Made by a program: the position numbers and the translations under genes. Below, one piece after another: positions 1 through 64,000 of a stretch of DNA of 64,000 nucleotides (its first letter is position 1; each line of letters starts with the position of its first letter). Source of the DNA: Pseudogemmobacter hezensis (lineage in GTDB: Bacteria > Pseudomonadota > Alphaproteobacteria > Rhodobacterales > Rhodobacteraceae); assembly GCF_013155295.1 (NCBI RefSeq), contig NZ_JABJXT010000014.1, positions 1-64,000 on the forward strand, given 5' to 3'. Below the pieces are notes generated by a model. The model was not told where the DNA came from. It saw only the letters and a list, made by a program, of their open reading frames with translations, and ran no database searches.

Positions 1-553
1 TAGAAGCGCGCCGAGCGCTTGAGCAATCTGAGGGCTCCACGCCCGGCGCGCTTGCCCAACCCGAAACCTACCAATATCAAACCCAAGGACTCTCGTTATG
101 AACGAGGGACGACCGGGGGGCAGGTCAGCCCCTGTCAACCAGACTTGTCTGGGAGCGCGCAGGTGACGGTCCAGTTGCCGTGCAGCTTCGTTACCATTGG
201 TCATGGGTTACCCAGTGTAGAATGCTTGTATCTACCATTAAGCTTCCCTTTTGGCTTGGCGCAACCTGTAAGCGAAACGTACGGTCTCTTATACGGCCAT
301 GAATGAGCGTTGGACCGATGTGCAGCTTTCGGCTTGCATGTCCGCTTTTGGGGAGCGGCACCGCGGCGCTCATCAGGCGCTGAGTGGCAGCTATGGGCCG
401 GTATCGACGCTCCGGGCGTCACATCAAGCAGACAAGAATGCTGTAAGTCACGCGTTTGACAGGTTAGCCAACGCGTTTGGCTCATCTATCATCCAGAAAG
501 ACCGCCTTTTTGAAACAAAAGGCAAGACTTTCTGAAACGCCATAGGGTTAGTT
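1..553. other. Gene-poor left flank, no coding region supported
   Basis: I find no convincing gene here. The short open frames on both strands have no recognisable motif, no good ribosome binding site and unnatural composition. Base composition is visibly less GC-rich than the genes to the right. The only structure I can point to is the inverted repeat at 494-534. The stretch may be the 3' side of a gene or RNA outside the window, or a decayed region. Confidence 0.5.
494..534. repeat. Interrupted inverted repeat (hairpin)
   Basis: CAGAAAG at 494-500 pairs with CTTTCTG at 528-534. Inside it, GCCTTTT at 504-510 pairs with AAAAGGC at 517-523, leaving a small internal loop. It lies just downstream of tRNA-Pro on the minus strand, so it may end or process that transcript. 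The run of T/A within the stem is compatible with a terminator, but there is no clean U tract after it. Confidence 0.5.
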
Positions 554-630
554 TGGTCGGAGCGAGAGGATTCGAACCTCCGACCCCCTGCTCCCGAAGC
601 AGGTGCGCTACCAGGCTGCGCTACGCTCCG
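554..630 (-). tRNA. tRNA-Pro (anticodon CGG)
   Basis: On the minus strand the acceptor arm CGGAGCG (630-624) pairs with CGCTCCG (564-558). The anticodon loop reads TTCGGGA between CCTGC and GCAGG, giving anticodon CGG for proline codon CCG. The T-arm GGTTCGAATCC is intact. The discriminator base is A at 557 and the CCA end is encoded at 556-554. It is a complete cloverleaf of normal length. Confidence 0.96.
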
Positions 631-806
631 ACCGTGGTGGCGGCATAATCCCCGACGCCGCGTTTGACAAGCGAAAATGATGAAAGAGGCCGAATATGTC
701 AGCCGAACGGCCTGACGGGGTTGAGATCCTGCTGTAAGCCCCATTTAATTTCACAGCGCTTTCCGGGGCGGGGTGTCGATGGGATGTCTGTGGTATGTCG
801 CCGGCC

Positions 807-2537
807 CTATTGCAGCATTCGGGTGCCACAGCTGTAATCATCGAGAATGATGTCTGCCTGCGCCACGCCGATGCCCAGAAGATCCAGCACGGCCTGCAGG
901 ATCGCATCCACCCCAAGAGCGGCAAGCAGGCTGGCTATGCTGCTGATAATCGCGCTGAGCGCGGTCAATAGCGTTGCAAGCACTGTATTCACCACCGTGA
1001 TCAGTGGGCAGAGCAAAAGCGACAAAAATCCCGCTGCACAGGCATTGGCATTGACCTGGTCCTGCAGATCATCGCGCACGTCGTCGAGGAAGGTGCTGAC
1101 ATTCGCAACCAGGCCCGAAAGTGTCAGCGGGTTTTTCACCGGAACCGGCTTGCGGAACTGATCCAGGCGGATAGGAACCTGCTTTATGCCGCGCGCCAGT
1201 GAGATCCGGTTCATATCGGTCGGCGCAACATTGGCGCGGGAATCGAGGATGCCGATACGCAGGGCCAGCTCTACCGGCGCGGTCTCGGCGTGAAATACGG
1301 CCAGCTGATCCGAGGGCAGCCTTGCGCCACAATTCAGGCTGATCGCCGTTGCATCGGCGGTGCCAAGGCCCAGGTTCAGCGCCACCCGCAGCAGGGCATT
1401 GTCGCCATCGCCCAGAACATTCGCCTCGACCCGGGCATCCACCTGCGAGACCGAGGCCCGGGGCGGAGGGGCATCGCCGATCCGCCCGATACCGATCACC
1501 GGCGGGCGGACAAGGCCTATGCGCAGACCCACATCTGCCAGCGGCGACAGGTCAAGGCCGGTGCCGATATCCAGCCGCTCTGCGGGGTCGGCGGCCAGGC
1601 CCAGAAAGGCCATCATCAGATCATAGGCATTGACGGTGACATCGGGCAGAACATCGCCCACGCGTGCCTCTAACAGAGAGGGTGACATATTCATCACCTC
1701 TGCCAGTGTTACCGGCTGCCCGGCATGGGACGTGGCGGGCAGCGCGCCGGGCGGCAGGCCGCCAGCCGCAGCAAGGCCGGAAAACAGCTGCGGCGTGGTC
1801 AGCGGCAGGTGCAATACGTCGTTGAAGGTGAACACCTCCGTCGCCACGCCTAAGGATAGCAGCGACAGCAGTTCCTCAACCTTGACCCTGGTATTTGCCA
1901 GGCCCTCATAGCTGAGAACCGAGACATTCAGCCCGATCCCCAGCCCGGAAAGCACCGGATCCAGGATCGATTCGCGCGTATTTACCCCCAGCAGCCGGTT
2001 GCGCAGGGTGAAGACGACAATGGCCTGGCTGCCCGCGACAGCGGAACGGCTGATCACAACCTGATCGTCGCGCAGAACTGGCCGCAGCAGCAGTGCCCGG
2101 AATGGAGAGGGCACCTCCACCATCACCGCAGAGGCGCCGCTGGGATTGGCCTGGTTCGGATGCGGCACGAAGCCACCCGAAGGCGAGTAACTGCCCAGCA
2201 GGATATGGCGATCTTCCAGTGCAATCACGCCGTAGCGGTCATTTGCAGCCACTGTCTTGCGGGCGACATCGCGCACCCGGACCGGGTCGGGCAGGTAGCG
2301 GGCGGCGCTTTGCGCGGCAAGATCGGCCTGCGACTGGGTATAGCGCTTTTGCGCGTTCAGCCTGACCGCATCTGTCGCCAGGCCGCCAATCAGCATCAGA
2401 ACCGGGAATATGATGACGAAGAACACGGTGACACTGCCCGAAGTGTCACGAATCCAGCGCATAAGCGTGCGCGCGGGATCGATTTGCGGCAAGGCGATGC
2501 GGGGCAGATGAAGCCGGGACAGATGAAACCGGGGCAT
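807..2537 (-). CDS. TadG-like protein with N-terminal Flp-pilus assembly domain
   Basis: A protein of about 576 residues. Near the N terminus it has the short motif RDTSGSVTVFF followed by one hydrophobic segment and a conserved Asp (GLATDAVR), the pattern of the TadG/TadE-like N-terminal region that anchors pilus-assembly pseudopilins in the inner membrane. The rest is a long extracytoplasmic region ending in a hydrophobic stretch rich in Leu/Ile/Ala. No other tad genes are adjacent, so a role in Flp pili is family inference only. Start choice is uncertain: ATG at 2606 is open, but the hairpin at 2561-2580 would then lie in the coding region. I prefer 2537; 2462 (MRWIRD) is also plausible. 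Confidence 0.7.
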   Translation of the reverse strand: MPRFHLSRLHLPRIALPQIDPARTLMRWIRDTSGSVTVFFVIIFPVLMLIGGLATDAVRLNAQKRYTQSQADLAAQSAARYLPDPVRVRDVARKTVAANDRYGVIALEDRHILLGSYSPSGGFVPHPNQANPSGASAVMVEVPSPFRALLLRPVLRDDQVVISRSAVAGSQAIVVFTLRNRLLGVNTRESILDPVLSGLGIGLNVSVLSYEGLANTRVKVEELLSLLSLGVATEVFTFNDVLHLPLTTPQLFSGLAAAGGLPPGALPATSHAGQPVTLAEVMNMSPSLLEARVGDVLPDVTVNAYDLMMAFLGLAADPAERLDIGTGLDLSPLADVGLRIGLVRPPVIGIGRIGDAPPPRASVSQVDARVEANVLGDGDNALLRVALNLGLGTADATAISLNCGARLPSDQLAVFHAETAPVELALRIGILDSRANVAPTDMNRISLARGIKQVPIRLDQFRKPVPVKNPLTLSGLVANVSTFLDDVRDDLQDQVNANACAAGFLSLLLCPLITVVNTVLATLLTALSAIISSIASLLAALGVDAILQAVLDLLGIGVAQADIILDDYSCGTRMLQ

Positions 2538-2560
2538 GGCTGGCGATGTCGGCCTGAAAC

Positions 2561-2580
2561 AAGGGGGAAGAATCCCCCTT
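2561..2580 (-). terminator. Terminator-like hairpin after the TerC gene
   Basis: AAGGGGG pairs with CCCCCTT around a 6-base loop. On the minus strand it lies between the TerC-family stop (2647) and the TadG-like gene and is followed by TTGTTTC, a weak U-rich tail. It is a perfect 7-bp stem, but its function is inferred from position. Confidence 0.45.
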
Positions 2581-2646
2581 ATTCTGCCTGCAGCATCGCC
2601 AGCCACCTAACCGATAAAACGGCGGATTTTATGCGAATATGGGCGA

Positions 2647-4200
2647 TTAAAGCGCCGCCTGCCTGCGCACCCGCACCTTGTCGATAGCGCGGCCATTCAT
2701 CGCCACGATCTCATATTCCAGCCCGTCGAAATCAAGCTTTTCGCCCGCGACCGGCATATTGCCGTGACGCCACAGGATATAGCCCGCCAGGGTGGAATAG
2801 CGCTCGGTCTCGTCTTCCAGATCGGCCTCGAACAGCTGCGAGGCGCGACGGATATCCATCCAGCCATCGACCAGCCAGGACCCATCCTCGGCGCGCTCTT
2901 CGGTGGCGGGGGCCTCATCCTCATCGGGGAAGTCGCCCGCGATTGCCTCTAGCACATCGGTGGGTGTCACGATCCCTTCAAGCGAGCCGAATTCGTCAAC
3001 GATCACGGCCAGTTGCACGGGTGAGCGGCGCAGCTGCTCCATCAGGCGCAGCACCGAGACGCTTTCATGCAGCACCAGCGGCTCGCGGACCGAGCGTTCG
3101 GGGTTGATATGCCCGTCGGTCAGCAGATCGCGCATCAGATCGCGTGCCAGTGCGACGCCGGTGAATTCGTCCAGGCTGCCGCGCCCGATCAGGAAGCGCG
3201 AATGCTTCTGATCAAGGATCTGCTCGCGGATCTTTGCCTCATCGGACTCAAGGTCGATCCAGTCGATCTCATTGCGCGGCGTCATAACCGAGGTCGCGGG
3301 CCGGTCTGTCAGGCCCAGAACGCCCTGGATCATGTCTTTCTCTTCGGGGGCGAAGAGCTCTTGCTCGGCCGCACGGTCGGCGATCACATCGGCGGTGCCG
3401 CCAAGATCCTCGCCCTTGCGGCCGCCCAGCAGGCGCAAAACGGCCTCGGCGGTGCGGTCACGCAGGTCGCCCGAGGTGATGTAACGCTCACGGTTGGCGC
3501 GGCCGATCTGGTTCAGCGCCTCGATACCGACAGAGAAGCCGATTGCGGCATAGAGATAGCCTTTCGGAATGTGGAAGCCGAAGCCCTCAACGATCAGCGA
3601 GAAGCCGATCATCATCAGGAAGCCAAGGCAGAGGATGACCACGGTCGGGTGTTTCGACACGAAGTTCATCAGCGTCTTCGACATCAGCAGCATGACGGCC
3701 ATGGCGACGAGGACGGCGATATACATGATGGACAGATGTTGCACCATGCCGACGGCGGTGATCACCGAATCCAGCGAGAAAACCGCATCCAGCACCACGA
3801 TCTGCAAGAGAACCTGCCAGAAAGCCACCTGAACGACGCTGCCCTCTTTGTGGCCGGAATGGCCCTCAAGCCGTTCGTGCAGTTCCATCGTGCCTTTGAA
3901 CAGAAGGAACAGGCCGCCGAATATCAGGATCAGGTCGCGCCCCGAGAAGCCATGCCCGAAAAGGGCGAAGAGGGGCTCTTGCAGGGTGACGATCCAGGCG
4001 ATCGAGGCCAGCAGCACAAACCGCATGCCAAGCGCCAGCGACAGGCCGATGATGCGGGCCTTGTCGCGCTGATGCGCGGGCAGTTTGTCGGCGAGAACGG
4101 CAATGAAAACGAGGTTGTCGATCCCCAGGACGATCTCAAGCACGATCAAGGTCGCAAGGCCGGCCCAGGCAGCCGGATCAGACATCCATTCAAATAACAC
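2647..4200 (-). CDS. TerC-family membrane protein with CBS pair and CorC/HlyC domain
   Basis: Closely resembles the E. coli YoaE/YegH architecture. A TerC membrane domain of about seven segments (residues ~5-240) contains [11 protein letters not shown] and [16 protein letters not shown], whose acidic residues are conserved in TerC proteins. It is followed by a pair of CBS domains (~300-420) and a C-terminal CorC/HlyC transporter-associated domain (~430-517). The family is linked to metal ion (often Mn) export or protection of secreted enzymes; the substrate here is unknown. I place the start at GTG 4200 (VLFEWMSDP) by alignment to YoaE. An ATG at 4281 adds 27 residues of unlikely sequence. 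It is monocistronic on the minus strand. Confidence 0.85.
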
Positions 4201-4937
4201 GAGGTTTGGCTCCGAAGTGAGAAAGCCGCGCAGGCACATGCCAGGCGCGGTGAGGGGAAAGGAATGCGGATGATTCCGCAAACATGGTGAAAAAAGCTTT
4301 GGCCAGCGAAAGCCGGGGGCGGGTGGTTTTATCGCTGATGTAAGGCAGGATCAGGCCAGTGTCGGGCCTGTTACCGCCTGCTTGCCCGCGTGGGGGAGGG
4401 CGACTTCGCTCGCTGCTACACGAGCCTTCCTCGGATGAGGGGGGGCTGCCGGATGCGCAGGGGCTGCTTTCGCCCCGACCCGATCCGACAGAGCCTGCGC
4501 TGATCGTGCGGGTCTGGGCGATTGCTGCCACGCCACCACAGGCCCGGGCATGCGTGATCCGCACTGACCTGAGCATCCTGCGCGCCGCCGGCGCTTTGAC
4601 GTGACCGAGTTTCACCCGTTATCCCATAGCTTTCAGACAGGCCTGGTGCCAGTCAACAGAGGTTTCCCGCCATATGACATGCATGGCCAATGCCGTGGTA
4701 TTTTTCTGCATGTTGGCTTCCGCCGCAAGTCTTTCCTGATCCCCCTGGCGGATTTGCGGCGATAATAGCACCACGAGGGCTGGGGGCGTCTGGGGCCGTC
4801 TGGCGCCGTTTATTGGCGAAATTTGTAAAGGATTCGTGTCTTTTCCGCCGGTAAGGCCCGGGTTTCTGCATCTGAGGCCGGGGCAGGCATAAAAAAAGGA
4901 GGGCCAGAGCCCCCCTTTTCCTGGTGATTTAAGGCGC
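4201..4937. other. Intergenic region, no gene supported
   Basis: About 740 bases between the TerC gene and the RND operon. The open frames here look like noise. It contains the RND terminator (4891-4919) and, presumably, the promoter and leader of the TerC gene. A GC-rich stretch at 4380-4510 can form several hairpins on the minus strand. I looked for a yybP-ykoY manganese riboswitch there and did not find its conserved core. Confidence 0.5.
4891..4919 (-). terminator. Rho-independent terminator of the RND operon
   Basis: On the minus strand it reads AAAAGGGGGGCTC, a short loop, then GGCCCTCC followed by seven T residues. It starts 19 bases after the stop codon of the RND permease gene. The combination of GC stem and uninterrupted T tract is typical of an intrinsic terminator. 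Confidence 0.85.
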
Positions 4938-7900
4938 TTAATGCGCGGCCGAAGGCCCGAACTGCTTTTCGACATTGCGCTTGTGCAGGTCGAAGGACGC
5001 GTCCGAACGAGAGATCAGCGTGTAGAACATCGGCACCACAAACAGCGTGAACAGCGTCCCGATCAACAGGCCGGTGAAGATCACCAGACCCATCGCCTGA
5101 CGGGCCGCAGCACCTGCACCCTCGGCGATGATCAGCGGAACGACGGCCAGAGCCATGGCGGCGGTGGTCATCAGGATCGGCCGCAGACGGGTTTTCGCCG
5201 CCGCGACGATCGCCGCACGCTGGTTCAGCCCGTGGTCTTCGCGTTGCTGATTGGCGAATTCCACCATCAGGATCCCGTGTTTTGTAATCAGACCTATCAG
5301 TGTGATCAGGCCGACCTGCGTGTAGATGTTCAGCGTGCTTGCGCCCAGATAAAGCGGCAAAAGCGCACCGAAAATCGACAGAGGCACCGACATCATGATG
5401 ATGAAGGGGTCACGGAAGCTTTCGAACTGGGCCGCCAGAACCAGGTAGATCACGATGATTGCCGCACCAAAGGCCAGCAGGATCGTGTTGCCTTCGGATT
5501 TCTCAAGCCGGGTCTGGCCCGAGTAATCCAGGAAGAAGCCGTCCGGCAGAACCTCTGCCGCGATTTCCTCAAGCTTGGCAACCGCGGTGCCGGTTGAAAC
5601 ACCGGGCATCGGCATGGCCGAAAGCGTGGCCGAGTTCAGCTGGTTGAACTGCTCGATCGCCGAAGCTGCAACACCAGGGTTAAGCGAGATGACCGAGGAC
5701 AGCGGCAGCATCGCCCCCGAGGAGGAGCGCACGAAGAAGTCGTTCAGCCGCTCGGGGTTGTCACGCCAGTCAACCGGGACCTGGGTCACGATGTCATAGC
5801 TGTTGGAGTCGCGGTCGAACTGCGCGACTGCGCCGCCACCGACCAGCAGGCCCAGCGTGGTGCCGATATCCGACACCGAGACGCCAAGGTTTGCGGCACG
5901 ATCGCGGTCAATCGTCACCCGCACCTGTGGCGCGTCGAAGGACATCGAGTTCTGCACCACGATGAACATGCCGCTTTGCATCGCTTTCTGATAGATTTCA
6001 TCAGCGACTTCGACGACGCGTTCGGGGTCGTGGATCGACTGAACCACCATCGAGATCGGCAGGCCACCACCGGCACCCGGCAGCGACGGCGGCGCAAAGA
6101 CGAAGCTTTGCATCCCCGGCGCATTGTCCAGAACGCCCTGGATTTGCTGCTTGATCTGCTCCTGGCTGCGTGCGCGATCAGCCCAGTCTTTCAGCACCCA
6201 GATGTAGAAGCCGGTATCCGGTGTACCCATGCCCGCAAACGAGAAGTAGGTCGAAACCTCTTCGATGTCTTTGGTCCGCTCGGTGATCTCGGTCGCAAAG
6301 GCCTGGGTGTAATCCAGCGTCGCATAGCGGGGCGCGTTCATCAGGGCGAAAAGCGCGCCCTGATCTTCTTCCGGCGCCAGCTCGGACGAGGTGTTGACCA
6401 GCATGAAGCCGGTCGCACCCAGCAAAGAGACCACCATCAACAGCGTGACGGGGCGATAGTCCAGCGACGAAGAGATCCGCCGCTCATACCAGTTGGCCAG
6501 GCCGTTCAGCGTTTTGTCGACGATTTTCTGGAAACGCCCCGGCTCGCCATGGGTCAGAAGACGGGCCGACATCGCCGGGGTGATCGTCAGTGCGACGATC
6601 CCCGAGATGATCACCGCGCCCGCCAGCGTCAGCGAGAATTCGGTGAAGAGCGAGCCGGTCAGGCCGCCGGTAAAGGCCAGAGGGGCCAGAACCGCCGCCA
6701 GGGTGATCGTCATGGCGATAACCGGGCCGGTGATCTCGACCATGCCTTTGATCGAGGCCTGGGCAGGGCTGAGGCCCTCATCGATATGGCGGTGAATGTT
6801 TTCCACCACAACGATTGCGTCATCCACCACCAGGCCGATGGCAAGCACCATCGCCAGCAGGGTCAGAAGGTTGATCGAATAGCCCAGCACCAGCATGATC
6901 GCGCAAACCCCGACCAGCGACAGCGGGATGGTGACGATCGGCATCAGAACCGAGCGGAACGAGCCCAGGAACAGCAGGATAACGATCACCACGATGACAA
7001 CTGCCTCGGCGATGGTCGTGAACACCTCGGAAATCGAGGCCGAGATGGTTTCGGTGCTGTCATAGACGAGGGTGATGGACATGCCCTGCGGCAGGCTGTC
7101 CTGCAATCCGGGCAATGCGGTCAGCACATTGGTTGCAACATCCAGCTGGTTCTCGCCCGGCGCGGGGATCACGCCGATAAAGGTGCCGGGCTGGCCCTTG
7201 AAGGTGACGATGCCGTCGGGCTCGCCCGAGGCCAGCTCGATTGTGGCCACGTCGCGCAAGCGCACGACGCCATTCTCGCCCTCGACCAGCGGCAGCTCGC
7301 CAAAGGCATCGGCGTCCTGCAGGGTTGAGGCAAGCGTCAGGGAATAGGCGAAATATTCATTCCGCGTCTTGCCCGGTGCCGCGAGGAAGTTCGACGAACG
7401 GATCGCGTTCAGCACCTCGGCTGCGGTCACCCCGCGCGAGGACAGCTTCAGCGGATCCAGCCAGACACGCATGCTGAATTCCTGGCCGCCCATGATTTCC
7501 ATCTGGGCGACACCCTGAATATTCGTCACGCGCGGGCTGACCACGCGCTCAAGATATTCATTCAGCTGCTCTTTCGACATATTGGGGTTCTGCACCGCCA
7601 GATACATCAGAGCAAAGGTCTGGCCGGTGCCTTTCAGCACCACCGGGTCATCGGATTCCGAAGGCAGATCGCCCCGGACCTGGTTGACCTTGGACATAAC
7701 CTCGGTCAGCGCCACGTCGGGATCGGCCCCCAGTTTCATCTGCACCGTCACCGTTGAAAGGGACTGGCGCGACGAACTGGTGATGTAATCGACATTCTCG
7801 GTGGTCGAGACGGCGGCCGCAATCGGCGAGGTGATAAAGCCCTGGATCAGTTCAGCATCTGCACCGGCATAGACGGTGGAAATGGTGATTACCGAATCCT

Positions 7901-8021
7901 CGACCTCGGGGTATTGGCGCACCGGCAGATTGACCACCGATGCAAGACCGAGAAACAGGATCAGCGCGGCAAGCACAGTCGAAAGGACTGGCCGGCGGAT
8001 GAATAACTCTGAAAAATGCAT
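4938..8021 (-). CDS. RND (HAE1-type) multidrug efflux permease
   Basis: At 1027 residues it has full AcrB/MexB-family length. Transmembrane segment 1 is at ~12-30 (PVLSTVLAALILFLGL). Two large periplasmic loops follow, and a central helix carries GLVVDDAIVVVENI, including the paired Asp residues that form the proton relay in RND pumps. A late helix bundle has the family signature GLITKHGILMVEF. It works in the inner membrane with the adaptor encoded just upstream (10-bp gap) and an outer-membrane channel that is not in this window. Substrates cannot be told from sequence. It is followed by a strong terminator. Confidence 0.95.
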   Translation of the reverse strand: MHFSELFIRRPVLSTVLAALILFLGLASVVNLPVRQYPEVEDSVITISTVYAGADAELIQGFITSPIAAAVSTTENVDYITSSSRQSLSTVTVQMKLGADPDVALTEVMSKVNQVRGDLPSESDDPVVLKGTGQTFALMYLAVQNPNMSKEQLNEYLERVVSPRVTNIQGVAQMEIMGGQEFSMRVWLDPLKLSSRGVTAAEVLNAIRSSNFLAAPGKTRNEYFAYSLTLASTLQDADAFGELPLVEGENGVVRLRDVATIELASGEPDGIVTFKGQPGTFIGVIPAPGENQLDVATNVLTALPGLQDSLPQGMSITLVYDSTETISASISEVFTTIAEAVVIVVIVILLFLGSFRSVLMPIVTIPLSLVGVCAIMLVLGYSINLLTLLAMVLAIGLVVDDAIVVVENIHRHIDEGLSPAQASIKGMVEITGPVIAMTITLAAVLAPLAFTGGLTGSLFTEFSLTLAGAVIISGIVALTITPAMSARLLTHGEPGRFQKIVDKTLNGLANWYERRISSSLDYRPVTLLMVVSLLGATGFMLVNTSSELAPEEDQGALFALMNAPRYATLDYTQAFATEITERTKDIEEVSTYFSFAGMGTPDTGFYIWVLKDWADRARSQEQIKQQIQGVLDNAPGMQSFVFAPPSLPGAGGGLPISMVVQSIHDPERVVEVADEIYQKAMQSGMFIVVQNSMSFDAPQVRVTIDRDRAANLGVSVSDIGTTLGLLVGGGAVAQFDRDSNSYDIVTQVPVDWRDNPERLNDFFVRSSSGAMLPLSSVISLNPGVAASAIEQFNQLNSATLSAMPMPGVSTGTAVAKLEEIAAEVLPDGFFLDYSGQTRLEKSEGNTILLAFGAAIIVIYLVLAAQFESFRDPFIIMMSVPLSIFGALLPLYLGASTLNIYTQVGLITLIGLITKHGILMVEFANQQREDHGLNQRAAIVAAAKTRLRPILMTTAAMALAVVPLIIAEGAGAAARQAMGLVIFTGLLIGTLFTLFVVPMFYTLISRSDASFDLHKRNVEKQFGPSAAH

Positions 8022-8031
8022 CCGATCCCCC

Positions 8032-9132
8032 TTATTCGGCGGCTTTGGGCGTCAGATCGACCGTGTTGTCGACCTTGACCCTTGCGCCCGATGTCAGGCG
8101 GTTCTGGCCTGAGGTCACAATCAGATCTCCTGCCTTGATGCCGGTGGTGACCTCGATCCGCCCGCCAGAGCGACGGCCCAGCTGCACGAAGACCTGCTCG
8201 ACTTTCTGCTCGTCTGCATTCTCGCCTTCGCGGATCACATAGATCGAGTCCCCGTAAAGCGAAGAGCTGACAGCGGTTTGCGGAACGGCGATCACGCCTT
8301 CCTCCTTGGGAAGTGTGATCCGCACCCGCAGGAACTGACCGGGAACCAGTTTGCCCGACAGGTTTTCAACCTCGGCCCGGACCGAGACCATGCGGGTGTT
8401 CGGGTCGACGCGCGGCTCGATCCCGGTGATATTGCCGGTGGCCGAAAAATCGCCGACCTCAGAGGTCACCGTCACCGCGCCGCCCATTTTCAGAACAGCA
8501 AGCTGTTGTTCAGGAACGGAAAAATCAACGCGCATATTGGCGTGATCCTGCAGCGTCGCATAGATCTGGCCGGCAGAAACATACTGGCCAACCTCAATTT
8601 GCGGAATGCCGATCACCCCGCCAAAGGGGGCTTTCAGTGTTTTGCGGTCCAGCGAGGTCTGGGCCAGGGCGACCTGCGCGATGGCGCTTTCAACCTGGGC
8701 CTCTGCCGTTTCCAGCGTGGTTGCGGCACCCACGCCACGATCCGAAAGGGTGCGTGCGCGCGTTGCCTCTGCCCGGGCGACGGTCAGAGCGGCCTGGGCC
8801 GCAGCAAGCTGTGCCTTTTCGCTGTCATCGTCGATCACGATCATCTGCTGACCTTCGGTCACCGTGTCATTGGCGGCGAAATGCACCGCCCGCACGAGAC
8901 CGCCGCTTTCAATCGCCAGATCCACGCCCTGACGCGACAGCGAGGTGCCGATGGCGTCGATGCCCGGTTCCCATGTGACGGGCTGGACGGGTTCGGCATT
9001 GACCGCAACAGGGGGCGGGGTCATGCCGCCCAGGAACTGAGCAATCATCTCGTCACGGAAATACTTAAACCAGACGATCCCGCCGACAACGATACCCAGT
9101 AGAATTATCGCAATAATGAGCCGCTTTATCAT
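8032..9132 (-). CDS. RND efflux periplasmic adaptor (membrane fusion protein)
   Basis: 366 residues with an N-terminal membrane anchor (residues ~4-22), two halves of a barrel-sandwich (lipoyl-like) domain flanking an alpha hairpin rich in Ala/Gln/Glu (~100-160), then beta-barrel and membrane-proximal domains. The motif GLVRAVHFAANDTV and the later LKAPFGGVIG are typical of HlyD/AcrA-type adaptors. It is the first gene of a two-gene operon with the RND permease. No regulator gene is adjacent. Its promoter must lie in the 9133-9348 region, facing the FMN riboswitch. Confidence 0.93.
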   Translation of the reverse strand: MIKRLIIAIILLGIVVGGIVWFKYFRDEMIAQFLGGMTPPPVAVNAEPVQPVTWEPGIDAIGTSLSRQGVDLAIESGGLVRAVHFAANDTVTEGQQMIVIDDDSEKAQLAAAQAALTVARAEATRARTLSDRGVGAATTLETAEAQVESAIAQVALAQTSLDRKTLKAPFGGVIGIPQIEVGQYVSAGQIYATLQDHANMRVDFSVPEQQLAVLKMGGAVTVTSEVGDFSATGNITGIEPRVDPNTRMVSVRAEVENLSGKLVPGQFLRVRITLPKEEGVIAVPQTAVSSSLYGDSIYVIREGENADEQKVEQVFVQLGRRSGGRIEVTTGIKAGDLIVTSGQNRLTSGARVKVDNTVDLTPKAAE

Positions 9133-9348
9133 CGAATACTCCTGCTGCGCGGTTCGGTCAGACTGACTTGCATGGCCAGTCTTTAAACCGCGTTAACTGA
9201 ACTGATCGGTTCGATTAGTCAATGACGCAAACTTGCATTCGACTGATCGCATTCGCAGCAATGCTTATTGGAACGCCACCAGATCACAAGGGGCGGATGG
9301 GGCTGACGGGCCTTGATTTCACGTTTTGTCTCATGTTAGCCCTTGAAT

Positions 9349-9473
9349 GTTCTCAGGGCGGGGTGCGATTCCCCACCGGCGGTTATAGCCCGCGAGCGCC
9401 TCTCCTTCGGGTTGAGGGTCAGCAGATCCGGTGAAATTCCGGGGCCGACGGTATAGTCCGGATGAAAGAGAAC
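9349..9473 (+). promoter_or_regulatory. FMN riboswitch (RFN element)
   Basis: The hallmark blocks are present in order: closing stem GTTCTC (9349-9354) paired with GAGAAC (9468-9473), AGGGCGGGGTGCGA, TCCCCACCGGCGG, AGCCCGCGAGCG, CAGATCCGGTGAAATTCCG and GCCGACGGTATAGTCCGGATG. It lies 87 bases upstream of ribH and should repress lumazine synthase expression when FMN binds, probably at translation, since no obvious terminator follows. Confidence 0.96.
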
Positions 9474-9560
9474 CTGTCTGGTGGAATCCGGCTTGGCCGG
9501 TCTGTCAGATGGGAGATTGCTCTGGGGCCGAAGACGTTAACTCAACGGATAGGTTCCGAA

Positions 9561-10013
9561 ATGTCGAACAAAACACCCCGTATCGCTTTTATCCGCGCCC
9601 GCTGGCATGCCGAGATCGTTGATCAGGCGCTGAAGGGCTTTTCTGACCGCGCCGCCAAAGTGCTGCCCGGCACCGAAATCGACGTCTTCGACGTGCCCGG
9701 TGCGCTTGAGGCACCGCTGGTGGCGAAAAAGCTGGCGAAAACCGGCAAATATGAGGGGATCGTGGTCGCAGCCCTGGTGGTTGACGGCGGCATCTACCGT
9801 CATGACTTTGTCGCAGGTGCTGTCGTCGATGGCCTGGTGCAGGTCGGGCTGGAAACCGAAGTACCGGTCTATTCCGTCTCGCTGACGCCGCATAACTTCC
9901 AGCCGGTCGAGGCGCTGGAAGGCTTCTACCACGCCCATTTCGTCAAGAAAGGCGCCGAGGCCGCAGAAGCCGTCAAGGCAATCCGCGGCCTCGAAGCTCA
10001 GATCAGGGCCTGA
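9561..10013 (+). CDS. ribH: 6,7-dimethyl-8-ribityllumazine synthase, RibH2 type
   Basis: 150 residues. Catalyses condensation of 5-amino-6-ribitylaminouracil with dihydroxybutanone phosphate, the penultimate riboflavin step. The sequence resembles the Brucella/Mesorhizobium RibH2 (decameric type II) enzymes rather than the icosahedral type: RIAFIRARWHAEIVDQA near the start and AALVVDGGIYRHDFVA around residue 75, where type I enzymes have the GxVIRGxTxHF motif. The start is ATG 9561 rather than an upstream in-frame ATG, which lies in the riboswitch closing stem. The gene stands alone, with no other rib genes beside it, and is controlled by the FMN riboswitch. Confidence 0.93.
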   Translation: MSNKTPRIAFIRARWHAEIVDQALKGFSDRAAKVLPGTEIDVFDVPGALEAPLVAKKLAKTGKYEGIVVAALVVDGGIYRHDFVAGAVVDGLVQVGLETEVPVYSVSLTPHNFQPVEALEGFYHAHFVKKGAEAAEAVKAIRGLEAQIRA

Positions 10014-10026
10014 GCTTAACGGCTGA

Positions 10027-11676
10027 TCAGCTCAGCCGCAGGCGGTTGCGGGACTTCAGACCGTCCCGCGTCCGCGCAACCTCTTCGGCCCGCCGCGCTT
10101 CATCCCAGTTCAGCGCGGCGGCAGCCACCCCGGCGGCCTGTTCCAGGCTGGCATCGGTCAGTATCCCGGTCACAGAAAGCGCGGTCCGGCGTTTCACCAG
10201 ATCTTCCAGATGCACGACCTGCTCATTGCGGGTGATCCAGCCCAGTTCCTGCAGGCTGTAATCGGGCGCATCCGACAGGGTGATCGGGCGCGGGCCTTCG
10301 GCCTTCGCCAGTTCGCGCGCGGTGGTGCCGTAACGGGAAAACAGGGTTTTCACCCGGCCCTGGCCCGCGCCTGTTTCGCTGGCGACCTGCGCGATCCAGC
10401 CCGCCGGATCGGCCGGATAATCGCGCCCGCCGCCAATCGCCAGATCCTGCGTTGAGACTTTCCGCGCCACGCCCAGCCGTTTCAGCACCACATCCGCCAC
10501 TTCTTCGGAAAAGCCGCGGAAGGTCGTCCATTTGCCGCCCACCAGCGAGATGACAGGCCAGGTCCGCGCCCCCTCGGGTTCCTGCACCGGGGCCGAATGG
10601 TCACGTGAGATCAGCCCCGGGTTCGCCGCATCCGAGGCCGGCAGCGGCCGGATCCCGGCATAGGCATAGACGATCTGGTCTTTCGAGAAGGACAGCCCCG
10701 GCAACAGCGACGAAATCGCCTGCATGAAATAGTCGATCTCGTCATCTTCGCAGCGCACATTGTCCGGGTCCGCCGCGCGGATATCTGACGATCCAACCAG
10801 GGCCCGGCCCAGATAGTCGAACACCAGGCAGATCCGCCCGTCATCGGCCTCGAAATAGATCATCCGGCCTTTCAGCGCGGCGATCACTCCGGGATGAGCC
10901 AGCAGGATATGCGAGCCCTTGGTGCCGCCGATCAGCTTTGTCGTCAGCCCCAGCTGCGCATTCACCTGGTCGATCCACGGCCCGCCCGCATTCAGCACGA
11001 TTTTCGGGCGGAAGGCGCGGGCGGTGCCGTCAGCCTGGGTCAGGTGGATCACATCGCCCTGAACCCCGGTCAGATGGGTGTAATTCAGCACCTCGGCGCC
11101 CGGATTGGCGCGTTTGCCATCCATCAGCAGCTCGACGACCAGGCGCTCGGGCATCCGGACGGTCGCGTCGTAATAGGCCCCCGCCGCCACGATCTTCGGC
11201 GTCAGCGGCGGGATCTCTTGCAGGGCGCGTTTTTTCGACCAGAGGCTGTGCTTTGGCATCACCCGCCGCTTCGCGCCGTAGAAATCATAAAGGCTAAGGC
11301 CGATTTTCATCAGCACCGCGCCCCGCGATCTGGGGGCCGTGGTCGAGCCGAACAGCGTGCGGATTGCCGCCGGAATGCCTTTGAACCAGGAAAAGAACGG
11401 GATCACCGTTTGCAGCGGATGCACCACATGCGGCGCGTTGCGCAGCAAAAGATTGCGCTCCAGCGTCGATTGCGCGACCAGGCGGAACTCACCCGTTTCC
11501 AGATATTTGATGCCGCCGTGGATCAGCCGTGAAGGCGCGGCCGAGGTGCCAGAGCTGAAATCGCCCTTATCGGCGATCACCACGCTAAGGCCCTGTTCGG
11601 CGATGTCGCGGAAGGTGCCCGCGCCATTGACGCCTGCACCAAGGATCAGCACGTCAATATCTTGTATATCACTCAT
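10027..11676 (-). CDS. GlpD-like FAD-dependent polyol-phosphate dehydrogenase
   Basis: 549 residues from ATG 11676, which has a GGTGGA ribosome site; ATG 11682 is also open. The FAD dinucleotide motif GAGVNGAG is at residues 13-20, followed by the glycerol-3-phosphate dehydrogenase signature (SRLIHGGIKYLE) and a C-terminal DAO-type domain. The family oxidises polyol phosphates and passes electrons to quinone. It is a paralogue of the EryB-like protein at 21782. Its position after an FGGY kinase and a DeoR regulator suggests it oxidises the kinase product. It could be an ordinary aerobic glycerol-3-phosphate dehydrogenase, but no other glp genes are present. Confidence 0.82.
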   Translation of the reverse strand: MSDIQDIDVLILGAGVNGAGTFRDIAEQGLSVVIADKGDFSSGTSAAPSRLIHGGIKYLETGEFRLVAQSTLERNLLLRNAPHVVHPLQTVIPFFSWFKGIPAAIRTLFGSTTAPRSRGAVLMKIGLSLYDFYGAKRRVMPKHSLWSKKRALQEIPPLTPKIVAAGAYYDATVRMPERLVVELLMDGKRANPGAEVLNYTHLTGVQGDVIHLTQADGTARAFRPKIVLNAGGPWIDQVNAQLGLTTKLIGGTKGSHILLAHPGVIAALKGRMIYFEADDGRICLVFDYLGRALVGSSDIRAADPDNVRCEDDEIDYFMQAISSLLPGLSFSKDQIVYAYAGIRPLPASDAANPGLISRDHSAPVQEPEGARTWPVISLVGGKWTTFRGFSEEVADVVLKRLGVARKVSTQDLAIGGGRDYPADPAGWIAQVASETGAGQGRVKTLFSRYGTTARELAKAEGPRPITLSDAPDYSLQELGWITRNEQVVHLEDLVKRRTALSVTGILTDASLEQAAGVAAAALNWDEARRAEEVARTRDGLKSRNRLRLS

Positions 11677-12439
11677 TTTCATCCACCAGTATCAGGGGCA
11701 CACCCGCAGCCAGCAAGGCATTGGCCGTGTCATCGGCAAGGGCGCGGTTTACATAGACCGCGTCAAAATCTGTCAGATCGGCAAAGCGGTGCAGCGCCAG
11801 CTTGCCGAATTTCGTATGGTCCAGCAGCAGAACGCGCCGCGCCGCCGCCTTCAGCATCGCCTGTTTGACACGCACCGCCCGCGCATCCTGGATCAGCGCC
11901 GTCACCCCGGTTGCCCCAGAGGCCGAACAGATCACCAGGTTCGCATGCAGCCCGGCCAGCGCGCTTTCGCAAAGATGGCCGATAAAGGCATTATAGGTCG
12001 GGTGGTAATCGCCGCCCAAAGCGATCAGTTCGGGCCCTTCGGGGCCTGACAGGCGGGTCATCATCCCCAGGCTGTTGGTGATCACCGTCAGCGGATCAAT
12101 CGTCGCCAGATGCGGCCCGAGCGCCGCGACGGTGGTGGAATCGTCCAGGATCACCGCCTGGCCCGGCTGAATCTCGGCCAGGGCGGCGCGGGCCAGCGCG
12201 GCTTTCGCGCCCGCCGCATGGGTCTCGCGCCAGGCGATATGGCTTTCGTAAACGCCCGAGGGCTGGGCCGAGACCGCGCCATGCAGCTTGCGCAACACGC
12301 CCTGGCGGGCGAGATCCTCGATATGGCGGTGGATCGTCATGCGCGAGACGCCAAAGGCCTGGACAAGGTCGTCGATGCGGACCTCGCCTTTTGCGATCAC
12401 CATGGCGGCGATCTCATCGCGGCGGCTGAGGGCTGTCAT
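11669..12439 (-). CDS. DeoR-family transcriptional regulator
   Basis: 256 residues. N-terminal DeoR winged helix-turn-helix (RIDDLVQAFGVSRMTIHRHI, about residues 20-40), then a DeoRC phosphosugar-sensing domain with DDSTT near residue 95 and the late DHTKFG motif. The start is ATG 12439, overlapping the kinase stop as ATGA. The end overlaps the dehydrogenase start. Members usually repress sugar or polyol operons and respond to a phosphorylated intermediate. It is paralogous to the DeoR protein at 14038; two such regulators flanking one kinase is unusual. Confidence 0.9.
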   Translation of the reverse strand: MTALSRRDEIAAMVIAKGEVRIDDLVQAFGVSRMTIHRHIEDLARQGVLRKLHGAVSAQPSGVYESHIAWRETHAAGAKAALARAALAEIQPGQAVILDDSTTVAALGPHLATIDPLTVITNSLGMMTRLSGPEGPELIALGGDYHPTYNAFIGHLCESALAGLHANLVICSASGATGVTALIQDARAVRVKQAMLKAAARRVLLLDHTKFGKLALHRFADLTDFDAVYVNRALADDTANALLAAGVPLILVDENE

Positions 12440-13956
12440 GCCAGGGCTTCCAGCTGCGGCCAAAGCGGGCCGAGTGCTGCCGCCAGGTCGCAATGCAGAC
12501 GGTAGCGCACAGACATTTCGGCGCTGCGGGCCGGGTCGGGCTGCCAGGTCTGGCCAAGCGCCGCCAGGTCGCGCGGATCGGCGGTCGGGCTGTCAAACAG
12601 CCCCACGCCCGAGCCCGCACAAAGCGCTGCAGCCCAGGCGGCGGGTTCCTCGGTCGCGGTAACCGTGACCGGCAGGCCCAGCACATCGGCAAAGACCTGG
12701 GCAAACAGCGGGTTGCGGGAAATGCCGCCGGTCAGCAGCGCGGTTTCGGGATGGAACCCATCGCGCAGCGCATCGACATGGATGCGGTGATTGAAGGCGA
12801 TCCCCTCGATCACCGCCCGCAGCATATCGCCCCGATCATGCCAGCCGCGCAGGCCCAGGAAACTGGCCGAGGCCTCTGCGCCATGCGGGCTGCCAAAGAG
12901 ATAGGGGTGGAACATCAGCGTCGAGGGGCGCTGGAAGGCGGCCTCGATATCGGGCGTGATCAGGGCGTGAAAGCTGTCGCCCGCTGCCTCGGCCTTTGCG
13001 CGGTCGCCGCCGCAGAGTGTATCAAGGAACCAGTCGTAATTCGCAGCCGATGCCGGCGAGATCGACATATTGTTCCACTCGCCCTTCCGCAGCCCGTTGC
13101 GGCAGAACCAGCGCGGGTCGATTTTGGCGGTGTTAGAGACTGTTTCATTGATCGAATAGGTGCCCGCGACAATCGCCACCCGCCCCACGCCATGCCCGCC
13201 AATCCCAAGCGCCGAGGCGGTTACATCATGCAGCCCGGCCACAACCGGCGTGCCCTCGCGCAGCCCGGTCAGCCTGGCGGCGGCTTCGGTCACATGGCCC
13301 ACCACCTGATCGGGCAGCGAAACAGGCGGCAGCGCATGGGCCAGCGCCTCAAGCCCCAGAAGGCGCAGGATTTCGGGGTCGTAGTCCTGGGTCTGAACAT
13401 TGGTGAAACCAGTGCTGGCCTCGGTCAGATCGGTGCCGATCACGCCCGAAAGGCAATAGCGCAGCCAGTCTTTGCAGGCCAGGATATGGGCGATGCGGCT
13501 GAACCGCTCTGGCTCATGCCGTTTGATCCAGGCCAGCAGCGCGGTCGGTGCCGAGGCATGGGGCATCTGCCCCGACAGCGTCAATGCGCGGGCCGCGGTG
13601 CCGTCAGCCTGCCATTGCGTCACCTGGTCTGCGGCGCGGCTGTCCAGCGACAGGATGCCAGGCCCAAGCGCCGCCCCCTGCGCATCAAGCAAATAAAGCC
13701 CGTCGCCATGCGCGGTGGCAGCCACGGCGGCGATATCGGCGGCGCGGCCTGAGAGGGCAAGCGCCTCGGAAATCGCCTCGGCGGTGGCGGCCCAGAGCTG
13801 GTTCATGTCACGCTCGACATGGCGAGGGCGTGGCATCAGCTGCGGCAGGCGCCGTCGTGCGACGGCCAAAGGCGTGCCGTGGGCGTCAAAGACCACTGCC
13901 TTGGTCACTGTCAGACCATTGTCGATGCCTAAGATACAGGGACCGGAATGCGCCAT
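12436..13956 (-). CDS. FGGY-family carbohydrate (polyol/ketose) kinase
   Basis: 506 residues with the ATP-dependent FGGY kinase fold. An N-terminal phosphate-binding segment (ILGIDNGLTVTKAVVFD) and mid-protein GLHDVTASALG precede the C-terminal FGGY half with LLTGGISRNPLFAQVFADVL. The sequence reads closer to the L-xylulose kinase LyxK/YgcE group than to EryA, which is only a family-level impression. The start ATG 13956 has a good GAGGGGGTA ribosome site. It sits between two DeoR genes and ahead of a GlpD-like dehydrogenase. The likely role is phosphorylating a polyol or ketose brought in by the upstream ABC transporter. Confidence 0.88.
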   Translation of the reverse strand: MAHSGPCILGIDNGLTVTKAVVFDAHGTPLAVARRRLPQLMPRPRHVERDMNQLWAATAEAISEALALSGRAADIAAVAATAHGDGLYLLDAQGAALGPGILSLDSRAADQVTQWQADGTAARALTLSGQMPHASAPTALLAWIKRHEPERFSRIAHILACKDWLRYCLSGVIGTDLTEASTGFTNVQTQDYDPEILRLLGLEALAHALPPVSLPDQVVGHVTEAAARLTGLREGTPVVAGLHDVTASALGIGGHGVGRVAIVAGTYSINETVSNTAKIDPRWFCRNGLRKGEWNNMSISPASAANYDWFLDTLCGGDRAKAEAAGDSFHALITPDIEAAFQRPSTLMFHPYLFGSPHGAEASASFLGLRGWHDRGDMLRAVIEGIAFNHRIHVDALRDGFHPETALLTGGISRNPLFAQVFADVLGLPVTVTATEEPAAWAAALCAGSGVGLFDSPTADPRDLAALGQTWQPDPARSAEMSVRYRLHCDLAAALGPLWPQLEALA

Positions 13957-14037
13957 ATTACCCCCTCTGACCCGCCAGGCTGTGACGGGATCCTCAGGTG
14001 TTAACATGGCATGATGAGAACTTCACATCAATAGATG

Positions 14038-14940
14038 TTACGTTGCCGTATCGTCGCCCGCCACCGGGGCCAGCTTCAGCCGCACCCCTTCATTCAGCAT
14101 GCGCTCGGCAAGGGCCGGATCCAGCCCGGAATCGACGATCACCAGATCAAACTCGCGCAGGCTGGCCATGGCATGCAGCGCCCTTCGGCTGAACTTTGAG
14201 TGGTCGGCCAGAAGGATCCGCCGATCCGCGCATTCCAGCATCGCACGCTTGATCCCGACCATGTCCTGGCTTTGGTGAAAGGCCTGGCCATCGGTGATTG
14301 CGGCGGTCGACAGAAAGGCCAGATCGGCCCGCAGCCCGCGAATGCCCGCAGAGGTGACCGGCCCCAGAAAGGCGCTGCACCAGTTGTGCAGCTGCCCGCC
14401 CAGGCCCAGAAGCGTGATATCGGGCGTGGCGCGCAGGGCATGCATCAGCGTCAGCGAATTGGTGATCGCGGTTAGCGGTACGCGGGCATTCAGATGGGGA
14501 ACCATCTCGAATACGGTGGTGCTGTCATCGAAAAAGGCGGCCTGGCCTGGCTCGATCTCGGCGCAGGCCATGGCGGCGATGGCGCGTTTCTCGGCCCCCT
14601 GGCGGGCGGTGCGAAAAGTATCCGAGGCCTCGATCAGGCTGGTCGGCGCTGCTGAAACCACGCCGCGCATCTTGCGCAAGAGGCCACGGCTGGCCAGCTC
14701 ATCCAGATCGCGGTGGGCGGTCATCAGGCTGATCCCGAAGCGCGAGGTCAGATCCTCGATCCGCATCGAGCCCTCTGACATCACCGTTTCCGCGATCAGC
14801 TGACGCCGCGCGATCTGACGTGCATGGCGGCTGTCCGAGGGGATCGGATCATATCCCGGCTCTGCCTCTGGCCCATTTTCCGGCGCATTTTTCGGCCCGG
14901 CATCCGGCAAGGTAGCGTCTGTAAATTTGGTGTTGGACAT
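14038..14940 (-). CDS. DeoR-family transcriptional regulator
   Basis: 300 residues. It has a long hydrophilic N-terminal extension (about 50 residues), a DeoR helix-turn-helix (MRIEDLTSRFGISLMTAHRDL) and a DeoRC domain with FDDSTTV and LADHSKFS. The start at ATG 14940 has a perfect GGAGG site 7 bases upstream. It lies 81 bases ahead of the FGGY kinase and after the ABC binding-protein gene on the same strand. It probably controls the kinase/dehydrogenase unit and perhaps senses its phosphorylated product. Confidence 0.9.
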   Translation of the reverse strand: MSNTKFTDATLPDAGPKNAPENGPEAEPGYDPIPSDSRHARQIARRQLIAETVMSEGSMRIEDLTSRFGISLMTAHRDLDELASRGLLRKMRGVVSAAPTSLIEASDTFRTARQGAEKRAIAAMACAEIEPGQAAFFDDSTTVFEMVPHLNARVPLTAITNSLTLMHALRATPDITLLGLGGQLHNWCSAFLGPVTSAGIRGLRADLAFLSTAAITDGQAFHQSQDMVGIKRAMLECADRRILLADHSKFSRRALHAMASLREFDLVIVDSGLDPALAERMLNEGVRLKLAPVAGDDTAT

Positions 14941-15051
14941 CAAAGGCCTCCCGGCAGCCGGACTGCGCATTTCGCCCCTATCTCAGGCGACCGGCGGTTG
15001 CAACGGAGGGGGCCTAGGGCCAGCTGTTCCGGCACCAGGCGAAAGGCGAAA

Positions 15052-15077
15052 GGCAGGCCGGGGATGCCCGGCCTGCC
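15052..15077 (-). terminator. Strong hairpin after the ABC binding-protein gene
   Basis: GGCAGGCCGGG (15052-15062) pairs perfectly with CCCGGCCTGCC (15067-15077) around a 4-base loop. It begins 9 bases after the stop of the binding-protein gene. On the minus strand it is followed by TTTCGCCTTT rather than a pure T run, so it may be an attenuator or mRNA-stabilising hairpin rather than a full terminator. Confidence 0.55.
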
Positions 15078-15085
15078 CGCAGCGC

Positions 15086-16033
15086 TTATTCCGACAGAAC
15101 GAAAGGCGCGGTGTATTTGTCGACATTCTCTGCGGTGATCAGCAGGCAGTCGAACAGCTGCTTTTCGGTTGCCGCGCCGGTCTCGCCGGTTTTGATGAAC
15201 TTGTCGGCCTGGATCACAGCCTCGCGCGAGAAGATCGCCACCGGCTGCAGCACGGTATATTGCAGCTCGCCGTTTTTGATCGCCTCGACTGCGTCGGGCG
15301 AGCCGTCGAAACCGCCGACCTTGACCTGCTCCAGCTTGCCAGCCTCTTTCAGGGCCGCAATCGCGCCAAGCGCCATCTCGTCATTGCCAGCGATCAGGCC
15401 GATGACATCGGGGTTGGCCTGCAAGAGCGACTGGGTCTTCTGATAGCCCTGAGTGCGATCCCAGTTGGCAACTTCCTGACCCGATTTCACCAGATCCGGA
15501 TATTGGCTGATCACGGTCTCATAACCGTTCGAGCGGGTCGCGGCATTGTTGTCTGCGGGGTTGCCGAACAGTTCGACGAAATTGCCGGCATCGCCCACGG
15601 CCTCAACCCAGGCCTGCGCACCCAGAGCTGCGCCCTGTGCGTTGTTCGAGACCAGCTGCGATTTGGCCAGGCCTTCCTGGTTGATCTCGGCATTGACGAG
15701 GAAAACCGGGATGCCAGCGTCAACCGCCTTTTGCACCGCACCGATGGAGCCATCGGCATTGGCCGGGTCGAGGATGATCGCCACCGATTTATTGGTGATC
15801 GCGGTGTCGATCAGCGTGCTTTCGGTATTGGTGTCATTCTTGTGCGAAGAGACATTGGCGGTATAGCCCAGCTCTTCGGCGGTTTTGCGGGCGATCTCGC
15901 CTTCGGTGAACCAATAGGGGTTCGCCGGATCGGTCACGATGATTGAGATCAGGCCCTCGGCGGATGCGGCATAGGCCATCATCGGCAAAGCGGCAGCTGC
16001 ACCCATCAGCGCGCGGCGGGTCAGTTTAAGCAT
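15086..16033 (-). CDS. Sugar/polyol ABC transporter substrate-binding protein (EryG-like)
   Basis: 315 residues of the RbsB/periplasmic-binding-protein type 1 family. The signal peptide at residues 1-24 begins with a twin arginine (TRRALMG) and ends AYAASA. The two-lobe fold shows VTDPANPYW near the start, AIILDPANADG and later IAGNDEMALGAI. It captures the substrate in the periplasm for the permease and ATPase encoded just upstream. By position opposite eryABCD it corresponds to the erythritol binding protein EryG of Rhizobium, but the ligand is inferred. The start has an excellent GGGAGGA site. Confidence 0.88.
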   Translation of the reverse strand: MLKLTRRALMGAAAALPMMAYAASAEGLISIIVTDPANPYWFTEGEIARKTAEELGYTANVSSHKNDTNTESTLIDTAITNKSVAIILDPANADGSIGAVQKAVDAGIPVFLVNAEINQEGLAKSQLVSNNAQGAALGAQAWVEAVGDAGNFVELFGNPADNNAATRSNGYETVISQYPDLVKSGQEVANWDRTQGYQKTQSLLQANPDVIGLIAGNDEMALGAIAALKEAGKLEQVKVGGFDGSPDAVEAIKNGELQYTVLQPVAIFSREAVIQADKFIKTGETGAATEKQLFDCLLITAENVDKYTAPFVLSE

Positions 16034-16112
16034 GTGTATTCCTCCCAGGGGTTGCATGCGGTCTTGCAGTCTTGCCCGGCCAGTAATGCTGCCCGGGCGA
16101 AGGTCGTCAGGC

Positions 16113-17150
16113 TCAGGCTTTCTTGCCGCCTTTGCCGGTCTGGATCGAATTCATCAGCACCGCCAGCACGATCACCGCGCCGGTGAAAACGGTCTGCCAG
16201 TAAGACGAGACACCGACGATCACGAGGCCTGCGGACAGGAAGCCGATCACGAAGGCGCCCAGCATGGTGCCCAGAACCGTGCCGCGCCCGCCGGTCAGCG
16301 CCGCGCCACCGATCACCACGGCGGCAATCGCGGTCAGCTCATAGGTGGTGCCAGCGGTGGGGCCTGCCGAGGTCAGCTGCGACGACAGAACCAGCCCTGC
16401 AACCGCCGAAAGCGCCCCCGAAAGCGTGTAGACGGTGACTTTGACGAATTTCACCGGAACGCCCGAAAGCTCTGCCGCGCGCTCATTGCCGCCCGAGGCA
16501 TAAAGCCAGCGCCCAAAGGCCGAACGGCTAAGCACCAGCCATGCGATCACCGCGCAGACCGCCAGGATCAGCACCGAGATCGGGATGCCCGCGATCCGCT
16601 CGGATCCCAGCCATTTGAAGCCGGTATTGCCCAGCTCGGCCGAGCCCGCGAGGCGGTTATAGGTCAGGCCATTGGTCAGCAAAAGCGCAACGCCGCGGGC
16701 CACATACATCACGCCCAGCGTGGCGACAAAGGCCGGAACCTTCAGATATGCGACCAACACGCCATTCACCGCGCCAACCAGGGCACCGATGGTTACGGTG
16801 ATCACCACCACCGCCCAGACCGGAGGATAAAGGATCACGCCCATGGCTTTGATCTCGATCCCCTGCATCATCGCGCCCGCGATCACCCCGCAAAGCGCCA
16901 GGATAGAGCCGACCGACAGGTCAATGCCGCCATTCAGGATCACCAGCAGCATGCCGATGGCCAAAAGGCCAAAGATCGCCACCTGGCTGGCCATGATCAG
17001 GAAATTCGAGGTCGTGAAATAATTCGGCGACAGGTAGGAGAAGACCGCGATGATCACGATCAGCGCAAAGAAGGCGCGGCCTTCCAGCAGCAGTTTCAGC
17101 AGGCTGAAACCCTGGCCCTGCGGGGCTGCGGATTTGGATGTCTGAGACAT
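16113..17150 (-). CDS. Sugar/polyol ABC transporter permease (EryF/RbsC-like)
   Basis: 345 residues with eight to ten hydrophobic segments from about residue 25 to the C terminus. The RbsC-family motif GGIDLSVGSILALCG is at ~85, and GAALTGGRGTVLGTMLGAF lies in the EAA-like cytoplasmic loop region. It forms the inner-membrane pore with the ATPase (17177) and receives substrate from the binding protein (15086). The start is taken as MSQTSKS at 17150, 26 bases after the ATPase stop. Confidence 0.9.
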   Translation of the reverse strand: MSQTSKSAAPQGQGFSLLKLLLEGRAFFALIVIIAVFSYLSPNYFTTSNFLIMASQVAIFGLLAIGMLLVILNGGIDLSVGSILALCGVIAGAMMQGIEIKAMGVILYPPVWAVVVITVTIGALVGAVNGVLVAYLKVPAFVATLGVMYVARGVALLLTNGLTYNRLAGSAELGNTGFKWLGSERIAGIPISVLILAVCAVIAWLVLSRSAFGRWLYASGGNERAAELSGVPVKFVKVTVYTLSGALSAVAGLVLSSQLTSAGPTAGTTYELTAIAAVVIGGAALTGGRGTVLGTMLGAFVIGFLSAGLVIVGVSSYWQTVFTGAVIVLAVLMNSIQTGKGGKKA

Positions 17151-17176
17151 TGTTCTGTTTTCCCCGAACTTCTCAC

Positions 17177-18714
<1,538 letters not shown>

Positions 18715-18715
<1 letters not shown>

Positions 18716-19371
18716 CACTGCACCGTCACGCTGACCGGGGTCACGCGCCACATTTTTGCGTTGATCAGGGTGAAGGCGCCGGTGACCTCAAGCGTTTTGC
18801 CGGTCAGATTGGCGGTGTCGATCCCGTCCAGCACCGCCGCCTTCATGGCGCGGTTGATGGCTGATCCGGCATCCTGATACTCGATCTGGTTTTTGAACGC
18901 CCCGAATTCGATGTCGCCGGGCGCGTCGCGCAGATCGGTGCCATTGATCGCCGGGCCGGTCTGCAGGCGAAGCCGGATATCTTCGGGCATGCCGGGAACC
19001 TGGATGTCATAGACGCCCGATTTCCCCTCAGCCGCGACGCCGGTGAACTTCACCATCATCACAACGCCCGTGGTGGCGGGGGTGCCATACTCTTTTGACG
19101 CCGCCGCCTTATCGGCCTGGACGGCCTGGGCCAGGGTGACAGCATCCACGGCCTTTGCGGTCACGACCTCTTTGATGCGCGGAAACTCGGCCGTGCCATA
19201 GCTGTCGGGCGAGAAGGCCTGCTGACGGGTATCCGCCTCAGAGCCGACGTGCACGACCTTTGTATCCAGCGCGATTGCGGCCAGCACGACAACGGCGGCC
19301 CCGGCAAGGATCCAGCGTCCACGATGCGAGGCTGTGCGCGGTGCAGCGGCGGTGTCAGGGCTTTGGCTCAT
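18715..19371 (-). CDS. DUF2291-family membrane-anchored periplasmic protein
   Basis: 218 residues with one N-terminal membrane segment (about 19-36, WILAGAAVVVLAAIAL) and a soluble periplasmic region. There is no lipobox Cys. The sequence fits the DUF2291 family, whose members are often encoded next to CUT2 sugar transporters. It is first in the transporter operon and overlaps the ATPase gene by one base, implying translational coupling. Its function is unknown; a role in substrate delivery or transporter assembly is a guess from context. Confidence 0.8.
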
Positions 19372-19639
19372 GATCAGATTCCCGGAAATTTATGGGCAGA
19401 GGTGGCAGCGGAAACCCTGGCGAAAGCCGGGGGCGCCCCGTTGTGGCGCCGCATGCCGGGGCGGGCGGTGAAGTCGCGTTCAGCCCTGCCAGCGGCAGAG
19501 GCGTGATCGGCCCCTGAATTGGCCCATGACATGCGTCTACTCCTCACCTTGCGACGGTCCCGGGTGTCACGCTCCTCAACGTGCTGGCCTCAATGTATTG
19601 GCATGGGGGCCAGGGGATTGTCGCCTGCGTCTGCGGATT

Positions 19640-19664
19640 TGTGATATTATAGTGATATATAATT
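19640..19664. promoter_or_regulatory. Candidate EryD operator/promoter, transporter side
   Basis: Reads TGTGATATTATAGTG then ATATATAATT. Its first 15 bases match 13 of 15 with the motif at 20073, and the right half also aligns after a small gap. It is a weak dyad (GATATTATA / TATAATTC). It lies 270 bases upstream of the DUF2291 gene, in the divergent region shared with eryA. EryD assignment is inference from the paired placement. Confidence 0.45.
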
Positions 19665-20072
19665 CGTCAAGTAAGATATGAAATCGGCGCATGGGCGGGT
19701 CGGTAACTTCTGGCAAGGTGCTGGCGTGGCGCAGGTTTCATGCGGATAGAATCAGGTGATTCTGGTGCCGGGCGCAGTGATTTCCGGGGGCTTGCCGCGC
19801 GGTCAGGTGGTGCGGATTGCTGCTGCAGGGGCAGCCGATTCCTGCTGCTCTTGCGTCACGCTTTTCCCACAATCATTTGATTTGATGTGATCATATGCGT
19901 CCGCATCAGCGTCCGACATTGCGGAAGCAGTTGCCGCGGTCAGGGCGGCTTGTGGCCCGGCTGGCTGCGGGCCGTCGTTCAGCTATCGGCCCGGCTTGCC
20001 CGATCAGGGGCGGGCCGCGTTTGTGAAGTTTATCTGAAATAATTTGCGCTGTCAGAAAAATAATTCATTCAC

Positions 20073-20098
20073 TATGATATTATTGTGGGATATATTTT
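20073..20098. promoter_or_regulatory. Candidate EryD operator/promoter, eryA side
   Basis: Reads TATGATATTATTGTG then GGATATATTTT, closely matching the motif at 19640. It lies about 115 bases upstream of eryA. The same AT-rich word at both divergent promoters of one regulon suggests a common regulator site. Alternatively, both could be similar AT-rich promoter elements. Confidence 0.45.
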
Positions 20099-20211
20099 GC
20101 GCTGGCTGTGGACATGCGTGTCGGGCCAGGTATTGCATAGTCATCATGACAGGGCCGGAACGGGGGAGGCTGCGCTTTATCGCGCGGGCGGACCGGCAAG
20201 AGGGACGAGTT

Positions 20212-21780
20212 ATGGCCGGATCTGATATTCTGATCGGTATTGATGCCGGGACATCGGTGATCAAGGCGGTGGCCTTTGATCTGGCGGGGCGGCAGATCGC
20301 CAGCGCAGCGGTGCCAAACCGTTATGAGACGGCGGCCGATGGCTCGGCGACGCAGCCGCTGGGGCAGACCTGGGAGGATTGCGCCCGCGCTTTGCGCCAG
20401 CTGGGTGAACTGGTCGAGGGGCTTTCCTCGCGCACGGCGGCGCTGGCGGTGACAGGGCAGGGCGATGGCACCTGGCTTGCGGGCAAGGGCAATCGGGCGG
20501 TGGGTGATGCCTGGCTCTGGCTGGATGCCCGCGCCGCGCCGACGGTTGATCGCCTGGCCGCCTGTGCCGCCAATCGCGCCAGGTTTGAGGCGACAGGCAC
20601 CGGGCTGAACACCTGCCAGATGGGCAGCCAGATCGCCCATATGCAGAATTTTTGCCCCGAGATGCTGCAATCCGCCGAGGTGGCGCTGCATTGCAAGGAC
20701 TGGCTTTATCTGAACCTGACGGGCGTGCGGGCGACCGACCCGTCCGAGGCCAGCTTTACCTTCGGCAATTACCGCAACCGCCAATATGATGACACGGTGA
20801 TCGCGGCGCTGGGGCTTGAACGTCAGCGCCATCTGCTGCCCCCGATCATTGAGGGCACCGAGACCACCCATCCCCTTTGCCCCGAGGCCGCTGCGGCCAC
20901 CGGGTTGCGGGCGGGCACGCCTGTCAGCCTTGGCTATGTCGATATGGTGATGACGGCGCTGGGGGCGGGTGTTTACGGTGGTGGTGGCCAGGATGTGGCC
21001 TGCTCGACCGTGGGATCTACCGGCGTGCATATGCGGGCGGTGCGCTGGCAGGATGTGCATCTGAACGATGAGGGCACCGGCTATGTGATCTGCCTGCCGG
21101 TGCCGGGCGTGGTGACCCAGGTGCAGACCAATATGGCGGCGACGCTGAATGTCGACTGGGCGCTGGGTCTGGCGGGCGATGCGCTGCGGGCCTTTGGTCA
21201 TGAGGTCAGCCATAAAGAGCTGGTTGTCCGCATTGATGCCTGGCTTGGCGAAAGCCAGCCCGGCCAGATCGTTTACCACCCCTATATATCCGAGGCAGGC
21301 GAGCGCGGGCCCTTCGTCAATGCCCTGGCCCGGGCGGGCTTTACCGGCTTTTCGCAGTATCACGGTTTTGCCGATCTGCTGCGCGCAGTGACCGAGGGGC
21401 TGGGCCATGCGATGCGTGATTGTTACACCGCGATGGGCAAGCTGCCCGGTGAGCTGCGGCTGACCGGCGGCGCGGCGCGTTCGGCGGCTCTGCGTCAGAT
21501 CTTTGCGGCCTCGGTCGATGCGCCCGTGCGTGTCTCACAGCGTGATGAGGCCGGGGCTGCCGGGGCAGCGATGATGGCCGCCGTCGCCATCGGCGCCTAT
21601 AAATCCATGGATGATTGCGTGAATGAATGGGTGATCCCGCTTCTGGGCCAGCCCGAGGCCCCCGACCAGGCCCTGGTCGCCGCCTATTCGCGCATCTTCC
21701 CCGCTTATCAATCGGCACGCCAGGTGCTGGTTCCGGTCTGGGATCAGCTGTCACGTGCCCGCCGCCCGTCAGGAGAATGA
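20212..21780 (+). CDS. eryA: Erythritol kinase EryA
   Basis: 522 residues of the FGGY kinase family. It phosphorylates erythritol to L-erythritol 4-phosphate, the first step of the Brucella/Rhizobium pathway. Recognised by IGIDAGTSVIKAVAF at the start, VTGQGDGTWL (~80), DAWLWLDARAAPTV, LHCKDWLYLNLTG, RATDPSEASFTFGN and a C-terminal LRLTGGAARSAALRQIF. These match EryA closely. The start ATG 20212 has AGAGGGA upstream; an upstream in-frame ATG at 20044 would run through the operator island. First gene of eryABCDHI-fbp. Confidence 0.93.
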   Translation: MAGSDILIGIDAGTSVIKAVAFDLAGRQIASAAVPNRYETAADGSATQPLGQTWEDCARALRQLGELVEGLSSRTAALAVTGQGDGTWLAGKGNRAVGDAWLWLDARAAPTVDRLAACAANRARFEATGTGLNTCQMGSQIAHMQNFCPEMLQSAEVALHCKDWLYLNLTGVRATDPSEASFTFGNYRNRQYDDTVIAALGLERQRHLLPPIIEGTETTHPLCPEAAAATGLRAGTPVSLGYVDMVMTALGAGVYGGGGQDVACSTVGSTGVHMRAVRWQDVHLNDEGTGYVICLPVPGVVTQVQTNMAATLNVDWALGLAGDALRAFGHEVSHKELVVRIDAWLGESQPGQIVYHPYISEAGERGPFVNALARAGFTGFSQYHGFADLLRAVTEGLGHAMRDCYTAMGKLPGELRLTGGAARSAALRQIFAASVDAPVRVSQRDEAGAAGAAMMAAVAIGAYKSMDDCVNEWVIPLLGQPEAPDQALVAAYSRIFPAYQSARQVLVPVWDQLSRARRPSGE

Positions 21781-21781
21781 C

Positions 21782-23290
21782 ATGACCGATATGATTGACC
21801 TCTTTGTAATCGGAGGCGGCATCAACGGCGCGGGCGTCGCGCGGGATGCGGCGGGCCGTGGCCTCTCGGTGGTGATGGCCGAGAAGGATGACCTGGCGCA
21901 GGGGACATCCTCGCGCTCGGGCAAGCTGGTGCATGGCGGGCTGCGCTATCTGGAATATTATGAATTCCGCCTGGTGCGTGAGGCGCTGATCGAGCGCGAG
22001 GTTCTGCTGAACGCTGCGCCGCATATCATCTGGCCGATGCGTTTCGTGCTGCCGCACAGCCCGCAGGACCGCCCCGCCTGGCTGGTCCGGCTGGGCCTGT
22101 TCCTTTACGACCATCTGGGCGGGCGCAAAAAACTGCCCGGCACCCGCACGCTGAACCTGCACCGCGACCCTGAGGGGGCGGCGATCCTGGATCAGTATAA
22201 AAAGGGCTTTGAATATTCCGATTGCTGGGTGGATGACGCGCGGCTGGTGGTGCTGAACGCGCTTGGCGCGGCGGAAAAGGGCGCGACAATCCTGACCCGC
22301 TCGCCCGTGACCTCGGCGGTGCGGGAAAATGGCGGCTGGACGGTTACGGTGAAGAACAGCGTGACCGGGGCCGAGCAGATCTTCCGCGCCAAAGTGCTGG
22401 TGAATTGCGCCGGGCCATGGGTCACCGATGTTATTGAGAATGTGGCGAAAACCCATTCCTCGCGCGGGGTGCGGCTGGTCAAGGGCAGCCATATCATCGT
22501 GCCGAAATGGTGGGCGGGGCAGAATGCCTATCTTGTCCAGAACCACGACAAGCGGGTGATCTTCGTGAACCCCTATGAGGGCGATCTGGCGCTGATCGGC
22601 ACCACCGATATACCCTGGGAAGGCCGCGCTGAGGATGTCGAGATTGCCGAGACAGAGATCGACTATCTGATCCAGGTCGTGAACCGCTATTTCAAGGAAA
22701 AGCTGCGCCGCGAGGACGTGCTGCATGCCTATTCCGGCGTGCGGCCGCTGTTCGACGATGGCAAGGGCAACCCCTCAGCCGTGACCCGCGACTATGTGTT
22801 CGACCTGGATGAGACCGGCGGCGCCCCGATGCTGAACGTCTTCGGCGGCAAGATCACCACCTTCCGTGAGCTGGCAGAGCGTGGGCTGCATAAGCTGAAG
22901 CACATCTTCCCGCAGATGGGGCCGGACTGGACGGCAACGGCGAAACTGCCGGGCGGCGAGATGCCGAACGCGGATTATGAAAGCTTTATCAATGCCAGCC
23001 GCGACACCTTCCCCTGGATGCCGCGTGGCCTGATCCAGTATTACGCGCGGCGCTATGGCAGCCGGATGCAGGATCTGATCGGCACGGCTGCCTCGGTTGA
23101 GGGGCTTGGCCGTCACTTTGGCGGGGATCTTTATGAGGCCGAGGTGAAATACCTCGTCAGCAAAGAATGGGCGATGAGCGCCGAGGATATCCTCTGGCGT
23201 CGCACCAAACATAAGCTGCATCTGACCGAGGCCGAGATCCAGGCCTTCTCGACCTGGTTTGAGGGCTGGAAAGCCGGGGCTGCCGCATGA
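21782..23290 (+). CDS. eryB: L-erythritol-4-phosphate dehydrogenase EryB
   Basis: 502 residues of the GlpD/DAO FAD oxidoreductase family. FAD motif GGGINGAG is at residues 11-18, followed by SGKLVHGGLRYLE and a C-terminal helical domain. In Brucella, EryB oxidises L-erythritol 4-phosphate to L-3-tetrulose 4-phosphate and feeds electrons to the respiratory chain. It starts one base after the eryA stop and overlaps eryC by ATGA. Assignment rests on family plus exact operon order. Confidence 0.9.
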   Translation: MTDMIDLFVIGGGINGAGVARDAAGRGLSVVMAEKDDLAQGTSSRSGKLVHGGLRYLEYYEFRLVREALIEREVLLNAAPHIIWPMRFVLPHSPQDRPAWLVRLGLFLYDHLGGRKKLPGTRTLNLHRDPEGAAILDQYKKGFEYSDCWVDDARLVVLNALGAAEKGATILTRSPVTSAVRENGGWTVTVKNSVTGAEQIFRAKVLVNCAGPWVTDVIENVAKTHSSRGVRLVKGSHIIVPKWWAGQNAYLVQNHDKRVIFVNPYEGDLALIGTTDIPWEGRAEDVEIAETEIDYLIQVVNRYFKEKLRREDVLHAYSGVRPLFDDGKGNPSAVTRDYVFDLDETGGAPMLNVFGGKITTFRELAERGLHKLKHIFPQMGPDWTATAKLPGGEMPNADYESFINASRDTFPWMPRGLIQYYARRYGSRMQDLIGTAASVEGLGRHFGGDLYEAEVKYLVSKEWAMSAEDILWRRTKHKLHLTEAEIQAFSTWFEGWKAGAAA

Positions 23291-24219
23291 CACTGACGCT
23301 TTCGCTGAACACCAACCCGCTGGTGAACCGTTTCGCCGAACCCGCCGATCTGATTGAGACGGTGGCGCGGGATCTGCGCATCCGCGATCTGCAGCTGACG
23401 CATGAGTTCATCAACCCCTCCTGGCCTGCGCCCGTCATCCGCCGTCTGACGCGCGAGATGCAGGCCGCACAGGCACGGACTGGCGTGCGGGTGACATCCG
23501 GCATGACCGGGCCTTACGGGCGGCTGAACCATTTCGGCCATCCCGACGCCGATGTGCGCCGCTATTACACCGACTGGTTCAAGACCTTCGCCGATATCAC
23601 CGCCGATCTGGGCGGGGTTTCGGTGGGCACCCAGTTTGCGATCTTCACCTATAAGGATTTCGACGATCAGGCGCGGCGTGAGGAACTTACTCAGATCGCC
23701 ATCGACCATTGGGCCGAGGTTGCCGAACACGCCAAATCCGCCGGGCTGAAATATGTCTATTGGGAACCGATGAGCGTGGGCCGCGAATTTGGCGAGACGA
23801 TCCAGGAGGCGCTGGCACTGCAGGATCGGCTGACGGCGGCCAATATGGCGGTGCCGATGTGGATGATGGCCGACATCGACCACGGCGATGTCACCAGCCC
23901 CAACCCCGATGACACCGACCCCTATGCCTGGGCGCGGGCGGTGCCCAAACTCTCGCCCATCATCCATATCAAACAGTCGATGATGGACAAATCGGGCCAC
24001 AAACCCTTTACCGCCGATTTCAACGCTAAGGGGCGCATCCAGCCGCAGCCGCTGCTGGCGGCCTTTGCCGAGGGTGGCGCGGTCGACAATGAAATCTGCC
24101 TGGAGCTGTCCTTCAAAGAGCGCGAGCCGAATGACCGCCAGGTCATCGCGCAGATCGCGGAAAGCGTGGCCTTCTGGGCGCCCCATATCGATACGGGCGT
24201 GCAGGATCTGCATATCTGA
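23287..24219 (+). CDS. eryC: Tetrulose-4-phosphate racemase EryC
   Basis: 310 residues with a xylose-isomerase-like TIM barrel. Motifs fitting that superfamily include YVYWEPMSVGREFG (metal-ligand Glu), WMMADIDHGDVTSPN and IIHIKQSMMDKSGHKPF. Work on Brucella showed that EryC interconverts L- and D-3-tetrulose 4-phosphate, not a dehydrogenase step as first thought. It overlaps eryB by 4 bases and is followed 11 bases later by eryD, the conserved ery order. Confidence 0.88.
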   Translation: MTLTLSLNTNPLVNRFAEPADLIETVARDLRIRDLQLTHEFINPSWPAPVIRRLTREMQAAQARTGVRVTSGMTGPYGRLNHFGHPDADVRRYYTDWFKTFADITADLGGVSVGTQFAIFTYKDFDDQARREELTQIAIDHWAEVAEHAKSAGLKYVYWEPMSVGREFGETIQEALALQDRLTAANMAVPMWMMADIDHGDVTSPNPDDTDPYAWARAVPKLSPIIHIKQSMMDKSGHKPFTADFNAKGRIQPQPLLAAFAEGGAVDNEICLELSFKEREPNDRQVIAQIAESVAFWAPHIDTGVQDLHI

Positions 24220-24230
24220 GCGGGAAAGCC

Positions 24231-25178
24231 ATGTCCTCCAGCCGCGATATTGACCCCGAAACCAGCCTCGCCATCCGCGCGGCCTGGCTGCATTACGCGG
24301 GCGGGATGACCCAGGGCGCGGTGGCGAAACGGCTGGGCCTGCCTTCGGTCAAGACGCATCGCCTGATCGCAAAGGCGGTGACCGAGGGCGCGGTTAAGAT
24401 CTCGATCGACGGCGATATTATCGAATGCGTCGCGCTGGAGGATCAGCTCTCGCGCCGTTTCGGGCTGGACTATTGCGAGGTCGCGCCGGATCTGGGCGAA
24501 GAGGGGCTGCCGCTGCGCGCGCTTGGCACCGCAGGCGCGGGTTTCCTGCGCCGTGAGATAGAGCGCGGCGAGACCCCGGTTCTGGGCCTTGGCCATGGGC
24601 GCACGCTGCGCGCGGTGGTGCGGCTTTTGCCGCGCATCAATGCCAGCGGTGTGAAATTTGTCTCGCTTCTGGGCGGGCTGACCCGCAATTACGCCGCGAA
24701 CCCCCATGACGTGATGCACAGCCTGTCGGAAAAAACCGGGGCCACGGCCTTCGTGCTGCCGGTGCCATTCTTCGCCCGCTCGGCCAATGACCGCGAGGTG
24801 GTGCTGGCCCAGCCCGGCGTGCGTGAGATTTTCGATATGTCAGCGGGGGCGGGGCTGAAGCTGGTCGGCATCGGCTCGGTCGATGAAAGCGCGGGGCTGG
24901 TGGCTTCTGGCATGATAGAGCCACATGAGATTGAGGATATCACCAAAGCAGGTGGCGCGGGCGAGATGCTTGGCCATTTCTTTGACGCCCAGGGGCGCGA
25001 GGTGGAAACCCCATTGACGGCGCGGACGCTTTCGGTCGGCTTTGGCGCGGCTGCGGGGCGGATTGTTGCGGTCGCAGGCGGGGCGGATAAACAGGCGGCG
25101 ATACGGGCGGTATTGGCCAGCGGGCGGCTTTCAGGGCTGATTACCGACGAGCCGACGGCGCGGGCGCTTTTGGACTGA
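24231..25178 (+). CDS. eryD: Erythritol operon regulator EryD (SorC/DeoR-type)
   Basis: 315 residues. N-terminal helix-turn-helix (MTQGAVAKRLGLPSVKTHRL, ~residues 26-45) and a C-terminal SorC-type sugar-binding domain with LGLGHGRTLRAVV and LLGGLTRNYA. In Brucella, EryD represses the ery operon and erythritol relieves it. Lying inside the operon, it is likely autoregulated. The paired AT-rich motifs at 19640 and 20073 are candidate sites. Confidence 0.9.
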   Translation: MSSSRDIDPETSLAIRAAWLHYAGGMTQGAVAKRLGLPSVKTHRLIAKAVTEGAVKISIDGDIIECVALEDQLSRRFGLDYCEVAPDLGEEGLPLRALGTAGAGFLRREIERGETPVLGLGHGRTLRAVVRLLPRINASGVKFVSLLGGLTRNYAANPHDVMHSLSEKTGATAFVLPVPFFARSANDREVVLAQPGVREIFDMSAGAGLKLVGIGSVDESAGLVASGMIEPHEIEDITKAGGAGEMLGHFFDAQGREVETPLTARTLSVGFGAAAGRIVAVAGGADKQAAIRAVLASGRLSGLITDEPTARALLD

Positions 25179-25190
25179 AGAGGGAAGAGA

Positions 25191-25985
25191 ATGGAACAGA
25201 AAACCTGGACCGCAGAGGCCTGGACGGGGAAAACCTGGGTCGGCACCAACTGGAAGATGCACAAAGACTGGGCCGCCGCAAAGCGCTTTGCCGAGGGGCT
25301 GATCGCCTCTGACAAAGACCGCGATCCGCGCATCCAGCGCTTTATCATCCCGCCCTATCTTTATGTGCGCGAAATCAAAGAGATGCTGAAGGACACTTCG
25401 GTCAAAGTCGGCGCGCAGAACATGCATTGGGAGAGCGAGGGCGCTTTCACGGGTGAGATTTCGCCCATGATGCTGAAAGATGCCGGTCTCGATATGGTTG
25501 AGCTGGGCCATTCCGAGCGCCGCGAGATGTTTGGCGAAACCGATGAGGGCGTCGGTCTGAAAACCGAATCCGCCATTCGTCACGGTCTGGTGCCGCTGAT
25601 CTGCATCGGCGAGACGCTGGAAGATCGTAATTCCGGCCGCGCGACCGAGGTTCTGGCCGCGCAGACCCGTGCCGCGCTTGCCCGCCTCAGCCCGGCGCAA
25701 AAACAGGCCGAGATCCTGCTGGCATATGAGCCGGTCTGGGCCATTGGCGTGAACGGCATCCCCGCGAAAGCCGATTACGCCGATGCCCGTCAGGCTGAAA
25801 TCATTCAGGTCGCCGAAGAAGTGCTGGGTCGCCGCGTGGCCTGTCTTTACGGCGGTTCCGTCAATCCCGGCAATTGCGAAGAGCTGATCCAATGCCCGCA
25901 TATTGACGGTCTGTTCGTCGGTCGCTCGGCCTGGGAGGTCGAGGGCTATCTGGGGATCATGGCGCAGGTCAGCGCCAAACTGTGA
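25191..25985 (+). CDS. eryH: D-3-tetrulose-4-phosphate isomerase EryH (TpiA2)
   Basis: 264 residues with a triose-phosphate-isomerase fold. Catalytic landmarks: Asn/Lys in [10 protein letters not shown] (~residue 18), His in [14 protein letters not shown] (~105) and Glu in YEPVWAIG (~180), with the phosphate-binding GGSVN near the end. In Brucella, TpiA2/EryH converts D-3-tetrulose 4-phosphate to D-erythrulose 4-phosphate. Its place between eryD and rpiB separates it from the central-metabolism TpiA. Spacing to eryD is 12 bases. Confidence 0.88.
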
Positions 25986-25996
25986 AGGGAAACACC

Positions 25997-26458
25997 ATGA
26001 AACTTGCAATCGCAGGCGACAGCGCCGGTGAAGGTCTGGCCAAAATCCTGGCCGACCACCTGAAAGACAAATATGAGGTGTCTGAGGTCTCGCGCACCGA
26101 TGCGGGCCCGGATGCGTTCTATGCGAACCTCTCGGACCGTGTGGCCTCGGGCGTGATCGACGGCACCTATGACCGGGCGATCCTGGTTTGCGGCACCGGG
26201 ATCGGTGTGGCTATCGCGGCAAACAAGGTGCCTGGCATCCGCGCCGCGCAAACCCATGACACCTATTCCGCCACCCGCGCTGCGCTGTCGAACGACGCGC
26301 AGATCATTACCATGGGCGCCCGGGTGATCGGGCCGGAACTGGCCAAGGCCATCGCCGACGCCTGGCTGGCCGAGACGATGAATTTCGACGCCGCTGGCAA
26401 ATCGGCCGGCAATGTCGATGCAATCGGTGCGGTTGCCGCGAAATACAGCAAGGTCTGA
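25997..26458 (+). CDS. eryI: D-erythrose-4-phosphate isomerase EryI (RpiB)
   Basis: 153 residues of the RpiB/LacAB isomerase family. Visible landmarks are the N-terminal AIAGDSAGE, the catalytic-Cys loop [18 protein letters not shown], and ARVIGPELA near the C terminus. In the erythritol pathway it makes D-erythrose 4-phosphate, which enters the pentose phosphate pathway. Start is ATG 25997 (GGGAAACACC upstream); an in-frame ATG 15 bases earlier lacks a better site. Confidence 0.9.
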
Positions 26459-26506
26459 GGCCCATTGAACAACGGGCCCCCGGGGACTATCCCCGGCCGG
26501 GCCTGT

Positions 26507-26541
26507 CGGGGCGCGCGACCCTCCTCCTCCTGCGCGCCCCG
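26507..26541 (+). terminator. Intercistronic GC hairpin between eryI and fbp
   Basis: CGGGGCGCGC at 26507 pairs with GCGCGCCCCG ending at 26541. A second GC-rich hairpin lies at 26474-26503. No T tract follows, so I read these as structures that reduce or protect the downstream message rather than as a full terminator. Confidence 0.4.
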
Positions 26542-26564
26542 CCTTAACCCTGCGGGAGATCACC

Positions 26565-27548
26565 ATGCTGCGCCTGCCTGCCGACAAAGCCCCCGAGGGG
26601 ATGCTGCTGGATGATTATCTGACCGGGAAATCCGGCCCGGTTTCCGTGGTGCAGGCTTTTGCGCAGGCGCTGCCGGGGATTGCGGCCCGGCTGGCGGCGG
26701 GGCGGCTTTACTCTGACCCGGCGGCGGTGATCGGCATCAACGAAAGCGGCGACAAGCAAAAGGCGATGGATGACGCGGCGCATCACTATGTGCTGCCTTA
26801 TCTGAAGGCGGCCGGGGTGCGGCTGGTCCTGTCCGAGGAAGCCGAGGATATCGTCACCCTGAACGCCGATGGGCTTTGGGATGTGGCGATGGATCCGATT
26901 GATGGCTCGAACTCTATCGGGATCGGCGCGCCTTTGGGGATGTTCTTCGCGGTGTTCCCGGCGCGTGGCGCGGATTTCCTGCGCCCGGGGGCAGAGACCG
27001 TGGCGGCGGGCTATGCCTCGATCGGGCATTCGCTGGATTACGGCTTTTCGCTGGGCCAGGGGGTGAACCTTTTCGGCTATGACCCCGAGGGAAAGGCTTT
27101 CCGCCAGACCCATGCGCATGTGATGCTGAAGCCAAAGGCCTCGACCATTGCCTATAATGCCTCAAACCAGCGGCATTGGGCCAAGGGGTTGCAGGACTGG
27201 GTCTGCGATGTGGAGCTGGGCCGCGACGGCCCGCGCGGGCGCGATTTCAACATGCGCTGGCTGGCGGCGGCGGCGGGCGAGCTGCACCGCATCCTGATCG
27301 AGGGCGGCGCGTTTCTTTACCCCGCCGACAGCCGCAAAGGCTACGAGAATGGCCGTCTGCGCACGCTTTATGAGGCCTTCCCGATTGCCTTCCTGATTGA
27401 ACAGGCGGGCGGCAAGGCCACCGATGGCGTCAACACGATCCTGACCCGTCTGCCCCAGGCGCATCATGAACATACCCCGCTGGTTTTCGGGGCCAGTGAA
27501 GAGGTCGATCTGATCCGCGATTACCTGACCAGATCGTCAGAAGACTGA
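26565..27548 (+). CDS. fbp: Fructose-1,6-bisphosphatase, class I
   Basis: 327 residues. It carries the Mg/phosphatase motif [17 protein letters not shown] (canonical enzymes have DPLDGSSN) and the substrate-binding stretch [11 protein letters not shown], with [19 protein letters not shown] behind it, all standard for class I FBPase. It hydrolyses fructose 1,6-bisphosphate to fructose 6-phosphate. It follows eryI by 106 bases on the same strand with a good GGGAG site, so it may serve gluconeogenesis during growth on erythritol. The 3' end overlaps the convergent glutaminase gene by 12 bases. The altered DGSN motif leaves a narrower or different substrate possible. Confidence 0.88.
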
Positions 27549-28475
27549 CCAGCCCATCCGGTGCGACAGCATCTCAAGCGCCTCTGCGCCCAGATGCGAA
27601 TTGCCGTTGGCGTTCAGCCCCGGCGACCAGACCGCGATTGACGCAACCCCCGGCACCACCGCCAGAATACCGCCGCCGACGCCACTTTTCCCCGGCAGAC
27701 CAACGCGGTAGGCGAAATCGCCCGAGCCGTCATAATGGCCGCAGGTCATCATCAGCGCATTGATCCGCCGCGCCCGCTCGGGCGAGACGACTGATCGTCC
27801 GGTGGCCGGATTTCGCCCGCCATTCGCCAGATACAGCCCGGCGCGGGCCAGCTGCAGGCAGCTCATGGTGACGGCGCAATGGTGGAAATAGACGCCCAGC
27901 ACATGGTCGGGGTCATTGCGCAGATTGCCCCAGGAATGCAGGTAATTCGCCAGCGCCGCATTGCGAAACCCGGTCGCCTTTTCGGCGCGGGCGACCGCCG
28001 GATCGGCGCTGATGGTGTCATCATCGGCGATGAAGCGCAGAAAGCGCAGGATCTCGCCAATGGTTTCGCGCGGCGCACGGGCGCGGGCCAGCAGCGCATC
28101 GGCCACGACCAGGGCCCCGGGATTTATGAAGGGATTGCGCGGGATGCCCTTTTCCTGCTCCAGCAGCACGATAGAGTTGAAGGCATCCCCCGAAGGCTCG
28201 CGCCCGACGCGCCGCCAAAGCGCGTCACCATGCATGCCCAGAGCCAGCGTCAGGGTGAAAACCTTGGAAATCGACTGGATCGAGAAGGGCAGATCCGCCT
28301 CTCCGGCCATGAAGGTCCGGTTATCGGTCAGCGCCACCGCAATGCCGAAGTGATCCGGGCTGACATGGGCCAGCGGCGGGATGTAATCGGCGGGCTTGCC
28401 GCGATCCTTGCGCGCACGCAGCGTCAGCGTGATTTCCTCAAGCGTTTCTTGCAGGGTGTTGATCCGGTCATCCAT
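27537..28475 (-). CDS. glsA: Glutaminase
   Basis: 312 residues of the serine-dependent beta-lactamase-like glutaminase family. Catalytic Ser-x-x-Lys in [25 protein letters not shown] and the late GKSGVGGGI are all present. Hydrolyses glutamine to glutamate and ammonia. Start ATG 28475 (MDDRINTL) is preferred over ATG 28511. It lies 39 bases downstream of the adenylating enzyme gene on the same strand and could be read through from that operon, but has no obvious functional link to it. Confidence 0.93.
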
Positions 28476-28514
28476 CCTGGCAGCCTGCCCGGGATCTGAG
28501 GCCCCTGGCAAGGC

Positions 28515-29810
28515 TCATCCGCGTTTGACCAGCACGCGGCGCCGCTTCGCCCCCTCATCCGGCGGCAGGCCGCGTTTGACGGTGATTGCGGGCGGCTGAC
28601 AGCCCAGCCCCGCGGCAACCTTATGCAGGGCCTGCTGCATCGCGGGGCCGGCAATTTCGGGGATGGTTGTATCCAGCCAGACGGTCAGCTGCCCGGCCTC
28701 TTCGATCACCCTATAGTCGCGCACCGGCACCGGCAGCGTCGCCACCGCCTGGCGGATCGCATCTGCGGGCACAAGGCGCGGGCGGCCGTCAGCGCCTGGC
28801 CACCACAGCATATCGTCGGCCCGCCCCTCGATCCGCAAGAGCCGTTGGCTGGCACAGCCGCAGGGGCAGGGCGTGGGATCCGGGATCAGCACATCGTCCA
28901 GGCGATAGCGCAGGATCGGCAGGGTCTGGCGGGTGAAATCGGTGATGACCGGGCAAAAGGCCCCGTTGCCGCCTTCAATCTCATCGCGGTCGAAATGGAT
29001 GTAACGCTCGTTCAGATGCAGAGATCCGTGGCGGCAGGTATAGGCCAGAACCCCCTCGGTGCATTGATAGACCTGCTCGGGGCGCTGGCCGAAAACAGTC
29101 TCTATTATGGCGGAATCCTCGGGTGACAGCACCTCTGCGACCGAGATGATCCGGCGCGGCGCGATGCGCAGCTGGCCCGCCTCCTGCGCCTTTGCGATCT
29201 GGCCCAGGATCTGCGCAGGCGCGATCAGAACCGTCGGCTTTTGCGCATCCAACGCGGCAAGATTGCCTTCAAACGGGTTCAACAGATCGTAAAAGTGAAA
29301 CTGCATCAGCGGATTCGACAGGCTTTCATAAAGCGCATTGTTCGCCCGCAGGAAAAACGCAATCCGTTGCTGCGACAGCAGCGGCGAGGGCCAGAACCGC
29401 CCGCACATCACCGCCGCCCAAAGGGCACGCTCGCGCTTATTGGTCAGGAAAAGCCCGCGCTGGCCCGAGGTGCCGGTCGACAGCCCCACCGCCACATCCC
29501 CGATCATCGGCGCGAAATCACGGCTTTCCTCGGATCGCAGCGCGACCTCCATTGCGGTGTCCAGATGGATGCCGCGGGTGTTGATACCGGTGAAATGCTG
29601 CATCAGCAGCGCCTTGTTCATGACGGGCCAATCCGCCATCGGCGCGGTGGCAAAGGCTGCGTAAAACGGCGAACGCGGCATGATTTTCTGCCGCAGCTTG
29701 CGAAGGCCCGCCGCCTGCCAGGCGATGATCTCGTTGCGGGTGGCAAAGCCCCGGCCGTAACGGGCCGCCAGAAAGGCGCGAAGCGGCGAGGAACCGGGCT
29801 GGGCGATCAT
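28515..29810 (-). CDS. Adenylate-forming enzyme, F390-synthetase/PaaK-like
   Basis: 431 residues. The ATP-binding loop LSTGTSGQRGLF is at residues 110-121. A later YQCTEGVLAY fits the adenylation A5-type motif, and LPILRYRLDDV plus CPCGCASQRL (~315, possible metal site) resemble phenylacetate-CoA ligase and coenzyme F390 synthetase relatives. It would activate a carboxylate as an acyl-AMP; the acceptor is unknown. Last gene of the four-gene operon, overlapping the MBL-fold gene by 4 bases. No coenzyme F420 genes are seen, so a true F390 role is unlikely. Confidence 0.78.
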   Translation of the reverse strand: MIAQPGSSPLRAFLAARYGRGFATRNEIIAWQAAGLRKLRQKIMPRSPFYAAFATAPMADWPVMNKALLMQHFTGINTRGIHLDTAMEVALRSEESRDFAPMIGDVAVGLSTGTSGQRGLFLTNKRERALWAAVMCGRFWPSPLLSQQRIAFFLRANNALYESLSNPLMQFHFYDLLNPFEGNLAALDAQKPTVLIAPAQILGQIAKAQEAGQLRIAPRRIISVAEVLSPEDSAIIETVFGQRPEQVYQCTEGVLAYTCRHGSLHLNERYIHFDRDEIEGGNGAFCPVITDFTRQTLPILRYRLDDVLIPDPTPCPCGCASQRLLRIEGRADDMLWWPGADGRPRLVPADAIRQAVATLPVPVRDYRVIEEAGQLTVWLDTTIPEIAGPAMQQALHKVAAGLGCQPPAITVKRGLPPDEGAKRRRVLVKRG

Positions 29811-30643
29811 GGAAAGGCCTCGGGGCAGTGAGAGGGGTAAAAGCTGATATCGGGCCGCGCCCGCATCAGCGCTGACAGCGCGGTAAAGGTTTGCAGATAG
29901 GCCTGCGCATCGCCCAGCCGCCGCAGCGTGCTGTCAGGCGGTGGCGCGTTGTCGCGCAGCGCCGCAAGGCTCCAGGCGGCATCGGCGATCAGGAAGGCCG
30001 GGCCCCGGGTGGTTTTTGGGGTGGTTTCGGGCAGAAAAAGGCCAAACTGACCGTGGCCGTGACCCGGCAGCGCGACCGCCAGCAGGCTGGCCTGCGGGTC
30101 AAGCGCGTGAAAGATGCCTATTGCATCCAGCCCAGGCGGGGCAGGGACGCGGGGCAGATCCTCGATAAAATCGGGTGAAAGGCGCGAAAGCTGACGACGC
30201 AGGCCCTCGGGGCAACCTGCCCTGAGCGTGGCGATGCGCGATCCGGCCTGCATATGCGTCCAGGCGCTGCGCGATGTCAGAACGCGCCCGGGCGGCTGGG
30301 GCAGATCGAAAAGGCCTGCGATGTGATCGGCATGCAGATGCGACAGGATCACGGTGGCGGGCCGGGCGTTCAGTCGCGCCAGCTGCCTGGTCAGGTGCTG
30401 ATCTTCGGGCAGGGTTACCGGGGTCAGCCAGCGATAGATGCGTTCCGGGAAGGGGGCGGTCGCATCGAAAAACGCCCGGCCATAGCCGCTGTCAAACAGG
30501 ATGTCGCCCAGCGTCGGGTGGCGGATCAGCACCACCCCGGCGGGAAAGCGGATCGGGCCCCAGCCCGCGTCGCGGCGCGACAGGCGGGCAGGTGCGCTGC
30601 AATGGCCGACGCGAAAAGGGATGATTTCAGGTGGAGTAGTCAC
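29807..30643 (-). CDS. Metallo-beta-lactamase-fold hydrolase
   Basis: 278 residues from GTG 30643, which has GAGGGAA directly upstream; ATG 30655 adds four residues. The metal-binding motif HLHADH sits near residue 102, followed by further MBL-fold elements (PGHGHGQFGLFL with His and a later Asp in LIADAAW). It resembles lactonase/glyoxalase-II-like hydrolases, so a lactone or thioester substrate is possible. It overlaps the reductase gene by 17 bases and the adenylating enzyme gene by 4, so all are translated together. Confidence 0.82.
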   Translation of the reverse strand: MTTPPEIIPFRVGHCSAPARLSRRDAGWGPIRFPAGVVLIRHPTLGDILFDSGYGRAFFDATAPFPERIYRWLTPVTLPEDQHLTRQLARLNARPATVILSHLHADHIAGLFDLPQPPGRVLTSRSAWTHMQAGSRIATLRAGCPEGLRRQLSRLSPDFIEDLPRVPAPPGLDAIGIFHALDPQASLLAVALPGHGHGQFGLFLPETTPKTTRGPAFLIADAAWSLAALRDNAPPPDSTLRRLGDAQAYLQTFTALSALMRARPDISFYPSHCPEAFP

Positions 30644-31601
30644 GAATTCCCTCATCCAGCGTCACCTGGGGATGGTAATGCAGCACCTCTCGGGCGGCTG
30701 CGATGTCAAGCGTCAGGCTGCGCCCCAGCGAGGCCACCGCCTGACGGGTCAGGATCGGCTCGACCGAGGGGCGAAAGACGCGATGGCCTGTCTCAAGTAT
30801 GGTCGCAATCGCCATGGCGAGGCCATAGGGCAGATGTTTGCGGCGCGGGGTCAGGCCGAAAATCGCCGCTGCGCGACTGGCCAGATCGCTGAAACGCCAG
30901 GCCTCGCCCGAGGTGATGTTGAAGGCGCGGCCCCCGGCCTGATCGGCATATCGCGCCGCCAGCACCATGGCACGGGCTGCGTCAGAGACATGGGTGACGT
31001 CGATCAGCGCCTCGCCGCCCGCGATCAGCGGCAGTGTTCCGCGTTCCATCGCGGCCCGCAGGCGTGGCATCAGCGAGCGGTCGCCCCGCCCATAGATCGC
31101 GCGGGGGCGCAGCGCCACCACCCGCATCGCGCCGGGGCGGTCGGCGGCCAGGGCCAGCGCCTCGGCCTGGGCCTTGGTGCGGGCGTAATGGGTGGCAAAG
31201 CGGGCGGGCAGGGGCGCATCCTCGCGCAGGTTCAGCCGATCCGTGCCGTCGGCATAGATGCTGGGCGATGAGGCGAAGATGAAGCGCTTCACCCCGGCCT
31301 CGGCTGCGGCTTTTAGCAGGCGGCGGGTAGCGGTGACGTTCAGCGCCTCAAAATCCTCACGCCGCCCCCAGGCTGACGACAGCGCGGCACAGTGAAAAAC
31401 AGTCTCTGTTCCTGCCAAAAATGGCGTAAACGGCCGGGGATCACGCAGATCCAGCGCCAGGAAATTCGCGCCGATTTCTGTCAGCGCTGCCCCTTCGCGA
31501 CGGTTGCGCCCCTGGGCGGTGACCGTCTTTCCCGCCGCGCAAAGCTGCCGGGTGATTTCAGCGCCCAGGCATCCGGTGGCCCCTGTGATCAGGACCGACA
31601 T
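30627..31601 (-). CDS. NAD(P)-dependent epimerase/reductase (3beta-HSD/OleD-like)
   Basis: 324 residues of the extended short-chain dehydrogenase family. The Rossmann motif GATGCLG is at residues 7-13, followed by the active-site Ser region FASSPSIYADG and catalytic Tyr139/Lys143 in HYARTK. The overall layout is like 3-beta-hydroxysteroid dehydrogenases and OleD, the reductase of olefin biosynthesis. Coupled by a one-base overlap to the KAS III gene. A natural guess is that it reduces the ketosynthase product. Confidence 0.82.
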   Translation of the reverse strand: MSVLITGATGCLGAEITRQLCAAGKTVTAQGRNRREGAALTEIGANFLALDLRDPRPFTPFLAGTETVFHCAALSSAWGRREDFEALNVTATRRLLKAAAEAGVKRFIFASSPSIYADGTDRLNLREDAPLPARFATHYARTKAQAEALALAADRPGAMRVVALRPRAIYGRGDRSLMPRLRAAMERGTLPLIAGGEALIDVTHVSDAARAMVLAARYADQAGGRAFNITSGEAWRFSDLASRAAAIFGLTPRRKHLPYGLAMAIATILETGHRVFRPSVEPILTRQAVASLGRSLTLDIAAAREVLHYHPQVTLDEGIRDYST

Positions 31602-32644
31602 CAGAATCGCACCACGAGACCGCCCAGCGACAACCCCGCCGAGGTGCCAACCAGCATCGTCAGATCGCCGCGCTTCAGGCGGCCAGAGGTGATCGCGTGA
31701 TGCAGGGCCGAGGGGATTGAGGTGGCGATCTGATTGCCCACCCTGTCAAAGATGCGCACCACCTTTTCCACCGGCACGCCCAGCCGCGCCAGCCCGTGAT
31801 CCAGCGCCGGGCCAGAGGCCTGATGTGGCACTATACAGGCCAAATCGTCGAATTTGACGCCAGCATCGCCCAGCAGCCCTTTCAGGAAACGCGGCAGATA
31901 ACGGGCCGAGATGCGAAAGGCGGTCTGCCCATCCATGCGGAATGTATTGGTGCGGTTCAGCAGCGCCGCATCGCGCAGCCCGCCATATCGGGTGCCGCCG
32001 CCCGCCAGGACGCAGGCGTCATGGCCCTCGGAATAGGTCTCAAAACGGTGGGCCAGCACGCCCTCGCCGTGATCTGCCCCCAGCACCACCGCCGCCGCGC
32101 CATCGCCAAAGATCGCGGCCGTGTCGGGCTCGTCCCAGTTCAGCCCGACAGAGGAAATATCGGCCGAAAAGACCAGCACCCGCCGCGCCCGCCCCGCCGC
32201 GATCTGCATCGCCGCCAGATCCAGCGCCTGGACAAAGCTGAGGCAGGTCGCGTTCACGTCATAAGACGGGATCCCTGATTTCCCCAGCCCCAGCCGCGCC
32301 TGAACCAGCGTCGCGGTCGAGGGGATCGCCTGTTCCATCACCCCGCAGGCCCCGATGATCAGATCCAGTTCGGCAGGTTTGACGCCCGCCGCAGCCAGGG
32401 CGTCGCGTGCGGCCATGGCGGCCATCATCGAAGAGGTCTCGTCCTCGCTGGCGATATGGCGGCTGCGCAGCCCGTAACGTGCCTCTGTCTGTCCCTGTGG
32501 CCAGCCAAGACGGCGGTCGATTTCGGCAGAGGTCAGCACCTCGCGCGGCAGGTAGGCCCCGCTGCCCAGGATGCGCATCGCAGCTGTCTGATGTGACGCC
32601 GCAGCGTGACCAGACCGGGAATCGGGCTTTGAAAGGGGGGGCAT
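31601..32644 (-). CDS. Beta-ketoacyl-ACP synthase III-like (OleA-like) ketosynthase
   Basis: 347 residues from ATG 32644 (AAGGT upstream); an internal ATG at 32578 (MRILGSGAYLP) matches the usual family start. The thiolase-fold catalytic triad is complete in this numbering: Cys134 in NATCLSF, His274 in VPHQASG and Asn304 in RVGNQIATS. KAS III enzymes join an acyl-CoA to malonyl-ACP; OleA-like relatives join two acyl-CoAs. First gene of an operon divergent from tetR, directly behind the operator at 32659. A role in normal fatty acid synthesis is unlikely given the partners. Confidence 0.85.
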   Translation of the reverse strand: MPPLSKPDSRSGHAAASHQTAAMRILGSGAYLPREVLTSAEIDRRLGWPQGQTEARYGLRSRHIASEDETSSMMAAMAARDALAAAGVKPAELDLIIGACGVMEQAIPSTATLVQARLGLGKSGIPSYDVNATCLSFVQALDLAAMQIAAGRARRVLVFSADISSVGLNWDEPDTAAIFGDGAAAVVLGADHGEGVLAHRFETYSEGHDACVLAGGGTRYGGLRDAALLNRTNTFRMDGQTAFRISARYLPRFLKGLLGDAGVKFDDLACIVPHQASGPALDHGLARLGVPVEKVVRIFDRVGNQIATSIPSALHHAITSGRLKRGDLTMLVGTSAGLSLGGLVVRF

Positions 32645-32658
32645 GGGACATACCTTAT

Positions 32659-32671
32659 TGAACGTTGTTCA
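32659..32671. promoter_or_regulatory. TetR operator candidate 1
   Basis: TGAAC-GTT-GTTCA, a perfect 5-bp inverted repeat. It lies just upstream of the KAS III start and downstream of the presumed minus-strand promoter, a blocking position. It shares the TTGAAC/GTTCA core with the second box at 32712. Confidence 0.65.
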
Positions 32672-32676
32672 GTAAC

Positions 32677-32706
32677 TCTTGACCTAAGATCGCAAATCCG
32701 TCAAGA
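32677..32706. promoter_or_regulatory. Overlapping divergent promoters (candidate -35 boxes)
   Basis: TCTTGAC (32677-32683) and GTCAAGA (32700-32706) form a perfect inverted repeat, placing a TTGAC -35-like element on each strand facing outward across a 16-base spacer. Each operator box then falls just beyond where the matching -10 would lie. The -10 hexamers themselves are weak. Confidence 0.4.
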
Positions 32707-32711
32707 CTTAA

Positions 32712-32726
32712 TTGAACGGCGTTCAA
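32712..32726. promoter_or_regulatory. TetR operator candidate 2
   Basis: TTGAACG-G-CGTTCAA, a perfect 7-bp inverted repeat, 39 bases upstream of the tetR start. Same core as the box at 32659. The pair suggests the regulator represses both its own gene and the four-gene operon. Confidence 0.7.
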
Positions 32727-32765
32727 CGCCACGATAAGCCGCGCCCTTTACAGGACAGACCAGCC

Positions 32766-33365
32766 ATGAGCCGCCCCCAGAGAGTTCCCCGCGCCGAGCT
32801 GCGCCAGGCAATCCTTGATGCCGCCCGTGATATTCTGGACCGTGAGGGCGTCTCTGGCCTGTCGGCCCGCGCGATCGCGCGTGAGGTGGGCTATACGGCG
32901 GCCTCAATTTACAACGTGTTCGGCTCGATGTCGGACATATTGATGGAGGTCAATCGTGAGACCTTTGTCGAGCTGGAAAAGCTGATCGCAGGCCTGCCCG
33001 CGAATGAGCCGCCCTCGGCGCGGCTGCATCTGCTGTGCCAGGCCTATATCAGCTTTATGCGGCGCAATCCGGCGCTGTGGAATGCACTTTTTGGCGGCAC
33101 GCGTCATCGTGAGACCTTTCCCGAATGGTATGCCGAGGCGATCCGGCGGCTGTTTGGCCAGCTGACGCATCTGCTGATGGCCCATGCCCCGGGGCTGGAG
33201 CCTGAGCGCGCGCAGCGCCTGACAGAGCAGCTTTATGTGGCGATCCATGGCGCGGTGGCGCTGGAAAGCGACCGCAGGCTGGACATTCTGACCAGCCAGA
33301 GCGCGGGCGAGATTGCCGCCTCGGTGCTGGATGCGATGCTGATCCGGCTGAAGCCGAAAGCCTGA
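32766..33365 (+). CDS. TetR-family transcriptional regulator
   Basis: 199 residues. N-terminal TetR helix-turn-helix (residues ~10-55, with LSARAIAREVGYTAASIYNVFG) and an all-alpha ligand-binding domain with TetR_C_33-type character. Divergent from the KAS III operon, with two inverted-repeat boxes in the shared region. TetR proteins of this kind often sense acyl-CoAs or other hydrophobic ligands, consistent with an acyl-derived product. ATG 32766 is used; an upstream ATG at 32712 lies within operator 2. Confidence 0.9.
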   Translation: MSRPQRVPRAELRQAILDAARDILDREGVSGLSARAIAREVGYTAASIYNVFGSMSDILMEVNRETFVELEKLIAGLPANEPPSARLHLLCQAYISFMRRNPALWNALFGGTRHRETFPEWYAEAIRRLFGQLTHLLMAHAPGLEPERAQRLTEQLYVAIHGAVALESDRRLDILTSQSAGEIAASVLDAMLIRLKPKA

Positions 33366-33527
33366 GCGCTGGCCGGTGTGACCGCGCCGCATTTTAATAT
33401 CTCGAATACCTGACAGCCGGGCCGCGGAAACCCGGCCTTAAGCATGGCTCTGCTTATCTGTCCTTTGCGACGGGTAAGGGTTGGGGAACCCGATGACCCC
33501 GCCGCTTTTGGTGGAAAGGGGTTCGTC

Positions 33528-34019
33528 ATGAGGGCTTTGAGGGCCCGCATTCGTGCGGTTGCTGCATTGCTGTGTATTGCCTGGAGCGTGGGGGCGGTGC
33601 CGCCGCATTTTGCCAGGCAGGCCGAGGCGCAGATGCGCCCGGGCGGCGCGGCGCGGCCTGCGCTGGTGGTGCGCTCTGATCCGGGTGGGGTTTTGGCGGT
33701 GCGTGACCGCGAGGTGCAGCGCCTGCGCGCCAGCGGCGGGCGGGTAGAGCTGCGCGGCACCTGCAATTCCGCCTGCACCATGTATCTGGGGCTGGATAAC
33801 ATCTGCATCGACCGCCGCGCCAGTTTCGGCTTTCACGGCCCCAGCTCGCATGGGAGGCCGCTGCCCGCCAGCGAGTTTGAGCGCTGGTCGCAGATCATGG
33901 CCCGCAATTACCGCGAGCCGCTGAAACGCTGGTTTCTGGATACCGCCCGCCACCGTATCGACCGCCAGATCCACCTTAGTGGGGCCGAGCTGATCCGGCT
34001 GGGCTATCCTGAATGCTGA
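33528..34019 (+). CDS. Secreted ClpP-like (SAC-motif) hypothetical protein
   Basis: 163 residues with a signal peptide (~residues 1-35, ending near AEAQM). The central motif RGTCNSACTMYL followed by ASFGFHGP is shared with predicted periplasmic proteins of COG3904, which have a ClpP/crotonase-like core whose Ser may act as a nucleophile. The His in FGFHGP would suit a catalytic dyad. There is no experimental function for the group that I can name. Ends 13 bases before the convergent flavin reductase gene. Confidence 0.65.
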   Translation: MRALRARIRAVAALLCIAWSVGAVPPHFARQAEAQMRPGGAARPALVVRSDPGGVLAVRDREVQRLRASGGRVELRGTCNSACTMYLGLDNICIDRRASFGFHGPSSHGRPLPASEFERWSQIMARNYREPLKRWFLDTARHRIDRQIHLSGAELIRLGYPEC

Positions 34020-34032
34020 TGCGAGGGGGGGC

Positions 34033-34542
34033 TCAGCCGCCGAATTCGACCGCACGGCGATAGGCCCGCTGGCCGTAAAGCAGCGTCGCGGGGTTGTCAG
34101 ACAGGGTGACGCGGGTCACATGGCCGACAAAGATGTGATGCGTTTCCCAGTAAAGCGCCGTTGCCAGGCGGCATTCAAACACCGCCGTTGCGCCCGCGAT
34201 CACCGGCTGGCCCAGCGATCCGGGCTGCCAGTCGACCTTGCTGAACCGCTCGTCATGATCGGCCATGCCGCTGCGCCCGGCGAAGATATTGGCGACATCC
34301 AGCTGCCCTTCATGCAGCAGATTGGCGCAAAAGGCGCGGTTGCGCAGGATCGCGCTGGCGGTAGAGCTGCGGTGATGGATGCAGGCCAGCAGCGAAGGAT
34401 GCTCGCCATCCGCCGAGACCGAGGTCAGCGAAGAGATCGTCACGCCAAAGCGCCCTGCCTCACCGTCGGTGGTGGCCACGGCGACGAAAGTGGCGGCGCG
34501 GCTCATGCCTTCGACAAAGCAGCTGCGCAGATCGGGGTCCAT
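34033..34542 (-). CDS. Flavin reductase-domain protein, possible corrin reductase CobR
   Basis: 169 residues of the flavin-reductase-like split-barrel family (HpaC/RutF/DIM6-NTAB). Typical landmarks: VAVATTDGEAGRFGVTISSLTSVSADG, RNRAFCANLLHE and the late HIFVGHVTRV. It is the last gene of a minus-strand series beginning cobO-cobQ. Corrin reductase CobR, which prepares Co(II) corrinoid for adenosylation by CobO, belongs to this same family, so the gene is a candidate. A generic FMN reductase is the alternative. The start has a perfect AGGAGG site. Confidence 0.75.
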   Translation of the reverse strand: MDPDLRSCFVEGMSRAATFVAVATTDGEAGRFGVTISSLTSVSADGEHPSLLACIHHRSSTASAILRNRAFCANLLHEGQLDVANIFAGRSGMADHDERFSKVDWQPGSLGQPVIAGATAVFECRLATALYWETHHIFVGHVTRVTLSDNPATLLYGQRAYRRAVEFGG

Positions 34543-34614
34543 GGTCTCGCCTCCTGTCAGATGCAGTATGTATCCGCGCGGCCAGGGCCAGAGGCCCCTG
34601 TGCCAGGCTGCGGA

Positions 34615-35250
34615 TCAATCCTGCTTTTTGCTGGTGTAGTCGCGCCAGCTGGGCCGGTCCAGCCGGAACACTTCGCGCGTGCGCACATAGTCTGCGCCAT
34701 AAGAGCGGCCGATCAGGTCCAGGCCGGGTGTGTCGACATGGCCGCGCCCGGCATCCAGCACGAAGCGGGCGTCGATATGCAGGGCCAGAACCTCTCCGAT
34801 GATCTGGTGCTGCGCGGGCCCGGTCTGCACCTCTTGCTGCAGACGGCATTCCAGCGCGACGGGGCTGGCGCTAAGGCGCGGCGGCGCGATTTTGACCGAG
34901 GGGCTTAGGGCAAGCCCGGCCAGATCGGCCTCGCTGACGCCCTCGGGCGCGTCGATCGCGGTCAGGTTCATCGCATCGGCCAGCGCGAAGGGCACCAGGT
35001 TCACCACAAATTCGCCGCTGTCACGGATGTTCTGTGCGGTATGTTTCAGCCCGCCATGACGGGCCCTGCTGACGCCCAGGGCGACGGTGGGCGGCGCATC
35101 GCCCATCACGTTGAAAAAGCTGAAGGGCGCGGTGTTCACCAGGCCCGTGACGGATTTCGTCACCACCCAGGCGATGGGGCGCGGCATGACGGTGGCGACC
35201 AGCAGCTTATAGGCGATGCCGTCGGCGGTTTGGGCAAAGTCGAAATGCAA
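34615..35250 (-). CDS. Flavin reductase-like FMN-binding protein
   Basis: 211 residues with the FMN-binding split barrel: VMPRPIAWVVTKS near residue 25, NTAPFSFFNVMGDAPPTVALG and NIRDSGEFVVNLV are family signatures. The length and motifs match the longer branch of the family. It lies between the HPP/CBS gene (13-base gap) and the shorter flavin reductase. It probably binds FMN and reduces an unknown acceptor. Confidence 0.85.
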   Translation of the reverse strand: MHFDFAQTADGIAYKLLVATVMPRPIAWVVTKSVTGLVNTAPFSFFNVMGDAPPTVALGVSRARHGGLKHTAQNIRDSGEFVVNLVPFALADAMNLTAIDAPEGVSEADLAGLALSPSVKIAPPRLSASPVALECRLQQEVQTGPAQHQIIGEVLALHIDARFVLDAGRGHVDTPGLDLIGRSYGADYVRTREVFRLDRPSWRDYTSKKQD

Positions 35251-35262
35251 GCCTCTTCCCCT

Positions 35263-36411
35263 TTAATCGCGCAGCTGCGCAAGCGCTGCAATCAGGTCGG
35301 TTTGGGTGACGATACCCACCAGCCGCCCCGCGGCAAGGATCGGCACCGCGTCATTGACGCCCCCGGCCAGGATCGGCATCAGGTGGTGGATCTCTGTCTC
35401 GGGCGTCAGATGCGGCACATGCGGGTCCATCACCTCATGGGCGCGGATCACTCTGGCCCCGCCTGCGCCCAGCATCCGCGACAGCGTGGCGACAAAGCGG
35501 GTGCCGTTGTGCTGCGCCTCTTCATCGCCGCGCCGGATCAGGTGGATCTGAAAGATCACGCCGCGATAGCTGCCAGCTGCGTCCACCACCGGCAGCGCCG
35601 TAAAGCCGTGCCGCCGGAACAGCGCGGCGACCTCGGACAGCGGGGTCTCGGGCTGCACGGTGACCAGGTCACGCGACATGATATCGGCGCAGGTGGTGGT
35701 GCGGCTCTGATGGCGGGCGGCCAGCAGCTCTGCTGCCGCGATCAGCCGCGCCAGATCCTCGACGCCGATATTGGCGCTTTGGTTGAAGTCTTGCAAAAGA
35801 TGGGCCAGCTCTTCGCGCGATACTGCCAGCCGCTCCAGCGGGGGCGGATCGGTTGGGCCAGCGGCGGCGGGTGCCGGGGGCTGGCGGAATGGATAGCGCC
35901 GCCCGCTAAAATGCGCGACCAGCGCCGCGACGGGCACCAGCGCCAGCGTGCCAAGCGCGACCGGGACCAGCGGATAAAGCAGGCCCAGCTGGGCCGCCAC
36001 CTCGGGGGCCAGCACCGTGGCCAGCGCCACGGCACCGCCCGGCGGGTGCAGCGCCCGGCACAAAAGCATCGCCAGCACCGCCAGCGGCGCGGCCAGCATC
36101 ACCTGCAGCCAGGGGGGCGCCCCGGTCATAATCAGCGCGACCCCAACCAGCGCCGAGATGCTATTTCCGACCACCGCCGACCATGGCTGCGCCAGTGGGC
36201 TGTTTGGCAGCGCAAACAACAGCACCGCGCTGGCCCCGAAGGGCGCGACGATAAACAGCCCCCAGGCCGTATCGGCGGGATGCAGGCTGAACAGCAAAAG
36301 CAGCGCCAGCATGCCGATCAGCATGCCTGCGGTTGCCCGCAGGGCCTCGGGCCAGCCGACAAAGCCCATGGCGGGCCCGGCGTGGCGCAGGATGCGGCGG
36401 ATTCGCGTCAT
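35263..36411 (-). CDS. HPP-family membrane protein with CBS domain pair
   Basis: 382 residues. Four hydrophobic segments (~20-160) include the HPP signature CRALHPPGGAVALATVLAP. The C-terminal half (~235-382) holds two CBS motifs. HPP proteins are proposed anion (nitrite) channels; with CBS domains, a nucleotide-gated channel is the family view. It follows cobQ by 22 bases on the same strand, but the link to cobalamin may be only positional. Start ATG 36411 has AGGGGG upstream. Confidence 0.85.
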   Translation of the reverse strand: MTRIRRILRHAGPAMGFVGWPEALRATAGMLIGMLALLLLFSLHPADTAWGLFIVAPFGASAVLLFALPNSPLAQPWSAVVGNSISALVGVALIMTGAPPWLQVMLAAPLAVLAMLLCRALHPPGGAVALATVLAPEVAAQLGLLYPLVPVALGTLALVPVAALVAHFSGRRYPFRQPPAPAAAGPTDPPPLERLAVSREELAHLLQDFNQSANIGVEDLARLIAAAELLAARHQSRTTTCADIMSRDLVTVQPETPLSEVAALFRRHGFTALPVVDAAGSYRGVIFQIHLIRRGDEEAQHNGTRFVATLSRMLGAGGARVIRAHEVMDPHVPHLTPETEIHHLMPILAGGVNDAVPILAAGRLVGIVTQTDLIAALAQLRD

Positions 36412-36433
36412 GAAAGCCCCCTTATGCGCCGCC

Positions 36434-37894
36434 TTAGCGGGCCAGTGCCAGCAGCCCATCACAATCGAGATGGGCCTCCATATGATCGGCCAGCCGGTCA
36501 AGCACCCGCCCGACCTCTGCGCTGTAATTTACCCCCGCCGCCTGCACCCCGAAATCGCGCAGCCAGGCCGCGCGAAAGGCATCGCTGGTGAAAAGCCCGT
36601 GCAGATAGCTGCCCTCGACCCGGCCATCGGGGGACCGCGCCCCCTCGGGCTGATCGCCGATAAAGGCGAAGGGGCGGGCGCGGTCCGGCCCGTCTGAGCG
36701 ACCTATGTGGATCTCATATCCCTCGACGCTCAGCCCGGTTGGCGCATGGCGGGCGGTGACGCGGGCCAGACGCTTGTCGCCGCCCATCACCGTTTCAATG
36801 TCCAAAAGCCCCAGGCCCGGGGTGGTGCCCGGCGGCCCCTCGATCCCGTCGGGATCAGCGACCGAGTGGCCCAGCATCTGATAGCCGCCGCAAAGCCCCA
36901 GGATGCGCCCGCCGCGCCTGTGGTGGGCGAGAATGTCGATATCCCAGCCCTGAGCCCGCAGGAAAGCCAGATCGCCCCGCGTCGATTTTGAGCCGGGGAT
37001 CACCACCAGATCGGTATCACCCGGGATCGGCTGGCCGGGCAGGATCATCTGCACCGTCAGATCCGGCTCCAGCTTCAGCGGGTCGAGATCGTCGAAATTG
37101 GCGATGCGGCTTAGGGCCAGGCAGGCGACTTTCACCTGCCCCTTGCCGGAAGGGGCCAGATCCAGCGCATCCTCGGCGGGCAAAAGCCGCGCATCCGGGA
37201 ACCAGGGCAGCACGCCGAAACCAGGCCAGCCGGTGCGGGTGGCGATCAGATGATAGCCATCGTCGAACAGGCTGGGATCACCGCGAAAGCGGTTGACCAG
37301 AAAGCCCGCGATCTGCGCGTTGTCGGTGGCATCCAGCACGGCCTGCGTGCCGACGATCTGCGCAATCACCCCGCCGCGATCAATATCGCCCGCCAGCACC
37401 ACCGGCACATCTGCAGCCAGCGCAAAGCCCATATTGGCAATGTCGTTTTTGCGCAGATTGACCTCGGCCGGGCTGCCAGCCCCCTCGACGATCACCAGAT
37501 CGGCGCGGGCCTTCAGGCGCTGAAAGCTTTCCTGCACGGCGGCGGCAATCTTCGGCTTCAGTGCCGCGTAGTCTTTGGCCCGGACCGAGGTCAGGCGCTT
37601 GCCCTGCACCACCACCTGCGCCCCGGTGTCGGTCTCGGGCTTCAGCAAAACCGGGTTCATGTCGCTATGGGGTTCCACCCCGCAGGCCAGCGCCTGCAGG
37701 GCCTGGGCGCGGCCGATTTCACCGCCATCCACTGTCACGGCGGCATTGTTCGACATGTTTTGCGGCTTGAACGGCAAGACGCTTAAGCCCCGCCGCCTGG
37801 CCACCCGGCACAGGCCCGCAACCAGCATCGACTTGCCGACATTCGAGCCGGTGCCCTGGATCATCAGCGCCCGGCCACCTGTCCGGGCGCTCAA
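36434..37894 (-). CDS. cobQ: Adenosylcobyric acid synthase CobQ
   Basis: 486 residues. Amidates four corrin side chains using glutamine and ATP. The N-terminal ATPase domain has [19 protein letters not shown] (P-loop), and the C-terminal class I glutamine amidotransferase-like domain has [11 protein letters not shown] with the catalytic Cys. The start is TTG at 37894, overlapping the cobO stop, with a GGGTGGAG site; an ATG at 37864 is possible. Works after CobO in the pathway. Confidence 0.95.
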
Positions 37895-38517
37895 AACTCC
37901 ACCCCCGCCTGGGCTTTGATCCCGGCGCGGAACGGGTGTTTGACGACCGTCATTTCTGTCACCAGATCGGCCAGTTCGATCAGCTCGGGCTTTGCATTGC
38001 GCCCGGTCAGCACGACATGGGTCATGGGCGGCTTTTCATCACGCAGAAATTCCACCACCTCACCGAGGTCGAGATAGTCATAGCGCAGGGCGATATTGAT
38101 CTCATCGAGCAGAACCATCCGGTTTCTTTCGTCCCGGATCAGCTCTTTCGCCTTTTTCCAGGCGCGGGCGGCAGCCGCCTTATCGCGCTCCAGGTCCTGG
38201 GTCTCCCAGGTGAAGCCCTCGCCCATGGTGTGGAACTGGCAAAGATCCGCGAAATGGCCAAGGATCAGATCGCGTTCCCCGGTCGACATCGCGCCCTTGA
38301 TGAACTGCACCACGCCGCAGGGCATCTGATGCGCAATGCAGCGCAGGATCATCCCGAAGGCGGAAGAGCTTTTGCCCTTTCCCGGCCCGGTATGGATGAT
38401 GATCAGCCCCTTTTCGCCGGTCTTTTCCGCCATCATCTTATCGCGGGCGGCCTTGATCTTCGCCTTTTTCTCGGCGTGGCGGGTGGCCTCACCGGGGTCA
38501 TTTGGCGCATCACTCAT
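37891..38517 (-). CDS. cobO: Corrinoid adenosyltransferase CobO
   Basis: 208 residues. Transfers the 5'-deoxyadenosyl group from ATP to Co(I) of cobyrinic acid diamide. [17 protein letters not shown] is the family P-loop, and the [12 protein letters not shown] region is conserved. The start ATG 38517 (MSDAPND) is preferred; a longer frame to 38907 runs through the cobalamin riboswitch of the opposite strand. First gene of the minus arm, overlapping cobQ. Confidence 0.95.
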
Positions 38518-38567
38518 TCCTGGCCTCGCTTGACATTGGACGGGTCTGGTGGCTTGGCTGTCGCCAT

Positions 38568-38753
38568 CGCTGGTTCCTGCAATACAGCAGGCGAAGAGGG
38601 AATGCGACAGGCCGAAAGGCATTAGCGCAGCCGCCCCCGCGACCGTGACCGGAAAGGTCGCCCAACCGCCACTGGCATCTGCCGGGAAGGCAGGGCGAGC
38701 ACTGGAAGAGGCCAGCCCCTTCCTGAATCCGCAAGCCGGGAGACCTGCCAGCG
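38568..38753 (+). promoter_or_regulatory. Cobalamin riboswitch 1
   Basis: Closing stem CGCTGG (38568-38573) with CCAGCG (38748-38753). Inside are GAAGAGGGAATGCGACAGG, GCAGCCGCCCCCGCGACCGTGACC, the conserved GCCACTGG...GCCGGGAAGGC block and GCCGGGAGACCTGCC. It precedes DUF1636-cobW-cobN on the plus strand and should shut that long operon down when adenosylcobalamin is plentiful. Confidence 0.92.
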
Positions 38754-38872
38754 CCGATGCCGCCCCCAAAGGCGCATCTTTCGCAACCGGCGGCCGGGGA
38801 CAGCCGCAGCCTGCGCGGCCCCCTTTGGCCCGCCTGCTGCGCCCTGCCGTCACAGCCTTGCCGGAGGGGCAA

Positions 38873-39238
38873 ATGGCCGTTGGAACCGAGCTTGTGGTCT
38901 GCACCACATGCAGATTGCCGGGCGCTGATCCGCAGGCCCCCCGCGACGGGGCGCGTCTGTCAGATGCGCTGACGGCCCATGGGGTGGCGCATCGGCGTCA
39001 GGAATGTCTGTCGGCCTGCGCGAATGGCTGCGCCGTGGTCTTTCGTGGCACGGGTCGCTGGACCTATGTGCAGGGTCGCATTGATCCCGACCTGCATCTG
39101 AACGACCTCATATCCATGTATCACGCCTTTGCGGCGACCCCTGACGGGATCGTCCCCTGGCGCACGCGCCCCGAGGTTATCCGCAAGAACACAATCGCCC
39201 GTATTCCACCTTTCGATTTTCAAGACCAGGAGAGCTGA
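38873..39238 (+). CDS. DUF1636 Cys-rich protein
   Basis: 121 residues with five conserved cysteines: C10 and C13 (CTTC), then C45, C49 and C53 (ECLSACANGC). The spacing resembles thioredoxin-like [2Fe-2S] ferredoxins, so it may bind a cluster or metal. DUF1636 genes often sit in cobalamin clusters. It is first behind cobalamin riboswitch 1 and one base ahead of cobW. A role in cobalt handling or in electron supply to CobG or corrin reduction is inference. Confidence 0.83.
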   Translation: MAVGTELVVCTTCRLPGADPQAPRDGARLSDALTAHGVAHRRQECLSACANGCAVVFRGTGRWTYVQGRIDPDLHLNDLISMYHAFAATPDGIVPWRTRPEVIRKNTIARIPPFDFQDQES

Positions 39239-39239
39239 G

Positions 39240-40259
39240 ATGTCGCTTGAGAAAACCCCCGTCACCGTGATCACCGGCTTTCTGGGCGCGGGCAAAACCA
39301 CGCTGATCCGGCATCTTTTGCAAAACCCCGGCGGGCGGCGTCTGGCGGTGCTGGTCAATGAATTCGGCGATGTCGGCGTTGATGGCGATCTGATCCGCGA
39401 CTGCGCCGATGCGAATTGCCCCGAAAGCTCGATCCTTGAGCTGACCAATGGCTGTATCTGCTGCACGGTCGCCGATGAGTTCATCCCCTCGATTGAGAAG
39501 CTGATGGCGATGGAGCCGCGCCCCGATCACATCGTGATCGAGACCTCGGGCCTTGCGCTGCCGAAACCGCTCCTGAAGGCCTTCGACTGGCCGGCGCTGC
39601 GCTCAAAAATCACCATCGATGGTGTGGTCGCGGTGGCCGATGCCGAGGCCGTGGCTGCGGGTCTTTTCGCCCCTGATCCTGCCCATCCCGGCGACGCGTC
39701 AGAGGTTGATCACGAAACGCCCCTGTCCGAGGTCTTCGAGGATCAGATTGCCTGCGCTGATATCGTCCTGCTGTCCAAGGCCGATCTGGCGGGCGAAGAG
39801 GGCCTGGCAAAAGCCAAAGCCGTGATCGAGGCCGAGGCCCCCCGCCCGCTGCCGATGCTGCCCCTGACCGAGGGCGTGATCGACGCCCGCGTGGTGCTGG
39901 GCATCGGCGCTGCGGCGGAAGACAGTCTGAACCAGCGCCCCTCGCATCATGACGGCCATGACGATCACGATCATGACGATTTCGACACCATCGTCGTCGA
40001 TTTGCCCGAGATCACCGACCCCGAAGCCCTGGCGGCAAAGGTCGCGGCGCTGGCTTCGGCGCAAAACATCCTGCGTGTCAAAGGCCATGTTGCGGTTCAG
40101 GGCAAGCCGATGCGCCTCCTGATCCAGGCCGTTGGCCCGCGGGTGCGCCATCAGTTTGACCGCGCCTGGGGCAATAGCCCGCGCCGTTCGCAGCTGGTGG
40201 TGATTGCCGAGCACGGCAATATCGACGCGGCGGCCGTCCGGGCGGCTTTGGGCGCATAA
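39240..40259 (+). CDS. cobW: CobW GTPase, putative cobalt chaperone
   Basis: 339 residues of the COG0523 G3E GTPase family. The P-loop GFLGAGKTT is at 13-21, the metal-binding CICC at 72-75, LSKADL serves as the NKxD-like motif, and a His/Asp-rich segment (HHDGHDDHDHDD, ~235-246) could hold metal. CobW delivers Co(II) to the CobNST chelatase. It lies directly upstream of cobN, matching that role. Confidence 0.94.
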   Translation: MSLEKTPVTVITGFLGAGKTTLIRHLLQNPGGRRLAVLVNEFGDVGVDGDLIRDCADANCPESSILELTNGCICCTVADEFIPSIEKLMAMEPRPDHIVIETSGLALPKPLLKAFDWPALRSKITIDGVVAVADAEAVAAGLFAPDPAHPGDASEVDHETPLSEVFEDQIACADIVLLSKADLAGEEGLAKAKAVIEAEAPRPLPMLPLTEGVIDARVVLGIGAAAEDSLNQRPSHHDGHDDHDHDDFDTIVVDLPEITDPEALAAKVAALASAQNILRVKGHVAVQGKPMRLLIQAVGPRVRHQFDRAWGNSPRRSQLVVIAEHGNIDAAAVRAALGA

Positions 40260-40268
40260 GGGGGCAGG

Positions 40269-43200
40269 ATGCACGTCCTTTTCCGCGAAAGCCACGGGCT
40301 TGAGGAAAGCGATACGCCGCAGGATCTGGGGCAGACGCCCGCTGATCTGGTGGTGCTGTCCTTTTCCGACAGTGACCTCGGCGCTTTCGCGGCGGGATGG
40401 CGGCGTGGGCGCGACAGCCTGCCCGCGCTGCGGCTGGCGAACCTGTCGCGGCTGACGCATCCGCTGTCGGTCGATACCTATATCGAGCAGACGCTCAGCG
40501 GGGCGCGTGGCATCCTGATCCGGTTGATCGGCGGCGTGAATTACTGGGCCTACGGGGTCGAGCAGGTCGCAAATCTTGCACGACAAAAGGGCATCGCGCT
40601 TGCGCTTTTGCCCGCCGATGGCAGGCCGGATCCGGGTCTTGATGCGGCCTCGACGCTGCCCGTCTCAACGCTGCGCCGCCTTGCGCATCTGTGCGAGGCC
40701 GGGGGGGGCGTCGCAGCCCAGGGGGCGCTGGCGCAGCTTGCGCTGGCGGCGGGCCTTTACGCGGGCCCGGTGCCGGGGGTGAAAACCCTGCCGCCGCATG
40801 GCCTCTGGCATCCGTCATCTGGCACGCTGACTGCGCCACCCGCAGGCGAGGCACCGCTGGTGGTGATCCCCTTTTACCGCGCCTGGGCCGCCTCGGGCGA
40901 CACGGCTGCCGTCGATGCGCTGATTGGCGCCTTCGAGGCGGGGGGATTTCGCGCCATCGGGGCCTTCCTGCCCAGCCTGAAAGAGCCATCCGCCGCCGCC
41001 TGGCTGCGCGACACCCTGCCCGAACTCGCCCCGGCGGCCATCGTCAACGCCACCGCCTTTTCCGCCCGTATGGGCGATGCCTCACCGCTTGATGCGGCCG
41101 GGGTGCCGGTCTTTCAGGTGATCCACGCCACCTCGACCCGCGCCGCCTGGGCCACGGCCGAGCGTGGCCTCTCTCCCGCCGATCTGGCGATGCATGTGGC
41201 GCTGCCAGAGGTGGATGGCCGCATCACCGCAGGCGTGATCTCCTTCAAGGACGAGGCCCCGCGCGATCCCGATCTGCAGTTCTCCCGCATGAGCCATGCC
41301 CCCGACCCCGAGCGTATCGGGGCCGTGGTCGCAAAGGTGAAAGCCTGGATACACCTTGCGCAGCAGCCCCCCGCTCAGCGCCGGATCAGCATGGTCCTCT
41401 CGACCTATCCCGGCAAAACCTGGCGTATGGCGCATGCGGTGGGTCTTGATGTGCTGGCTTCGGCGCAGGCCATTGCCGAGGATCTCAGCACCGCAGGTTT
41501 CACCATTACCCCGGGCCCCTCTCTGAGCCAGGCGCTGCAAACCGAGACCATCACTTTCCCGCTTCAGGCCTATCGTGAGGCCCTCGCCCGCCTGCCGGAA
41601 GCCCTGAAAACCGCAATCACCGAGACCTACGGCCCCCCCGAGGATGATCCCGCTATCGCAGCGGGCGCCTTCCATTTTCACGCCACCCGGCGCGGCAACC
41701 TGCTGATCGCCCTGCAGCCAGAGCGCAGCCACAGCCAGGACCGTGAGGGGGATTACCACGACACCACGCGCATCCCCTGCCACGCCTATGCGGCCTTCTA
41801 CCTCTGGCTTCAGACCCAGTCCGACGCCCTGGTTCACCTTGGCGCACATGGCACGCTTGAATGGCTGCCCGGCAAGGCCGTGGCCCTTTCCGCGACCTGC
41901 TGGCCAGAGGCGCTGACCGCGCCGCTCCCGGTCATCTACCCCTTCATCGTCAATGACCCCGGCGAGGCCGCCCAGGCCCGCCGCCGCATCGGCGCGCTCA
42001 CGCTGGGCCACCTGACCCCGCCGCTGACCGAGGCCGAGATGCCCGCAGCGCTGGCCCGGCTTGAACGCCTTCTCGATGAATATTCCACCGCTGACGGCCT
42101 TGATCCGGCCCGCCGTGACCGCCTGATCGCCTCGATCCGCCAGGAAGCCCGCATCGCCCATGTCGAGCAGGATCTCGACATCCCCGAAGAGGCCTCTGCC
42201 GCTGAGGCGATCCCCAGGATCGACCGCTTCCTTTGTGATCTCAAAGAAAGCCAGTTCGGCGAGGGCCTGCATATCTGGGGCCGGGGAACCCCGACAGCCC
42301 CCCCCTTTCATCGGTCTGAAAATACCCCCGGGGGCCAATTTTCGGCAATCGGGGGGGCAGACAGCCCCCGCCGACCTGCCACAGGCGACCCCGCCTCGCT
42401 GCTATACGAGCGTGAAAACCTTGCTGCGGCCCTGAGCGGCAAGCCGATCCCCCCTGGCCCCTCTGGCTCACCGACCCGGGGGCGCCAGGATGTCCTGCCC
42501 ACAGGCCGCAACCTCTATGGCACTGACCCCCGCGCCGTGCCCTCACGCGCCGCCCATGCCCAGGGCATCAAACTCGCCGAAGAGCTGATTCGCCGCCACC
42601 TCCAGGATCACGGCGACTATCCGCGCGGGCTGATGCTGAACCTCTGGGGCTCGGCCACGATGCGCACGGCGGGTGAGGAATTTGCCATGGCGCTGCATCT
42701 CGCGGGTCTGAAACCCGTCTGGGACGAAGGCTCTGACCGCGTCACCGGCTATGAAATCGTGCCGCTTGCCCTGCTGGATCGCCCGCGGATCGAGGTCTCG
42801 ATCCGCGCATCCGGCCTGTTCAGAGACGTTTTTCCCGAACTTTCGCGCCTTTTTGACGCTGCCTGCACAGCACTCGCGCAGCGGGATGAGGCCGCCGATA
42901 TGAACCCCTATATCACGGCCATGCCAGGTGCCCGGGTCTTTGCACCGGCCCCTGGCAGCTACGGGCTTGGCATCCGCGACAGCGATTATTCCGAGGCCGC
43001 CCGCAAGGCCGCAGGCGAGGCCTGGCTTGCCGCCTCTGACCATTCCGCCGCTGGCCTGCCCGCACGTGAGGTGCTTGAGGCCAGGCTGCGCGGCGCGGAT
43101 GCTTTCCTTCATGCCCAGGACATGCCGGAAACCGATCTTCTGCTGGCGATGGATTACGCCAGCCACGAGGGCGGTTTCGCCGCCGCCATGGCGCAGCTGG

Positions 43201-43592
43201 GGGCGGCCAGCCCGGCGCTTTACCACCTGGATGCCACCCGCCCCGATCAGCCCCGCGCCCGCGCCCTTGGCGAAGAGATCGCCCGCGTCACCCGTGCCCG
43301 CGCCGCCAACCCGGTCTGGCTGCAGTCGATGACCCGCCACGGCTTTCGCGGGGCCGCCGAGATCGCGGCGACGCTGGAGCATCTGGCGGCTTTTGCGCAT
43401 CTGGCGCGGGTGGTGCCCGCCCATCTTTTCGACCTCTACCGCGCCGCCACGCTGGACGATCCCGAAATCCGCGCCTTTATCGCCGGGGCCAATCCCGAGG
43501 CGCTCAGCGCGATGGAGGATTGCTTCCGCGCCCTTGAGGCGGCGGGCCTGTGGCAAAGCCGCTCAAACTCGCGCGCGGCAGGTGTGGTGTGA
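40269..43592 (+). CDS. cobN: Cobaltochelatase large subunit CobN
   Basis: 1107 residues, shorter than the ~1270 of Pseudomonas denitrificans CobN. It inserts cobalt into hydrogenobyrinic acid diamide, together with CobS and CobT, which are not in this window. Core signatures are HLGAHGTLEWLPGKAVALS, the CDLKESQFGEGLHIWGRG region, VLPTGRNLYGTDPRAVP and LNLWGSATMRTAGEE. A stretch of about 35 residues (~675-710) rich in Pro/Gly/Ser interrupts an otherwise conserved loop and corresponds to a palindromic DNA element (see 42290-42390). The reading frame is kept. cobG follows with a TGATG overlap. Confidence 0.94.
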   Translation: MHVLFRESHGLEESDTPQDLGQTPADLVVLSFSDSDLGAFAAGWRRGRDSLPALRLANLSRLTHPLSVDTYIEQTLSGARGILIRLIGGVNYWAYGVEQVANLARQKGIALALLPADGRPDPGLDAASTLPVSTLRRLAHLCEAGGGVAAQGALAQLALAAGLYAGPVPGVKTLPPHGLWHPSSGTLTAPPAGEAPLVVIPFYRAWAASGDTAAVDALIGAFEAGGFRAIGAFLPSLKEPSAAAWLRDTLPELAPAAIVNATAFSARMGDASPLDAAGVPVFQVIHATSTRAAWATAERGLSPADLAMHVALPEVDGRITAGVISFKDEAPRDPDLQFSRMSHAPDPERIGAVVAKVKAWIHLAQQPPAQRRISMVLSTYPGKTWRMAHAVGLDVLASAQAIAEDLSTAGFTITPGPSLSQALQTETITFPLQAYREALARLPEALKTAITETYGPPEDDPAIAAGAFHFHATRRGNLLIALQPERSHSQDREGDYHDTTRIPCHAYAAFYLWLQTQSDALVHLGAHGTLEWLPGKAVALSATCWPEALTAPLPVIYPFIVNDPGEAAQARRRIGALTLGHLTPPLTEAEMPAALARLERLLDEYSTADGLDPARRDRLIASIRQEARIAHVEQDLDIPEEASAAEAIPRIDRFLCDLKESQFGEGLHIWGRGTPTAPPFHRSENTPGGQFSAIGGADSPRRPATGDPASLLYERENLAAALSGKPIPPGPSGSPTRGRQDVLPTGRNLYGTDPRAVPSRAAHAQGIKLAEELIRRHLQDHGDYPRGLMLNLWGSATMRTAGEEFAMALHLAGLKPVWDEGSDRVTGYEIVPLALLDRPRIEVSIRASGLFRDVFPELSRLFDAACTALAQRDEAADMNPYITAMPGARVFAPAPGSYGLGIRDSDYSEAARKAAGEAWLAASDHSAAGLPAREVLEARLRGADAFLHAQDMPETDLLLAMDYASHEGGFAAAMAQLGAASPALYHLDATRPDQPRARALGEEIARVTRARAANPVWLQSMTRHGFRGAAEIAATLEHLAAFAHLARVVPAHLFDLYRAATLDDPEIRAFIAGANPEALSAMEDCFRALEAAGLWQSRSNSRAAGVV
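42290..42390. repeat. Palindromic repeat-like insertion inside cobN
   Basis: Centre CCCCCGGGGG (42325-42334) is flanked by GAAAAT on the left and ATTTTC on the right, and further out by C-runs and G-runs (CAGCCCCCCCC, CGGGGGGGCAG). Base composition and the symmetric layout differ from the surrounding codons. The encoded residues match nothing in the conserved CobN loop. It looks like an intergenic palindromic (REP-like) element that has landed in a coding region in frame. Confidence 0.6.
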
Positions 43593-44758
43593 TGGCGGCG
43601 GGCGCGGGTCAGGTCAAAGGCTGGTGCCCGGGTGCGCTGCGCCCGATGCTGTCGGGCGACGGGCTGGTTTTGCGGGTGCGCCCGCATGCCGGGCGGCTGA
43701 CGGCGGATCAGGCGCAGGCGCTGGCCGATTTGGCGCAACGGTATGGCAATGGGCTGATTGATCTGGGCTCGCGCGCGCATCTGCAGCTGCGCGGCGTGAC
43801 AGAGGCGGTTTTGCCTGCCCTGCATCAGGCCCTGCAAGAGCTGGGTCTTCTGGACCCCGATCCCGAATCCGAGGCGCGGCGCAACATTCTGACCACGCCG
43901 CTGTGGCGGGCGGATGATCCGACGCTGGATCTGGTGGCGGGGCTTGAGACGGCCCTGGCCCGCGCCCCCGCCTTGCCCGCGAAATTCGGCTTTGCGGTCG
44001 ATACGGCGGCGGCGGCGGCGGTTTTGGGGGGCGCCTCGGGCGACATCAGGATCGAGCGGGCGGAAAACGGCCTGATCCTGCGGGCTGAGGGGACGCGGCT
44101 GGGTCAACCCGTCACCCTGGAAGATGCCATCCCCGAAGCGATGCGGCTTCTGGCCTGGTTCCTGGCGCAGGGCGCTGCCACGCGCATGGCCCGCCTGCTG
44201 GCGCAAGGTGTGGCGCCGCCGCTGAATGCCACCACGCCGCCCCTGACCGCGCCCGCGCTGTGCCTCGGCCCGGTTGCAACCGGCCTCTGTCTTGCGCTGC
44301 CCTTTGGGCAGATGCAGGCTGAAACACTTGCCGCGCTGGCGGTTGCGCCGCTGCGGCTGACGCCCTGGCGCTCGGTCGTGCTGGAGGGGGTGACGGATTT
44401 CCCCGACCTTCCCGGCGTGATCCGGGATCCCGATGCGGCCCTGTTGCGGGTTGAGGCCTGCACCGGCGCGCCGGGCTGCACCTCGGCAGAGGCTGCGACC
44501 CGCGATCTGGCCCGCAGTTTGACCCAGGATCTGGCGGATGAGCTGCCACGGCTGCAGGGCGCGGGCTGCCAGCTGCATGTCTCTGGCTGCAGCAAGGGCT
44601 GCGCCCATCCCGGCCCCGCCCGCCTGACCCTGACCGCCCGCGCCGGGCGCTTTGATCTGATCGAAAACGGCCCCGCCAATGGCACAGCGCTTTATCGCGG
44701 GCTGACACAACCTGACCTTATCGCAGTTCTGAGAGGCCGCCTTGCCCAGCCAAACTAA
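43592..44758 (+). CDS. cobG: Precorrin-3B synthase CobG
   Basis: 388 residues of the sulfite/nitrite-reductase-like family. Two ferredoxin-like half domains precede the cluster-binding cysteines CTGAPGC and CQLHVSGCSKGC. It uses O2 to hydroxylate C20 of precorrin-3A and form the gamma-lactone, marking this as the aerobic pathway. The start ATG 43592 overlaps the cobN stop (TGATG). Some Rhodobacterales use CobZ instead, so the presence of CobG is informative. Confidence 0.93.
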   Translation: MAAGAGQVKGWCPGALRPMLSGDGLVLRVRPHAGRLTADQAQALADLAQRYGNGLIDLGSRAHLQLRGVTEAVLPALHQALQELGLLDPDPESEARRNILTTPLWRADDPTLDLVAGLETALARAPALPAKFGFAVDTAAAAAVLGGASGDIRIERAENGLILRAEGTRLGQPVTLEDAIPEAMRLLAWFLAQGAATRMARLLAQGVAPPLNATTPPLTAPALCLGPVATGLCLALPFGQMQAETLAALAVAPLRLTPWRSVVLEGVTDFPDLPGVIRDPDAALLRVEACTGAPGCTSAEAATRDLARSLTQDLADELPRLQGAGCQLHVSGCSKGCAHPGPARLTLTARAGRFDLIENGPANGTALYRGLTQPDLIAVLRGRLAQPN

Positions 44759-45386
44759 GCCCCATACCTATGAAACCGACGGTGCGAAGATCTATCTCGC
44801 CTCATTCGCCACCATCCGGGCCGAGGCCGATCTGGCACGTTTCACTCCCGAGGAAGAGATCGTCGCCGTCCGCATGATCCACGCCAGCGGCATGGTTGAA
44901 CTGGCCCCGCATATCCGTTTCGCCCCCGGTTTCGCCATTGCCGCGCGCGAAGCGCTTGAGGCCGGGGCCCCGATCCTTTGCGACGCGAAGATGGTGTCTG
45001 AGGGCATCACCCGCGCCCGGCTGCCCGCGAACAATCAGGTGATCTGCACCCTGCAGGATGCGGCGGTGCCGGGGCTGGCGGCGGAAATCGGCAATACCCG
45101 ATCAGCCGCCGCGGTCGAGCTGTGGCGGCCCTGGCTGGCGGGCGCGGTGGTGGCGATCGGCAATGCGCCGACGGCGCTTTTCCACCTGCTGAACCGCCTG
45201 CAAGAGCCGGATTTCCCGCGCCCGGCGGCGATCATCGGCTGCCCGGTCGGTTTCATCGGCGCGGCGGAATCGAAAGAGGCGCTGGCGGCGGACAATCCGC
45301 TGCCCTGGTGCGTGGTGGATGGCCGCCTCGGCGGCTCGGCGATTACGGTGGCGGCGGTCAACGCGCTGGCCAGCCGTAAGGAGTAG
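44742..45386 (+). CDS. cobH: Precorrin-8X methylmutase CobH
   Basis: 214 residues. Moves the methyl group from C11 to C12, giving hydrogenobyrinic acid. Signatures RMIHASGMVELAPHIRF (with the active-site His), ILCDAKMVSEGI and GCPVGFIGAAESKEAL are intact. The start is a TTG at 44742, overlapping the cobG end by 17 bases; there is no in-frame ATG nearby. The unusual start codon and overlap suggest low or coupled translation. Confidence 0.94.
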   Translation: MPSQTKPHTYETDGAKIYLASFATIRAEADLARFTPEEEIVAVRMIHASGMVELAPHIRFAPGFAIAAREALEAGAPILCDAKMVSEGITRARLPANNQVICTLQDAAVPGLAAEIGNTRSAAAVELWRPWLAGAVVAIGNAPTALFHLLNRLQEPDFPRPAAIIGCPVGFIGAAESKEALAADNPLPWCVVDGRLGGSAITVAAVNALASRKE

Positions 45387-45389
45387 GCG

Positions 45390-46097
45390 ATGGGCAAGGT
45401 TATCTGCATCGGTCTTGGTCCGGGCGATCCCGAACTGATGAGCGTGAAGGCGCATCGGCTGCTGGGATCGGCGCGGATCGTGGCCTATTTCCGCAAACCT
45501 GGCCGCGAGGGCCAGGCCCGGCGCATGGTTGAGGGGCTTTTGGCCCCCGATGCCACAGAATGGCCGATGGAATATCCGGTCACGACCGAGATCCCGGTGC
45601 ACGACCCTGCCTATAACGCCGCTCTGGCCCCCTTTTATGACGCCTGGGCCGCAAAGCTGCAGGCCGCAGATCAGGATGTTGTGGTGCTATGTGAGGGCGA
45701 CCCCTTTCTCTATGGCTCGTTCATGCATCTGCAATCGCGCCTGCCTGCGGGCATGGTTGAGGTGGTTCCCGGCATTCCGGGCATGGTTGGCTGCTGGAAT
45801 GCCACCGGCCAGCCGGTGACCTGGGGGGATGATGTGCTGACGGTGCTGCCCGCGACCCTGCCCGAATCCGAGCTGGCGCGGCGCGTTTCAGACACCGATG
45901 CGCTGGTGGTGATGAAAATTGGCCGCAATTTCGAAAAGCTGCGCCGCGTGCTTGCGGATGCGGGCCGTCTGGCCGACGCCTGGCTGGTCGAACATGGCAC
46001 TATGCCTGCCCAAAAGGTGCGTCACCTGGCCGATGTGCAGGGCGAGGCCCCCTATTTCTCGATTGCGATAATCCATGGCAAAGGGCGCAGGCCATGA
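45390..46097 (+). CDS. cobI: Precorrin-2 C20-methyltransferase CobI
   Basis: 235 residues of the tetrapyrrole methylase fold. GLGPGDPELMSVKAHRLL at the start and CEGDPFLYGSFMHLQ in the middle are SAM-binding family motifs; VPGIPGMVGCWNATGQP is typical of CobI. Methylates precorrin-2 at C20. Starts 3 bases after cobH and overlaps cobJ by ATGA. Confidence 0.94.
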   Translation: MGKVICIGLGPGDPELMSVKAHRLLGSARIVAYFRKPGREGQARRMVEGLLAPDATEWPMEYPVTTEIPVHDPAYNAALAPFYDAWAAKLQAADQDVVVLCEGDPFLYGSFMHLQSRLPAGMVEVVPGIPGMVGCWNATGQPVTWGDDVLTVLPATLPESELARRVSDTDALVVMKIGRNFEKLRRVLADAGRLADAWLVEHGTMPAQKVRHLADVQGEAPYFSIAIIHGKGRRP

Positions 46098-46861
46098 GCG
46101 GCGCGTCTGCTGAAATGCCCGGCCAGGGTGGCGGATGGATCATTGTCGCGGGCCTCGGCCCCGGGGCCGAAGATATGGTCACGCCCGAGGTAACTGCGGC
46201 GCTGAATGAGGCCACCGATATCATCGGCTATATTCCCTATGTCGCCCGGGTGCCGGATCGCCCGGGCCTTGTGAAACATCCCAGCGACAACCGGGTCGAG
46301 ATGGATCGCGCCCGCCACGCGCTGGAACTGGCGACGGCGGGGCGGCGGGTCGTCGTGGTCTCATCCGGGGATCCGGGGGTCTTCGCCATGGCCTCTGCCA
46401 TTTTTGAGGCGGTTGAGGCCGGGCCTGCCGCTTGGGCGGATCTGGATCTGCGCATTCTGCCCGGCATCACCGCGATGCTGGCGGCGGCTGCGGCTGCGGG
46501 CGCACCGCTTGGGCATGATTTCTGCGCGATCAACCTCTCAGACAACCTCAAGCCCTTTGCGCTGGTCGAAAAGCGGCTGCGGCTGGCGATTGAGGGCGAT
46601 TTTGCGATGGGGTTTTACAATCCGCGCTCAAAATCCCGGCCAGGTCGGTTCGAGCGGGTCATTGAGATCCTGCAGGCGGGATGCGAGCCTGAGCGGCTTG
46701 TCGTGCTGGCGCGGGCCGTCTCGACCCCCGAGCAGATGATCCAAACCATCGCGCTGCGCGATCTGCAGCCCGAAATGGTCGATATGCGGACCATGGTTCT
46801 GATCGGCTCGTCACTGACGCGGCGCGTCGGGCGGTTTGTCTATACGCCGAGGTCGGCATGA
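46094..46861 (+). CDS. cobJ: Precorrin-3B C17-methyltransferase CobJ
   Basis: 255 residues. The tetrapyrrole methylase motifs VAGLGPGAEDMVTPE and VSSGDPGVFAMASAIFE, plus the CobJ-typical ISLSDNLKPF-like INLSDNLKPFALVEKRL and GFYNPRSKSR, are present. Methylates C17 with ring contraction. Its last 22 bases overlap the end of the convergent cobK gene. Confidence 0.95.
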   Translation: MSGASAEMPGQGGGWIIVAGLGPGAEDMVTPEVTAALNEATDIIGYIPYVARVPDRPGLVKHPSDNRVEMDRARHALELATAGRRVVVVSSGDPGVFAMASAIFEAVEAGPAAWADLDLRILPGITAMLAAAAAAGAPLGHDFCAINLSDNLKPFALVEKRLRLAIEGDFAMGFYNPRSKSRPGRFERVIEILQAGCEPERLVVLARAVSTPEQMIQTIALRDLQPEMVDMRTMVLIGSSLTRRVGRFVYTPRSA

Positions 46862-47613
46862 AGCAGATCCATGATTTCCGCCGGATCAGAGACTGTTTCA
46901 GCCTCTGGCAGCGCGGGGCGTGCAATCAGCCAGACCGGCAAACCCAGCTCACGCGCGGCGCTGAGTTTAGCGCTGGCCCCCGCGCCACCGGCATTTTTGG
47001 CGATGATCAGATCGCTGCGATGGCGGCGCAAAAGCGCAAGGTCGGTGGCCTGGTCAAAGGGGCCACGGGCGATTTCCAGCGTCACATTGGGCAGGGGCAG
47101 CGGGCTGTCCGGCGGGTCGACCAGCCGCACAAGATAGTCATGCTGTGGCTGGCTGGTGAAATCGGCCAGATGCAGCCTGCCAATCGCCAGGAACACCCGG
47201 CGCGGCGGCCCGGCCAGCATCTGCGCAGCTGTCGCCAGATCGGGCAGATCGCGCCAATTGTCGCCGGGCCCTGGCTGCCAGGCCGGGCGCATCAGGCGGA
47301 TCAGTCGGGTTCCGGTCATTTGCGCAGCCTGCGCGGCATTCTGGCTGATCTGTGCGGCAAAGGGGTGGGTTGCGTCGATCAGATGGGTGATCTGATGCGC
47401 CCTGAGGTAATCCGCCAGCCCCTGCGCCCCGCCAAACCCCCCCGTTCGGGTCTGGATCGGCTGGCTGCGCGGGGTCTCGACGCGCCCTGCATAGGACAGC
47501 ACCGCCCGGAGGCTCCGGCTTGCCATCAGCTGCGCAAGGCGGCTGGCCTCGGTCGTGCCGCCAAGGATCAGCACGTTGTGACCCGCGTTCAGATTGGGGC
47601 AGGGGGGCGTCAT
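46840..47613 (-). CDS. cobK: Precorrin-6A reductase CobK
   Basis: 257 residues. NADPH-dependent reduction of precorrin-6A. The Rossmann start NVLILGGTTEASRLAQ and IDATHPFAAQISQNAA identify it. It is the only inverted gene within the plus-strand run: convergent with cobJ (22-base overlap) and divergent from cobL. Its ATG (47613-47611) shares a CATG with the cobL ATG (47612-47614), so its promoter must lie inside cobL. An alternative ATG at 47634 would overlap cobL by 23 bases. Confidence 0.93.
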   Translation of the reverse strand: MTPPCPNLNAGHNVLILGGTTEASRLAQLMASRSLRAVLSYAGRVETPRSQPIQTRTGGFGGAQGLADYLRAHQITHLIDATHPFAAQISQNAAQAAQMTGTRLIRLMRPAWQPGPGDNWRDLPDLATAAQMLAGPPRRVFLAIGRLHLADFTSQPQHDYLVRLVDPPDSPLPLPNVTLEIARGPFDQATDLALLRRHRSDLIIAKNAGGAGASAKLSAARELGLPVWLIARPALPEAETVSDPAEIMDLLHADLGV

Positions 47614-48793
47614 GGCTGAGTGGCTTTCGATCATTGGTATTGGCGAAGATGGCCTGGCGGGCCTGTCAGACGCAAGCCGTCAGGCGCTGGAACGCGCCGA
47701 GGTGGTCTTTGGTGGGCCGCGCCATCTGGCGATGGTTGAACATGCCGACAAGCGCCCCTGGCCCGTGCCCTTTGCAACCGCCCCCGTGCTGGCGTTGCGC
47801 GGGCGGCGGGTGGCGGTGCTGGCCTCGGGCGATCCGTTCTGGCTGGGGGCTGGCGGCAGCCTGGCCCGCGATCTGGCCCCGGGCGAATGGCGGGCCTGGC
47901 CTGCGCCCTCGGTCGCCTCACTGGTGGCGGCGCGGCTGGGCTGGCGGCTTGAAGATGTGGCCTGCCTTGGCCTGCACGCAGCCCCCCTGTCGCGGCTGCG
48001 CCCGCATCTGGCCCCGGGGGCGCGGCTGATCGTGACGCTGCGCGACGGTCTGGCCCCGGCGCAGCTGGCGGCTTACCTGGTGGAAACCGGGTTTTCTGCC
48101 AGCCTGGTGACGTTTTTTGAGAACCTCGGCGGTGCGCAGGAGCGTGTGGAAACCACCTCTGCGGCTGATTTCAGCCGGGCTGAGACCGCGCCTTTGGTCG
48201 CGGCCGCGCTGCAGATCCGGGGCGACGGGCAGGTGGTAACGCTGGCCTCTGGCCGCGCCGATGACCTGTTTGAGCATGACGGCCAGATCACCAAACGCCC
48301 GATCCGTGCGCTGGCATTGTCTGCCCTGGCGCCGCGCCCGGGCGAGATGCTCTGGGATCTGGGCGCAGGCTCGGGGTCCATCGGGATCGAATGGTTGCTG
48401 TCGCATCCCACCTTGCGGGCGATTGGGGTTGAGGCCGATCCGACCCGCGCCGCCCGTGCCAGGGGCAATGCCCAACGCCTTGGCACCGACCGCCTTGAGA
48501 TCCGCGAGGGGCGGGCGCTGGATCTTTTGCCCGGTCTGCCGCGCCCGGATGCGGTGTTCATCGGCGGCGGCGCGGATGACAATTTGCTGAACGCGCTTTG
48601 GGCCTGTCTGCCGCAGGGCGTGCGGCTGGTCGCGCATGGCGTGACGCTGGAAACCGAGGCGCTGCTGGCGGCCTGGCATGGCGCGAAAGGCGGGCAGCTT
48701 TTGCGCTTTGAGCTGGCCGAGGCCGCCCCCCTGGGCCGCAAGCGCGGCTGGAAATCCAGCTATCCGGTCCTGCAATGGAGCGTTTTGCGATGA
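47612..48793 (+). CDS. cobL: Precorrin-6B C5,15-methyltransferase (decarboxylating) CobL
   Basis: 393 residues, a fusion of a CbiE-type methylase (~1-200, IIGIGEDGLAGLSDASRQAL) and a CbiT-type methylase (~215-393, LWDLGAGSGSIGIEWL). Methylates C5 and C15 and decarboxylates the C12 acetate. The start ATG 47612 has AGGGGGG upstream and shares bases with the cobK start. Overlaps cobE by ATGA. Confidence 0.95.
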   Translation: MAEWLSIIGIGEDGLAGLSDASRQALERAEVVFGGPRHLAMVEHADKRPWPVPFATAPVLALRGRRVAVLASGDPFWLGAGGSLARDLAPGEWRAWPAPSVASLVAARLGWRLEDVACLGLHAAPLSRLRPHLAPGARLIVTLRDGLAPAQLAAYLVETGFSASLVTFFENLGGAQERVETTSAADFSRAETAPLVAAALQIRGDGQVVTLASGRADDLFEHDGQITKRPIRALALSALAPRPGEMLWDLGAGSGSIGIEWLLSHPTLRAIGVEADPTRAARARGNAQRLGTDRLEIREGRALDLLPGLPRPDAVFIGGGADDNLLNALWACLPQGVRLVAHGVTLETEALLAAWHGAKGGQLLRFELAEAAPLGRKRGWKSSYPVLQWSVLR

Positions 48794-49164
48794 TCCCCGA
48801 CACCATCGCGGGCCTGGGCTTTCGCACCGCAGCCCAGCTGGAATCGCTGCTTGACGCGCTGAGGCAGGCCGGGGCGCAGGATCTGCGCCATATCGCGGTG
48901 CCTGCCGTCAAGGCGCGGCATCCGGCGGTGATGCAGCTGTCGCGGCTGGGCTATCATCTGCATCCGGTCAGCGCCGCGCAGCTGACCGCGCCGCAAACCC
49001 TGACCGACAGCGCCGCCAGCCGGGCCGCACATGGCACGGGTTCCGTATCCGAGGCCTGCGCACTGGCGGCCCTCGGGCCTGGTGCCCGCCTGATCGCCCC
49101 GCGTGAAATCTCTGCCGACGGCATGGCCACCGCCGCCATCGCCCATAAAGGACCGAAACCATGA
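48790..49164 (+). CDS. cobE: Cobalamin biosynthesis protein CobE (CbiG C-terminal-like)
   Basis: 124 residues with the CbiG C-terminal domain pattern: [17 protein letters not shown] at the start, [16 protein letters not shown], then [13 protein letters not shown] near residue 85. The domain is required in aerobic B12 synthesis but its exact reaction is unsettled. Its four-base overlaps with both cobL and cobM place it firmly in the operon. Confidence 0.9.
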
Positions 49165-49934
49165 CCGTTCATTTCATCGGTGCAGGCCCCGGGGCTGCCG
49201 ATCTGCTGACGCTGCGCGGGCGCGATCTGATCGCGGCCTCGCCTGTCTGCCTTTACGCCGGATCCCTGATCCCCGAGGCGGTGCTGGCCCATTGCCCGCC
49301 CGGGGCGCGGATCGTCAATACCGCGCCGCTGGATCTGGATGCGATCATCGCCGAGATCCGCACCGCGCATCAGGCGGGCCAGGATGTGGCGCGGCTGCAT
49401 TCCGGTGATCTCTCGGTCTGGTCGGCGATGGGCGAGCAGATCCGCCGCCTGAAGGCCGAGGGCATCCCCTTTGACGTGACGCCCGGCGTGCCCTCTTTCG
49501 CCGCCGCCGCCGCGACGCTGGGGGCAGAGCTGACGCTGCCCTGCCTTGCGCAAAGTCTGGTGCTGACCCGCACCCCTGGCCGCGCCTCTGCCATGCCCGA
49601 ACGCGAGCGGCTGGAGGCCTTCGCCGCCACCGGCGCGACGCTGGCCATTCACCTCTCGATCCATCGGCTTGATGAAACGGCGGCCGAGCTGACGCCACAT
49701 TACGGCGCCGATTGCCCGGTGGCGGTGGTCTGGCGGGCCTCCTGGCCTGATGAGCGGGTGGTGCGCGGCACGCTTGCAACCATCGCGGGCCTCGTCGGCG
49801 ACACGATGGAGCGCACGGCGCTGATCCTGGTCGGGCCTGCCCTGGGGCAGGAGGGGTTCATCGAATCCAGTCTCTATTCCACCGATTATGACCGCCGTTT
49901 CCGCGCGGGTCGGGCCGATGCGGTGAAATCATGA
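49161..49934 (+). CDS. cobM: Precorrin-4 C11-methyltransferase CobM
   Basis: 257 residues. [16 protein letters not shown] at the start, [37 protein letters not shown] and [12 protein letters not shown] are classic CobM signatures. SAM-dependent methylation at C11. Overlaps both neighbours (cobE and cobB) by ATGA. Confidence 0.95.
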
Positions 49935-51241
49935 GCGCGGGCGGAACCCCCGGGCTGATCATCTCGGCCCCGAGATCCGGGGCGGGCAAGACCACGGTGA
50001 TGCTGGGGCTGCTCAGGGCGCTGCGCGATCAGGGCGTGGCGGTGCAGCCCTATAAATGCGGGCCGGATTATATCGACCCGGCGTTTCATCTGGCGGCCTC
50101 GGGGCGGGCCAGCTTCAACCTCGACAGCTGGGCGATGACGCCCGGGCTGCTGGCGACGCAGCTGGCGCGGGGCGGGGATATGGCGCTGGCCGAAGGCTCT
50201 ATGGGGCTGTTTGACGGCGTTGCCACTCCCGGCGAAAGCGGCACCGGGGCCAGTGCTGACATTGCCGCGCTGACGGGCTGGCCTGTGGTGATCGTGCTGG
50301 ATGTCTCGGGTGCGGCGCAGACGGTTGCGGCGCTGGCGGCGGGGATGGCGGGCTATCGGCGCGATGTGCGGGTGGCGGGGGTGATCCTGAACCGCGTGGC
50401 CTCGCCCCGGCATGAACGGCTTTGCCGACTGGGGATGGAAGAGATCGGCCTGCCGGTGTTCGGTGCCCTGCCGCGCCGGGGCGATCTGACCCTGCCAGAG
50501 CGGCATCTGGGCCTTGTCCAGGCAGTCGAACACCCCGATCTAGAGCGCGCAATCAGTGACTATGCCGCCTTTTTGCGCGAATTTGTCGATCTGGATGCGC
50601 TGCGGGCGGTGGCGGCTGGCGGCGCGGCCCCGGGCGCGACAAGGCTGCCCGATCCGCCCGGCCAGCGCATCGCTTTGGCGCGCGATGCGGCGTTTTCCTT
50701 CACCTATCCGCATCTGCTGGACGCCTGGGCGGCCAAAGGGGCAGAGGTTCTGCCCTTCTCGCCGCTGGCCGATCAGGCCCCTGCGCCCGATGCCGATCTG
50801 TGCTGGCTGCCCGGCGGCTATCCTGAATTGCATGCAGGCCCCCTGGCTGCGGCAGAGACCTTCATGGCGGGCCTGCGCGATTTCGCCAAAACCCGCCCGG
50901 TTCACGGCGAATGCGGCGGCTATATGGTGCTGGGCGAGGCGCTGATTGATGCCTCGGGCACGCGGCACCAGATGGCGGGGCTCCTGGGCCTCGTGACCTC
51001 ATATGAAAAGCGTAAGATGCACCTGGGCTACCGTCTGGCCAGACTTGAGGCCCCGATCCCCGGCCATCAGCCGGGCCAGCGCCTGCGCGGCCATGAGTTC
51101 CACTATTCCACCATCCTGTCGCAGCCTGACCCGGCGCTGGCCCATGTGACCGATGCCGAAGGCGCCCCGGTGCCCGAGACCGGATCACGTCGTGGCCATG
51201 TCAGCGGCACCTTTTTCCACCTGATCGGAGACGCCGGATGA
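49931..51241 (+). CDS. cobB: Hydrogenobyrinic acid a,c-diamide synthase CobB
   Basis: 436 residues. N-terminal ATPase domain with [16 protein letters not shown] and [13 protein letters not shown], and a C-terminal class I glutamine amidotransferase domain with [14 protein letters not shown] holding the catalytic Cys. Amidates the a and c side chains before cobalt insertion by CobNST. The start overlaps cobM and the end overlaps cobA by ATGA. Confidence 0.95.
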
Positions 51242-51957
51242 GCGCGTTTGTCAGCTTTGTTTCCTCTGGCCCCGGCGATCCGGATCTTCTGACGGTTCGC
51301 GCCGTCAAACGCCTGCAAGAAGCCGAGGTCGTGCTTTATGACGACCTTTCCGCCGGGCCGATCCTGGATCTGGCGGGGCCGGATGCCGATCTGATCTCGG
51401 TCGGGAAGCGGGCGGGCCGGGCCTCGCCGCGCCAGGATCATGTCAGCCGCTTGCTGGTCGATCATGCGCAAAGCGGGCTGAAGGTGGTGCGGCTGAAATC
51501 AGGCGATTCCGGCATGTTCGGCAGGCTTGAGGAAGAGATCACCGCGCTGCGCGAGGCGGGTATCGGCTATGAGATCGTGCCGGGCGTTACCGCGCCCTCA
51601 GCCGCGGCGGCGGCGGCGGGGATCCCGCTGACGCGGCGGGTGAATGCGCGGCGCGTGCAGTTTGTCACCGGGCATGACGTGACGGGCGCGCTGCCCGAAA
51701 GCCTGAACTGGGGGGCGCTGGCCGACCCTTCGGCGGTGACCTCGGTCTTTATGGCGCGGGGCACTTTCGCGCAGCTGGCGGCAAAGCTGATCGCGGCGGG
51801 CCTGCCGCCTGACACGCCCGCGCTGATGGCGCAAGGCGTGTCCACCCCGGCGCAATCCTTCCGCCGCGACACGGTGCAGGGGCTGGCCGCGCATCTGGAG
51901 GGGGCAGGCCCCGACCCGGCCCCCACGCTGATCCTTTATGGCGCGCTGGCCGAATAG
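51238..51957 (+). CDS. cobA: Uroporphyrinogen-III C-methyltransferase CobA
   Basis: 239 residues. SGPGDPDLLTVRAVKRLQEA, VSVGKRAGR-like LISVGKRAGRASPRQDHVS and VVRLKSGDSGMFGRLEEE are SUMT motifs. Methylates uroporphyrinogen III at C2 and C7 to precorrin-2, the committed step. It is the single-domain form without CysG extensions. Last biosynthetic gene of the plus-strand run. Confidence 0.94.
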   Translation: MSAFVSFVSSGPGDPDLLTVRAVKRLQEAEVVLYDDLSAGPILDLAGPDADLISVGKRAGRASPRQDHVSRLLVDHAQSGLKVVRLKSGDSGMFGRLEEEITALREAGIGYEIVPGVTAPSAAAAAAGIPLTRRVNARRVQFVTGHDVTGALPESLNWGALADPSAVTSVFMARGTFAQLAAKLIAAGLPPDTPALMAQGVSTPAQSFRRDTVQGLAAHLEGAGPDPAPTLILYGALAE

Positions 51958-52016
51958 GCCGCGCCCTCAGGTTGCATGTTGACCGCAGGCCTGGCGCCTG
52001 TCACTCTCGCAAATGT

Positions 52017-52184
52017 GAAGGTGCCGGGAAACCGGCATGGGAACAGGGGGGCGTCGCCGCAAGGCCCGCCCAACCCAACCGCCCCCGCGACTGTGAGCAG
52101 TAAGCCGACCCCGTTATCCACTGAGGAGCATTCCCCGGGAAGGAGGGCATCGGCCGTGACCTGCAAGTCAGGAGACCGACCTTC
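52017..52184 (+). promoter_or_regulatory. Cobalamin riboswitch 2
   Basis: Closing stem GAAGGT (52017-52022) with ACCTTC (52179-52184). Conserved blocks: GGTGCCGGGAAACCGGCATGG, GAACAGGGG, ACCGCCCCCGCGACTGTGAG, CCACTGAGG...CCCCGGGAAGGAGG and GCAAGTCAGGAGACCGACC. It stands between cobA and cbtB and should link cobalt uptake to the cobalamin level. Confidence 0.95.
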
Positions 52185-52233
52185 GCAAGGAACTGCAACC
52201 GCCGTCGGGGATGACGGCACAGGAGTATCGGAT

Positions 52234-52404
52234 ATGTCCACCATTGCCCGCTCTGGCGAGAAGGCAGAGGTCAAACTGGCAAATATCGCCGTCGTGGCCG
52301 CCCTTGGCGCTGCGCTGATCTTTGTCGCTGGCCTCGCCCAGTCGGAAACCCTGCATGACGCCGCCCATGATGTGCGTCACGCGGTCGGATTCCCCTGCCA
52401 CTGA
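52234..52404 (+). CDS. cbtB: Cobalt transporter subunit CbtB
   Basis: 56 residues with one membrane segment (ANIAVVAALGAALIFVAGL) and a short His-rich C terminus (HDAAHDVRHAVGFPCH) likely to face the periplasm and bind cobalt. CbtB is the small partner of CbtA. Directly behind cobalamin riboswitch 2; cbtA follows after one base. Confidence 0.93.
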   Translation: MSTIARSGEKAEVKLANIAVVAALGAALIFVAGLAQSETLHDAAHDVRHAVGFPCH

Positions 52405-52405
52405 T

Positions 52406-53173
52406 ATGCTGCAAAGATTGCTGACCAGCGCTTTGATCGCTGGCGCTGCTGCGGGGCTGATTGCCGCCCTGTTGCAGCTTGTTTTCGTGCAGCCTGTGCT
52501 GCTGCATGCCGAGCTTTATGAGGGCGGCGAGCGCACGCATTTCGCGGCCCCGTCTGAGCATCATCACGGTGAAGAGGCGGATGCCGCCACGCCGACCGCA
52601 GAGCCTGCCCATGATCACAGCACCGAAGCAGCGCATGATCACGCAGAGGCTGCGGATATTCCCGGCATCGACTTTGACGCGCCGCGTGACGGGCTTTCGA
52701 TCCTTTTCTCGATCATGGTTTATGCGGGCTATGGCCTGCTGCTGGTCGCGGCCATCGCGCTGTCGGAAAGCAATGGCAACCGGGTGACGGCGCGGCAGGG
52801 GCTGCTTTGGGGCGTTGCGGGCTTTGTCGCGGTGCAGATGGCCCCGGCCTTTGGCCTTTCGCCAGAGCTGCCGGGCATGGCGGCGGCCGATGTGAATGCC
52901 CGCGCCATCTGGTGGGTTGCCACGGTGATCGCCACCGCGATTGGCCTTTGGCTGATTGCGTTTGGCAAGAACGGGGTGGCCTGGGCGGCGGCTGTGCTGC
53001 TGATCCTTGCGCCCCATATCATCGGCGCCCCGCATCCGCATGAGTTCACCGGCCCGACCCCGCCCGAGCTTGCCGCGCAATTTGCCGGCCGCGCCATCGG
53101 TGTTGGTCTGGCAGTCTGGGTGCTGCTGGGGCTGTTTGTCGCCACACTCTGGAGCCGTGGCCGCGAAGCCTGA
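52406..53173 (+). CDS. cbtA: Cobalt transporter CbtA
   Basis: 255 residues with about five to six membrane segments. A His/Glu-rich periplasmic loop lies between the first and second segments (HHHGEEADAATP, then HDHSTEAAHDHAEAAD, residues ~55-90), and GFVAVQMAPAFGLSPELPGM is typical of CbtA. Predicted cobalt uptake protein, co-transcribed with cbtB under the riboswitch. Followed by a strong hairpin shared with cobF. Confidence 0.93.
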   Translation: MLQRLLTSALIAGAAAGLIAALLQLVFVQPVLLHAELYEGGERTHFAAPSEHHHGEEADAATPTAEPAHDHSTEAAHDHAEAADIPGIDFDAPRDGLSILFSIMVYAGYGLLLVAAIALSESNGNRVTARQGLLWGVAGFVAVQMAPAFGLSPELPGMAAADVNARAIWWVATVIATAIGLWLIAFGKNGVAWAAAVLLILAPHIIGAPHPHEFTGPTPPELAAQFAGRAIGVGLAVWVLLGLFVATLWSRGREA

Positions 53174-53190
53174 GACCAGATAAATATGAC

Positions 53191-53222
53191 AAAGCCCGGC
53201 GGCTCAGGCGGCCGGGCTTTTG
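53191..53222. terminator. Bidirectional terminator between cbtA and cobF
   Basis: AAAGCCCGGC (53191-53200) pairs with GCCGGGCTTT (53211-53220), with T's on the plus side and A's on the left that become T's on the minus strand. It serves cbtA; its right half overlaps the last codons of cobF on the minus strand. Confidence 0.8.
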
Positions 53223-53962
53223 CGTTCCAGGATATAGATATCCATCAGCCAGCCATGTTCCGCCCGCGCCGCCTGACGCCGCGCAAGGATACGCGGCCCG
53301 GCCTCGGCCAGCGGCCCGGCTTCGGTGATCTCATTTGGCATGCCGACATAGGCCCCCCACCAGATCGTCACACCCTCGGGCGGCAGATGCTGAAAGGCGC
53401 AGGCCCCGTCCAGCATCACGACCAGACGGTCTGCGCCCGAAGGCCAGCCCTCTTCGCGCAGGCGTCGCCCGGTGGTCACCAGAAACGGCGCGCCCAGTCC
53501 ATTCAGGGGAATGCGATGCGCCGCCGCCAGCACCTGCGGCGACATGATCCCCGGCACCACCGAGACATTGACCTTGCGCTGCAGGGCCAGCCGCCCGGCA
53601 ATCCGCAGGGTGCTGTCGTAAAGCGCGGGATCGCCCCAGACCATCAGCGCAACCCGCGAAGCCCCCGGATTCGCGTCAATCGTGGCAGCCCAGGCCTGCG
53701 CAATCGCGTCATGCCAGTCGTTGACCCGCGCAAGATATGAGGGGTTTTCCGGGTCTCTGACCGGCATCTCAAACCCCGCCACCACAACGCCGGGGCGGGT
53801 TACCAGATCCTGACAGATGGCGCGGCGCAGATCGGCCAGATCGGCCTTTTCCTCGCCCTTTTCCGGGATCAGGATCAGATCGACCGCATTCAGCGCCTTT
53901 ACCGCCTGCAGCGTCAGATGGTCGGGGTTTCCGGTGCCAATGCCGATCAAAACCAGGTCCAT
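53204..53962 (-). CDS. cobF: Precorrin-6A synthase (deacetylating) CobF
   Basis: 252 residues from ATG 53962 (MDLVLIGIG); an ATG at 53983 adds seven residues. The tetrapyrrole methylase motifs IGIGTGNPDHLTLQAVKAL and VWGDPALYDSTLRI are present, with the CobF-specific INDWHDAIAQAW-like segment VNDWHDAIAQAWAA. Methylates C1 with loss of acetate. Convergent with cbtA, with its own promoter upstream near 53990. Confidence 0.92.
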   Translation of the reverse strand: MDLVLIGIGTGNPDHLTLQAVKALNAVDLILIPEKGEEKADLADLRRAICQDLVTRPGVVVAGFEMPVRDPENPSYLARVNDWHDAIAQAWAATIDANPGASRVALMVWGDPALYDSTLRIAGRLALQRKVNVSVVPGIMSPQVLAAAHRIPLNGLGAPFLVTTGRRLREEGWPSGADRLVVMLDGACAFQHLPPEGVTIWWGAYVGMPNEITEAGPLAEAGPRILARRQAARAEHGWLMDIYILERKSPAA

Positions 53963-54019
53963 GCTGATCCTTGCCTTTCCCAAATGCCCCAGCGGTGTGC
54001 CTTAGATTCTGGCGCGGCG

Positions 54020-55960
54020 CTAGCCCTTCAGCTCTGCCGTCACCCGCACCGGCCCTGATGATCCGCGCAGCTTGGCGCGATAGATCACCACGCCCTCGAC
54101 CACGCGCATCACATAGGTGCGGGTCTCGCCGATCGGGATCATCTCGACCCAGTCGACCACATCCACCCCCGGCAGGCGCGGATCGCCCAGCTCATTGATC
54201 CAGCGCCTGGGCCGCCCCGGCCCTGCGTTGTAGCCAGAGGCGATCAGCGCAATCGAGGGGCCGAATTCCTCAACCATCTTCGCCAGATAGGCCGAGCCTA
54301 CCTGGGTATTGAACCCCGGATCGTAAAGTTTCGACAGCGAGTATTCGAGGCCCAGCCCCTTCGCCATCCGCTCGGCGGTTTCAGGCAGCACCTGCATCAG
54401 GCCCCTGGCATTGGCCCCGGACCGCGCCATCGGCTCGAATTCGCTTTCGCGCCGCGCGATTGCCAGCGCCAGCGCCCGGCTGACATGCAGGCCCTCGGGC
54501 ACGAGGTCCGGCACAGGGTAATAGGTGCGGGGCAGGATCGCGCCGCGCTCTGCGGCCTGTTTGGCCAGCACCAGCGCGATATGGGGCTGGTTCATCTCCA
54601 GCGCCATTTCGGCCAGCTGGGCGATGCCCTGGACATCCTGGCTTTCGGCCAGATGCAAAAGGAAGCGCTTGCCCTCGATCCGATTGCCCGCCGCCAGCAT
54701 CAGCCGCGCCGTGGCCAGCACCGAGGAATTGGCGAAAGAGGCCTGCCGCCAGCCCCCCGCCGCGCTGTTGTCCAGCAGCGCCGGATCTAACGATAGCCCC
54801 AGCTTCTCCGCCGAAAGCAGGCCGTAATAGGCGGTTTGATGCTTTGCGGCATTGCGGTAATGCGCGGTGGCGCTTTCGGCGCGGCCTGCGGCCTCATCGG
54901 CGCGGCCCTGCCAGTAATCGGCCCGCGAGACCGAGATCGCGGTCGAGACCCCGGCCCGCAGATGCGCGAAATGCTTCAGCGCGGTATCGGGGTCATTCAG
55001 CTGGCGCAGCGCGATAAAACCCGCCAGAAACTCCAGATCGGCATAATGGCTGCCCGCCGCGCTGCCAGGCGAGATCCCGTGCCGGGACGCGACGCGATAG
55101 GCATCCTGCGCCCGCCCCTGGCGCATCAGCCAGCGCGCCAGCAGCGCCCGGCGCGGGGCCCAGGCCTCTGGCCGGCCAAGGTTTTCCGGCGCGACAGACA
55201 GGATCATCTCGGTGGCTTCAGGATATAGATCGCGGCGCATCCGCCAGATGAAACGCTCATAGGCCAGACCCGGATCGCCCTTCAGCGCGGCAGGCACGGC
55301 GGCGAGCAGCGCATCTGATCCGGCCTGATCGGCCCGCAGGCCAAGACGCGCCTCTGCCAGCCTGCGCTGCGGCTCTGACACCCGGGGCAGCATGCGCAGG
55401 GCCTCTGCACGGCGACCCTCCCACAGCAGGGTATTGAGGCGCAGCTCATCCACCATCGACACCGCCTCGGGCATCAGCAGCTGCAGCTCTGCCTCCTGGT
55501 CGGCGGTCAGCTGCAGTTCCGCCCAGGCCCGCATCGCCTCGGTCTCGGCCATGGCCATCTGGCCAAGCGCCTTATGCGCCCGCACCAGCGCCACCGCGCC
55601 GATCCCGGTCTGCGGCGGGTTTGCGCGAAACCAGGCCACCACCCGCGCAGGTGTCTCAGAGCGCGCCACCGCCTCTTCGCCCTTTTGCCGCAAAAGCGCG
55701 AGGCCGGGCCAGTCGCTGCGCCGCGCAAGGAATTCCTCATAATCGCCCAGCCGCCCCTCTCCGGCCCGCAGCTGCGACCAGCGGACGAAGTCACGGCCCA
55801 CGCCCTCGGGCGCGGCGGCAAGGGCCGCAGGCCAGTCTTTGGCGCGGATCAGGTCAAGGCTGCGGGCCATGTCCTGTGCCGGGTCAGCCTGGGCCAGGCC
55901 GGGGTTAAGGCTGGGGATCATCAGGGCGAGGATGGTCAGGATGCGGATGAGAAAGGTCAT
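54020..55960 (-). CDS. slt: Soluble lytic murein transglycosylase
   Basis: 646 residues. Signal peptide (~1-22, [14 protein letters not shown]), a long alpha-superhelical region with many Ala/Arg/Glu repeats (~30-470), then a GH23 catalytic domain (~490-625). The catalytic Glu is in [19 protein letters not shown], followed by [10 protein letters not shown] and the [12 protein letters not shown] motif. Cleaves peptidoglycan with formation of anhydro-muropeptides. ATG 55960 is chosen over the 56032 frame because it begins the signal peptide. Confidence 0.93.
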
Positions 55961-56134
55961 TTCCCAATCGTGCCAAAGCGCGGGCTGCGCCACAAGCCAC
56001 GATCCTGTCAGGTGCTCTCTGCAGGGATGCAACCGGGGATGTCAGGCAATGCTTGGCAAGGCGCATTTGCAGCGATAAGGAAGGCGCGTTGCAGCCAGGG
56101 GCGCAAAGGGCCCCCAGATGAGGAGACGCGTGCC

Positions 56135-57010
56135 ATGATCCAGGGGTCGATTCCCGCTTTGGTAACGCCGTTCAAGGACGGCGCCGTGGATATGGACACG
56201 CTCAAGAAGCTGGTCGACTGGCAGATCGCCGAAGGATCCAGCGGTCTGGTGCCGGTGGGCACGACCGGCGAAAGCCCGACGCTCAGCCATGAAGAGCATG
56301 AGGCTGTGATCGAGGCGGTGGTGAAATTCGCCGCCGGCCGTGTGCCGGTGATCGCAGGCGCAGGTTCGAACAATACGGTCGAAGGCATTCGCCTGATCAG
56401 CCATGCCCAGCGGGTCGGCGCAGATGCAGCCTTGGTAGTGACCCCCTATTACAACAAGCCAAATCAGGCTGGTCTGATCGCGCATTACAAAGCGCTGCAC
56501 GACGCCTGCAATCTGCCGATCATCATCTACAATATCCCCGGCCGCTCGGTCATCGATATGTCGCCTGCCACTATGGGCGAGCTGGCAAAGCTGCCGCGTA
56601 TCATCGGGGTGAAAGATGCGACCGGCATTATTGGCAAGGTCAGCCAGCAGCGTGAGACCTGCGGGGCAGACTTCATCCAGCTTTCCGGGAATGACGATAC
56701 CGCGCTGGCCTTCAACGCGCATGGCGGCACCGGGTGTATCTCGGTTACGGCCAATGTCGCACCGAAGCTTTGCGCCGAATTCCAGGCTGCAACTTTGCGC
56801 GGTGATTACGCCACTGCACTGAAGTATCAGGATCAGCTCTTCCCGCTGCATGAGGCAATCTTTATCGAGCCCGGCCTGGTCGGGGCGAAATATGCGCTTT
56901 CCCTGCTGGGTCGTTGCAACGAAGAGGTGCGGCTGCCGCTGGTTGGCCTTACCGATGGGACGAAAGCAAAGATCCGTGCGGCGATGATTCATGCCGGACT
57001 GCTCAACTAG
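56135..57010 (+). CDS. dapA: 4-hydroxy-tetrahydrodipicolinate synthase DapA
   Basis: 291 residues with a TIM barrel. GTTGESPTL binds pyruvate and aspartate semialdehyde, the catalytic Tyr is in [11 protein letters not shown], and the Schiff-base Lys is in IIGVKDATG. First committed step of lysine/diaminopimelate synthesis. Start ATG 56135 has GAGGAGACG upstream. The slt-dapA-smpB neighbourhood is common in Rhodobacterales. Confidence 0.96.
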
Positions 57011-57014
57011 CGCC

Positions 57015-57058
57015 CGGTTCCTTGCAAGGAACCGAGCCGGAGTTTTCGAAAACTCCGG
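57015..57058. repeat. Two adjacent perfect palindromes
   Basis: CGGTTCCTTG/CAAGGAACCG at 57015-57034 and CCGGAGTTTTC/GAAAACTCCGG at 57037-57058, separated by two bases. They fill the gap between dapA and the DMT transporter gene. Neither is followed by T's, so simple termination is doubtful. They look like a paired repeat element or protein sites. Confidence 0.7.
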
Positions 57059-57070
57059 GGTTGCGCGGTG

Positions 57071-57964
57071 ATGGTCAGCGGGGCTTCACCCAATCTGAAG
57101 GGGGCGGCACTGATGACCGCCGCCATGGCCGGGTTTGCGGTCGAAGACCTTTTCATCAAGAAAGCCGCCCTGCATCTGCCGGTGGGGCAGGTGATGGCGA
57201 TGATGGGCTTTGGCGGCGCGCTTATCTTCGTTCTGATGACGCTGGCCGCCCGTGAGCAGGTCTTCCCGGCGGCTTTCGTGTCGCGGGCGATGCTGATCCG
57301 CTCGGGGTTTGAGGTTGCGGGGCGTCTGTTCTACAGCCTTGCCATTGCCCTGACGCCGATGGCGACGACGGTGGCAATCCTGCAGGCGACGCCGCTGGTT
57401 GTTCTGGCCGGGGCGGCGCTTTTGTTCGGCGAAAAGGTGGGCTGGCGGCGCTGGTCAGCGGTGCTGGTAGGTTTTCTGGGGGTGATGATCGTGTTGCGCC
57501 CCGGGGTTGAGGGCTTTTCGGTGATGTCTTTGCTGGCGGTGGCCGGGATGGCGGGCTTTGCGGGGCGTGATCTGGCCACCCGCGCAGCCCCAAAGTCCCT
57601 GTCAAACCGTCAGCTGGGCATCCTGGGCTTTTCGATGCTGGGCACCGCCGGGCTGATCGTGCTGGCTTTCAGCGAAGGCGGCCTCAGTGGTGCGGCGCAT
57701 TTGCCGGACACCACCGCTGCGGGCCTGGTGCTGGGGGCGACCGTTTTCGGCCTCTTGGGCTATAATGCGCTGACCTCTGCGATGCGGATGGGCGAGGTTT
57801 CGGCTGTGACGCCGTTTCGCTATACGCGGCTGGTCTTTGCGATGATCCTTGCCATGCTGATCCTGCATGAGCGCCCCGACCAATGGACCCTGATTGGCAG
57901 CGCCATCATCGTTTGCAGCGGGCTTTATACCCTGGTGCGGGCCCGCAAGAGCCGCGTGACCTGA
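57071..57964 (+). CDS. DMT-family (EamA) transporter
   Basis: 297 residues with about ten hydrophobic segments arranged as two EamA halves. Typical signs are AGFAVEDLFIKKAAL in the first helix, TPMATTVAILQATPLVVLAGAALLFGEKVGW at the end of the first half, and GEVSAVTPFRYTRLVFAMIL in the second. Exports or imports small metabolites, with unknown substrate. ATG 57071 is chosen; a GTG three bases earlier is in frame. Confidence 0.88.
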   Translation: MVSGASPNLKGAALMTAAMAGFAVEDLFIKKAALHLPVGQVMAMMGFGGALIFVLMTLAAREQVFPAAFVSRAMLIRSGFEVAGRLFYSLAIALTPMATTVAILQATPLVVLAGAALLFGEKVGWRRWSAVLVGFLGVMIVLRPGVEGFSVMSLLAVAGMAGFAGRDLATRAAPKSLSNRQLGILGFSMLGTAGLIVLAFSEGGLSGAAHLPDTTAAGLVLGATVFGLLGYNALTSAMRMGEVSAVTPFRYTRLVFAMILAMLILHERPDQWTLIGSAIIVCSGLYTLVRARKSRVT

Positions 57965-58035
57965 GCCACAGCATCACGGCTGTTTACTCAGGCCGGGTTT
58001 ACTCAGGCGGGGGCATCCCCTATCTCTGAGCGATC

Positions 58036-58512
58036 ATGCAGAAGAAACACGATCCCAATTCGAAACTCATCGCTGAAAACCGCCGGGCCCGCTTCGATTA
58101 CCATATCGAAAGCGATCTGGAGGCCGGGGTCATGCTGCAGGGCCCCGAGGTCAAAAGCCTGCGTCTGGGCGGCGCCAATATCGCTGACAGCTATGCCTCG
58201 GTCGAAGGTGGCGAGCTGTGGCTGATCAATGGCTATATCGCGCCCTATAAGCAGTCGAACCTTTGGGACAGCCATGAAGAGCGCCGCAAGCGCAAGCTGC
58301 TGGTCTCGAAGAAAGAGCTGTCGCGGCTTTGGAATGCCACTAAACGCGAGGGCATGACCATCGTACCGCTGCGGATGTATTTCAACGAGCGCGGCATCGT
58401 CAAAATCGCGCTGGGCGTGGCCAAGGGCAAGAATGCCGCCGACAAGCGTGAGACCAGCGCCAAACGCGACTGGGATCGTCAGAAGTCGCGCATCCTGAAG
58501 CAGGGCTTCTGA
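58036..58512 (+). CDS. smpB: SsrA-binding protein SmpB
   Basis: 158 residues. [52 protein letters not shown] and the basic C-terminal tail ([16 protein letters not shown]) are hallmarks. Binds tmRNA for trans-translation of stalled ribosomes. The tmRNA gene itself is not seen nearby. Confidence 0.97.
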
Positions 58513-58701
58513 GGCGGCCCGCTGCTTTGCAGGTCGGCGCAATGGCAACGCTTATCTGGTAAGTTTTCGCGGATCGCATACAGGATTTGCTCTGGTGGGA
58601 AGGATCTGCCAGCATTCCCCCTGCCCGGCATGCCATTTTTCAGCCATCGTCGCCGGGTGTGAGGCCGGAAGATACCGGCCCTGAAAGAGGGATAGTTCTC
58701 T

Positions 58702-59004
58702 ATGGATATGTCATTGATCATCCAGCTGGTCGCGGGTCTTATCGGCGGCAATGCTGCTGGGGCTGCGCTGAAAAACACCAATCTGGGGCCGATCATCAAC
58801 TCGGTTCTGGGTCTTGTTGGTGGTTTGGGCGGCGGTCAGCTGCTGGCGCAACTGGGCCTTGGCGGCGCAGGTGAGGCCGCAGCGGCTGCAACCGGCTCTG
58901 GGCTTGATATCGGCTCGATCGTGCAAAGTGTATTGGGTGGTGGTGCCGGCGGCGGCGTTCTTGTCGCTATTGTTGGCGTGATCAAAAAGGCCCTGGCAAA
59001 GTAA
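58702..59004 (+). CDS. Small Gly/Ala-rich membrane-like hypothetical protein
   Basis: 100 residues, almost all Gly, Ala, Leu, Ile and Val, with two or three hydrophobic stretches (IIQLVAGLIGG near the start, INSVLGLVGGLGGG around 35 and GGVLVAIVGVIKKALAK at the end) and GxxxG spacing. The ribosome site AGAGGGA is clear and a strong terminator follows, so it is probably expressed. I do not recognise a characterised family. Glycine-zipper membrane oligomers or pore-like small proteins would look like this. Confidence 0.7.
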   Translation: MDMSLIIQLVAGLIGGNAAGAALKNTNLGPIINSVLGLVGGLGGGQLLAQLGLGGAGEAAAAATGSGLDIGSIVQSVLGGGAGGGVLVAIVGVIKKALAK

Positions 59005-59056
59005 GCCCGGGCGCAGCACAGGGCCCCCGGTGACGCCGGGCGCCTGGCTTTGAAAC

Positions 59057-59088
59057 AACCGCCCCGGCATATGTCGGGGCGGTTTTTT
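59057..59088 (+). terminator. Rho-independent terminator of the small Gly-rich gene
   Basis: AACCGCCCCG (59057-59066) pairs with CGGGGCGGTT (59075-59084), followed by TTTT. It begins about 50 bases after the stop codon. Confidence 0.9.
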
Positions 59089-59223
59089 GTGCCGCCGGGC
59101 CGCTGCTTTCGCCCCATCGCGGCCCCAGATCCCCCCTTCCGGCCCGAGAGCGGGCTTGCATGCGCAAACAGGCGGGCTATAGGTCAGTGACCGTTTTTGG
59201 TTCCCGTTTGATCCGAGGCTGCC

Positions 59224-60099
59224 ATGTCGCTGACCCCCGCTCTGAAGGATGATCCGCAAACGCTGGTTTCGACCGGATGGCTGGCCAGTCACCTGAAAGA
59301 CCCGGATCTGCGCATCCTGGATGCCAGCTGGTTCCTGCCGCCCACAGAGCGCAATGCGAAGGCCGAATATGAGGCCGCGCATATTCCCGGCGCGCGGTTC
59401 TTCGATCTGGAAGAGATTTCAGACCACCGCTCGAACCTGCCGCATATGGCCCCCCCGGTTGAGAAATTCATGTCGCGGATGCGGGCGATGGGCGTGGGTG
59501 ACGGCCATCAGGTGGTGATCTACGACAGCAGCGGCATCTTTTCGGCCCCGCGCATCTGGTGGACCTTTCGCCTGATGGGCAAAACCGATGTGGCGGTGCT
59601 GGATGGTGGCCTGCCGAAATGGCTGGCCGAGGGGCATGAAACCGAGGATCTGCCCCCCGTCGTGCGTGATCGCCACATGACCACGCAGCGCCAGAACCAG
59701 CTGGTCAAAGACGTGACCCAGGTCGCCCAGGCCGCAAAGCTGAAACAGGCGGTGGTGATTGATGCCCGTGCCCCCGCCCGCTTTGCCGGAGAGGCACCAG
59801 AGCCGCGCCCCGGTCTGCGGGGCGGCCATATTCCGGGCTCTCGCAATCTGCCCTGGGGCAATTTGCTGAACCGTGACGGCACCATGAAAGAGCCGGCGGA
59901 TCTGAAAGCGATCTTCCAGGAGGCGGGCGTCGATCTTTCCCAGCCGGTGATCACCAGCTGCGGCTCGGGTGTGTCTGCGGCCATTCTGGCGCTGGCGCTG
60001 GAGCGGATCGGCCATCGGAACTGGTCGCTCTATGACGGCTCCTGGGCCGAATGGGGCATGTATGAGGATTTGCCGGTCGAGACGGGTCCAGCTGCATAA
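59224..60099 (+). CDS. sseA: 3-mercaptopyruvate/thiosulfate sulfurtransferase (SseA-like)
   Basis: 291 residues with two rhodanese domains. The C-terminal domain has the active-site loop SCGSGVSAAI; the CGSGV(S/T)A form is typical of mercaptopyruvate sulfurtransferases. The first domain has the inactive counterpart near HQVVIYDSSGIFSAPR. Transfers sulfane sulfur from mercaptopyruvate to thiol acceptors or cyanide. Stand-alone between the terminator at 59057 and the aminotransferase gene. Confidence 0.92.
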   Translation: MSLTPALKDDPQTLVSTGWLASHLKDPDLRILDASWFLPPTERNAKAEYEAAHIPGARFFDLEEISDHRSNLPHMAPPVEKFMSRMRAMGVGDGHQVVIYDSSGIFSAPRIWWTFRLMGKTDVAVLDGGLPKWLAEGHETEDLPPVVRDRHMTTQRQNQLVKDVTQVAQAAKLKQAVVIDARAPARFAGEAPEPRPGLRGGHIPGSRNLPWGNLLNRDGTMKEPADLKAIFQEAGVDLSQPVITSCGSGVSAAILALALERIGHRNWSLYDGSWAEWGMYEDLPVETGPAA

Positions 60100-60160
60100 G
60101 CCAGACCGCCGGGACGGGCGCAAATGGGGCCGATAGCTGGCCCGATCAAGTGAGGAAGAT

Positions 60161-61336
60161 ATGCTTGAGGCTCTGAACCCGCAGCCACAGGACAAGATCC
60201 TGCAACTGATCGCGATGTTCCGTGAGGACAAGCGCGATGGCAAGATCGACCTGGGCGTCGGCGTCTACAAAGATCCGACCGGCCTGACCCCGGTGATGCG
60301 TGCCGTCAAAGCCGCCGAGAAAAAGATCTGGGAGGCCGAGACCACCAAGACCTATACCGCACTTGCGGGCGAGGCGGGTTATAACGCGGCCATCACCACG
60401 CTGATCCTGGGCGAGGGTTTCGCAGATCGCGCCGCTTCGATCTCGACGCCGGGCGGCACGGGCGCGCTGCGCCAGGGCTTCGAGCTGGTCAAACTGGCCA
60501 ATCCGGGGGCCAAAGTCTGGCTGTCGGCGCCGACCTGGCCGAACCACCCCTCGATGGTGAAATTCCTGAAGATGGAAATGGCGGAATATCGCTATTTCGA
60601 CGCGGCGACCTCGGGGCTGGATTTCGCGGGTCTGATCGAGGATCTGGGCCGCGTGGCCGAGGGCGATGTCGTCTTGCTGCATGGCTGCTGCCACAACCCG
60701 ACCGGCGCGAACCTTTCGCCCGCGCAATGGGATGAGGTGATCGCGCTTTTGAAATCGCGCAAGGCGCTGCCGATGGTCGATCTGGCCTATCAGGGCTTTG
60801 GCGACGGGCTGGACGCCGATGCCGAGGCGACGCGCAAAGTGGCGGCTGCCTTTGATGAGGTGCTGATTGCAGCGTCCTGCTCGAAAAACTTCGGCATCTA
60901 CCGCGAGCGGACCGGCGTGCTGATCGCGCTTGGCGCGGCGGATCGCAAGGCGGTGGTGCAGGCCAATCTGAACTTCCTCAACCGCCAGAACTTCAGCTTT
61001 CCGCCCGATCACGGCGCGCGGATCGTGACCACGATCCTGGAAGATGCGGGTCTGACCGCCGACTGGAAGGCAGAGCTGGAAGAGGTGCGCCAGAACATGC
61101 TGGGTCTGCGCGTGCAACTGGCCGAAGAGCTGCGCAAAGCCACCAATTCTGACCGTTTCGACTTTGTCGCGGTGCATCGCGGCATGTTCTCGCGGCTGGG
61201 GCTGACAGAGGCGCAGGTCAACCGCCTGCGCGAAGAGCATGGCGTCTATATGGTTGGCGATTCGCGGATCAATATCGCGGGTCTGAACAAGGACACTGTG
61301 CCGGTGCTGGCGCGGGCGATTGCCTCGGTCCTGTAA
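60161..61336 (+). CDS. Aromatic/aspartate aminotransferase, class I (TyrB-like)
   Basis: 391 residues. PLP-dependent class Ib/Ia aminotransferase. CCHNPTGANLS, MVDLAYQGFGDGL and the PLP-Lys motif AASCSKNFGIYRERTGVL are clear, and the final Arg region is near MVGDSRINIAGL. The sequence resembles tyrosine/aromatic aminotransferases (TyrB/AspC). Converts aromatic or dicarboxylic amino acids to 2-oxo acids. Shares a bidirectional terminator with the PBP1A gene. Confidence 0.93.
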   Translation: MLEALNPQPQDKILQLIAMFREDKRDGKIDLGVGVYKDPTGLTPVMRAVKAAEKKIWEAETTKTYTALAGEAGYNAAITTLILGEGFADRAASISTPGGTGALRQGFELVKLANPGAKVWLSAPTWPNHPSMVKFLKMEMAEYRYFDAATSGLDFAGLIEDLGRVAEGDVVLLHGCCHNPTGANLSPAQWDEVIALLKSRKALPMVDLAYQGFGDGLDADAEATRKVAAAFDEVLIAASCSKNFGIYRERTGVLIALGAADRKAVVQANLNFLNRQNFSFPPDHGARIVTTILEDAGLTADWKAELEEVRQNMLGLRVQLAEELRKATNSDRFDFVAVHRGMFSRLGLTEAQVNRLREEHGVYMVGDSRINIAGLNKDTVPVLARAIASVL

Positions 61337-61359
61337 GGATCCCGGGCTTTAAAGATGCG

Positions 61360-61392
61360 AAAAGGGGCGGGAGATCACTCCCGCCCCTTTTT
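61360..61392. terminator. Bidirectional terminator between aminotransferase and PBP1A genes
   Basis: AAAAGGGGCGGGAG (61360-61373) pairs with CTCCCGCCCCTTTT (61378-61391) around a 4-base loop, with a T on the right and A's on the left. A 14-bp perfect stem between two convergent genes. Confidence 0.92.
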
Positions 61393-61413
61393 CATGAGCC
61401 TGGCGATTGGGGA

Positions 61414-63714
61414 TCAGTTCATCCCCATGGCTTCGCGGATGGCGCGGTCGATCTCTTCCTGGTTTTGCGAGGATGGTGCGCCCTGCTGAACCGAGCCGCC
61501 ATTATAGACCGGGGCGTTGGAGCCGTCGAAATAGGGCACCTCCTCGGGCATGACGGGGCGGTCGACGCCGCCGAAATCGGGCGAGGGGCCGAAGGCGCCG
61601 CCATTCTGGACGGTGTTCTGCGGGATCTCTTTCGGCAGCGGCATCGGCGGCACGCCCTGATTGATCGAGACCATCACCTCGCGCCAGATTTCAGCCGGAA
61701 GGCCGCCGCCGGTCACACCTGTCAGCGGGCGGTTGTCGTCATAGCCCAGCCAGACGCCAACCACGAAATCCGAGGTGAAGCCGACGAACCAGGCATCGCG
61801 CGCCGAGTTGGTGGTGCCGGTCTTGCCTGCGGCCTCGCGGTCGGGCAGGCGGGCGCGGCTGCCGGTGCCGGAATTGATCACCTCGGTCATCATATAGATC
61901 AGCGCATGCGCCGCGGTTTCTGAGATCACCCGCTCGCCGATGCCGCCACCCTGGCCGAACAGCTCTTCATTCTCGCCGCGCAGTTTCAGCGCACGCAGCC
62001 CGTAGGGGGTGACCGAAGAGCCGCCGTTCAGGATGCCGGCATAGGCGCCCGTCATCTCGATCAGCGTCGATTCGCTTGCGCCAAGCGCCAGCGCCGGACC
62101 ATCGGCCATCTTCGACGCCACGCCGAACTCTGACGCCACCTGTTTCACCAGATCGCGCCCGACCATTTCCGAGATCTTCACCGCAGGGATATTGCGGCTT
62201 TCCTTCAGGGCCTGAACCAGCGTGATCATGCCCTTGAATTTATTGTCGTAATTCTTGGGGCTATAGGGGCCAGAGCCGGGGACATTGATCGTATAGGGGC
62301 TGTCGTCAACGTAATCGAGCGGGCTATAGCCCAGGTCCAGCGCCACCGCATAGACGAAGGGTTTAAACGCCGATCCGGTCTGGCGCAGCGCCTGGGTCGC
62401 GCGGTTGAAATCACCCGCACGCGGGATCGCGCGGCCGCCAACCATTGCCCGCACTGCGCCGTCCGAACTCATGACGACAATCGCGGCCTGGGCGGTCGAG
62501 CCCTCTTTGACCTTGGTGTCAAAGACGCGCTTCAGCGCCTCTTCGGCCTTGCGCTGCAGATCCTGGTCAAGTGTGGTCTCGATCACCACATCCTCTGTGG
62601 TGTCGCGGGCCAGGTAGTCTGGCGTGGTTTCCATCACCCAATCGGCGAAATACCCGCCCGAGCGCTGACGCGCGGCCTCGGTCGGGGTGGCGGGATTGGC
62701 GCGGGCCTCATCCGCCTGGGCTTTGGTCAGATAGCCCTGTTCCTCCATCAGCCCGACCACCACATTGGCGCGGTTTTGCGAGCGCTGCAGGTTTGACGTC
62801 GGGGCCAGCGTTGACGGGGCCTGCAAAAGGCCCGCCAGCATCGCGGCCTCGGCCGGGGTCACGTCAGCGGCGGATTTGCCGAAATAGCGCTGCGCGGCAG
62901 CCTCAAACCCACGGGCACCGGCGCCCAGATAGGCGCGGTTCATATAGATCGCCAGCACGTCTTTTTTGGAGTATTTCAGCTCCATCGCGATGGCATAGGG
63001 CACTTCTTTCAGCTTGCGCTTGATGCCGCCGCCCCGGCAATCGGCCTCATATGCGGCCTCGGATTTCCACTCGTTCGGGTCATAGGGCACGCCAAGGCAC
63101 AGAAGTTTCGCCACCTGCTGGGTGATCGTCGAGCCGCCATTGCCCTGGAACGCGCCGCGCCCCTCGGCCAGGTTGATGCGGATCGCGCTGGCAATACCGC
63201 GCGGGCTGACGCCCAGGTGCCAGTAGAAGCGCTTGTCCTCGGTCGCCACGATGGCATTTACCAGATGGGGCGAGACATTTTCGGTGGTGATCTGGCCGCC
63301 GAACATCTCACCGCGCCAGGCAAAGGTCTTGCCGTCGCGGTCCAGCATGGTGACAGAGCCGCGGGCGCGACCGTCAAGCAGCGCGTCAAGCGGCGGCAGC
63401 TGGCTGTAGAAATAGGCCACCGCCGAGCCGACGATCAGCACGCCGACCGCCGTCACGCGCCACAAAACGCCCCAGATCATCCGCCAGAAGAACAGGATCG
63501 TGCCCAGCACAAAACCATGTTTGCGCCGCGCCGCGCTGCGCTTTGGCTTTGGCTGCCGCTTTGGCGCGGGCTTTTGCGGCGGTTTCCCGCGCCCACCACC
63601 GCCACCACCGCTGCCGCCACCGCCCGTTCTGCCGCCTGCCGCAGCCGCGGGGGCGCGCGGGGGATATCGTCTGTCTGCTACCAGGGGGGTCCGGCCCCCG
63701 CCACTCGTCGCCAT
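61414..63714 (-). CDS. Penicillin-binding protein 1A (bifunctional PBP)
   Basis: 766 residues. A Gly/Pro/Lys-rich cytoplasmic N-terminal tail (~1-65, many GG repeats) precedes one membrane segment (~68-103). The GT51 glycosyltransferase domain has EDKRFYWHLGVSPRGIASA and GGSTITQQVAKLL. The transpeptidase domain has the SxxK Ser in TGSAFKPFVYA, SRNIPAVKI and the KTGT box (GKTGTTNSARDAWFVG). Polymerises and cross-links peptidoglycan in the periplasm. Full-length for PBP1A; the very Gly-rich tail is noteworthy. Confidence 0.94.
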   Translation of the reverse strand: MATSGGGRTPLVADRRYPPRAPAAAAGGRTGGGGSGGGGGGRGKPPQKPAPKRQPKPKRSAARRKHGFVLGTILFFWRMIWGVLWRVTAVGVLIVGSAVAYFYSQLPPLDALLDGRARGSVTMLDRDGKTFAWRGEMFGGQITTENVSPHLVNAIVATEDKRFYWHLGVSPRGIASAIRINLAEGRGAFQGNGGSTITQQVAKLLCLGVPYDPNEWKSEAAYEADCRGGGIKRKLKEVPYAIAMELKYSKKDVLAIYMNRAYLGAGARGFEAAAQRYFGKSAADVTPAEAAMLAGLLQAPSTLAPTSNLQRSQNRANVVVGLMEEQGYLTKAQADEARANPATPTEAARQRSGGYFADWVMETTPDYLARDTTEDVVIETTLDQDLQRKAEEALKRVFDTKVKEGSTAQAAIVVMSSDGAVRAMVGGRAIPRAGDFNRATQALRQTGSAFKPFVYAVALDLGYSPLDYVDDSPYTINVPGSGPYSPKNYDNKFKGMITLVQALKESRNIPAVKISEMVGRDLVKQVASEFGVASKMADGPALALGASESTLIEMTGAYAGILNGGSSVTPYGLRALKLRGENEELFGQGGGIGERVISETAAHALIYMMTEVINSGTGSRARLPDREAAGKTGTTNSARDAWFVGFTSDFVVGVWLGYDDNRPLTGVTGGGLPAEIWREVMVSINQGVPPMPLPKEIPQNTVQNGGAFGPSPDFGGVDRPVMPEEVPYFDGSNAPVYNGGSVQQGAPSSQNQEEIDRAIREAMGMN

Positions 63715-63849
63715 ATGCCTGTTGTCCGCTTTGCCGCGTGCTCTTTCGTAATCCGGGCAGAATAGCGGGTTGTGGCGGCTTTGCGAAGGGCAGGCGGAAA
63801 CGATTCGAATCCTCTCGCTGATTAAAAATCAGGCATCTGCCCGCATTTG

Positions 63850-63864
63850 TGCAAAAAATTTGCA
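63850..63864. promoter_or_regulatory. Perfect palindrome upstream of the right-edge gene
   Basis: TGCAAA-AAA-TTTGCA, sitting within a longer GTGCA/TGCAC arrangement (63849-63871), between the PBP1A start and the partial gene at 63985. A regulator site for either divergent gene is possible. It does not match the NtrC consensus well. Confidence 0.35.
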
Positions 63865-63984
63865 ACTGCACCGGAAAGCGCCTGTTCTGATTGCGCCGTT
63901 TTCTTGTGCTGCATCGGCAAAATACCGCCTCCTTTCGTTCAGAGGCCCGGTCGCTGCGGGCATGCTCTCAGGAAGGGGACAGAT

Positions 63985-64000
63985 GTGAAACTCATCATTG
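63985..64000 (+). CDS. Start of a gene cut by the window edge, possibly P-II (GlnK/GlnB)
   Basis: A strong ribosome site (AGGAAGGGG) is followed 8 bases later by GTG AAA CTC ATC ATT, encoding VKLII. Many alphaproteobacterial P-II signal proteins begin MKLIIA. Only five codons are visible, so the identity is a guess; that a coding region begins here is more likely. Confidence 0.35.

Follow-up and report, generated by a model that had tools for sequence, protein, structure and literature searches.

What do four overlapping enzyme genes that stand divergent from a tetR gene make? This question is raised by one locus in a 64,000-nucleotide stretch of DNA from Pseudogemmobacter hezensis, the whole of which is called the window below. 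The first gene of the operon encodes a KAS III-type ketosynthase (KS; 31601..32644, minus strand), and it is followed on the same strand by genes for an NAD(P)-dependent reductase of the SDR/epimerase family (30627..31601), an MBL-fold hydrolase (29807..30655) and a PaaK/F390-synthetase-like adenylating enzyme (28515..29810). The KS and reductase genes overlap by 1 base, the reductase and MBL genes by 29, and the MBL and adenylating enzyme genes by 4. The gene for the TetR-family regulator lies at 32766..33365 on the plus strand. A sequence-only reading had described these genes as a coupled acyl-modifying operon with its own TetR; all the open reading frames were found in place, and gene content, order and the active-site motifs that were checked are intact. 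Its own TetR apparently controls the four enzyme genes together. The product of the cassette is probably a hydroxylated fatty compound of an unusual kind. Our main reading, to which we give a probability of about 0.45, is that this locus carries a copy of a conserved core of four enzymes whose product, a beta-hydroxylated acyl lipid, is then tailored.

Conservation and control of the operon

The four genes stand in exactly this order in 62 of the 80 best loci, and therefore the grouping is more than chance; in 5 more loci the KS gene comes after the other three. These counts are based on tblastn; operon parsing overlooked the adenylating gene in seven loci (L033, L041, L059, L067, L092, L099 and L110). 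The same gene order is found in several phyla, and the core stays together in bacteria as far apart as Saccharibacteria, Fusobacteriota and E. coli; in the last, a seven-gene version matched in 672 of 5,426 complete genomes (~12%, about one in eight). Thus, the synteny to which the sequence-only reading had looked is conserved. Distribution within the family is patchy (7 of 120 genomes). A glutaminase gene (27537-28511) was rejected as a member of the system, as it stands near the core in 2 of the 80 loci and is a neighbour at genus level only; it is also near the cassette in 4 other genomes of the genus, some of which are perhaps the same genomes as those of the two loci.

The intergenic region contains two palindromes resembling TetR operators, both putative: O1, TTATTGAACGTTGTTCAGTAA (32655..32675), whose form occurs once per genome in the 6 genomes of the genus searched, and O2, TTGAACGGCGTTCAA (32712..32726). 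Between them lie divergent -35-like elements (32679..32705), with columns invariant in 6 aligned sequences including the window. They consist of TTGAC on the plus strand (32679-32683) and GTCAAG, TTGAC on the minus strand (32700-32705), and both would act as promoter elements. Judging from this arrangement, TetR probably represses the operon and its own gene via O1 and O2 in the shared promoter. The shorter palindrome form has a third site, on contig C62, which stands before another tetR-like gene and led to no new lipid gene.

The tetR gene accompanies the cassette in 7 of the 80 loci, in this lineage only. Here the partner of the core is tetR plus a sulfotransferase gene, and the latter is present in 8 alphaproteobacterial loci. 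The window strain has lost it: 14 bases (33377..33390) replace ~1,091 bases of locus L034, which hold the sulfotransferase gene except at most its first few codons. The product of the window strain should therefore be unsulfated. The palindromes, the divergent TetR and this natural loss make the cassette directly testable.

The ketosynthase and its three companion enzymes

The KS catalytic triad (Cys134/His274/Asn304), which the earlier reading called intact, is present in the window and in all other aligned rows (77/77, window included); KS and reductase rows in our counts have >250 matched residues. Most of KS residues 1-17 have pLDDT <50 in the predicted structure and homology starts at about residue 22; the start is uncertain, and the true one may be the ATG at ~32578. 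We rejected the KS as a housekeeping FabH. In the tree, the cassette KSs and the FabH-like KAS IIIs that these genomes also carry are separated at 100/100 by a branch of 1.38, the window KS scores 223.9 bits with the fabH model TIGR00747 (cut-off 292.1), and the genome has a second KAS III, on contig C3, taken as its FabH. This agrees with the expectation that the KS would not cluster tightly with FabH. NF005541/PRK07204, the NCBI family name of the cassette-type KS, was matched by 43/43 KSs scanned, and the window KS scores 363.7 with it, below the cut-off of 402.

The motifs of the other three enzymes are also kept. YxxxK of the reductase (residues 139-143) is conserved in 84/84 rows, which include the window, its second copy L002 and two OleDs; L093 was omitted, its hit being 29% identical and located elsewhere. 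The MBL hydrolases fit the lactonase metal-ligand set (HxHxDH, H, D), with H106, H108, D110, H111, H199 and D225 present in 57/57 and H276 in 54/57, the other 3 being gaps. Structure matches of the MBL hydrolase fall in the AHL lactonase subfamily (Z about 23-26, 13-20% identity in the best 21 rows). The position of the catalytic Tyr of the lactonase DAxY motif, which we take to be Tyr194 of AiiA, is W in 53, Y in 3 and F in 1 of the 57; it is Trp228 in the window, and GcL carries Y at the aligned place. The adenylating enzyme scores 412.7 bits with TIGR02304 ('F390 synthetase-related protein'), above the curated cut-off of 251.9, and has no Pfam match at E 0.1. S, G, T and G of STGTSG and Y and E of YQCTEG are present in 48/48 adenylating enzymes, and Lys422 in 38/48 with gaps in the remaining 10.

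One alternative is that the cassette is an analogue of OleABCD. The KS would join two acyl-CoAs to a 2-alkyl-3-keto acid, which the reductase would convert to the beta-hydroxy acid; the adenylating enzyme would, like OleC, close a beta-lactone, and the MBL hydrolase would, like OleB, open or decarboxylate it. The parallel with OleA-OleD-OleC-OleB drawn by the sequence-only reading stands in part. OleD (NF042422) is the top named family of the reductase, at 202.2 bits with the cut-off of 580 unmet, and the nearness of the MBL hydrolase to lactonases makes a lactone step possible. It had also taken the last two steps to use families unrelated to OleC and OleB; an OleC-type (PF00501) ligase and an OleB-type alpha/beta-hydrolase are absent from the four-gene core. 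An alpha/beta-hydrolase gene adjoins one Bacteroidota cassette, L094, which fits the analogue; being beside this one locus only, it was rejected as a cassette part.

However, the equivalence of the KS to OleA was not supported. The position of OleA Glu117, which is Glu in both Shewanella OleAs, is Ile107 in the window and I (54), L (14), M (7) or V (1) in the 76 other cassette KSs, a count that omits the window and its copy L002; none has Glu. The equivalent position in PpyS is Glu105, and the E105A change abolished photopyrone production (PMC4578411). OleA-type condensation is therefore disfavoured. In sequence comparison the best matches of the KS were CorB (222 bits) and MxnB (214 bits), with OleA entries at <=67. 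In structure comparison MxnB (Z 46.5, rmsd 1.7 over 320 residues, 36% identity) exceeded OleA (Z 41.9), and CorB (Z 43.5) ranked under several FabHs. Both bit scores and structures place the KS closer to MxnB and FabH than to OleA. Furthermore, two Shewanella genomes retain both an oleABCD-type cluster and the cassette. We consider the OleABCD analogue unlikely.

The KS groups with MxnB and CorB, which branch within the cassette KS clade (forks 99/97 and 99/94). An earlier tree put OleA within this clade too, on a branch 4.5 changes per column long, so that its true place is unsure; the later tree dropped ten rows with long or deep branches (two OleA and eight other KAS III), and L155, labelled 'other' in it, is by coordinates the cassette KS of L062. 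The tree suggests a possible origin of the myxopyronin and corallopyronin ketosynthases. It also raises a second alternative, a pyrone or lactone pathway, in which an MxnB-like KS would join beta-ketoacyl and acyl chains into an alpha-pyrone or related lactone, and the reductase and lactonase-like MBL hydrolase would modify a product that is perhaps a signal. The hydrophobic residue shared by KS and MxnB/CorB at the Glu position, the MBL fold class and the TetR-box-like palindromes are consistent with this. Against it, no PKS was found among the open reading frames of 25-37 kb (six proteins scanned), the lactonase Tyr is mostly Trp in the MBL hydrolases, and other loci carry lipid-type tailoring genes. 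To our knowledge, pyrone formation requires neither a reductase nor an adenylating enzyme. A pyrone or lactone product is thus improbable.

Partner genes and the product of the core

We therefore return to a core that builds a beta-hydroxylated acyl lipid. The adenylating enzyme would convert a carboxylic acid (a fatty acid is the likeliest) to its acyl-AMP and hand the acyl group on as a thioester. The KS would condense this thioester with an already activated nucleophile, malonyl-ACP or beta-ketoacyl-ACP, and the reductase would convert the beta-keto group to a beta-hydroxyl. The MBL hydrolase may then cut a thioester, ester or lactone and release the product; thioester release is a guess, because the hydrolase groups with lactonases and not with known thioesterases. 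Lineage-specific neighbours would modify the product, with several lineages adding a polar group to a hydroxyl, and in this alphaproteobacterial lineage the modifier would be the tetR-linked sulfotransferase. This reading is favoured because the core order is kept, the motifs are intact, the KS lies off FabH and tailoring partners recur. A nucleophile activated by malonyl or beta-keto groups fits a KS that lacks the OleA Glu and has MxnB/CorB inside its clade; the same has been argued for MxnB/CorB (PMC4578411).

A Saccharibacteria contig bears on the nucleophile. The core is followed there by genes for ACP, BCCP and (by translation) biotin carboxylase, and the single KAS III match of the genome is the cassette KS, with no KAS I/II match. 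This genome, whose completeness is not stated, gave no FabD and no PPTase match, which weakens the argument for malonyl-ACP. The ACP, as a single-sequence phmmer query, found no other such ACP in 87 loci.

Partner families elsewhere are of lipid-tailoring or ligase type: sulfotransferase (beside the cassette in two Bacteroidota loci), GT21, PAP2, fatty-acid hydroxylase, ATP-grasp, GNAT and Rieske proteins. The most frequent are ATP-grasp (50 of 88 sequences) and GNAT (42 of 88), which speaks for amide or amino-acid chemistry and less for the capping of hydroxyls. Neither had a match among solved structures, and GNAT had none in NCBIfam. Given how widely the tailoring genes differ, the cassettes may not all make one product.

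These partners also raise the possibility of sphingolipid-like membrane lipids made without a serine palmitoyltransferase start, for which the cassette would supply the hydroxylated backbone. GT21, which we take to be the ceramide glucosyltransferase family, occurs in one locus each of Bacillota, Fusobacteriota and Verrucomicrobiota. The E. coli cassette has PAP2, fatty-acid hydroxylase and desaturase partners; its PAP2 shows weak similarity to phosphoinositol dihydroceramide synthase (E 2.4e-4, 20.6 of 480 bits), and the hydroxylase resembles OlsE (66.6 of 475 bits). An SDR that recurs (in 10 loci at >=42% identity, in 14 at E 1e-4) scores 183 bits with the KdsR model, and GNAT and ATP-grasp could attach an amine or acyl group. 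However, the four-gene core has no nitrogen-introducing enzyme and these similarities are mostly weak and at superfamily level: the SDR does not reach the KdsR cut-off of 400 and scores higher with general SDR models, and the sole named family matched by the three GT21s is HpnI, under its cut-off. We hold a sphingolipid-like route to be of low probability.

A generic side path without an end product of its own, e.g. one that salvages or extends unusual exogenous acids, would suit the patchy distribution and the lack of evident tailoring genes beside the core in some loci, e.g. L078 and the window itself, but it is very unlikely given the TetR and palindromes of this lineage, the repeated pairing with tailoring genes and the shared order across phyla.

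The lipid-building core with interchangeable partner genes is widespread and probably makes a lipid for which we found no described pathway. More tentatively, and we would rather bet against it, the cassette could be the backbone maker of an unrecognised bacterial lipid class, functionally akin to sphingolipids but made via a KAS III route. Depending on the phylum, sulfate, sugar, phospho-groups or amino acids would cap a common hydroxylated core, and ~12% of complete E. coli genomes would be among those that encode such lipids. The cassette KS family would be the one from which the myxopyronin and corallopyronin pyrone synthases were recruited.

Comparison with known systems

The sequence-only reading could not match the set to a characterised pathway, and we likewise found no description of the cassette among the matches listed from open-licence PubMed Central literature, a scope outside which lie most subscription-only papers and all bioRxiv preprints. 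In the portions of the papers considered, ladderane-type clusters with an 'F390 synthetase' (PMC2649909) are different gene sets, a study of E. coli ST131 motility (PMC5425062) is unrelated to the cassette, and coenzyme F390 synthetase of Pseudomonas and Acinetobacter (PMC9823363, PMC5467263, PMC5501837) appears as a gene name only. NF005541/PRK07204 and TIGR02304 are family names only, and the models as shown carry no pathway.

FabH has the fold and triad in common with the KS, but differs in clade and model score. AHL lactonases (AiiA, AiiB, GcL) and 4-pyridoxolactonase share the MBL fold subfamily and metal ligands with the cassette hydrolase, whereas the AHL lactonases have a catalytic Tyr where 53/57 cassette MBL hydrolases have Trp, and identity is low. 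OleABCD shares the logic of condensing, reducing, activating and hydrolysing, and OleD is the best named family of the reductase; however, OleABCD uses a Glu117 KS and the alpha/beta-hydrolase OleB, and the cassette uses a Glu-less KS, a PaaK-like enzyme and an MBL hydrolase. MxnB and CorB act in type I PKS pathways (myxopyronin and corallopyronin, respectively), and we know of no OleD-like, MBL or PaaK-like partner for them. They have in common with the cassette KS the Cys/His/Asn triad and the absence of the OleA-type Glu, and MxnB is the closest characterised KS by structure and CorB the best by sequence.

Organization and control of the operon

The four genes are on the minus strand and overlap successively by 1, 29 and 4 bases. 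The promoter-proximal gene (31601-32644) encodes a KAS III-type ketosynthase (KS) with ACP_syn_III domains, followed by genes for an SDR/epimerase-family reductase (30627-31601; Epimerase, 3Beta_HSD), an MBL-fold hydrolase (29807-30655; Lactamase_B) and a PaaK/F390-synthetase-like adenylating enzyme (28515-29810; TIGR02304); tetR (32766-33365) is divergent from them. The sequence-only reading had located all five genes correctly, and Pfam and NCBIfam match its assignments. In NCBIfam, OleD is the top named family for the reductase (202/580 bits), and the adenylating enzyme scores 412.7 bits against TIGR02304 (cut-off 251.9), while a Pfam scan of it returned no match. The KS triad, read earlier as intact, is present as Cys134, His274 and Asn304 in all 77 aligned rows. 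The reductase YxxxK is found in 84/84 rows, the MBL metal ligands in 57/57 (the final His in 54, with a gap in 3), and the key positions of two adenylation motifs in 48/48, Lys422 being present in 38 with gaps in 10.

Two palindromes, TTATTGAACGTTGTTCAGTAA (32655-32675) and TTGAACGGCGTTCAA (32712-32726), flank a pair of divergent TTGAC elements. In the window there are three matches to the second palindrome at up to 3 mismatches, which is not rare, as 23 of 100 shuffles reach three; its perfect copy and the neighbouring palindrome share one spot in the window. Each of six genus genomes has a single copy of the longer form TTNNTGAACNNNGTTCANNAA; in the window's genome it sits at the cassette promoter, and in the other five on the cassette contig at a matching distance. 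Together with TetR, these candidate operators have the appearance expected of a dedicated repressor-operator pair. The shorter form TTGAACGNNGTTCA has one further site in the window's genome, directly before another tetR-like gene. This gene (L170:3417-4043, on contig C62), read as TetR-like from its translation and preceded by a palindrome of the short form, TTGAACGTCGTTCA, is possibly a paralogous regulator with cross-talk.

The operon is followed immediately, in the same orientation, by a glutaminase gene (27537-28511); this adjacency recurs in several genus genomes, and neither locus L035 nor Paracoccus loci L039 and L040 gave a glutaminase match. Genes for a sugar-type regulator, triosephosphate isomerase, ribose-5-phosphate isomerase B and a phosphatase stand in a row at 24231-27548 and, by our own reading, may form an operon for polyol or sugar catabolism.

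Distribution and neighbouring genes

A genome contig collection was scanned for relatives of the adenylating enzyme, giving at least 575, and the 80 best were retained; these loci are a biased sample because they were picked by similarity to that enzyme. Among these best 80 of at least 575, tblastn (E 1e-3) found KS in 73, reductase in 77, MBL in 79 and TetR in 7. Conserved synteny, raised as a question in the sequence-only reading, is borne out: the order KS-reductase-MBL-adenylating enzyme is kept on one strand within 8 kb, intervening genes tolerated, in 62 of the 80. KS comes last in 5 and the order is otherwise changed in 1; in the remaining 12, several of them at contig ends, a match is missing or on another strand. 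By record title, the 80 loci belong to Alpha-, Beta- and Gammaproteobacteria, Campylobacterota, Bacillota, Cyanobacteriota, Bacteroidota, Bdellovibrionota, Verrucomicrobiota, Acidobacteriota and Saccharibacteria. The plasmid collection contributed a further copy, from Fusobacterium vincentii, on an unannotated 2.1 Mb record.

Within the family, 7 of 120 evenly drawn genomes, the window's included, have a TIGR02304 match (E 1e-40), four above the cut-off; in one of the seven, G019, no cassette partner was found adjoining it. Nine of 13 genomes of the genus (window's included) have an adenylating enzyme match of at least 217 bits, adjoined in each by reductase and MBL matches; KS was seen in the window and three more diverged copies, the other fetched loci ending before it. 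A second, diverged cassette lineage within the genus (L171, L172 and L173, in genomes G011, G002 and G006) has an adenylating enzyme 33-37% identical; ATP-grasp, GNAT and Rieske genes adjoin the G006 copy, and a membrane acyltransferase-like gene, read from translation, is near those of G002 and G006. Of 5,426 complete E. coli genomes, 672 match a seven-gene stretch, 671 over at least 80% of its length. In both E. coli records viewed, of which one is a plasmid, the cassette follows narGHJI. It is chromosomal in this species at 671 of 673 places, and in the chromosomal locus L119 it lies between narGHJI and tRNA-Tyr/purU. Several copies are on large plasmids (e.g., L113, L114), and the Ketogulonicigenium cassette plasmid pKvSKV1 is typed as conjugative. 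Plasmid carriage may account in part for the patchy distribution.

A sulfotransferase gene follows tetR in eight alphaproteobacterial loci; in L046, a ninth with tetR, tblastn (E 1e-4) found none. The gene lies about 3.5 kb from the adenylating gene in five of six genus genomes with a close cassette, some of the five probably being the named loci (the G001 copy is identical to that of locus L034). It has no match anywhere in the window's genome. By blastn, window 26001-33376 aligns with L034 10841-3487 in a single alignment and 33391-35783 with L034 2395-5. About 1,091 bases of L034 are thus replaced by 14, and the replaced stretch holds the sulfotransferase gene except at most its first few codons. 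Loss by the window strain is likelier than gain by the others, because the gene adjoins tetR in Paracoccus and Ketogulonicigenium too. Two flavin-reductase-like ORFs, read from translations, lie side by side downstream of the lost gene (34033-35250), in the stretch aligning with L034.

Proposed product and its tailoring

We propose, at a probability a little under one half, that the operon makes a beta-hydroxylated acyl lipid. An acid would be activated, condensed and reduced, and the product released by hydrolysis and then tailored in a lineage-specific manner. A partner survey (tblastn, E 1e-4) of the window and 87 loci, two E. coli loci being near copies, found ATP-grasp in 50, GNAT (PF13480) in 42, Rieske oxygenase in 19 (the L114 match weak and distant), sulfotransferase in 8, PAP2 in 7 and fatty-acid hydroxylase in 6; families were named by Pfam/NCBIfam on single representatives and by record annotation. 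Sulfotransferases also adjoin two Bacteroidota copies. GT21 glycosyltransferases, matching HpnI weakly, are encoded close to the core in Paenibacillus caui, Fusobacterium vincentii and one Verrucomicrobiales genome. In three betaproteobacterial loci a condensation-type or NRPS-like protein, by our own reading, follows the core; the two scanned have PP-binding domains, and one AMP-binding. Much of this chemistry could place a polar group on a lipid hydroxyl or modify the chain; amide or amino-acid chemistry would better fit the two commonest partners, ATP-grasp and GNAT.

L047, a Saccharibacteria contig, has its core genes in the order reductase-MBL-adenylating enzyme-KS and, after them, genes for acyl carrier protein, biotin carboxyl carrier protein and biotin carboxylase (the last named from its translation). 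Its genome, of completeness not given, has no KAS III besides the cassette's and lacks any KAS I/II match. These findings hint that KS is partnered by malonyl-ACP and that the adenylating enzyme acts on imported acids. Against malonyl-ACP, however, count the lack of FabD and PPTase matches in that genome and a single-sequence search of 87 loci that found no other ACP of the L047 type.

The MBL model (pLDDT 96.4) has as its 29 best structural matches mostly AHL lactonases, 4-pyridoxolactonase and methyl-parathion-hydrolase relatives (Z 20-25.7), the following matches falling to about 17, and a sequence profile search concurs. The predicted enzyme is lactonase-like, a candidate rather than a proven lactonase. 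GcL has Tyr in its DAxY motif, whereas 53 of 57 cassette MBLs have Trp there, 3 keep the Tyr and 1 has Phe.

Ketosynthase and comparison with known systems

The sequence-only reading had compared the operon with OleABCD and its KS with OleA. Against solved relatives, KS scores best with CorB (222 bits), MxnB (214) and an Aquifex FabH (191), and reaches at most 67 with OleA entries. The AlphaFold2 model (pLDDT 90.5) is nearest to MxnB (Z 46.5, rmsd 1.7 over 320 residues, 36% identity), followed by FabHs (Z 44.7 and below), CorB (43.5) and OleA (41.9, 24% identity). As described in a published account (PMC4578411), Glu is the base in OleA (Glu117) and PpyS (Glu105), with Val there in MxnB and CorB. 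The window KS has Ile at this position; in the remaining 76 cassette KSs the residue is Ile (54), Leu (14), Met (7) or Val (1). Two Shewanella genomes carry, besides the cassette, an oleABCD-type cluster, identified by gene order and translation, its OleD match lying below the curated cut-off; both their OleAs have Glu. At this position the cassette KS does not resemble OleA. Since the Glu base is absent and KS is nearer MxnB/CorB, its nucleophile is probably already activated (malonyl or beta-ketoacyl), not a plain fatty acyl chain.

In a 43-row tree, which omits ten long or deep rows, MxnB and CorB fall inside the cassette KS clade (forks 99/97 and 99/94). With those rows included, OleA falls among cassette KSs with a branch 4.5 changes per column long, an outcome that we take for probable long-branch attraction. 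In the 43-row tree the cassette KSs split at 100/100 from ten further KAS IIIs encoded in the same genomes and assumed to be FabH, which speaks against KS being a FabH.

The overall observation was right and the operon deserved flagging. Every enzyme family is known, but for the combination and its spread no characterised pathway turned up in the literature searched. The OleABCD parallel holds only as general logic and fails at the OleA-type base; where OleA has Glu, the cassette KS shares a hydrophobic residue with MxnB and CorB.
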